Shown here: positions 1-30,100 of the stretch, piece after piece
How the letters are laid out: every line of letters starts with the position of its first letter
Position numbering within the stretch: position 1 is the first letter of the stretch
Made by a program: the position numbers and the translations under genes
Notes under the pieces: generated by a model
Told to the model about the DNA's origin: nothing
Seen by the model: only the letters and a program-made list of their open reading frames with translations
The model's database searches: none
Virus record (IMG/VR): IMGVR_UViG_3300033144_004193
Coordinates: 1 to 30,100 of that record
Length of the DNA stretch: 30,100 nucleotides
From: a virus
Strand: one strand, 5' to 3'

Positions 1-126
1 AACACCGCGATATCTCTAAGACAGGGTGCAACAGCTTCTCCAACTGGCGGAACAAGATCTCCTCTTGCCGCTATCCAATCAGCATTAGAAGATCTTACAG
101 CTTCTGGGGTTTTGCCAGGATTTTAA
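1..126 (+). CDS. 3' end of an unidentified plus-strand gene (partial)
   Basis: Frame 1 is open from the first base to a TAA at 124-126, giving the last 41 residues of a protein that ends in ALEDLTASGVLPGF. The residues look like a normal protein C-terminus (Ala/Ser/Thr-rich, then an amphipathic helix), not like the antisense shadow of a known gene. It converges on the minus-strand gene that ends at 123, and the two stop codons share the palindrome TTAA, so there is no room for a terminator between them. Too little is visible to name a family. It could be a chance open frame, but 41 codons without a stop in AT-rich DNA makes a real gene more likely. Confidence 0.55.
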   Translation, partial: NTAISLRQGATASPTGGTRSPLAAIQSALEDLTASGVLPGF

Positions 127-1238
127 CAAATGGTATTTCTTAATATCATTGTTAAATAATAGGCGAGAAATAAATTAATAAGGAATTGAGTTTGGTTGGT
201 TAGTTTACTATATTTAGTCATAAACTTTTTATCTTTAAGAATATCAATAAGAAGAAGATTTACTTGTTGTTTAAAATAAACTTTCAATACAGTTCTTTTT
301 AAAGCCATTAACCCTCTCACATGGCCATAGTATTTTTTTCCACATAGTGAGTTACTATCCTGTAAAGTCTTTATAAACAATTTAAGAACAGTAGTTATTA
401 ATACAATATGTTTAGTATCAGTTAAGCCTTCAGTTATTAAATTGGCTAGTGTAGAGTTTATCTTCGAAATCTTTCTAGCTTCCTCTTTCGCTTTCCTATC
501 AATGGCCCTATAGACAGTAATTTTTCTAACAACATTATCAATAATCTTAGCTCCCTTTTCTATAGACTGCCCTTGATATAGACTTTCATCATCGTCTGTA
601 GTCTCGACTTCACTTTTCATTCTAGACCCACCTGCATCTTGAATTTTAAAATATGCATCCAGAAAACTTTTTTGACTCTGCCTTATTCGAGTTCTGCTTT
701 CCTGGATAAATAATGAAATTTTATCAAGATTATTTTCTTTGAATGCCTTTGTATATCGTTTTATCATTTCTTGTGTAAGAAAATAAAGAGCTCTAGGAAT
801 GGTTTTTTCTCTTGAAAAAAGATGGGTTTTAGTTAATGTTTCTAAAGCATATTTGAAGGCCTCATCTACACAATATATCATATGTCTATGCATTAAATTG
901 GTATATTGACGAATCATATAAAACAACATAATATTTCGATATGTTATCATATCATTTTTCTTTAAAAAGTATTGCATTAAAAAAATATAAAAATTTGACA
1001 ATGCTTCTTTATGAAGAAGAAAATTTGCTTCTTTCCTTCCAGCCCATCTACGTTTTGTAAATTCTCTTATATCTTTTTCTGAAAGTCCGACAATCTTTAA
1101 TAAATCATAATAATGTTTTTTTAGATCGGGACGATAACAGGGTTCTGATAATGCACTAAGATTCTTGGCAACAACACTGGAAAGATATCTTTTGAATTTA
1201 GCCTCATCTACTTTGGCTTTACTTTTTAAGATGTCCAT
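123..1238 (-). CDS. Unknown 371-aa protein at the distal end of the baseplate operon
   Basis: I do not recognise this protein. It is Lys/Arg-rich and mostly helical by composition, with several Tyr/Phe/Leu-rich stretches (about residues 80-130 and 340-371) but no clear signal peptide or catalytic motif. An acidic linker around residue 215 (TTDDDES) may separate two helical halves. The ATG lies two bases after the stop of the gp6/J-like gene, so it is probably translated by coupling from that gene; the purine-rich GTTAGGG just upstream is inside the previous gene. Its position as last gene of a baseplate operon suggests a virion or assembly role, but that is inference from context only. Confidence 0.7.
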   Translation of the reverse strand: MDILKSKAKVDEAKFKRYLSSVVAKNLSALSEPCYRPDLKKHYYDLLKIVGLSEKDIREFTKRRWAGRKEANFLLHKEALSNFYIFLMQYFLKKNDMITYRNIMLFYMIRQYTNLMHRHMIYCVDEAFKYALETLTKTHLFSREKTIPRALYFLTQEMIKRYTKAFKENNLDKISLFIQESRTRIRQSQKSFLDAYFKIQDAGGSRMKSEVETTDDDESLYQGQSIEKGAKIIDNVVRKITVYRAIDRKAKEEARKISKINSTLANLITEGLTDTKHIVLITTVLKLFIKTLQDSNSLCGKKYYGHVRGLMALKRTVLKVYFKQQVNLLLIDILKDKKFMTKYSKLTNQTQFLINLFLAYYLTMILRNTIC

Positions 1239-1240
1239 AA

Positions 1241-3718
1241 TTATAGAACCCTAACTGTAATATTTTCCTCTTGAAAATAAACATACTCAGGACCATATCT
1301 TAGTAGTTGTTCTTGAGTAAGCTCTTGAAGATCAAATGAAAAGAAGATACTAGTCTCAGGTTTGATTAATCTACAATGACTGACCCCATCAATTTCCTGA
1401 ACTACATCTATAATTTCAGATCTATAAATAAATGCATTTGTCCCGAACCTATCTTCGAACGCATCTACGATAGTCTCCCTAACTGTGGTCTGCATAGAAG
1501 AGAGAGTCCCACTAAATGTTTCTTCTCTGAATACTTCGACTTCAAGTAATAATGGTATAGTATATAGAGGTATAGTAATCCATCCTCTTTCAGAATAAAT
1601 ATATTTAGTTCCTCTATTTGTTACAGTAAGAATTGAGTCAGCGATTGGTTGTTCATATATAAAAGTAACAGCTGTAGCATCTATACATGTAATAATATTA
1701 TCTTGATGAATACCTTCATCAGTAATAATAAAACTATCTCCCAAATCACAGAAGGGTGGCTCTTCTTCTAAAATATCAACAACTGCGGTATGAGTTGTAG
1801 GGTTTAGTTTCATTCCAGACAGAAGTCCATGAGTATTAGTAAATTTTATATTTACAAAGTCGGTCAGCATCTTTTTATCAGCCAAATCAACCGTGCTGAC
1901 TATAACTTGTAAAATCTCAAGTTCAAACGCTCTCTGATCAATTGAGTCATAATAATCTTTTTCTATGACTGGTACATCATAGACAATGATAGCAGTTGTA
2001 TCGTCTACAACATTTGATCTCATAAATGCGCTTAAATCTTTTCTGAATGTAACTTTATTTGAATATTTAGCAACTGGATCTCCACCTGGTTCACTAATTG
2101 TAAATTCATATGTTTGTTCGCCTTCAGGGATATCAGTGAAGGGATCAAATGTATAAACAAAATACTCTGCTGTTGCATCATTCGTCATAGCAAAAGTAGC
2201 ACCAGTAGATTGAATAACCATTTCACAGGTTGCTAGATCTGAATCTCCTTGTGTGGATTTATAAAAGAGCTGAAATATTCCTTGTGTACCACTTCTTTCA
2301 ACTGTTAATAAATCAGAATAAATATCGTAAGTTGAAGGGAAACTAGTTTCTAGCGCTGGAATTACATCAACAGCATAAATAATATACTCATATAGACCAA
2401 CTGTATTTATCGGTTCTATGCTTATTCCAAACATCGTATAATACTGATCATCCCCAATAGTAATAAGATCATCTCTTGGAATAAGGCTTGTTCCTGGAGG
2501 TACGGTAAAGACAGCATTTCTTGTTGGAACTAAATTATCAACTTCATCAGCTCCCGTTCCATATATAAGCCCACTAAATAACTCAATTTCATTTACCAAT
2601 AAATCAGATCGTTTTAAAATAGGTAATGCATTTTGAGCCAGTGGAAGGTTAGGTTCAATAACATTAATATTTTGATAATCGCTCTCAGTAACCAGTCTGT
2701 TCAATGCAGTAAGAGATGCTATTGAATTGCTACGAACTTCTTCTAATGATTCTTCATCCTCTCCACCAAAAGCAGCAGAGTTATTAATGACCTCATAATT
2801 AACAATCTGATTTAAACCTGCTAGGGTTGTTACATATATTCTTTCCCCTTCTCTTATTGATCCAGCAATAACATTTCCAGCCGATCCGTTTGTAACTCCT
2901 GTGGTTGTTAAAACAGCAGCACCCGCTTGAGGTTGTTCCCCTATCAGACCATTACCGAATGACAATCTTCTTCCAGTATCAGTTCTTCGTGACACATAGC
3001 CTTTATCAGTAGGACTCATTAGAAATAAACTACTAAATTCAGTCCATGTAGTAAAGCCAGCATCTCCAATATTTTTTATTTGAACTACAAGATCAGCAAC
3101 CTGACCTGCTAAAGGGATATCTAAAACTACAAACTGATATTGTTGAGTATCCCCATCAATCTGAAATTCTTGAATAACTTCATTTATTTGTCTCGCAGGC
3201 ATAACAAAACTAAAGCTTTCACCATCCGGGTTAATTGAAACAGGCAGGTTAAACCTTTTATTATCTTCTATATATAAAATGCTTACCTCAGCATTATTAG
3301 TTACAGTGATTGTTAAATCATAATATGTCCTAAATTCAATATCACCATCAGCATTAAATTTAAAACCATCGGGGATGGTAAAAGAGGTTAATGGATCATC
3401 AAAACCAAATGGTATAGTCATAAGTAAATTAACATTGGCAAATGACGCTTCTCTCGTATTATATCCCAAAAATGCAGAAAGATTTAGGATTGATTCGGGG
3501 AGTTGTGCGGTAGTGAGAAAAAATTCTCTATATGTTGAAAGTTGATAAAATAAAAGATTGCTTGTAAGAGTTGAAATCGTATCAACTATAAAAGACAAAA
3601 ATGAAGATTTTGTTAAATCTACGTTTTCCAGTTCGAGATAGCTTTTTACTTGATCGCTAATCTGCGCTCTGATTGATTCTCTAGAAAGATAGATTTGACT
3701 TGATAATGTGTCTGCCAT
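1241..3718 (-). CDS. Baseplate wedge protein, T4 gp6 / gpJ-like
   Basis: This 825-aa protein is the main baseplate wedge component, the family that forms the ring around the tail hub and drives sheath contraction. The N-terminal part (about residues 45-90, including YREFFLTTAQLPES and the following LSAFLGY) has the look of gp6-type wedge proteins. The centre carries the baseplate-J signature: FGNGLIG at 254-260, GGEDEESLEEVR at 318-329 and RLVTESDY at 341-348. The C-terminal 480 residues are beta-rich and end with a region resembling the J/gp6 C-terminus. Its length is close to that of large gp6 proteins. AAGGAT precedes the ATG. It sits next to a gp25-like gene with one unknown gene between, as in other contractile-tail phages. 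Confidence 0.85.
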   Translation of the reverse strand: MADTLSSQIYLSRESIRAQISDQVKSYLELENVDLTKSSFLSFIVDTISTLTSNLLFYQLSTYREFFLTTAQLPESILNLSAFLGYNTREASFANVNLLMTIPFGFDDPLTSFTIPDGFKFNADGDIEFRTYYDLTITVTNNAEVSILYIEDNKRFNLPVSINPDGESFSFVMPARQINEVIQEFQIDGDTQQYQFVVLDIPLAGQVADLVVQIKNIGDAGFTTWTEFSSLFLMSPTDKGYVSRRTDTGRRLSFGNGLIGEQPQAGAAVLTTTGVTNGSAGNVIAGSIREGERIYVTTLAGLNQIVNYEVINNSAAFGGEDEESLEEVRSNSIASLTALNRLVTESDYQNINVIEPNLPLAQNALPILKRSDLLVNEIELFSGLIYGTGADEVDNLVPTRNAVFTVPPGTSLIPRDDLITIGDDQYYTMFGISIEPINTVGLYEYIIYAVDVIPALETSFPSTYDIYSDLLTVERSGTQGIFQLFYKSTQGDSDLATCEMVIQSTGATFAMTNDATAEYFVYTFDPFTDIPEGEQTYEFTISEPGGDPVAKYSNKVTFRKDLSAFMRSNVVDDTTAIIVYDVPVIEKDYYDSIDQRAFELEILQVIVSTVDLADKKMLTDFVNIKFTNTHGLLSGMKLNPTTHTAVVDILEEEPPFCDLGDSFIITDEGIHQDNIITCIDATAVTFIYEQPIADSILTVTNRGTKYIYSERGWITIPLYTIPLLLEVEVFREETFSGTLSSMQTTVRETIVDAFEDRFGTNAFIYRSEIIDVVQEIDGVSHCRLIKPETSIFFSFDLQELTQEQLLRYGPEYVYFQEENITVRVL

Positions 3719-3730
3719 ATTAATATCCTT

Positions 3731-4381
3731 TTATATATAATAAAATCCAGTTCTGTGATCATGTAAAGAGATAAGAGTTTCTCTTAAATTTTCATCTTTA
3801 TTTAGAAGCTTTGCAATAAATTCAGAATCTTCTAAAGAATGAATATTCTTATCATAATCAACAAATGAATAGACGTTGTCAACCTGTGCTTCAACTTCTT
3901 CTAGTCCAACACTTTGCATAGTTTCAATTTTTAGTTTCCAAAATCTCCTATCGGTATTGACAGATATTTCTACTCCACTAACTTGAAATACCGGATAAGT
4001 ATCATTAACTGGTCTTAAATATTCTTGCTCTAGTTTTATAATATCATTTGCATAAGGAATAAATCCATATGAGCTTGGGATTACTAATGAAGTAATATTC
4101 TCTTTATTATAACCAGTCTCTTGCCCATCAAATGCAGTTGTAACATCTTCAATAAAATAGACTGGTAATAAAAGAATCTTATTTCGTTTGACTCCTGATA
4201 AGTCTCCCGTAAATTCATAGGGACCTCCAAACAACAGTTCATCATCCCATACAGTATCAGGAACATCTAAATTATAATATGTTGTTAAGAAGGCAACAGC
4301 ATGTTTACTATAAAAATTATATATTAAATCTTGATACTCGTGAATATAATCATATATTCTGGTGTAATTTTGAATTGTCAT
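3731..4381 (-). CDS. Unknown baseplate-cluster protein (216 aa)
   Basis: The function is not recognised with confidence. The protein is rich in Tyr, Phe and Asp, with a central segment (about residues 35-80: VWDDELLFGGPYEF, then LSG and LLLPVYF) that looks like a conserved structural core. No signal peptide, membrane segment or catalytic motif is visible. It lies between the gp25-like and gp6/J-like wedge genes with 12-15 bp gaps and has AGGAAAA before its ATG. In T4-type phages small wedge or hub proteins occupy such positions (gp53-like roles). I infer a baseplate structural component and do not claim homology to gp53. Confidence 0.75.
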   Translation of the reverse strand: MTIQNYTRIYDYIHEYQDLIYNFYSKHAVAFLTTYYNLDVPDTVWDDELLFGGPYEFTGDLSGVKRNKILLLPVYFIEDVTTAFDGQETGYNKENITSLVIPSSYGFIPYANDIIKLEQEYLRPVNDTYPVFQVSGVEISVNTDRRFWKLKIETMQSVGLEEVEAQVDNVYSFVDYDKNIHSLEDSEFIAKLLNKDENLRETLISLHDHRTGFYYI

Positions 4382-4396
4382 ATTTTTTCCTATGTT

Positions 4397-4840
4397 TTAA
4401 TCTGTGACTGGAACTTCAAAAACCTTAAAATAAATAGTCTCATCTATTCCAATATTCAGCTCAGAAGATTCTCCTTGATAGTCAACTTGAATTGTAATAC
4501 TAAATCCCTTTCCTTGATTAAAAAAAGCAACGGCTACATCTTGTATAATAGCTCTATCATCGTATCTTATAAGTACGCCTGTTACTTCATTTTTGATAGC
4601 TTCAGCCGTCTGTGCATCTGCTGGCTCAAAAACCATTTTATATAGATCGCTCCCATATTCGGGATCAAATACATAACTTCGTTTTGGGGTAAGTAGAATA
4701 TTATTCCAAGAATTTAGAATGACATTTATATCTTTAATTCTTTTAAAATCCCCAATAGGGGCTATAGTAGATACATAATCCGCAAGCTTATCATTTGATC
4801 CTCTTACTGCAACATTAAATCTATCTAATAAATTTGGCAT
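4397..4840 (-). CDS. Baseplate wedge protein, T4 gp25-like
   Basis: This 147-aa protein has the length and pattern of the gp25/gpW-like lysozyme-fold wedge family that nucleates sheath assembly at the baseplate. The diagnostic core is visible at about residues 40-75: NSWNNILLTPKRSYVFDPEYG, followed by MVFEPADAQT. The next helix (EVTGVLIRYDDRAII) and the strand pair around VDYQGESSELNIGI complete the family pattern. AAGGAAAA lies before the ATG. It is in one operon with the gp6/J-like gene downstream and the gp26-like gene upstream, the usual context of gp25. Confidence 0.88.
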   Translation of the reverse strand: MPNLLDRFNVAVRGSNDKLADYVSTIAPIGDFKRIKDINVILNSWNNILLTPKRSYVFDPEYGSDLYKMVFEPADAQTAEAIKNEVTGVLIRYDDRAIIQDVAVAFFNQGKGFSITIQVDYQGESSELNIGIDETIYFKVFEVPVTD

Positions 4841-4849
4841 ATGTTTTCC

Positions 4850-5059
4850 TTACTGATTGACCCCAGAAGTCATGTCTGTATATTTCTGTTCTTTTTCATT
4901 TTCCAACTCGGTTTTCCATTTAAGATAATCAACAAACCGGGTATAGGGCATACTTATAACTTCATCATATGATTGTTTACTCAGCTCCATACAGGAGTAA
5001 ATTTCTTCTCTCACTGTATCTTTAAACGATATTACTTTATCGTGCTGAGTACAATGCAC
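4850..5059 (-). CDS. C-terminal extension of the gp26-like protein, probably made by +1 frameshifting
   Basis: This 69-codon frame overlaps the end of the gp26-like gene by 23 bp and is in the +1 frame relative to it. Its first possible start is a GTG with no ribosome binding site upstream; the next ATG is at codon 24 and also lacks one. The +1 frame is closed by TAG only about nine codons before the GTG, so any shift must occur in that short window, where TTT TTT C lies. The peptide (YDEVISMPYTRFVDYLKWK, then a charged coil) resembles the small proteins that follow gp26-type genes in other myophages and the T parts of G/GT tail chaperones. Most likely read as a 326-residue fusion. A sequencing error in the T6 run would also produce this picture. 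Confidence 0.6.
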   Translation of the reverse strand: MHCTQHDKVISFKDTVREEIYSCMELSKQSYDEVISMPYTRFVDYLKWKTELENEKEQKYTDMTSGVNQ

Positions 5060-5831
5060 GAAAAAAGCTGTCGACCAGATCTATAATATAGTCCTGCTCA
5101 TGACCACATGTACTGCACACACTCTGCATCTTTAACTCAATTCCATACTTACCAAATGAATCGTCATACTTTTGATAGATGGCTCTTTTATCCCTCGCTG
5201 GCAGAGACATATATGCATCAATAATATCCTCTCGCTCTTTATAAATGGTAGCTTCTTTACTTGCTTCTATATCTTGTGTAAAACGATCAATGATAAGAGT
5301 TTCAGTCATAATATCAAGAGTTGTTCCTGGTCTATGTCCAATTGTTTTAGATGCGGTAATCTCATCAAACAATGTAGGTTGTTTAATAACTGCTACAACT
5401 CCCTTTGAAACTGGAAGCTTAACACTAACATGATCAGTTAATATATTCTTGCCAGTATAACCAGTATAACTAAAAGTTTCAGATGCTTGAACTGTAACTT
5501 CATATTCTTTATTACACTCTGAGCAGCTAATCTCGTAATTTCTTATTTCTTCATATGTAATATGATATAGACCAAATATTAAAGCGTCTCTATCTTTCAA
5601 AGTTACATTCCTCAGAAAATCATCGAAAGATTTAATATTATCTGGTTTGGTAACTATTGCTTCGAATAAGCATGTGTTTAGATGGTCTGCTATTTTACTT
5701 GGGGTGATAAGGCTTCCTTTTAACTTTTCTTCCTCTGATACATTCAGAGATCTAATTGTATAAGACTGGTTGCCTTGGGGTGTTATTACTTCATACTCTG
5801 GGTACGCTATGTTAAATCCTTTGAACGTCAT
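5037..5831 (-). CDS. gp26-like baseplate hub assembly / tail chaperone protein with zinc ribbon
   Basis: The 264-aa protein has two CxxC pairs, C103/C106 (SCSECNKEY) and C239/C242 (SVCSTCGHEQ), which probably form one zinc ribbon bridging two halves. The N-terminal region (IRSLNVSEEEKLKGS) and a central section rich in charged helices match what I remember of the T4 gp26-type baseplate family. The location between tail tube and gp25-like genes agrees. The ATG is preceded by GGAGATAG. The C-terminus overlaps a small +1 frame and is a probable frameshift donor, which would make this a G-type chaperone with a G-T fusion form. The family assignment is from memory and context; a different zinc-binding tail protein is possible. 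Confidence 0.6.
   Translation of the reverse strand: MTFKGFNIAYPEYEVITPQGNQSYTIRSLNVSEEEKLKGSLITPSKIADHLNTCLFEAIVTKPDNIKSFDDFLRNVTLKDRDALIFGLYHITYEEIRNYEISCSECNKEYEVTVQASETFSYTGYTGKNILTDHVSVKLPVSKGVVAVIKQPTLFDEITASKTIGHRPGTTLDIMTETLIIDRFTQDIEASKEATIYKEREDIIDAYMSLPARDKRAIYQKYDDSFGKYGIELKMQSVCSTCGHEQDYIIDLVDSFFRALYSAR
5057..5069 (-). other. Putative +1 ribosomal frameshift site (TTT TTT C GTG)
   Basis: On the minus strand the gp26-like frame reads AGC TTT TTT CGT. A +1 slip moves the P-site tRNA-Phe from TTT to TTC, its cognate codon, and the next codon becomes GTG, the first codon of the downstream frame. The slip point is at Phe257. This fits the tail-assembly-chaperone theme of frameshifted overlapping genes, although the classic cases are -1. 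No stop codon or obvious Shine-Dalgarno stimulator was found at the site. Confidence 0.45.
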
Positions 5832-5867
5832 TTTATTCTATCTCCTTTCCTTCAAATCTAATTAAAA

Positions 5868-6626
5868 TTATGTTTGTGATGGACCATAATTAATAACATT
5901 TTGTTTAGCAGCTGCAAATATACCATTTGCAAAGCCTTGACACTTGGTTCTTACCCAAGGTTCATGCCAGGTATAATCTACATTAAACTCAATGTCAAGG
6001 TCCAATCTTCCAACTGTCTCAACATCACTTGTGTATAAATCTTGTGGATCTTTCGTTGGGAATACTCCATCATATGCTGCATAGTATTCTACTGTTTTTG
6101 CATCTGGTGCTGTAGTCCAGTAATACATAATTGAAGCATAAGTCGATTTGGAATATCCTTGTCCTTCATCTCCATCTTCAAGATCAGTAATACCAGTTCT
6201 GTAATCTCTAATCATTTTAACCCAACCATGCATAATGTCTAAAAGCGGAGTTCGGTTAAATTCTAAAAACTTAACAGATACTGAATTACCATAATCAATA
6301 TTTCCAGGAACTGCCCATTTAACACCACCTAAACCTGTAAACTCTACTTTGTTTAAAGTTCCCCCTGGCGGAGTCACTGAAAGACATGAAGCTGCAAGGA
6401 TGTTCTGAATAGCTCCATTAGAATTTATACCACTGGAAGTTTCGCCCCCAGATGTATTGGGGCCTCCAGTCGAAACATAATTAGGTAGGGTAGCGGGTAG
6501 TTTCTCAAACCATACAAAATGATAACCGGAAACGTAAGGGTCAGCAACACCAGCAGATGTCCCTCCAAATTTTCTAGTTAAAATATTTTGCCCCAATTGA
6601 GCAAAAGCATACTTCATTCCAGCCAT
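5868..6626 (-). CDS. Tail tube protein, T4 gp19-like
   Basis: This 252-aa protein should form the inner tube through which DNA passes. The central block YGNSVSVKFLEF followed by WVKMIRDYRTGI (about residues 117-146) is the tube-protein pattern: a beta-rich core followed by an amphipathic segment with W.K.IRDYR.G. The C-terminal part (VGRLDLDIEFNVDYTWHE) continues the beta barrel. The family is usually 150-200 aa, so this one is longer, with insertions near residues 50-75 (Gly/Ser/Thr-rich loop). AAGGAGGA precedes the ATG, consistent with a highly expressed protein. Tube and sheath genes are normally adjacent; here a HAD gene and the plus-strand cassette separate them. Confidence 0.8.
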   Translation of the reverse strand: MAGMKYAFAQLGQNILTRKFGGTSAGVADPYVSGYHFVWFEKLPATLPNYVSTGGPNTSGGETSSGINSNGAIQNILAASCLSVTPPGGTLNKVEFTGLGGVKWAVPGNIDYGNSVSVKFLEFNRTPLLDIMHGWVKMIRDYRTGITDLEDGDEGQGYSKSTYASIMYYWTTAPDAKTVEYYAAYDGVFPTKDPQDLYTSDVETVGRLDLDIEFNVDYTWHEPWVRTKCQGFANGIFAAAKQNVINYGPSQT

Positions 6627-6647
6627 TATCGATATCCTCCTTGCTGC

Positions 6648-7139
6648 TTACACAGCACGTTTATATTTGATACGCTTTTTAATAACATTTAGAACTACTT
6701 TCCAATCGCCATTTGGTATACTAATAGCTTTGTCGTCTATATAAAAATCTGCGGCTAATTTTTCAGCTGTAATTTTATCAAAGTAGATATTATTTTTCTT
6801 TAACCATTCTTCAATTTTCTTGATCTGATCTAAGTGGTTGCCTCCTAATTCCTTTGCATTTTGTTCAGAGGCTCGTGTTGTAAAAATAACTATTTCGTAA
6901 CCATTGTTTTTCAGATAGTTGATAACTTCTTTAGCACCTTCAAAAGGATCATCGTAAATTGTACCGTCCGCATATCCTTTTGAATATTTATGAATAGTTC
7001 CATCCAGATCTATCATTGCTCTTTTCTTCATTCTTTCATCTTTATTTTCTGGATATATTGTTCGAAGAATTTTTCTCTTTTTCGGAGTCGGGAATGAATC
7101 TATTGCAAAATCTTCATCCATTTGTTTTAAAGGTATCAT
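6648..7139 (-). CDS. HAD-superfamily phosphatase
   Basis: The four HAD motifs are present: DLDGT at residues 44-48 (nucleophile D44, acid/base D46), T87 in VIFTTR (motif II), a lysine near 127 (motif III) and DFYIDDKA at 131-138 (motif IV acidic pair). The cap is small, so substrates may be small phosphates or nucleic-acid ends. About 36 residues precede the catalytic domain; an alternative start at residue 37 (MKKRAMIDLDGT) would give a compact 127-aa enzyme. The first ATG is about 20 bp from a late-type promoter element and has only a weak AGG upstream. It is the promoter-proximal gene of the tube/baseplate operon. Substrate unknown; phosphatases of this type in phages are often nucleotide or polynucleotide processing enzymes. 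Confidence 0.8.
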   Translation of the reverse strand: MIPLKQMDEDFAIDSFPTPKKRKILRTIYPENKDERMKKRAMIDLDGTIHKYSKGYADGTIYDDPFEGAKEVINYLKNNGYEIVIFTTRASEQNAKELGGNHLDQIKKIEEWLKKNNIYFDKITAEKLAADFYIDDKAISIPNGDWKVVLNVIKKRIKYKRAV

Positions 7140-7159
7140 AAATTAAACCTACTAACAAT

Positions 7160-7175
7160 TTTATATTTTGTTCTA
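7160..7175 (-). promoter_or_regulatory. Late-type promoter element for the baseplate operon
   Basis: The minus strand reads TAGAACAAAATATAAA, ending about 20 bp before the HAD gene start. The same 16-mer occurs upstream of three other minus-strand genes, and near-matches upstream of two more. The 3' half resembles the T4 late promoter core TATAAATA. It is the only such element found upstream of the seven-gene block ending at 123. Confidence 0.65.
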
Positions 7176-7200
7176 AATAATTGTTTAGTTTAGAATTTAA

Positions 7201-7216
7201 AACTATATATATTAAT
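7201..7216 (+). promoter_or_regulatory. Candidate plus-strand promoter motif, copy 1
   Basis: AACTATATATATTAAT lies 52 bp before the radical SAM gene. An identical 16-mer lies 37 bp before the other plus-strand cassette (13352-13367), and both sit back to back with a minus-strand promoter element. TATATATTAAT could provide the -10 region. AAGGGGGA directly before the ATG at 7268 is the ribosome binding site. Confidence 0.45.
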
Positions 7217-7267
7217 ATTTGATATTAAATATAAATTTACTTTATTTTTTTCAAGAAAGGGGGAATC

Positions 7268-8284
7268 ATGAAACACTTTTTAAAGAAATTTGAAAATTCA
7301 GATTATAAAATAACTTTTGATTCTGAAAATGGATTGGAAATACTTCAAGGGATAAATGGAAAACCAGACCCGTTTTTCTTACAACTACCATCTTTATTGG
7401 ATATAGGTATTATGGGTCATTGTGAAAACAATTGTCATTTTTGTTATCAAAGCGACTATTATGAAGATAATATGACTCTTGATAACTTCAGAATGATTAT
7501 TGATCAAGTTAAAGTACATACAAACCAAGTCGCCCTCGGAGGAAGGGGAGATCCAAACCTTCATGAAAACTTTAAGGAGATAGTTGAATATGCAAGAGAT
7601 AATCATGTAATACCCAACTATACTACCAGTGGGATAGGGCTGACTGATGAACAGATTGAAATAAGCAAACTGTGTGGTGCTGTAGCTGTTAGCGACTATG
7701 AACAAGAATATACTTATAATGCAATAAAGAGATTCATGGATGCTGGGATAAAAACAAACATTAACATTATCTTTAACAAAGCAACTTATGAAAAATGCAT
7801 TAAATTAATCTCTGGCTATGATCCATGGATGAAGTTACCGAAATATAAAAATGAAAGTAATGTTGATCTCGCTCGTCTCAATGCTGTTATATTTTTATTA
7901 TTTAAACCCATTGGATCAGCAAAAGACAAGCTAGAATTATTCCCCACAAAATATCAGATCCATATCTTTATTGATAGAATAGTCAACAGCCCCTGTAAGT
8001 TCCAACTTGGTATGGATAGCTGTCTTACCCAATATCTTCGGAGGGAAGGTGGTGATCTAACTCCAACACAAGAACTACATATTGATTCTTGTGAAAGCGC
8101 AAGGATGTCTAGCTATATAAGCCCATCATTACAAATGGTTCCATGTAGCTTTGGGGACAATGATAAGTGTGGAGTGAATATTAAGGAGAAAGATATTGAT
8201 TATATTTGGAATAGATCCCGCAAATTCACAGGATTCAGAAAGAAACTTAAAAAGAATCCATATGTTTGTCCGTTGGGTTTCTAA
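7268..8284 (+). CDS. Radical SAM protein with SPASM-like C-terminus
   Basis: The 338-aa protein has the radical SAM cluster motif CX3CX2C at C52, C56 and C59 (GHCENNCHFCYQ) and the SAM-binding segment GGRGDPNLH at 91-99. The C-terminal region has four cysteines (C275, C293, C301, C334) spaced like a reduced SPASM or twitch domain that binds auxiliary iron-sulfur clusters. Enzymes of this layout modify peptides or proteins by radical chemistry. The ATG has AAGGGGGA just upstream. The next gene begins within the stop codon (TAATG), so the two are translationally coupled. The substrate is not known; the TNSSSSSF protein two genes on is an obvious candidate. A role in nucleotide or cofactor modification remains possible. 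Confidence 0.85.
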   Translation: MKHFLKKFENSDYKITFDSENGLEILQGINGKPDPFFLQLPSLLDIGIMGHCENNCHFCYQSDYYEDNMTLDNFRMIIDQVKVHTNQVALGGRGDPNLHENFKEIVEYARDNHVIPNYTTSGIGLTDEQIEISKLCGAVAVSDYEQEYTYNAIKRFMDAGIKTNINIIFNKATYEKCIKLISGYDPWMKLPKYKNESNVDLARLNAVIFLLFKPIGSAKDKLELFPTKYQIHIFIDRIVNSPCKFQLGMDSCLTQYLRREGGDLTPTQELHIDSCESARMSSYISPSLQMVPCSFGDNDKCGVNIKEKDIDYIWNRSRKFTGFRKKLKKNPYVCPLGF

Positions 8285-8472
8285 TGTCAATATATGAATA
8301 TCAATGTCCCCAGTGTAATAAAATTATTGAATTTTGGGCGGAAGTTGATGAGAGGCAAGAACCAACATGTAAAACATGTAAAATAAAAATGCCAAAAATA
8401 ATATCACAATCTAGTTTTCATCTGAAAGGTTCAGGATGGGCACGGAATGGATATAGCAAGGAGAAAGGATGA
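8284..8472 (+). CDS. FmdB-like zinc ribbon protein
   Basis: The start is taken as the ATG at 8284, which overlaps the TAA of the radical SAM gene; a longer frame from TTG at 8266 would run inside that gene. The 62-aa product begins MSIYEYQCPQC and has C8/C11 and C29/C32, with a tail of KGSGWARNGY, the pattern of the small FmdB-type regulatory zinc-ribbon family (aromatic YEY before the first CxxC, a GSGW motif near the end). Family members bind zinc and their function is poorly known. The final TGA overlaps the next gene's ATG (ATGA). As part of a coupled operon it could hold or present the substrate of the radical SAM enzyme, but this is inference. Confidence 0.75.
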   Translation: MSIYEYQCPQCNKIIEFWAEVDERQEPTCKTCKIKMPKIISQSSFHLKGSGWARNGYSKEKG

Positions 8473-8969
8473 AAATTAAACCTGATTTTATTACGAACTC
8501 CAGTTCATCTAGTTTCATTGTAGCATGGCCATATAAAATAAAGACAATAGAGGATGTATCCAATTATATTCGTGGTCGTGCGAAATGTAGAGTAATTTTT
8601 AATGATTCTGTATCACAACCAGCTTCAAGAATGAAGAAAACAGTATCTCTTATAAAAAGGATGGCCGGAGAACTATCACATTTAATAGCCTCAAAACATT
8701 ATGATGAATATAAAAAAGATTTTCTAAAACGGAATGACATTACAGAACAAGAAATGAACCAGAACCGATCTTGGAGTACTCTATTCTGGGATGAACAGAA
8801 TAAGACAATGGACATTGCTGCGAAAAAGGAAGCTATAATATTCATAGAAAAAAACCCGGGTAAGTATTGCTATATTTATGAATATGAAGATGATACTTCG
8901 ATGGGTTCTGAGCTTGAACATGGCGATACATTTAGAAATCTTAACCACATACAAATAAGCAAACATTAA
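8469..8969 (+). CDS. Protein with N-terminal TNSSSSSF tract, possible radical SAM substrate
   Basis: The 166-aa protein begins MKIKPDFITNSSSSSFIVAW, with five serines at residues 11-15. From memory, the N-terminal pattern MKI(R/K)xDF(V/I)TNSSSSSF recurs at the start of otherwise unrelated bacterial hypothetical proteins, as if it were a tag or recognition sequence rather than a fold. The remainder is a charged, helical domain (about residues 50-100 basic, 100-166 acidic) without recognised motifs. The ATG overlaps the FmdB-like stop (ATGA) and is preceded by AAGGAGAAAGG. Constant N-terminus plus a linked radical SAM/SPASM-like enzyme suggests post-translational modification of the Ser/Asn tract. 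This is a hypothesis, not a known assignment. Confidence 0.8.
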   Translation: MKIKPDFITNSSSSSFIVAWPYKIKTIEDVSNYIRGRAKCRVIFNDSVSQPASRMKKTVSLIKRMAGELSHLIASKHYDEYKKDFLKRNDITEQEMNQNRSWSTLFWDEQNKTMDIAAKKEAIIFIEKNPGKYCYIYEYEDDTSMGSELEHGDTFRNLNHIQISKH

Positions 8970-8980
8970 GGAGGTGACTT

Positions 8981-9475
8981 ATGCAAGGAAATTATAATGC
9001 ATGGGGTGAACAAAGGGTCATTATAGAATGTGTAGCCCTTCCCCCTGAGTTAGATTTGAATACTTTCTTATCTCTTCCCGAAAGCGTAGGAAGATTTACA
9101 GATTCAAGAATGAATAAAAAACAAATACTCTTGATAGGAACATCAATTCAATCCTCTCCAATATTTACATTAACCAATGCCAAGCCTTCAGTTTTCGTTT
9201 CATGTATTACCTTTTTGAAGATTTTACAGGAATTGGATCTAACAGTTCAAGGAATATCAAATGTTAAAAGTTCAAACATAAAATATGACGATTTCCTTTC
9301 TTTTCTAGATCCATTGACTAACGGGGATGAACTGTTCAGCGACGTAGTAGTTGTTGTCATAAATTTATTTCCTTTGATTTCAGATAATATTATGGAGGGG
9401 GCACTAGAAAGTATAGTAAAGCTTGAAGAATTTCAAACAGAAATTCAAGAGTCTATACAAATGGCTACGAAATGA
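8981..9475 (+). CDS. Unknown 164-aa protein, last gene of the radical SAM cassette
   Basis: The family is not recognised. A strong AAGGAGGTGACTT precedes the ATG. The protein has no cysteine pair or catalytic motif; it has a mixed alpha/beta look with hydrophobic strands (KQILLIGTS, FSDVVVVVINLFPLI) and a charged C-terminal helix. No clear signal peptide; the VVVVVINLFPLI run at about 125-136 is short for a membrane helix. It follows the TNSSSSSF gene by 11 bp and precedes a terminator, so it belongs to the same transcript and may be a partner in the same process. Confidence 0.75.
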   Translation: MQGNYNAWGEQRVIIECVALPPELDLNTFLSLPESVGRFTDSRMNKKQILLIGTSIQSSPIFTLTNAKPSVFVSCITFLKILQELDLTVQGISNVKSSNIKYDDFLSFLDPLTNGDELFSDVVVVVINLFPLISDNIMEGALESIVKLEEFQTEIQESIQMATK

Positions 9476-9480
9476 CGGAA

Positions 9481-9520
9481 AAGAGTCACTCGATTTTATT
9501 AACCGAGTGACTCTTTTTTT
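9481..9520. terminator. Strong intrinsic terminator between converging genes
   Basis: Perfect 12-bp inverted repeat AAGAGTCACTCG (9481-9492) and its complement (9504-9515) with an 11-nt loop. On the plus strand it is followed by a T tract (TTTTTTT, 9514-9520) and ends the radical SAM cassette. On the minus strand the tract is TTTTCC, so it could also end the sheath transcript, but less efficiently. Confidence 0.9.
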
Positions 9521-9528
9521 GTAACTGA

Positions 9529-11481
9529 TTATTCAATAAAGAAGTTTAATTCAATTTGTTCAACAACCCGAGTAGGATCTAGGGTTACATTAACATGAAA
9601 TCTCTTAGTTTTTCTTTCATATTCGGTAGCACCTACTTCCACTGTATAATTAAACAAACCTCGTCTTGTTTTAACTACTTCTAAGAATGCATTTAACTGA
9701 GATGATACTTGACCCCATGTAATTTCATCATTTTGTTCAAAGATAAAGAATCTACAGAACTGTTCAAATGATCTCTTAATAAATAGGACCAATCTAACAA
9801 TATTTAAATCTTGTAATGCGCTTGGTCTTGCTTGACTTGTCAATTGACCCCAAACCACATAACCAGGATTAAACTTCACAATTGGGTTTAACTGATTCAA
9901 GTACAGCTGATCTCGTTGACCCAACCTTGGATTATATCTTAGTTCCTTAATTGTATCAATTGATGCTCTGTTGAAACCAGCAGCAGCAAACCATAGCTCT
10001 GATACAGTATCATTTCTAGGTAATAGATAAGCCATATGATAACCAGGAGAGAACCAAACATCCTGACCAGTAAAAGTATCAAACACTCTATTATATGATT
10101 CATAGAGAGCAACAAAATAAGTATTAAATGTTAACGTAGTTTGCCTTGTAGAAAGGGCAGCATTAACAGTTGCATTATCTCCATTGTCTAAAATAGCTAC
10201 ACAATCTCTTCTTGTTTGAACAAGAGTACTAATTGTTGTTTTAACATCAGTTGGATATCCACAATCATATACTAATGTGAAATAAATATTTTCAGTATCT
10301 AATACGCTATCATCTATGAGTCCAGCATAACCTTGAGACAATAGTGTTGTTGCTTCAGCAGTTACAAGATCACCAGAAGCATCTAGAAGAGAACCATCAC
10401 TTCCTTTCTTTAAAGGTTGTGGTACAGCTGTTATAAATGGTTGTGCCAGATTTGCATATGATTCTTTAATCCTATATGTAACTTCAGATGCAGGATTAAA
10501 ATCTGTTGTATTACCATTCCAACTTTGAGTTGCAGAACCAATTACTCTACTATCATATACAGCAACGGTTTCATCTTCAGCTCCACTTGCTAATCCCAAC
10601 CAACCCCAAATCTCAACACCTTTAGCATCTTTAGCAGTAACGGTATATCTAGCACTTGTAACTAGCAGTTGCCAGTCAGTAAAGTCTTGCTTATTATCTG
10701 TAATTGTTGCAGAAGCAGCCGTAGTGACTGCAACTACAGTTCCAATATCCTTATCATAAACTTTGACAGCTTTTTTATAACCATCTGATAATGAACCAGA
10801 GGCTAATTCCATCTCTGCATTTAAAATAGATGAGTATGTGTTTAGAACATCAACGATCCATGCTGAATCACCAACTTGATCTTTGGCTGTTGGGTCAAAT
10901 GAAATCTGAAATGACTCAATAATTACATCATCCCCATCTGATTGTTTCTCGTATATATCAAGAACGTATACATCCCAAACTGCAGGATTGGCAAACTCTG
11001 TAATTCGTATTCCGAGATTGTTATACCATTGACCTCTTCCGATGGGATATAGAAAACATATTGGATATGTTGGGTCTGAAGATACTAGATTTGTTTGAAT
11101 TTCATCTTTACTATTCAGACTATCAACATAAGTGATTGTAATTGCTGCTGTTGTGTCTGTAGTAGTAAGATTTGCATCCAATCTCATATTAGCATATGTT
11201 GCATCCTCTGAAAGGACTCTCATAAAATATAGAGCCCCAGATTCTCCTAAGTAGTTATATGCAAAATATGGACCTTGACCATAGTTTTTTCCATAAGTTT
11301 GTATATTTGGATCTCCAAATTCTGAAATATAATCTGCTCTTGATCCAACAAACTTTAGGACATTATCTTCACCTTTTTCTGTAAGGGCACAAATAAAGCC
11401 AATAGTCGAAGGAGCGACTTGAATAAATGTAGATAAATCTACAATTTTTGTAAAAACACCTGGGCTCACATTGCTAGGCAT
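9529..11481 (-). CDS. Contractile tail sheath protein, T4 gp18-like
   Basis: The 650-aa protein opens with the sheath signature SPGVFTKIVDLSTFI, followed by residues building the protease-resistant domain and a C-terminal core (VVWGQLTSQ, LNIVRLVLFIKRSFEQFCRFFIFE, TRRGLFNYTV) that is conserved in sheath proteins of contractile phages and related injection systems. Length matches T4-type sheaths (about 660 aa). GAGGAGGAAAG precedes the ATG, as expected for an abundant protein. The protein polymerises around the tail tube and contracts to drive injection. It converges on the radical SAM cassette and is apparently a separate transcription unit. Confidence 0.94.
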   Translation of the reverse strand: MPSNVSPGVFTKIVDLSTFIQVAPSTIGFICALTEKGEDNVLKFVGSRADYISEFGDPNIQTYGKNYGQGPYFAYNYLGESGALYFMRVLSEDATYANMRLDANLTTTDTTAAITITYVDSLNSKDEIQTNLVSSDPTYPICFLYPIGRGQWYNNLGIRITEFANPAVWDVYVLDIYEKQSDGDDVIIESFQISFDPTAKDQVGDSAWIVDVLNTYSSILNAEMELASGSLSDGYKKAVKVYDKDIGTVVAVTTAASATITDNKQDFTDWQLLVTSARYTVTAKDAKGVEIWGWLGLASGAEDETVAVYDSRVIGSATQSWNGNTTDFNPASEVTYRIKESYANLAQPFITAVPQPLKKGSDGSLLDASGDLVTAEATTLLSQGYAGLIDDSVLDTENIYFTLVYDCGYPTDVKTTISTLVQTRRDCVAILDNGDNATVNAALSTRQTTLTFNTYFVALYESYNRVFDTFTGQDVWFSPGYHMAYLLPRNDTVSELWFAAAGFNRASIDTIKELRYNPRLGQRDQLYLNQLNPIVKFNPGYVVWGQLTSQARPSALQDLNIVRLVLFIKRSFEQFCRFFIFEQNDEITWGQVSSQLNAFLEVVKTRRGLFNYTVEVGATEYERKTKRFHVNVTLDPTRVVEQIELNFFIE

Positions 11482-11580
11482 TAACTTTCCTCCTCTTAAT
11501 TATTCTCTAAATTGAGTTTAATTTTTTTCTCCTTTCTCTCCAGGCTCTATAGTGAAAATCCTTTTTTAGCGAAATAAAAC

Positions 11581-11596
11581 TTTTATATCCTTGTAA
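11581..11596 (-). promoter_or_regulatory. Weak candidate promoter for the sheath gene
   Basis: The minus strand reads TTACAAGGATATAAAA at the very end of the upstream gene, about 100 bp before the sheath start. It resembles the ACAAAATATAAA part of the recurrent late element with one extra base and a poorer 5' half. No better candidate was seen in 11482-11598. Confidence 0.3.
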
Positions 11597-11598
11597 TT

Positions 11599-12300
11599 TT
11601 AAACGTAGATAAACCAGACAAAAATAAGTCGTCTGTCTGCAGCTTTAACAATTGATGGAAACGTAACCCGGGAGAAGATGGTAAAATTCCCTGCAGCTCC
11701 CCCCGCTTTAGATGGATTAACAAATAATCCAGCCTCACTAAGGATGTTTCCATTTGCATCATTAATTCCAATTGTTATAGTAATTTTAAACACCAGCCAT
11801 CTGTTACTGTTTATAGGGTCCTGTTCAAAAGCCACTGAATCAAATGGGGCTTTATAGTAACCGTCGTCTGGATAGCCTGATTCTATCGCATAATGGTAAT
11901 CAGCATTTGAAGTATCTGTTGCATTTATCATTATTCTGGAGTTTAAGTCTGTTTCTGCGATTACCGGTGCTACTGGGTCGAATGGATCAGGTGGATCAAC
12001 ACCACCACTTCCAAGACCAAACCAGGCTAATATGTCATCTTTAGTAGAAAGATTATTAGGGGAAAGAGATGGATTGTTTTGATCAACTATTCTTTGAGCT
12101 AACCACTCTCTTCCTTGATATAATACCAAATTATGCTTTCCAATTAATTGTTTTTTTCCATCTTTATCACATTCATAAATTTTAACATAACCTTCTGGTT
12201 TTCTATCCGAATCTTCTTTAACGTTAACGGAGTCACCAAGGCAGTTATCCCCGTAAAAATCTTTTGCTTCAATTTCTATTGTTTTTACTTTTTCAGTCAT
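11599..12300 (-). CDS. Putative virion structural protein (233 aa)
   Basis: The start is taken as the ATG at 12300 (MTEKVKTIEIEAK), which has AAGGAA eight bases upstream; a longer frame would begin with TTG at 12327 without a site. The N-terminal part is polar; YQGREWLAQRI (about residue 65) is followed by a Gly/Pro/Asp-rich loop (GSGGVDPPDPFDP) and a beta-rich C-terminus with LSEAGLFV and FTIFSRVTFPSI. This pattern, ending in LSEAGLF and F.IFSR, recurs in phage proteins annotated as tail fibre or particle proteins. No enzyme motif. It has its own promoter-like element and lies next to the sheath gene. Confidence 0.7.
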   Translation of the reverse strand: MTEKVKTIEIEAKDFYGDNCLGDSVNVKEDSDRKPEGYVKIYECDKDGKKQLIGKHNLVLYQGREWLAQRIVDQNNPSLSPNNLSTKDDILAWFGLGSGGVDPPDPFDPVAPVIAETDLNSRIMINATDTSNADYHYAIESGYPDDGYYKAPFDSVAFEQDPINSNRWLVFKITITIGINDANGNILSEAGLFVNPSKAGGAAGNFTIFSRVTFPSIVKAADRRLIFVWFIYV

Positions 12301-12333
12301 AGTGTGATTTCCTTGTATTGGTGACAAAGTTTC

Positions 12334-12349
12334 TTTATATTTTGTTCTA
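12334..12349 (-). promoter_or_regulatory. Late-type promoter element
   Basis: TAGAACAAAATATAAA on the minus strand, identical to the element at 7160-7175, ending 34 bp before the ATG at 12300. Confidence 0.65.
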
Positions 12350-12370
12350 ATAAACCCATAGGTTTGGAAG

Positions 12371-12407
12371 GAAAAACGAAGGAGAGCCGGATTTTACTCC
12401 GACTCTC
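12371..12407 (-). terminator. Intrinsic terminator after the zinc-ribbon virion gene
   Basis: On the minus strand GAGAGTCGGA (12407-12398) pairs with TCCGGCTCTC (12391-12382) with one U-G pair and a six-base loop, followed by CTTCGTTTTTCC. It follows the stop at 12415 and separates this gene from the promoter at 12334-12349. Confidence 0.8.
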
Positions 12408-12414
12408 TTAGACA

Positions 12415-13260
12415 TTATTCTAGGAATGTACCACAGTTGGGACAAAACTTAAATGCGGATTTAGATGATTTTCCACAACTGCTACATACTAATTTTTTTT
12501 GGACAGTTATGGGCTCTTGAATATCATCACCAGATTCAGTTAACCCTTTCAATTGAATAACTATTACTTTGGATTCTTCAAGTTGCCCAACAGAAGTATA
12601 ATGAAAGTTTTGATTACACTCTGAGCCTTTAACTGTAATCCCTTCTTCAGCTAGAGGAGCACTATTCTCAACTGCAACATTTCTTACCATGTTATTATTC
12701 TTAACAGTTGAAGAAGGTCCAGCAGAGGCACAGGCATAAGCTACAACTGGAACAGAATCAGAACCACAAGTTTTTGAGTCATCAGTCCCATTTGATGCAA
12801 AAGAGTCAAAATGTTCCCACCCTAGATCGTTACTATTATATGTAAATGTCCATGGTGGATTATAATGATGATGAACTTCTTTAACAACATTTGATATTTT
12901 TAGTTCTGGTTTAGGTTTCTCAAATGCAAACTCAACTCTAATCAAACCATCGCCTGCTTTATCTCCCCTATGATCTTGAATCTCTTTTGTTTTATTAATA
13001 AATCTAAAACAATTTTTGGCCGTAGTTCCTCTAAGAAATCCTTCAAGCTCAGTTTCACCATTTGCTTCTAACACCAACGAATGATTATCAAGCACATCTT
13101 CACCGTCGATAGATACTTGAACTGATGCTCTTCTTGAATTAAGATTTTTTAATAGAAGTGAATACTCGGATCCAAAAGGTAGGTAAACATTGTTGTCTCT
13201 TACTCTAAGAATTTTTCCATTTAACTTTACTTCGGCAACGAACAGATCTTTATACGTCAT
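12415..13260 (-). CDS. Virion-associated protein with C-terminal zinc ribbon (281 aa)
   Basis: The start is taken as the ATG at 13260 (MTYKDLFVAEVKLNG), preceded by AAGGAGGA; a nine-codon upstream extension is unlikely. The N-terminal 120 residues form a beta-rich domain (ILRVRDNNVYLPFGSEYSLL, then VSIDGEDVL and ELEGFLRG) that I have seen repeatedly in phage and prophage proteins of unknown role. The middle is Ser/Asn-rich and flexible. The C-terminus has C259/C262 and C273/C276 (CSSCGK and CPNCGTFLE), a zinc ribbon of the type used for protein or nucleic-acid contacts. It stands alone between a late-type promoter and a terminator. Confidence 0.75.
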   Translation of the reverse strand: MTYKDLFVAEVKLNGKILRVRDNNVYLPFGSEYSLLLKNLNSRRASVQVSIDGEDVLDNHSLVLEANGETELEGFLRGTTAKNCFRFINKTKEIQDHRGDKAGDGLIRVEFAFEKPKPELKISNVVKEVHHHYNPPWTFTYNSNDLGWEHFDSFASNGTDDSKTCGSDSVPVVAYACASAGPSSTVKNNNMVRNVAVENSAPLAEEGITVKGSECNQNFHYTSVGQLEESKVIVIQLKGLTESGDDIQEPITVQKKLVCSSCGKSSKSAFKFCPNCGTFLE

Positions 13261-13336
13261 GATTTTATCCTCCTTATACAGGGTCATGGCTAAAACCCTC
13301 AGATTTTGCTTAAAGCCATTTTGGCGATAATCATGC

Positions 13337-13352
13337 TTATATATATGTTCTA
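13337..13352 (-). promoter_or_regulatory. Late-type promoter element, variant
   Basis: The minus strand reads TAGAACATATATATAA, a variant of the recurrent element, 76 bp before the ATG at 13260. The leader between them can form a hairpin with ATGGCT and AGCCAT arms. Confidence 0.5.
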
Positions 13353-13367
13353 ACTATATATATTAAT
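13352..13367 (+). promoter_or_regulatory. Candidate plus-strand promoter motif, copy 2
   Basis: AACTATATATATTAAT, identical to 7201-7216, 37 bp before the ATG at 13404. It abuts the minus-strand element at 13337-13352, forming a divergent pair. Confidence 0.45.
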
Positions 13368-13403
13368 TAGTGAAAGAAGTAAACTAATTATTGGAGGTAT
13401 ATT

Positions 13404-13619
13404 ATGAGTCCACTTGATATAGGAATATGTCCATTTTGTAGTGCTGGTGAAATACCAGGAGAAAAGTTAATTGAGGATTGTATAGAACAGGGTGATATAT
13501 TTGAATGCCCAGTATGCTATAGTCCTCTTCGTTATACATTGATTAAACAATTTCCTGCGGATAAGATACTTGTCCATTATGCCGGGGATCTTAAAGATAT
13601 GTATAACATAGGCGTCTAG
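13404..13619 (+). CDS. Small zinc-ribbon protein (71 aa)
   Basis: The ATG has TTGGAGGT upstream. Cysteines C9/C12 (CPFC) and C35/C38 (CPVC) form a zinc ribbon; a fifth cysteine is at 26. The knuckle sequences resemble those of rubredoxin-like or transcription-factor-like ribbons, so nucleic acid or protein binding is likely. It is first in a two-gene plus-strand cassette between minus-strand genes. No family name can be given. Confidence 0.75.
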   Translation: MSPLDIGICPFCSAGEIPGEKLIEDCIEQGDIFECPVCYSPLRYTLIKQFPADKILVHYAGDLKDMYNIGV

Positions 13620-13666
13620 TTTTTAAAAAGAAATCATTTTAATTACTTGAAAGGAGACATGTTACA

Positions 13667-13951
13667 ATGGGGCCACAAACAACATTAAAAATTACAAAAG
13701 GAAGGTCTGAAAGAAAATTTAATATTGCTAAAGACATATTTCCAATGGGAAAGGACCGACCAATAAAAACTGTGGTTGGTTATTTGAATGAGGAGTTAAA
13801 CATTCGAACTAATGCTATTGACGCTGCTACAAAGTACATCGGTCTTCTAACTCCCAGCAAATCAGGAAGCAGTTTGGCGATTGGTATAGCATTGTTGGTG
13901 GGGATTATGGCAGGAATGATTTTAATGCATTTTGCATCTCCGTGGTTATAG
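13667..13951 (+). CDS. Small membrane protein with C-terminal anchor (94 aa)
   Basis: AAAGGAG lies ten bases before the ATG. The N-terminal 65 residues are polar and basic (TKGRSERKF, KDRPIK), then a single membrane helix at about 71-90 (LAIGIALLVGIMAGMILMHF) ends the protein. This tail-anchored layout places the basic domain in the cytoplasm. No homologue is recognised. It is cotranscribed with the zinc-ribbon gene and followed by a GC-rich structured region and terminator. Confidence 0.75.
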   Translation: MGPQTTLKITKGRSERKFNIAKDIFPMGKDRPIKTVVGYLNEELNIRTNAIDAATKYIGLLTPSKSGSSLAIGIALLVGIMAGMILMHFASPWL

Positions 13952-13953
13952 AG

Positions 13954-14029
13954 CGTGGGGGCTGGCTGTTTGGATTTCCGGATCAAGTCAATCTGGTGCC
14001 TGCTGCAGTTGGCGATTGGCTTCCCCCGT
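13954..14029 (+). ncRNA. Candidate structured RNA (GC-rich, hand-folded three-way junction)
   Basis: I counted 46 G+C in the 80 bases 13952-14031, far above the AT-rich surroundings. A closing stem pairs GGGG (13957-13960) with CCCC (14024-14027), continued by GCTGG (13961-13965) with TTGGC (14016-14020). Two inner stems are possible: GGATT (13972-13976) with AATCT (13990-13994), and a GCC/GGC stem at about 13998-14013. It starts three bases after the membrane-protein stop and runs directly into a terminator, so it would be the 3' part of that transcript or a processed small RNA. No Rfam family is recognised; the fold was done by hand. Confidence 0.35.
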
Positions 14030-14076
14030 AAAAATGAGGGCTGCTGGGTTCTAACCCCACATGCCCTCATTTTTTT
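14030..14076. terminator. Bidirectional terminator with branched loop
   Basis: AAAAATGAGGGC (14030-14041) pairs with GCCCTCATTTTT (14063-14074), and an inner TGGG/CCCA stem with loop TTCTAAC caps it. T tracts lie on both strands, so it can end both the plus-strand cassette and the minus-strand metallophosphoesterase transcript. Confidence 0.85.
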
Positions 14077-14079
14077 GGT

Positions 14080-14997
14080 TTATATCGTTTTGCCGTAATA
14101 AGTTCCATTCCACATAAACGATCCTTCAATAATAATAATCGTATATAAATTAAAGAATCCTGTAGCAGGTAAATGCTCAACAATACCAAATCCATTCATC
14201 CAACGGTTAGGAGCATTTTTCTTGTAGTCCGGTTTGATATTAGCAATACATGGAAGAGATGTAGCTGTATGATATCCCTTTCCATCAATTGGAGATGTTT
14301 TAGCAAACATCTGTGGATTATGAACATGAGCATAAACTACATTGCCCTCAAAATCATCCACTGTTTTTTTGGCGTGATGCACATTCCAATAGAAGCCATG
14401 AATCACATTTAGCTTTCCAACTTTATGAATTCCATTAAAAGGAATAACAACATAACCTCTATCACGTAGATCCAAATACATAACAGGATCTATAAGATCT
14501 TCTAATTCTGGATTTTTTTGTACATAAGCCGTTGTTCTTTCTTCATGATTACCAATCATAAATGTTCTGCGTATATCTTCTCTGGTTATATTTTCATGAA
14601 CTTGTAATATTTCTTTATCAAAAGTATCATAATCATTCCTTAATCTCTGTCCCTCTTTTAATAAAGGCCGATCTTTATTCCACCATGAAACACAATCTAA
14701 TGACATTTGATCACCCATATAAACTAACTCATCTGGATCATAATCAAATATAAAATTATTAATAGCTTCCATGGTTCTTTCTTCATAGTGTGGGTGGTGA
14801 ATATCTGGCAGTAAAACCGTCTTTTGAATCTGCCATGCTGTTTCATCGAAATCTGTTTTAGATTTGGTTCGTTGAGTGTAAGATCCAGCATGCTTTAAAA
14901 CCGTCTTTATGGAGCACCCAACAACTTTTGCAATTTCTGTATTTGTTAAAGCAGTTGTTTCTGCTAACTTCAAAATCTCAGGTCTAAATTCTGACAT
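14080..14997 (-). CDS. Calcineurin-like metallophosphoesterase with N-terminal helix-turn-helix
   Basis: This 305-aa enzyme has the metallophosphoesterase motifs: D65-x-H67 (PDIHHPH), GDQ with D96, GNHE at 149-152, H200 (VIHG) and H224/H226 (YAHVHNPQ). These ligate a two-metal centre that cleaves phosphomono- or diesters. Residues 15-38 (TALTNTEIAKVVGCSIKTVLKH) look like a helix-turn-helix of the resolvase/transposase type, so it may be recruited to DNA. AGGAGG precedes the ATG and a perfect late-type promoter lies 29 bp upstream. Substrate unknown; a nuclease or DNA-end-processing role fits the fusion. Confidence 0.85.
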   Translation of the reverse strand: MSEFRPEILKLAETTALTNTEIAKVVGCSIKTVLKHAGSYTQRTKSKTDFDETAWQIQKTVLLPDIHHPHYEERTMEAINNFIFDYDPDELVYMGDQMSLDCVSWWNKDRPLLKEGQRLRNDYDTFDKEILQVHENITREDIRRTFMIGNHEERTTAYVQKNPELEDLIDPVMYLDLRDRGYVVIPFNGIHKVGKLNVIHGFYWNVHHAKKTVDDFEGNVVYAHVHNPQMFAKTSPIDGKGYHTATSLPCIANIKPDYKKNAPNRWMNGFGIVEHLPATGFFNLYTIIIIEGSFMWNGTYYGKTI

Positions 14998-15023
14998 TCA
15001 AGCCTCCTATGATTAGGTTCAAT

Positions 15024-15041
15024 TATTTATATTTTGTTCTA
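15024..15041 (-). promoter_or_regulatory. Late-type promoter with full TATAAATA core
   Basis: The minus strand reads TAGAACAAAATATAAATA, joining the recurrent TAGAAC element to an exact T4-like late core (TATAAATA at 15024-15031). The metallophosphoesterase starts at 14997. This is the best copy in the window. Confidence 0.75.
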
Positions 15042-15139
15042 AATAAAAAACCAAATAACCGTTATAACCCCATGAAATCTCAAACAAAATTCAGTATTGT
15101 TTAACTTATTTAACTAAGGTGGGATAGGCGTGGAATGAA

Positions 15140-17074
15140 CTATAAGATGATACGACCTCCATTTTCTTGTAGCAGATAACCTCCATCTTCTGTTAATAGA
15201 AATGAATCAACGAACTCAACAGTTATTTGAACATAATCAAAATTAGTAGTACAATCAAATGTTCCTCCTGCATCAAAATTCGAAAAACCTCCAGATTGAT
15301 AGTACATAGGTTCTAAAGATGTTGTATCTATAATAGAAGTAGAATCTACTGAAATCGGAGATTCTAATATTCCTGATTCAACTAAATCATCCGGCGTAAC
15401 GTAAGCAGTTGTAGTGGAATCAATTACAATAGTTGTTGATGTATCAATTCCAGGCATACAAGTAAGAGTGTCTTGTATTGTATCTTGATATTCAATTTCA
15501 ACTTCTTTTCTAATATCTGTTACAGCACCAATATCATAATACGAACCACAATCATATGTTTCCCTTGAATAGAAAAGATCTGCTGTACCGTCTAAGCATA
15601 CAGTAGAAGAATCGGTTGAATCTATGGTTTCATCGGTGCAACATGGAGTACTATCTCCAGTTACAAAATCATGAAATTGAGGTTCAACAGTTATAGTTCC
15701 AAGCCGATCTTCAACAACTATAGATTCAAATAATGGATTTAAAAATTCAAGAGTCTCAAGAGGGATCAATCTTGCTCGATATGGTTTAAAGAAATTAATA
15801 ACATCTTTCAGATCAGAGAAAATATTTCCAATACCAAAAATGATATGACTTATATTCATAAAGACAGGACTTAGATTTGCTCTAATCCATCTTCCAACAT
15901 CTAACAATAAAGATTGTAAAATTACTACATCTGATTGTGCTAAAGAATCGATAGTATTTTTAAACGTAGGATTTAATATACCTAAAATTGCTCCAGCATC
16001 ATTTTTGCTTTGAAGAAAATTCCTTGAGTCAACTCTTGTAAAGGCATCATAAAATTCAAATATTCTTTGTCTTTGATCAGCTCTGCTTATTGGTCTTCTA
16101 GTAATATAGTCAAATTCATCAAGTATAGTTGTAACTTCTAAAAAAGGATCTGAGGTTCCATCATAACAAATAAAATTATCCCCAAAAAATCCAACACTCC
16201 ATATTTTATTAAATAGATAAATACAAGATAAATATAAAGTTAAGATAGAGAGCTGATCTCCTGTTAAAGTAGAAGATCCATCTTGCGTGGGTTTAACTCC
16301 AGTCTTGTCCCAAGTTTCATATTGATCTTGAATAATTCTGACAAGAATAGCTACTCCAGCATATAGTTGTGATTCTGTAAAGATTGGTTTAACTCCAAAG
16401 TATGGAGTCTTTGATGGAAGATTTAAATTCAGTTGTTGATTGAGTTGTTTAATTTGTTGTGAAGTATATACCCAATGAGGATCACCCAAAGTTAGAAGTT
16501 CATAATCTACATATATCTTAGTTTTATCATTAGACGTACCAGCTACAATATCGCCTTTAAAAACTAAATCGCCTTGAGTTTTATCAGCTCTATCTTCTAA
16601 CTGAAGAAAAAATTCATAAATATCAAGTTGATTAATTCCATAGTATTGCAGGACATCAACTAATACTTGTGGTGTTCCTTTGATATGATATAGATTAACA
16701 AGATCGAGAAAGAAGTTTACTTTACTCAATAATGGTTCATTACCAATGGGATTTTTTAAACTAGCACTAAGGTCATACCCAAAACTTTGAAATAAAATAT
16801 CTAGTTCACTATTTGGCATTCCATATGGATCTGAAAGACTTACAGCTTGTGTTGAAATTGTTCTGTGGGTTGCATACCAATCCCTCATAAAGTTTCTAAG
16901 TCTTGTATAATCATCTGATGAAAATGTAAACTGATCTATAACATTGGAAAAATAACTTTCTGCTATTGTTTTTTCACTAAGAGAAATCGCCTGCACCGCC
17001 GTAGTGAGATCATCAACTGTAGTCTCATCTTTTATGAGCTGCCATATAGCCCAATAAGTCTCTCTAGTTAACAA
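15140..17074 (-). CDS. Large tail/baseplate structural protein with gpI-like segment (644 aa)
   Basis: The start is TTG at 17074 with GGAGG seven bases upstream inside the previous gene, which it overlaps by seven bases. Around residues 125-155 LVNLYHIKGTPQVLVDVLQYYG followed by DIYEF resembles the P2 gpI-type tail protein pattern (KGT...LL..G...EW). The region to about residue 460 is mixed helical. The C-terminal 180 residues are unusually rich in Thr, Ser, Asp and Cys (for example STPCCTDETIDSTDSS) and end in repeated short Gly/Leu strands (LLTEDGGYLLQENGG). This suggests a baseplate-proximal protein with an exposed beta-rich tail. Function assigned by pattern and context only. Confidence 0.65.
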   Translation of the reverse strand: MLTRETYWAIWQLIKDETTVDDLTTAVQAISLSEKTIAESYFSNVIDQFTFSSDDYTRLRNFMRDWYATHRTISTQAVSLSDPYGMPNSELDILFQSFGYDLSASLKNPIGNEPLLSKVNFFLDLVNLYHIKGTPQVLVDVLQYYGINQLDIYEFFLQLEDRADKTQGDLVFKGDIVAGTSNDKTKIYVDYELLTLGDPHWVYTSQQIKQLNQQLNLNLPSKTPYFGVKPIFTESQLYAGVAILVRIIQDQYETWDKTGVKPTQDGSSTLTGDQLSILTLYLSCIYLFNKIWSVGFFGDNFICYDGTSDPFLEVTTILDEFDYITRRPISRADQRQRIFEFYDAFTRVDSRNFLQSKNDAGAILGILNPTFKNTIDSLAQSDVVILQSLLLDVGRWIRANLSPVFMNISHIIFGIGNIFSDLKDVINFFKPYRARLIPLETLEFLNPLFESIVVEDRLGTITVEPQFHDFVTGDSTPCCTDETIDSTDSSTVCLDGTADLFYSRETYDCGSYYDIGAVTDIRKEVEIEYQDTIQDTLTCMPGIDTSTTIVIDSTTTAYVTPDDLVESGILESPISVDSTSIIDTTSLEPMYYQSGGFSNFDAGGTFDCTTNFDYVQITVEFVDSFLLTEDGGYLLQENGGRIIL

Positions 17075-17736
17075 TTTCCTACCTCCGGTGCTTCTGGATT
17101 ATAAATAAGGTTGGAAACCCTTTCAGTCATAAAACAAAAATATTGATCTATCAAATACTGCTCATAACAACTCTGTAATACGCCTCCAGTTGATACAAGA
17201 TTTAGATTGTCATAATTTTGAAAGTTCCCATTTAACTCCAGATCCAAATATAAAAAAATCAACTTGGAAAGTTCAGTTGATAAATTATCATAGCGTGCAT
17301 ATAAAATCATGGATGTAGAATCATAAACAGCAGATCCTGCTGTATCCACAATAGTAACCGCCGTACCATCGGTCCTATATCCTAGTAATGCATCAAGTAA
17401 TGTGAAATCGTCTTGTTGAAGATTAAAGACATTGTCTCCGGTGGGATCTAATCTAAGATATTTTGAAGAGCCGGCATATACTTGGATTCTTCTTCTAACA
17501 TTTGGAGGCCAGCATAACATGCTTGTTTCATTAGCATATCTATATTCATATGAATTTTTTGAATAGGTATTATTAAGAAGCATTTCAATAAAGGAGTTTG
17601 GTCCAAGAAATAATTCATCAATATCGACCGGACTAGGCACTCTCCATTTATTAACTTTGGACCCAACCACAAACAAATAAAAATAATGTTGAAGTTCGGG
17701 CACAAGTGTAGCTGATGATAGTGTGCCACATGACAT
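17068..17736 (-). CDS. Unknown structural-type protein (222 aa)
   Basis: No family is recognised. The protein is rich in Tyr, Leu, Asn and Asp and lacks signal peptide, membrane helix or catalytic motif. Four to five cysteines are scattered (MSCG start, CWPP, SCYEQY, FCFM, GNC at the end). GAGGAA precedes the ATG and is part of the HD gene's 3' end. It overlaps the following tail gene by seven bases, so the two products are probably made in similar amounts and work together in the tail. Confidence 0.7.
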   Translation of the reverse strand: MSCGTLSSATLVPELQHYFYLFVVGSKVNKWRVPSPVDIDELFLGPNSFIEMLLNNTYSKNSYEYRYANETSMLCWPPNVRRRIQVYAGSSKYLRLDPTGDNVFNLQQDDFTLLDALLGYRTDGTAVTIVDTAGSAVYDSTSMILYARYDNLSTELSKLIFLYLDLELNGNFQNYDNLNLVSTGGVLQSCYEQYLIDQYFCFMTERVSNLIYNPEAPEVGNC

Positions 17737-17737
17737 A

Positions 17738-18307
17738 TTAATTCCTCACGTCTGTTTGAATTATATCCTTAGTGCTGAGCATATCTAAAGTATGAACAAA
17801 TAAAGTCTCTGGGTGATATTCATTAAAATCAAATTTTTCATTTTTTGAAACATTTGTTGACCATCTACCAGAATGAAATCTAATTGCTTCTTCAAAAACT
17901 TCAAATTGCTCTTCGCTGAATAATTTTAAAAATGTTTCTTTATTCTCACAGACCATATCAGCTGCGAGCTTATCATGTGAATAATCAGTATGTTTTCTGG
18001 ATCCAAATTTCCCATATTTTAGAGAATCGTGTAATACAATAGCAAATAATAGTTTATCTGCATCCGTGGTTTTTTCTTTTACATCGAACATTCTAAAAAG
18101 CTTTGTTGCAGCATATAACATATGATAAGTATGCTCGCCTTGTGTTGGCACATCTCCATTTAATTTCTTGTGATATTTTCCAGTTGAAGAGGTGGGTTTA
18201 TCCCAAATATTGGGCAGAATAGTATTAATTCCCTTCCAAAGTTTAAATCCCTTTTCAGTCATATTTATCTCTAATAGTTCTATAATCTTTTCTTGAAAAT
18301 TCATCAT
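17738..18307 (-). CDS. HD-domain phosphohydrolase
   Basis: The 189-aa protein carries an HD-superfamily metal site: H59 (GEHTYHM), H93-D94 (VLHDSLKYG), further His/Asp at H111-D112 and H145, and D175 (HTLDML). HD proteins hydrolyse phosphoesters of nucleotides or signalling nucleotides. AAAGGTAG precedes the ATG pair at the start. It is embedded among tail genes with two-base spacing to the next gene, so it is co-expressed late. Possible roles are nucleotide salvage or degradation of a host alarm nucleotide; neither is shown by the sequence. Confidence 0.8.
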   Translation of the reverse strand: MMNFQEKIIELLEINMTEKGFKLWKGINTILPNIWDKPTSSTGKYHKKLNGDVPTQGEHTYHMLYAATKLFRMFDVKEKTTDADKLLFAIVLHDSLKYGKFGSRKHTDYSHDKLAADMVCENKETFLKLFSEEQFEVFEEAIRFHSGRWSTNVSKNEKFDFNEYHPETLFVHTLDMLSTKDIIQTDVRN

Positions 18308-18320
18308 TCTACCTTTCTAT

Positions 18321-18935
18321 TTATATTTGAGATCTATATTTTTTAATAGCTGGATCTACAGCCTGTCCCTTCATTCTAGCTTGTTGTAATTTAAGATCTA
18401 TCTTTTTAATTTTTTCTTGTAGTTTATCAATTTTTTGGCTTAAATTTAATTGGCATTTTTCTGGGTTTTTAACCTGACTACATTTTCCTATAGCGCTCTG
18501 GAGGATTCTTGATGTAGTCCTCATATTTTCACGTTTTGCGATCATTGTACATACCTTTCCAGGAAGCCCTTCTCCAAATCTTCTGCATGCTCTTAAATCT
18601 CTAATAGCTTTCTGCTGTGCATTTTTAAATGCAGCAACTACTCCAAGGGTAGCAAGGAGGCCAACCAATGCTACAACTCCGGGTATTCCAGCGAATGTAG
18701 CAGTCGCCCACAAAGTTGTTAGAACCCCTTGCTCATCTAAAGCCTCAAACCTATCATTTACAATTTCTTCTGATTGCTTGTCGAGATGCACGATCCTCTT
18801 GTCTAAAATAAAAGCTTTAACTTGAACTTCGGTGGCTTCTTTTTCTAGCCAATTACCTAGCTGTAATTTTGTTGATTCGCTCAAGTTAGACTCAGTGACC
18901 ATAAGATCCGCAAAGGCAAATAGTTCTTGGCTCAT
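18321..18935 (-). CDS. Membrane protein, paralogue A of a tandem pair (204 aa)
   Basis: The start is the ATG at 18935, with GGAG eight bases upstream; a 13-codon upstream extension lies in a hairpin. The N-terminal 60 residues match the neighbouring gene closely: over the stretch beginning VTESNLSE and ending IVNDRF I count 32 identities in 51 positions. A hydrophobic segment at about 74-102 (PGVVALVGLLATLGVVAA) forms one or two membrane helices. The C-terminal half is basic and helical, with cysteines (ACRRFG...KVC and KCSQVKNPEKC) conserved in the paralogue. It is possibly a virion or membrane-active protein; no family is recognised. Confidence 0.75.
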   Translation of the reverse strand: MSQELFAFADLMVTESNLSESTKLQLGNWLEKEATEVQVKAFILDKRIVHLDKQSEEIVNDRFEALDEQGVLTTLWATATFAGIPGVVALVGLLATLGVVAAFKNAQQKAIRDLRACRRFGEGLPGKVCTMIAKRENMRTTSRILQSAIGKCSQVKNPEKCQLNLSQKIDKLQEKIKKIDLKLQQARMKGQAVDPAIKKYRSQI

Positions 18936-18957
18936 ATTAAAAACTCCAGTCATACCT

Positions 18958-18987
18958 ACACAGATCATAATCACTTATGATCTGTGT
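18958..18987. repeat. Perfect 13-bp inverted repeat between the paralogues
   Basis: ACACAGATCATAA (18958-18970) and its exact complement (18975-18987) flank TCAC. In the minus-strand transcript the hairpin lies between the stop of the upstream paralogue and the ribosome binding site of the downstream one. It lacks a U tract in that direction, so it is more likely an mRNA-processing or stability element or an attenuator than a terminator. On the plus strand TTATATTTTT follows. Confidence 0.75.
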
Positions 18988-18994
18988 TATATTT

Positions 18995-19609
18995 TTAAAC
19001 CTTTCCAGCTTTAAACACTCTGGTTCCAGGAGTTCTTGCAGCTTTTGATGCCCCAGCAACATCTTTGCCTTTTGCTTTAGCTAGTTCAATTTTCTTCATG
19101 AACTTAGCAAGTTTTAACTTCATTTTGGCAATACCTATATCTGCACCTTTACTACATTTTGCTGGATTTTTAGCTTTACTACATGCTCCTTTAGCTTTTA
19201 CCAAAAGCGCAATTTTCTTTCTGGCTTCATCTGCATCAGCTACAGACATACATAACGCTGTTTGCCCACCAAATCTTAAAGCTCCGCACCGTCTTTGTTT
19301 TTGACTTTTTTGCATGCGATATAGTGCCCAAACTTTCATAAGGCCTGCAGCAGCTATAGCCATTGTCATAGCTGACACTGGTTCTATAATTTCTAGCATT
19401 TGCTGTACTTTTGATCCTTTAAATCTATCATTAACAACTTCTTCTGCTTGCTCATCTAGAGCGGTAATTTTTCCATCTAGGAGAAAAGCTTTAATTTGTG
19501 CTTCGGTTGCTTCCTTTTTAATCCAATTAATCAATTGCATCTTTGATTGTCCACTTAACTTGGATTCAACCACTATTTCTCCGGCATGAATAAATAATTT
19601 CTTGTCCAT
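18995..19609 (-). CDS. Membrane protein, paralogue B of a tandem pair (204 aa)
   Basis: Same length and layout as its downstream neighbour: a conserved N-terminal domain ending VVNDRF, a hydrophobic stretch at about 73-95 (VSAMTMAIAAAGLMKVWAL), a cysteine pair (RCGALRFGGQTALC), then CSKAKNPAKC and a Lys/Ala-rich helix. The C-terminal tail is strongly basic. AAGGAGTAT precedes the ATG and a late-type element lies 41 bp upstream. The conserved cysteines suggest disulfides or metal binding. Basic helical, membrane-inserting proteins of this kind could be ejected with DNA or act at the envelope; this is inference. Confidence 0.78.
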   Translation of the reverse strand: MDKKLFIHAGEIVVESKLSGQSKMQLINWIKKEATEAQIKAFLLDGKITALDEQAEEVVNDRFKGSKVQQMLEIIEPVSAMTMAIAAAGLMKVWALYRMQKSQKQRRCGALRFGGQTALCMSVADADEARKKIALLVKAKGACSKAKNPAKCSKGADIGIAKMKLKLAKFMKKIELAKAKGKDVAGASKAARTPGTRVFKAGKV

Positions 19610-19649
19610 TTTTATACTCCTTAGTTTTCTACGAAATTAAGATAATTAT

Positions 19650-19666
19650 TTTATTATTTGTTCTTA
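19650..19666 (-). promoter_or_regulatory. Late-type promoter element, variant
   Basis: The minus strand reads TAAGAACAAATAATAAA, matching the recurrent element with two changes, 41 bp before the ATG at 19609. Confidence 0.5.
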
Positions 19667-19679
19667 AAATTTCAATAGA

Positions 19680-20006
19680 TTAGATCTTTTTAATCCCTTC
19701 TTTCCCATTTTTACAGACTTCCCATTTTTGGTTAGTCCATTTAGTAATAGGTATAATTAATTCAGTTCCTTTATCATGATAGGTTACATAAATAAACCTC
19801 CAACTAACATGAGTAATAAAACCTTCTCTTCCATTTAGTATGACTCTGACATTCTTTCCAAGATCTTTATTTGATCTAAACATCATATATGAGGCTACAT
19901 TATCAAAATGTCTTTTAAAAAACAAAGCCAGAATCGCAACTATACCAAGTTTTAAAAGTAATAGCCAATTTATTGCATTAACCGCATCAAATAAAGCTGT
20001 ATCCAT
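19680..20006 (-). CDS. Mini MscS-like membrane protein (108 aa)
   Basis: One membrane helix at about 12-30 (INWLLLLKLGIVAILALFF) is followed by a short basic linker and a beta domain at 48-96: DLGKNVRVILNGREGFITHV, then WRFIYVTYHDKGTELIIPITKW. This has the pattern of the small beta (Sm-like) domain of MscS mechanosensitive channels (GD.V...G..G.V..I.....L...DG..V.IPN). MscS itself is about 286 aa with three helices, so this would be a minimal form. The ATG overlaps the stop of the preceding gene (TAATG). It lies beside the lysis genes and may form or gate a pore. The assignment is by pattern only. Confidence 0.65.
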   Translation of the reverse strand: MDTALFDAVNAINWLLLLKLGIVAILALFFKRHFDNVASYMMFRSNKDLGKNVRVILNGREGFITHVSWRFIYVTYHDKGTELIIPITKWTNQKWEVCKNGKEGIKKI

Positions 20007-20356
20007 TATTTTATTTTCTCCAAAATTTTATCCATTTTTTGTTTAATAACTTTTCTTTGTTCAACTATCTCGTCATAATCAAGTTTTAAATCTTGATCAT
20101 TTGGATGTTCTCTTACCAGCCTTTTATACTTATACATTGCTGAGGTTAATGTTTCATATCGAAATGCATAAAAGCGATAGTCGCTTTTTAACTCATATGT
20201 TGTTTGGCTCTTTCTTTGCTCTAGTTGAAATTGCTGTAAAGTTTCTACTACTACAATTTCTTTGGCATATGTATTATCAAACTTTATTGCAACTCCAGCG
20301 AAGGCCGAAATAAGTATAAGAGCTCCAATTATCGAACTTATCCTTTTCCAATTCAT
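20006..20356 (-). CDS. Membrane-anchored coiled-coil protein in the lysis cluster (116 aa)
   Basis: The N-terminal segment (IISSI... GALILISAFAGVAIKF, residues about 7-26) is a signal anchor; the rest is a charged helical coiled coil (QQFQLEQRKSQTTYEL to the end) that would be periplasmic. This is the layout of i-spanins (Rz-like), but a self-contained spanin is already present downstream. It could be a holin regulator, antiholin or second spanin. AAGGAATATT-type spacing precedes the ATG, and the stop overlaps the next start. Confidence 0.65.
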   Translation of the reverse strand: MNWKRISSIIGALILISAFAGVAIKFDNTYAKEIVVVETLQQFQLEQRKSQTTYELKSDYRFYAFRYETLTSAMYKYKRLVREHPNDQDLKLDYDEIVEQRKVIKQKMDKILEKIK

Positions 20357-20368
20357 TTCTAATATTCC

Positions 20369-20803
20369 TTATGGGTAAAATAAATTTATTTTTTTATCGT
20401 CGGTTCTTGCTCTAACATCAACATGAAACCATGTTATACCCATTTCAAGCCCGCCAATATCTTTCCATTTATCCGAATTTTGGTCATCAATAATTTGCTT
20501 CCTCATATCATCTGGGGATATATTTTTTGGACTCATATCAACAGCTCTTCCAAATCTATGTTGACTTAATGCAGCACCAACAGTACAATCAGGAGGACGA
20601 ATTCCGCGATATTGAAATGGCCCACCCCATGACCAATTGTTTACAGTCATTGAACCAAACTCTTCTCTGATTGTATCAATTACCCTCAAAAGACGTTCAT
20701 CAAATACAACTTGAAATAAAAAGTTATCACCTCTACTTGAATATTTATTATATAACGATTTTGGAACTAGTTCTTTAATTCCAAAATGATTTGGTTTATA
20801 CAT
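20369..20803 (-). CDS. Endolysin, M15-family peptidase
   Basis: The 144-aa protein has the M15_3 metal site: SQHRFGRAVDM (H82, D89) and TWFHVDVR (H127, D129), with the TVNNWSWGGPFQYRGIRP loop typical of this family. These enzymes cleave peptide crosslinks of peptidoglycan. It has no signal peptide, so it needs a holin to reach the wall. AAGGAG precedes the ATG. Its neighbours are the u-spanin upstream and the coiled-coil membrane protein downstream, making a lysis cassette. Confidence 0.88.
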   Translation of the reverse strand: MYKPNHFGIKELVPKSLYNKYSSRGDNFLFQVVFDERLLRVIDTIREEFGSMTVNNWSWGGPFQYRGIRPPDCTVGAALSQHRFGRAVDMSPKNISPDDMRKQIIDDQNSDKWKDIGGLEMGITWFHVDVRARTDDKKINLFYP

Positions 20804-20813
20804 ATAATTCTCC

Positions 20814-21350
20814 TTATAACAATAGCAGTAATACTATAATTGACCCAACTGTAATTCCGTAAAGACTTGCTTTATGAATCCTGTTATCCCATTTGTGTTC
20901 CCAAACTTCATATTGATATGCATTTTCAGAGCTAATCCATAGCTCTCTATACACCTCTGCCTTTCTCTGCTCCATTACAAGAAGTTCTTTAAGAGCATTG
21001 ATTTGATCAATATATGTATTAACTAATACCTCTTGATCGAGAACTAATTCTTTATAAGTTTTTGTTAATTTAACCAATGCTCCAACTTTAGCATATTCAG
21101 CAGGAGCTAACATAATATGAGTAGCTTCCTCGTTAGTAGCTACAACCTCAAAATCTTTGTCAGATATCTTTTTTACATATATTCTTTTTGGTGGTTGTGG
21201 TTTTGGTATTGCATTAATCTGATCCGTAACTGAATATGAAGCAGTCGGTTCAAACTTGATTGTCTCCGCTTTAAATGGTTTAAACGGTGGTGGAGCACAA
21301 GCAGCCAAAACAAACAATCCAACAATTATTAATACTATTAGTTTTTTCAT
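20814..21350 (-). CDS. u-spanin: lipoprotein with C-terminal membrane helix (178 aa)
   Basis: The start is the ATG at 21350 with AAGGACC upstream, giving a clean lipoprotein signal MKKLIVLIIVGLFVLAAC with lipobox LAAC and acylated C18. A proline-rich segment follows, then a helical periplasmic stretch, and a final membrane helix at about 160-178 (GITVGSIIVLLLLL). An outer-membrane lipid anchor plus an inner-membrane helix in one chain is the unimolecular spanin design known from phage T1. It fuses the two membranes in the last step of Gram-negative lysis. Its position directly before the M15 endolysin supports this. Confidence 0.78.
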   Translation of the reverse strand: MKKLIVLIIVGLFVLAACAPPPFKPFKAETIKFEPTASYSVTDQINAIPKPQPPKRIYVKKISDKDFEVVATNEEATHIMLAPAEYAKVGALVKLTKTYKELVLDQEVLVNTYIDQINALKELLVMEQRKAEVYRELWISSENAYQYEVWEHKWDNRIHKASLYGITVGSIIVLLLLL

Positions 21351-21351
21351 T

Positions 21352-21696
21352 TTATAGGTCCTTCCAATCTTCGTCAATCTGTTCATCAATTGAAGCTAGA
21401 TTATCTTCTTTTAATGTTTTTTGAATTTCTGATGCTGCCTTTTGCAGTTTCTTTTTTATTTTCTGTTTGGTTTCTTCTGAAGCATGCTCTGATGCTTTTA
21501 TCTGTTTAGCTATAACTTGCTGCTCTTTTGATATTACTACAACTTCTTCTTGTAATTCTTTTTGTTTTTCGTCTTTTTTAAATTTGTCAAGAAGCTTATC
21601 CTTCTTTGATTTTCCAAATAGTTTTGGAAGGAATAAAGCTAATGCCCCAAAAATACCAATTGCACCAAGGCCATATAAAATAGTTTCAGGTCCCAT
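21352..21696 (-). CDS. Membrane-anchored coiled-coil protein (114 aa)
   Basis: An N-terminal helix at about 5-27 (ILYGLGAIGIFGALALFLPKLF) is followed by a long Lys/Glu/Gln-rich coiled coil to the acidic end (DEQIDEDWKDL). The orientation would be the helix in the inner membrane and the coil in the cytoplasm or periplasm. AAGGAGG-type sequence lies upstream of the ATG. The stop is one base before the u-spanin start. Holin-associated or antiholin roles are possible, but no family is recognised. Confidence 0.65.
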   Translation of the reverse strand: MGPETILYGLGAIGIFGALALFLPKLFGKSKKDKLLDKFKKDEKQKELQEEVVVISKEQQVIAKQIKASEHASEETKQKIKKKLQKAASEIQKTLKEDNLASIDEQIDEDWKDL

Positions 21697-21706
21697 ATTC
21701 GCCTCC

Positions 21707-22072
21707 TTATGTGTTCATGTTGTCAATGGTGTCGGAATTATCTTTTTCTTCCTCATTTAATGCAATTAACTTTTTAACTTTAAATGTTTCACGAACAACA
21801 ATTATAGTACCAGCCAAACTTACATTAAATGTGCACCAAGCAATAAATGTTTCAGTAATCGTTTTCATTTCTTTTAGAACAGCCACCATTGTAGGGGTAT
21901 CAACTTTGGCCAGCATCAGTTTAATAAAAATGATGTGTGATCCAACAAGCCATACTAATATTAAGGTTGAGACAATAAATGGTAATATAAAAAACCATAC
22001 TTTAACTGATGCTAAATTTTCAAGACATTTAACCCCAAACGCTCTCCAGTATTTTTTTGTTTCTTTCTTCAT
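21707..22072 (-). CDS. Holin candidate, two membrane helices (121 aa)
   Basis: Two hydrophobic segments are clear: about 26-50 (VWFFILPFIVSTLILVWLVG) and about 78-97 (FIAWCTFNVSLAGTIIVV). The N-terminus is basic (KKETKKYWR) and the C-terminus is highly charged (EEEKDNSD). Size, two helices and the charged tail fit class II-type holins, and it is the first gene of the lysis cluster. AAGGAGTTAGCT lies before the ATG. The 132 bp upstream (22073-22204) hold no promoter or terminator that I can support. Confidence 0.55.
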   Translation of the reverse strand: MKKETKKYWRAFGVKCLENLASVKVWFFILPFIVSTLILVWLVGSHIIFIKLMLAKVDTPTMVAVLKEMKTITETFIAWCTFNVSLAGTIIVVRETFKVKKLIALNEEEKDNSDTIDNMNT

Positions 22073-22204
22073 AGCTAACTCCTTGGTTCATTGAACCTTC
22101 AACTTCTGTTTGTAATGTTTTATTTCCTATTTTATTTTACATTTTGCCTTTCTAAAGTCTTTTATTTGCCACCTGCGTTTCAGTCTCCAGTTTAATCTCA
22201 ATTG

Positions 22205-22927
22205 TTACCCCCTTCTATTTTTTGGTTTTTTTAGAGCGCTAACAACTTCCTTAAAAACTTTAAGCAACTCTCCAGATTCTGCTTTCTTTCGAGCGTCAGC
22301 TATAACTATATCCTGAATCTTTTTATTTTTAGTTCCATTCTTTTCCATGTATTTATATATATCTGCTTCTGTTATATTCCTTAAAGAATTTTTTAGTCTG
22401 GTTTTCTTGTCTTCTTTGCTTTCAGTTACGACTTTCTTTTTACTTCCTTTTGGCGGTTTCTTTTCAGAAAGCTGCTTAACAACTTCAGATATTATTTTTG
22501 CCATCATATCTTCTGCTGGTTCTTTCGATGTTTTGATTGCTTTCGCAGGTTCACGGGTTTCTGCTGTTAAGAGCTTAGTACTAATACCTGGATGGTGTTT
22601 ATCAGACTCATCCAATGAAAGTTCTGCTTTAATTTGCATAGGAGCACCTACTTTTATTTCTCCTTCCCATGGTTTGAAATAATGTCTGTCTGTATATAGT
22701 TCTAATTTTGCTTCTAACACAGAACCGTCTTCAATATCAGATTCAACCACTTCTGTTAAAGGAGGAATGCTTGCTGTAACTTTCTTAGACTCTACTTCTA
22801 CTGGGAAACCATATTCGACTCCATATAGTAAAAACCGAACAGCTCCCCTCAAGTCTTTTTCTTCGCACCCATGAATATCAACTTCAAAAGTTAATACTTT
22901 TTCTTCATTGGCATTTAGATATAACAT
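22205..22927 (-). CDS. Unknown structural-type protein (240 aa)
   Basis: The start is the ATG at 22927 (MLYLNANEEKVLTFEVDIHG), preceded by GAGGAAAAG; a longer frame to 23011 overlaps the promoter and has no site. The first 120 residues are a beta-rich domain (FLLYGVEYGFPVEVE, IPPLTEVV, LELYTDRHYFKPWEGEI). The rest is a basic helical extension (KKPPKGSKKKVV, then KKNRRG at the end). This two-part form is found in phage virion or scaffold-type proteins; I cannot name it. A perfect late-type element lies 23 bp upstream. Confidence 0.7.
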   Translation of the reverse strand: MLYLNANEEKVLTFEVDIHGCEEKDLRGAVRFLLYGVEYGFPVEVESKKVTASIPPLTEVVESDIEDGSVLEAKLELYTDRHYFKPWEGEIKVGAPMQIKAELSLDESDKHHPGISTKLLTAETREPAKAIKTSKEPAEDMMAKIISEVVKQLSEKKPPKGSKKKVVTESKEDKKTRLKNSLRNITEADIYKYMEKNGTKNKKIQDIVIADARKKAESGELLKVFKEVVSALKKPKNRRG

Positions 22928-22949
22928 TATCTTTTCCTCACAGTATTGA

Positions 22950-22965
22950 TTTATATTTTGTTCTA
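22950..22965 (-). promoter_or_regulatory. Late-type promoter element
   Basis: TAGAACAAAATATAAA on the minus strand, identical to the copies at 7160, 12334 and 15026, 23 bp before the ATG at 22927. It lies in the gap after the 66-aa gene. Confidence 0.65.
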
Positions 22966-22970
22966 TAAGT

Positions 22971-23171
22971 TTACTTAAACTTGACCCCACCACGCATATC
23001 AATTGTAACATCTGGCAAAGAAGCTACATCCTCAAGATAAACTCTTATTACATCCACAGTACATAATGGTTCCTCTTCTCGTTGAACATTTTGTGAAAGA
23101 GACGGTGCACCACCACCACCCTTAAAACAACAAGTTCGAAATAAACCATCAGTTGCAATTGCTACGCTCAT
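22971..23171 (-). CDS. Small unknown protein (66 aa)
   Basis: AAAAGGAGATTTAA precedes the ATG, which starts immediately after the stop of the previous gene. The peptide has a CC pair followed by FKGGGGAP (residues about 14-22) and a C-terminal strand-like part ending DMRGGVKF. No family is recognised. Good ribosome binding site and tight packing support a real gene. Confidence 0.6.
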   Translation of the reverse strand: MSVAIATDGLFRTCCFKGGGGAPSLSQNVQREEEPLCTVDVIRVYLEDVASLPDVTIDMRGGVKFK

Positions 23172-23690
23172 TTAAATCTCCTTTTGTTCCCAATAACTAA
23201 ATTGACCACATTCAGTTCCATCAGATTCAATTCTATATGTTTCTAATACATTACTATTTGTACCAACAGAAGCACTGTCAGTATAGGTTCTTACTCTGGC
23301 TGAAACTAAGTTTCCAGCCTCATCATAGATCGGTTGATCAATATAGATATTATGTTTTGCCAATCCCAACGTCTTTGATACTGAAATATAAATATCAGAT
23401 AGATCAGCATTATAAATATGTGGATCATCATTTTTACCCCAAGGGAAATAAACTGGATGGGTAAGATCTACATACCAAGTGCCTTGAGAATTAGGAGTAA
23501 AAGTATATTTATAATTGCCATTTCCAAGCTCCGTAAAAAATCCACTTACTAATGATGTTACATCTGTCCCAGCCGAATTATATACATAAACGGTAAATTC
23601 TGTACTATCAATTCCTGTTATCTTATTATTATCACAATCAACAACAGTAAAATGTTCATCTACAGTCTCGTTTACTACTCCTAAAAGCAT
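23172..23690 (-). CDS. Structural protein with Ig-like region (172 aa)
   Basis: The N-terminal 90 residues look like a beta-sandwich (VYVYNSAGTDVTSLVSGFFTEL, then GNYKYTFTPNSQGTWYVDL), as in Ig-like domains of tail or head decoration proteins. The C-terminal block (LGLAKHNIYIDQPIYDEAGN, LVSARVRTYTDSASVGT, then CGQFSYWEQ) is a pattern I have seen in several phage proteins of unknown role near tail fibre genes. AAAGGAG precedes the ATG. An 11-base piece of the late element (23720-23730) lies upstream but lacks the TAGAAC part. Confidence 0.7.
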   Translation of the reverse strand: MLLGVVNETVDEHFTVVDCDNNKITGIDSTEFTVYVYNSAGTDVTSLVSGFFTELGNGNYKYTFTPNSQGTWYVDLTHPVYFPWGKNDDPHIYNADLSDIYISVSKTLGLAKHNIYIDQPIYDEAGNLVSARVRTYTDSASVGTNSNVLETYRIESDGTECGQFSYWEQKEI

Positions 23691-23703
23691 TTTTTATTCT
23701 CCT

Positions 23704-24558
23704 TTAAGAATGAAAATCATTTATATTTTGGCCTGGTAATATTGCGGTATGACATCTATACATTTCCATTGAGGCATATCCTTTACTCACATTATCACTA
23801 TTGGGAGTAACAATTAGACCTCGTAAATACCATCCAATTGGTAATGCCTCTACCGCAGCACCTTCCGCATTTAACTCATCTCCCATTGGACAATCCCCAT
23901 ACGTTCTATGATTCATAACATAATTTTGATATATTACATTACCAGACGCTTGTGCATACATCTCTGTTCCTGATAATCCAAGAGCTGCAGCAGGGTAAGG
24001 TCCAGCAGGATTAGGATAAAAAGATCCATTTGGGACAACAACATCCATTCTCATATATTGTCCCCAAGGTGCATTAAAAAAATATATACTTCCATCTTTT
24101 AAATATACAGGACATCTGAATGTCAATAAAAGTTCTTTAGCTTTAAAACCGGAAGGAATATCATCTCCAGTATAGTCATTATCATCATTTGAAAAATCCC
24201 ATAAAAGAGAAACTCCGCCTCCAATAGATGTACTATCATCTCCAGACCCAGAAAAATATGTTGAAGTATTTAATGGTCTAGTATCAGCTCTAACTAGTGG
24301 TCTTCCATCTTCCATTGTAGGGGCATCAACATCATCTGATTCTCCAAGATGTGCAGCAACAATAGCATCCAAAATAGTTTCTTCAGCTGATGATATAGAA
24401 GTTTTAAACCATATTTCAACAGAGTCGCCATGCATATGAATAACATCAACTGCAATTGTTATACCAGTAGCTTGAATTTCATTTAAAAGAGTTGCTACTT
24501 GAGCTTTATGATTCGTAAAATCCGCAGCTAATGAATAGTTATATTGTGTTAATGCCAT
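23704..24558 (-). CDS. Unknown structural-type protein (284 aa)
   Basis: The N-terminal segment (QVATLLNEIQATGITIAVD) is helical, then a beta-rich body with aromatic-rich strands (VYLKDGSIYFFNAPWGQYMRM, MYAQASGNVIYQNYVMNH). It has no signal peptide or enzyme motif. TAGGAGAT precedes the ATG. Its place directly after the collagen-like fibre gene suggests a fibre-tip, fibre chaperone or head/tail decoration protein. Not recognised as a named family. Confidence 0.7.
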   Translation of the reverse strand: MALTQYNYSLAADFTNHKAQVATLLNEIQATGITIAVDVIHMHGDSVEIWFKTSISSAEETILDAIVAAHLGESDDVDAPTMEDGRPLVRADTRPLNTSTYFSGSGDDSTSIGGGVSLLWDFSNDDNDYTGDDIPSGFKAKELLLTFRCPVYLKDGSIYFFNAPWGQYMRMDVVVPNGSFYPNPAGPYPAAALGLSGTEMYAQASGNVIYQNYVMNHRTYGDCPMGDELNAEGAAVEALPIGWYLRGLIVTPNSDNVSKGYASMEMYRCHTAILPGQNINDFHS

Positions 24559-24575
24559 TTAAATATCTCCTATAA

Positions 24576-27332
24576 TTACATACTTCCTTGAGGTACTGAA
24601 CCTAATACCCAATACTCTATATGTGCGTTTCTAACATTACAACTTGGTGGCGACGGCTGTGGTACCACACGATATTGTAACTCAAATGTTTTTTCTTCAC
24701 CATTACCAACATTATAAGTGAAACCAGAAAATGTAAAAAAGTTCAAATTATTATTTGTTTGTTGCCTATTTAGTGCTATAACGTCATCTGCAGTTGTATC
24801 ATATAATCTAACCTCTACTGATTTATTATTGTTTCCAGAGTTGAACTCCATAGCAAAGCCAACTCTATAAACAGAAGTAGAATCAATAGGTGGAACAGTC
24901 AAACCTAGTTTGGTTTGGTATTCGATACTTGTTGTAGAGGATAGAGTATCATCTACAACATATTGAATTCCCAATAATTCCCAAATTCCTTGTGGATCCT
25001 CATCTGGAGAAGTACCTGATGTTCCTGAACTACCCGATGTCCCACTAGAGCCGGACGACCCATCAATTCCAGAAGTTCCTGATGATCCCGAACTACCAGA
25101 TGTACCACTACTTCCACTTGACCCAGATGATCCCGAACTACCAGATGAACCACTACTTCCACTTGACCCTGATGTACCACTTGTCCCATCTACCCCATCT
25201 ATTCCTGATGTTCCACTTGAACCAGATGATCCCGAACTACCAGATGAACCACTAGTTCCAGATGTACCAGGAGTTCCCGTATATGAAAAACATATAAAAC
25301 ATTCTTTACCATCAGTTAAATTATCATCATTATCTTGAAGAGTTACTTCATATTTTACATAACCAGTGGCCCCACCAACTTGGGTTATTGAGTCAATTTC
25401 AAATAATCCCCATTTAGTGGCATTCTTCTTTTCTTGAAGATAGATTTCATCGCCAACGTTACCCAAAAGGAGAAAGTTAATTACATTTGACCCAAATTCA
25501 TCAACAGCATCCACATAAATTTCGGTAACAGATGATATTGTAGTATTATTTGTTCTGAACTTACCATTCCCCGGATCTGCTTCTGTTGTATTATTATCAT
25601 ACTTCCACTCACTACAAGAAGCCCCAGCTCCATCAGCTCCAGATGTACCACTAGTTCCATCTGCTCCATCAAGACCTGAACTGCCAGATGTACCACTGGT
25701 TCCATCTACCCCATCAATTCCAGATGTACCGCTTGATCCAGATGTACCACTAGTACCATCTATTCCGCTTGTACCTGAACTACCACTTGAGCCTGATGAA
25801 CCACTGCTTCCGCTTGAACCAGATGAACCTGAACTTCCCGATGTTCCGCTTGACCCAGATGAACCACTGCTTCCGCTTGAACCTGATGAGCCAGAAGTCC
25901 CACTTGAGCCCGATGTTCCGCTAGTACCATCTATTCCATCAATTCCTGATGTTCCACTACTACCTGAACTTCCGCTTGAACCTGATGATCCTGAACTTCC
26001 GGATGTTCCACTAGAACCAGATGAACCCGAACTTCCTGATGTACCACTAGTACCATCTACTCCATCAATTCCCGATGTACCACTTGACCCCGAAGAACCT
26101 GAACTGCCTGATGTTCCACTACTTCCTGAGCTTCCAGATGTTCCACTTGAACCGCTAGTACCTGAACTACCCGATGATCCTGAACTTCCGCTTGAACCAG
26201 ATGTACCACTTGATCCTGATGTGCCACTAGTACCATCTACTCCATCAATTCCCGATGTACCACTTGACCCCGAAGAACCTGAACTTCCGGATGTTCCACT
26301 AGTCCCAGACGAACCACTAGTACCAGATGTTCCTGAAGCCCCTGAAAAAACTGGAGTCGTAAGATAAGATGTATGAGTTAAACCTTCATAATAAAAGCAT
26401 AGAGTCACAATAGCTCCACTAGTAGTTACTCCATAAATTTCAACTACTAATCTATCATTTAAACCAAATTCAAGAGGAACTACTTGACTTATACTCCATT
26501 GATGTAGAGTTGCAGTAACCGTATCTACTTCTAGGGATGTTGTTGAAATAAGCAATGTAGAAGTAGTATCTGAAACTTTATATAATTTTAATACAAAATT
26601 TGTAATGCCAGCAGTAGGTGTTACATCTCCATAAGTATAAAAAGTCCATGTTCCAGGGCTTACTATTTTTCCAGCAAAACATCCACAATCTGTTGTCCAT
26701 CTATCAAATAAAACTTCACCATCTCCACTATCAAAAGCTCTACATAAAATATTTTCTGGATCGTCTGCTGGAATTGGATCCAATAATAAATATGATGTAG
26801 TATCACTAGGATTCTCCTCATGATAATAAAAAATCCCTCCAGTTGGTGATTGACCGCTTGTTCCTGAACTGCCTGATGAACCGCTTGAACCCGAACTACC
26901 ACTGGTCCCAGATGTGCCTGTCCCAGGTGGAAGAGCAGAAGCAGGAATATGATCTGTATTAATCCAAACATCATTAGTTGAATCATAAAGAAAGACTTGT
27001 CCTTGTGTTGGATCATTAGTATCAAAGTATGTTCGATCATTTCCAACACTTCTTGCATACTGTAAATGAGTATCTCCTGCATCTAACTCTCCAAGATCGT
27101 TATGGACAACAGCTTCTTCAGTTTTAGTGATTACAGATCCATCTTCATCTTTAACTGTAATCCATCCGCTATCAATGGCATTCTGAACAGAAGTAGAAGA
27201 TCTAATTTCTTCTGCTTTAAACTCATCTATTAAATCTAAATCAACTGTTGGATGCTCAATTATTCTATAACCAAGATCATAAAATATAACTGAAGTAGCA
27301 TCTCCAGTTGTAGTAATTATAAATGATGCCAT
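24576..27332 (-). CDS. Collagen-like (Gly-X-Y) tail fibre protein (918 aa)
   Basis: The N-terminal 150 residues contain HNDLGELDAGDTHLQYAR, a pattern typical of phage fibre attachment regions. A Gly-X-Y segment, a head domain (FYYHEENPSDTTSYLLLDPI onward, ending TTPVFSGASG), a long Gly-X-Y run of GTS, GSS, GID and GVD triplets, a globular insert (CSEWKYDNNTTEADPGN to CFICFSYTG), another run and a C-terminal globular domain (about residues 800-918) follow. The triplets lack proline, unlike animal collagen, but should form trimeric rods. AGGAG lies upstream; the ATG overlaps the previous stop (TAATG). It is probably a trimeric receptor-binding fibre. Confidence 0.85.
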   Translation of the reverse strand: MASFIITTTGDATSVIFYDLGYRIIEHPTVDLDLIDEFKAEEIRSSTSVQNAIDSGWITVKDEDGSVITKTEEAVVHNDLGELDAGDTHLQYARSVGNDRTYFDTNDPTQGQVFLYDSTNDVWINTDHIPASALPPGTGTSGTSGSSGSSGSSGSSGTSGQSPTGGIFYYHEENPSDTTSYLLLDPIPADDPENILCRAFDSGDGEVLFDRWTTDCGCFAGKIVSPGTWTFYTYGDVTPTAGITNFVLKLYKVSDTTSTLLISTTSLEVDTVTATLHQWSISQVVPLEFGLNDRLVVEIYGVTTSGAIVTLCFYYEGLTHTSYLTTPVFSGASGTSGTSGSSGTSGTSGSSGSSGSSGTSGIDGVDGTSGTSGSSGTSGSSGSSGSSGSSGTSGSSGTSGSSGSSGTSGSSGSSGSSGTSGIDGVDGTSGTSGSSGSSGSSGTSGSSGSSGSSGSSGSSGTSGIDGIDGTSGTSGSSGTSGSSGSSGSSGSSGSSGTSGSSGSSGSSGSSGSSGSSGSSGTSGIDGTSGTSGSSGTSGIDGVDGTSGTSGSSGLDGADGTSGTSGADGAGASCSEWKYDNNTTEADPGNGKFRTNNTTISSVTEIYVDAVDEFGSNVINFLLLGNVGDEIYLQEKKNATKWGLFEIDSITQVGGATGYVKYEVTLQDNDDNLTDGKECFICFSYTGTPGTSGTSGSSGSSGSSGSSGTSGIDGVDGTSGTSGSSGSSGSSGSSGSSGSSGSSGTSGSSGSSGTSGIDGSSGSSGTSGSSGTSGTSPDEDPQGIWELLGIQYVVDDTLSSTTSIEYQTKLGLTVPPIDSTSVYRVGFAMEFNSGNNNKSVEVRLYDTTADDVIALNRQQTNNNLNFFTFSGFTYNVGNGEEKTFELQYRVVPQPSPPSCNVRNAHIEYWVLGSVPQGSM
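25618..26340 (-). repeat. Gly-X-Y coding repeat block in the first fibre gene
   Basis: Degenerate 9-bp units encode GTS, GSS, GID and GVD triplets. One 62-bp stretch (26044-26105) recurs exactly at 26224-26285, 180 bp away. Shorter runs of the same type lie at about 25008-25272 and 26842-26930. Confidence 0.85.
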
Positions 27333-30100
27333 TATATTCTTCTCCTAAAGAAGACCTCAACTAATGGACGTCTTATAGCAGTTCCGCTCATGAAAATTTG
27401 AACTCTATCTTCCTTATTAAAATCTGTATTTTTAGTATAATCGGAATTCACTCTAGATGCTGTCATGGTTAGTGAGTCGAGAATCGTTACCTCATCATTC
27501 TTACGAATTTCAGCAGTCCAGGTTTGAGGATCTTCTCCTGAAATTGATATTCCAACTAGGGTGGCATCAAATAGTAACGGATAACCATTTAAATTTATTG
27601 GCGAACCATCATATGTATATAGATACATATCTATTACATTGTTAGAATCCCTGCCTGCTCCAAAATTAACCATTGCAACAGATAAAGTTTTTCCTCTAGT
27701 TGTATCAAAATAAACAACTTCATTTGCAGTGGTGTCATAATACACTCCACTATCTTCTCCAGATGTACCAGATGAACCACTAGATCCACTTGAACCAGAT
27801 CCATCTTGACCCGATGTTCCGCTTGTTCCATCTATACCATCTTGACCCGATGTTCCGCTTGTACCAGATATTCCCGATGTTCCATCTATACCATCTTGAC
27901 CTGATGTTCCACTTGTACCAGATATTCCTGATGTTCCGCTTGTTCCATCTATCCCATCTAATCCTGATGTACCACTAGATCCCGAACTACCTGAGGTACC
28001 ACTTAAACCGGATGTACCGCTAGTACCATCAACTCCGTCTATTCCTGATGTACCACTTGAACCAGAGCTGCCGCTACTACCATTACTTCCTGATGTACCG
28101 CTCGTACCATCTAACCCATCTATTCCACTAGTTCCACTTGATCCGGATGATCCATCTATGCCAGATGTTCCACTAGTTCCATCAACTCCATCAATACCAG
28201 AAGTGCCTGAACTTCCACTAGAACCAGAAGTCCCTGATGTACCATCAATCCCTGATGTACCACTAGTTCCATCAACTCCTGATGTACCACTTGATCCAGA
28301 TGTACCCGAAATACCACTAGAACCAGAAGTCCCATCAATCCCGTCTATTCCTGATGTACCTGAACTTCCAGACGAGCCATCAATTCCTGATGTACCACTT
28401 GAACCTGATGATCCCGAACTTCCGCTTGTTCCAGATGTTCCATCAATACCACTAGATCCCGATGTTCCATCTAATCCATCAATACCCGATGTACCTGAAC
28501 TTCCAGACGAGCCATCAACTCCAGATGTTCCACTAGTTCCATCTGCTCCATCAACTCCAGATGTACCGCTTGATCCAGATGATCCATCAACTCCAGATGT
28601 ACCACTGGTTCCATCAATACCCGATGTACCTGAACTTCCAGAAGATCCGTCTATTCCTGACGTTCCACTAGTACCGTCTGCTCCATCAATACCCGATGTA
28701 CCTGAACTTCCAGAAGATCCGTCTATTCCTGACGTTCCACTAGTACCGTCTGCTCCATCAATACCCGAAGTCCCACTAGTTCCATCTGCTCCATCAACTC
28801 CAGATGTACCACTTGACCCAGAAGATCCGTCTATTCCTGACGTTCCACTCGTACCATCTATTCCATCAACTCCAGATGTACCGCTTGAACCTGAACTTCC
28901 ACTACTTCCAGATGTACCATCTATTCCATCAACTCCAGATGTACCGCTTGAACCTGAACTTCCACTGGTTCCATCTAATCCATCAATACCAGAAGTACCA
29001 CTTGTTCCATCTAATCCATCAATACCAGAAGTCCCACTTGAACCACTAGTACCTGAACTACCAGATGTTCCACTCGTACCATCAATCCCGTCTATTCCTG
29101 ACGTTCCACTTGAACCACTAGTACCTGAACTACCAGAAGATCCGTCAATTCCCGAAGTTCCTGATGTACCGTCTACTCCATTAATACCTGAACTTCCACT
29201 CGTACCATCAATCCCGTCTATTCCAGATGTTCCTGAACTTCCTGATGATCCGCTTGAACCTGAACTACCAGAAGTTCCTGATGTACCATCTACTCCGTCT
29301 ATTCCAGATGTTCCTGAACTTCCAGACGAACCATCAACTCCAGATGTTCCACTAGTACCATCAACACCATCAATTCCTGATGTACCACTTGATCCTGATG
29401 AACCACTGGATCCCGAACTACCAGACGATCCTGATGTTCCGCTTGTCCCATCAATTCCATCAATACCTGATGTACCTGAACTACCTGACGAACCACTTGA
29501 ACCATCAATACCTGATGTACCTGAACTACCGCTTGAACCACTAGATCCTGAACTTCCTGATGTTCCACTTGTCCCAGAAGCACCAGAAAATATCGGAGTC
29601 GTAAAAAAGGATGAATGAGGTGCTCCTTCAAAATAGAAGCAAGTTGTTACATTCGCTCCAGATGTGGTAATTCCATAAACTTCAACTAAGATTCTATCAT
29701 TAGCATTAAAAAATATTGATTGAGCCGTAGCATAAGACCATGTTAATTCAGTTACAGTTGTTTCATTTACTTCTGGAGATGTTGTTTCAAAAAGAAATTC
29801 TGAAGTGGAATCATTATACTTGAAAACTTTTAATACAAAATTTGTCACACCTAAAGTTGGTGTAACATCGGCATATGTATGAAATGTCCATGAACCGGGG
29901 CTAATTATTGTTTCCCCTGGTTCCCCAACATTTGTCATCCATCTATCATATAAAACTTCACCATCACCATTATCAAAAGTTCTACATAGAATATTTTCTG
30001 GATCATCAGCTGGAATTGGGGTTAGTAATAAAAATGACGTATTATCATTAAACTCTTCATGATAATAATATACTGCTCCTCTAGGAGTCTCACCACTGGT
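27332..30100 (-). CDS. Collagen-like (Gly-X-Y) tail fibre protein, cut at the right edge
   Basis: The frame stays open from the stop at 27332 to the last base (922 codons visible). An internal ATG at 29938 is not the start, because the upstream codons continue the head domain: YYYHEEFNDNTSFLLLTPI and NILCRTFDNGDGEVLYDRW, matching the same domain in the neighbouring fibre. Then follows a very long Gly-X-Y region of GTS, GSS, GID and GVD triplets (about 600 residues), and a C-terminal globular domain ending VQIFMSGTAIRRPLVEVFFRR. The shared head domain shows that the two fibre genes arose by duplication. The true N-terminus is beyond the window. Confidence 0.85.
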   Translation of the reverse strand, partial: TSGETPRGAVYYYHEEFNDNTSFLLLTPIPADDPENILCRTFDNGDGEVLYDRWMTNVGEPGETIISPGSWTFHTYADVTPTLGVTNFVLKVFKYNDSTSEFLFETTSPEVNETTVTELTWSYATAQSIFFNANDRILVEVYGITTSGANVTTCFYFEGAPHSSFFTTPIFSGASGTSGTSGSSGSSGSSGSSGTSGIDGSSGSSGSSGTSGIDGIDGTSGTSGSSGSSGSSGSSGSSGTSGIDGVDGTSGTSGVDGSSGSSGTSGIDGVDGTSGTSGSSGSSGSSGSSGTSGIDGIDGTSGSSGINGVDGTSGTSGIDGSSGSSGTSGSSGTSGIDGIDGTSGTSGSSGTSGSSGTSGIDGLDGTSGTSGIDGLDGTSGSSGSSGTSGVDGIDGTSGSSGSSGSSGTSGVDGIDGTSGTSGIDGSSGSSGTSGVDGADGTSGTSGIDGADGTSGTSGIDGSSGSSGTSGIDGADGTSGTSGIDGSSGSSGTSGIDGTSGTSGVDGSSGSSGTSGVDGADGTSGTSGVDGSSGSSGTSGIDGLDGTSGSSGIDGTSGTSGSSGSSGSSGTSGIDGSSGSSGTSGIDGIDGTSGSSGISGTSGSSGTSGVDGTSGTSGIDGTSGTSGSSGSSGTSGIDGVDGTSGTSGIDGSSGSSGTSGIDGLDGTSGTSGSNGSSGSSGSSGTSGIDGVDGTSGTSGLSGTSGSSGSSGTSGLDGIDGTSGTSGISGTSGTSGQDGIDGTSGISGTSGTSGQDGIDGTSGTSGQDGSGSSGSSGSSGTSGEDSGVYYDTTANEVVYFDTTRGKTLSVAMVNFGAGRDSNNVIDMYLYTYDGSPINLNGYPLLFDATLVGISISGEDPQTWTAEIRKNDEVTILDSLTMTASRVNSDYTKNTDFNKEDRVQIFMSGTAIRRPLVEVFFRRRI
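27756..29585 (-). repeat. Long Gly-X-Y coding repeat block in the second fibre gene
   Basis: About 1.8 kb of degenerate 9-bp units encoding Gly-X-Y triplets, mainly GTS, GSS, GID, GVD and GAD. Synonymous codons vary between units, so most of the array is old, with some recent exact duplications inside it. Confidence 0.9.
28610..28768 (-). repeat. Recent exact 72-bp tandem duplication
   Basis: The 72-bp unit at 28611-28682 is repeated without a change at 28683-28754, and the match runs on into 28755-28768. It encodes eight Gly-X-Y triplets (24 residues). Identity at synonymous sites shows a recent length change by recombination or slippage. Confidence 0.85.

Follow-up and report, generated by a model that had tools for sequence, protein, structure and literature searches.

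Co-travel of a radical SAM enzyme with an N-terminal tag on unrelated phage and bacterial proteins points to an undescribed form of protein marking or modification

Results

A four-gene cassette among the tail genes of a T4-like phage

The window (the whole 30,100-nucleotide stretch of DNA analysed here, positions 1 to 30,100 of IMG/VR record IMGVR_UViG_3300033144_004193) covers the tail region of a T4-like phage. On the minus strand the flanks carry tail genes, for baseplate components (T4_baseplate, gp25), a tail-tube-like protein, a HAD phosphatase and the tail sheath, which marks the window as a piece of a T4-like myophage genome; searches for tRNAs and Rfam families gave no match within it. 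Among these genes lies a plus-strand operon of four genes, with open reading frames where the sequence-only reading of this DNA had placed them, coding for a radical SAM enzyme, a zinc ribbon, a protein with a serine-rich N-terminal tag and a fourth protein, P0004. That reading located the operon between tail tube and sheath; it does lie amid the tail genes, but its immediate neighbours are the HAD phosphatase gene and the sheath gene. The features are as follows.

5868-6626, minus strand: tail-tube-like protein (weak PHROG match)
6648-7139, minus strand: HAD phosphatase (family searches)
7268..8284, plus strand: radical SAM enzyme P0001, 338 aa, with a SPASM/twitch-like C-terminal part, phrog_7293 (Pfam, PHROG, AlphaFold, Foldseek)
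7421..7444, plus strand: CxxxCxxC motif, C52/C56/C59, for the catalytic [4Fe-4S] cluster (alignment)
8021..8269, plus strand: region of C252, C275, C293 and C334, proposed ligands of an auxiliary cluster (invariant in 64/64 alignment rows)
8284..8472, plus strand: FmdB-like zinc ribbon P0002, 62 aa, a sporadic neighbour (TIGR02605, 50.3 bits)
8469..8969, plus strand: tagged protein P0003, 166 aa, phrog_7397, proposed substrate (PHROG; model of the body)
8469..8522, plus strand: N-terminal tag of P0003, MKIKPDFITNSSSSSFIV (tag scans and column counts)
8981..9475, plus strand: P0004, 164 aa, of a family without a name (neighbours the enzyme at 64/98 distinct loci)
9477..9519, no strand assigned: terminator-like hairpin and T-run separating the operon from the convergent sheath gene (folding)
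9529-11481, minus strand: tail sheath (family searches)

The enzyme stop codon and the zinc ribbon start codon are coupled by TAATG and the zinc ribbon and tagged protein reading frames overlap by ATGA, both as read earlier, and a strong SD sequence (AAGGAGGTGA) lies ahead of the P0004 gene. The hairpin (−21.9 kcal/mol) was seen by folding, its 11-base loop exceeding the loop limit of the hairpin scan. A related contig (L002), whose enzyme is 51% identical, carries the same cassette in the same position. The HAD phosphatase whose gene separates the cassette from the tail-tube-like gene is polynucleotide-kinase-like, and L002 has one too; in L002 (1999-4403) and in L095 a CCA-adding-like gene and a second nucleotidyltransferase-like gene (assigned by eye) lie directly upstream of the enzyme. 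At 24576-29938 the window also carries two very long tail-fibre-like genes (918 and 868 aa) in which collagen-like repeats are abundant.

The enzyme models as a putative SPASM/twitch-type maturase

The assignment of P0001 as a radical SAM enzyme with C52, C56 and C59 as its motif cysteines was borne out by a Pfam Radical_SAM match above cut-off (37.6 bits against 29.5; 3.3e-9), by the predicted structure (AlphaFold pLDDT 92.9) and by Foldseek, where the best matches of the model were SuiB (E 1.4e-14), PqqE and SkfB. The Pfam SPASM match falls below its cut-off (17.6 against 21.5 bits). In a 64-row alignment C52 and C59 are invariant, C56 is present in 59 rows and the four C-terminal cysteines are present in all. 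By analogy with SPASM enzymes these four would hold one auxiliary cluster, and the more cysteine-rich branch of bacterial and megaphage enzymes, which has a fuller cysteine tail (TIGR04085 26.5 bits, cut-off 27), presumably holds two. One branch of the enzyme (L006, L031, L033, L078 and L080) combines an unusual spacing of the catalytic cysteines (for example C-x7-C-x6-C) with a fuller SPASM cysteine tail. P0001 models as a putative peptide-modifying radical SAM protein of the SPASM/twitch type. The named NCBIfam radical SAM equivalogs (HxsC, PqqE, SkfB, viperin and others) scored at best 43-48 bits, far under their cut-offs, and general family searches recognised no RRE-like (PqqD-like) peptide-binding domain in the enzyme. 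A viperin-type defence enzyme was considered and rejected, as the PADLOC similarity is weak and the NCBIfam viperin score is 21.6 against a cut-off of 180.

The tag is N-terminal and is carried by unrelated proteins

The tag follows the consensus M-K-I-[KR]-x-[DG]-[FY]-[VI]-[TS]-N-S-S-S-x-x-[FY], a common start being MKIKxDF(V/I)TNSSSSSF. A degenerate DNA pattern for F-x-T-N-S-S-S-S-S-F, used without reference to the enzyme on 2.9 million viral contigs, matched 68 contigs, compared with two for the reversed pattern, and 81 of the 82 matches are N-terminal, 4-9 codons past a start codon. Serine codons of both the TCN and the AGY type occur at every tag position, which argues for selection on the protein rather than on the DNA. 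That the tag is a DNA-level element (a recombination site or the end of a mobile element) or a low-complexity match arising by chance, as its serine-rich composition might suggest, is thus scarcely credible: the matches are in frame at gene starts, the reversed pattern is almost absent and the codons are mixed.

The 153 distinct tagged proteins (a few short entries among which may be false) fall into 46 body clusters, so that the earlier impression of a recurring N-terminus on unrelated proteins holds. In a set of 48 diverse tagged proteins the only invariant tag residues are N10, S11 and S12; this set was picked by a motif in which the N is fixed and the positions after it are limited to few letters, but a count with a looser motif agrees. 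Tagged proteins are mostly 80-200 aa long; their bodies span about 80 to 720 aa and, beyond the tag, have no conserved residue in common. In many of them the tag is followed by a hydrophobic stretch resembling a beta-strand, which might suggest a single divergent family of which the N-terminus is merely the most conserved part. We regard this as highly improbable given the range of lengths, since profile comparisons of the nine largest clusters detected no relation except in one pair and one body is BRCT/DNA-ligase-like. Moreover, the tag has dialects that follow the genome and not the body: Vibrio phage D479 has GFVSN on five different proteins where most other genomes have DFVTN, and tags on unrelated bodies agree better within a genome (77.4%) than across genomes (68.5%), a difference reached in 0/2000 permutations.

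P0003 itself matches phrog_7397 (2.3e-11), a family that matched only 10 of the 48 diverse tagged proteins. A sulfatase C-terminal Pfam family matched weakly in 4 of 50 P0003 relatives (best 7.8e-6), and Foldseek against PDB and BFVD found no known fold for the P0003 body at E ≤ 0.001. In the model the body is confident, residues 1-10 have low confidence and the first strand begins within the serine run, suggesting that the tag is accessible and yet joined to the fold. The arrangement, a conserved N-terminal part ahead of variable sequence, recalls the leader–core layout of RiPP precursors, and with the low confidence of residues 1-10 it would suit a tag that is a docking leader only, the enzyme binding NSSSxxF and modifying residues of the body as leader-guided RiPP enzymes do. 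We think this unlikely, as the bodies are unrelated, the one modelled is confidently folded and there is no conserved residue beyond the tag, whereas the serine core varies least, as a modified site would. We infer instead that the tag is both what the enzyme binds and what it modifies.

Tag and enzyme travel together in viral contigs

The test proposed with the sequence-only reading, association of TNSSSSSF genes with radical SAM genes, came out positive. A member of the enzyme family is present in 61 of the 68 tagged contigs (56 in the fetched flank and five elsewhere in the contig), usually directly upstream of the tagged gene, although it should be noted that these contigs are partly near-copies and do not represent 68 independent events. 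In six of the other seven (L005, L008, L019, L022, L032 and L039) the contig is a fragment or the tag lies near its end; the seventh, L067, is a genuine exception, no enzyme having been detected in its 331,849 bases. Its one tagged protein (L273, 8914-9399) is cysteine-rich (MKFRKDFVTNSSSSSFICAVCGE).

Scanning in reverse, from the enzyme alignment, yielded 80 loci, or 59 once near-copies were removed. A tagged gene lies within 3 kb of the enzyme at 34 of these, two more end too soon and 23 have the enzyme with no tag in the fragment examined, some of the tagless fragments being 20-41 kb long. At the tagless loci the enzyme lies in a tail cassette together with members of the P0004 family and further genes, and several of these contigs carry no tag anywhere. 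The deep branches of the enzyme tree all include tagged loci, and the tagless ones are nested within the T4-like group, close to its tips. Twenty whole viral records contained between one and ten tag matches each (108 in total, against 10 for the reversed control), and 15 of the 20 had exactly one enzyme; large phages have up to about ten tagged genes with one enzyme. A 259,732-base phage (L051, G404) has one divergent enzyme; its ten tags are deviant, reading [FY][IV]TNSSSTSF and lacking the MKIK..D start.

The pairing recurs in complete T4-like phages and in Clostridia

Among complete T4-like genomes the RB43-like phage GAP161 carries two tags with its one enzyme and Vibrio phage D479 carries five, also with one enzyme, while T4, RB49, KVP40 and Aeh1 have neither. 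About 170 GenBank phages match both P0001 and P0003, nearly all of them RB43-like by organism tally. In GAP161 the enzyme lies about 20 kb from the tagged genes, and the pairing is kept across the RB43-like phages. The enzyme was found in 6 of 391 Clostridia genomes, with a tagged gene beside it in all six:

G001: tagged gene beside the enzyme, MKFRTDFVTNSSSSSF twice
G088: tagged gene beside the enzyme, MKIRSDFVTNSSSTSF
G147: tagged gene beside the enzyme, MKIKADFVTNSSSTSF
G069: tagged gene beside the enzyme, variant tag VKIRKGFVTNSSSTNF
G300: tagged gene beside the enzyme, MKVRLDYVTNSSSVSY
G044: tagged gene one gene from the enzyme, MKYRTGFVTNSSSSSN

Strict N-terminal tags occur in three of the 391 genomes, all of which have the enzyme (hypergeometric P 2e-6), the remaining pattern matches not being N-terminal tags. 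The G069 locus is on a 2.4 Mb contig amid cellular genes, indicating that the trait is not confined to phages. In one metagenome-assembled genome (G002) three contigs bear tags and there is a single enzyme. At two clostridial loci (L196, 2696-5979; L200, 4969-7488) three consecutive genes code for a membrane protein, the enzyme and a tagged protein of large size (480-720 aa). Overall, enzyme family and tag co-occur in hundreds of phages and some bacteria.

Zinc ribbon and P0004 as neighbours of the enzyme

P0002 belongs to the FmdB family, as previously read, scoring 50.3 bits against TIGR02605 (cut-off 31.3). FmdB-like genes adjoin the enzyme in only four of the fetched lineages, and we therefore discard the zinc ribbon as a core part of the system and find no support for the earlier suggestion that it acts as substrate carrier. 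The P0004 family (motif FVAxPxxFDIxxYLSMRExxGxF; window 8981-9475, L098, L112, L142 and others) matches no known family and lies within 3 kb of the enzyme at 64 of 98 distinct loci, whether tags are present or not. As tagless loci pair the enzyme with this family and others, the enzyme may have a second partner. Taken further, the tag would be a localisation or assembly signal for another factor and the enzyme, co-inherited with it, would act on a different substrate such as P0004, which adjoins it at many tagless loci. This seems distinctly unlikely to us, since relatives of P0004 were not found at the RB43-like, D479, bacterial or group-B megaphage loci, where tags are present, and since the widely separated enzyme and tag genes of GAP161 are still retained jointly across the RB43-like phages. 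GAP161_110 was examined as a possible P0004 relative and no relationship was found.

Discussion

The co-travel of tag and enzyme points to an undescribed protein marking or modification, and the main idea of the sequence-only reading stands, far more strongly than the window alone would allow. The best reading, which we hold to be probable, is that of a portable tag recognised in trans and modified by a radical SAM maturase. The enzyme encoded at 7268-8284 would recognise the N-terminal tag whatever protein bears it, here P0003, and radical chemistry would modify the tag, most likely inside the invariant N-S-S-S or at the flanking aromatics, a single enzyme per genome serving one to about ten tagged proteins. 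That this amounts to a general post-translational tagging system of phages and bacteria, in which one enzyme per genome places a novel modification on the portable N-terminal NSSSxxF tag of many unrelated full-size proteins, we put at somewhat better than even. For a role in host takeover or defence, also suggested earlier, we found nothing supportive, PADLOC giving weak viperin-like similarity only.

Known radical SAM maturases serve short peptides or single partner proteins. The present enzyme resembles SPASM/twitch maturases (SuiB, PqqE, SkfB, anSME, EpeE) in fold, in the CxxxCxxC motif, in the extra conserved cysteines and in the adjacency of its gene to that of a candidate substrate. It differs in that identity is about 14%, no RRE was recognised by family searches and no NCBIfam equivalog is reached, and in that a genome may have up to about ten candidate substrates, all of them full-size unrelated proteins that share the tag at their N-terminus. 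RiPP maturase systems act on a short precursor peptide, whereas tagged proteins of 80-200 aa and up to about 720 aa are not of that kind. Prokaryotic viperin (pVip) shares weak similarity in the radical SAM core (33 bits), but viperin acts on nucleotides. P0002 passes the FmdB model cut-off but is a sporadic neighbour. The closest counterparts are phrog_7293, which P0001 matches at 1.8e-23, and phrog_7397; RB43-like phages carry relatives of both, and PHROGs gives the two families without function and without a mutual link. NCBIfam has no named family for the enzyme, and literature searches, with most subscription papers and preprints outside their scope, found neither TNSSSSSF nor NSSSSSF and no description of the system.

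The proposal can already be put to the test in the RB43-like phages that infect Enterobacteriaceae. If it is true, it would offer a possible genetically encoded handle for protein chemistry and a lead to the function of two PHROG families and of hypothetical genes by the dozen. A single enzyme acting with a portable tag on many unrelated proteins would then amount to a novel means of marking proteins.
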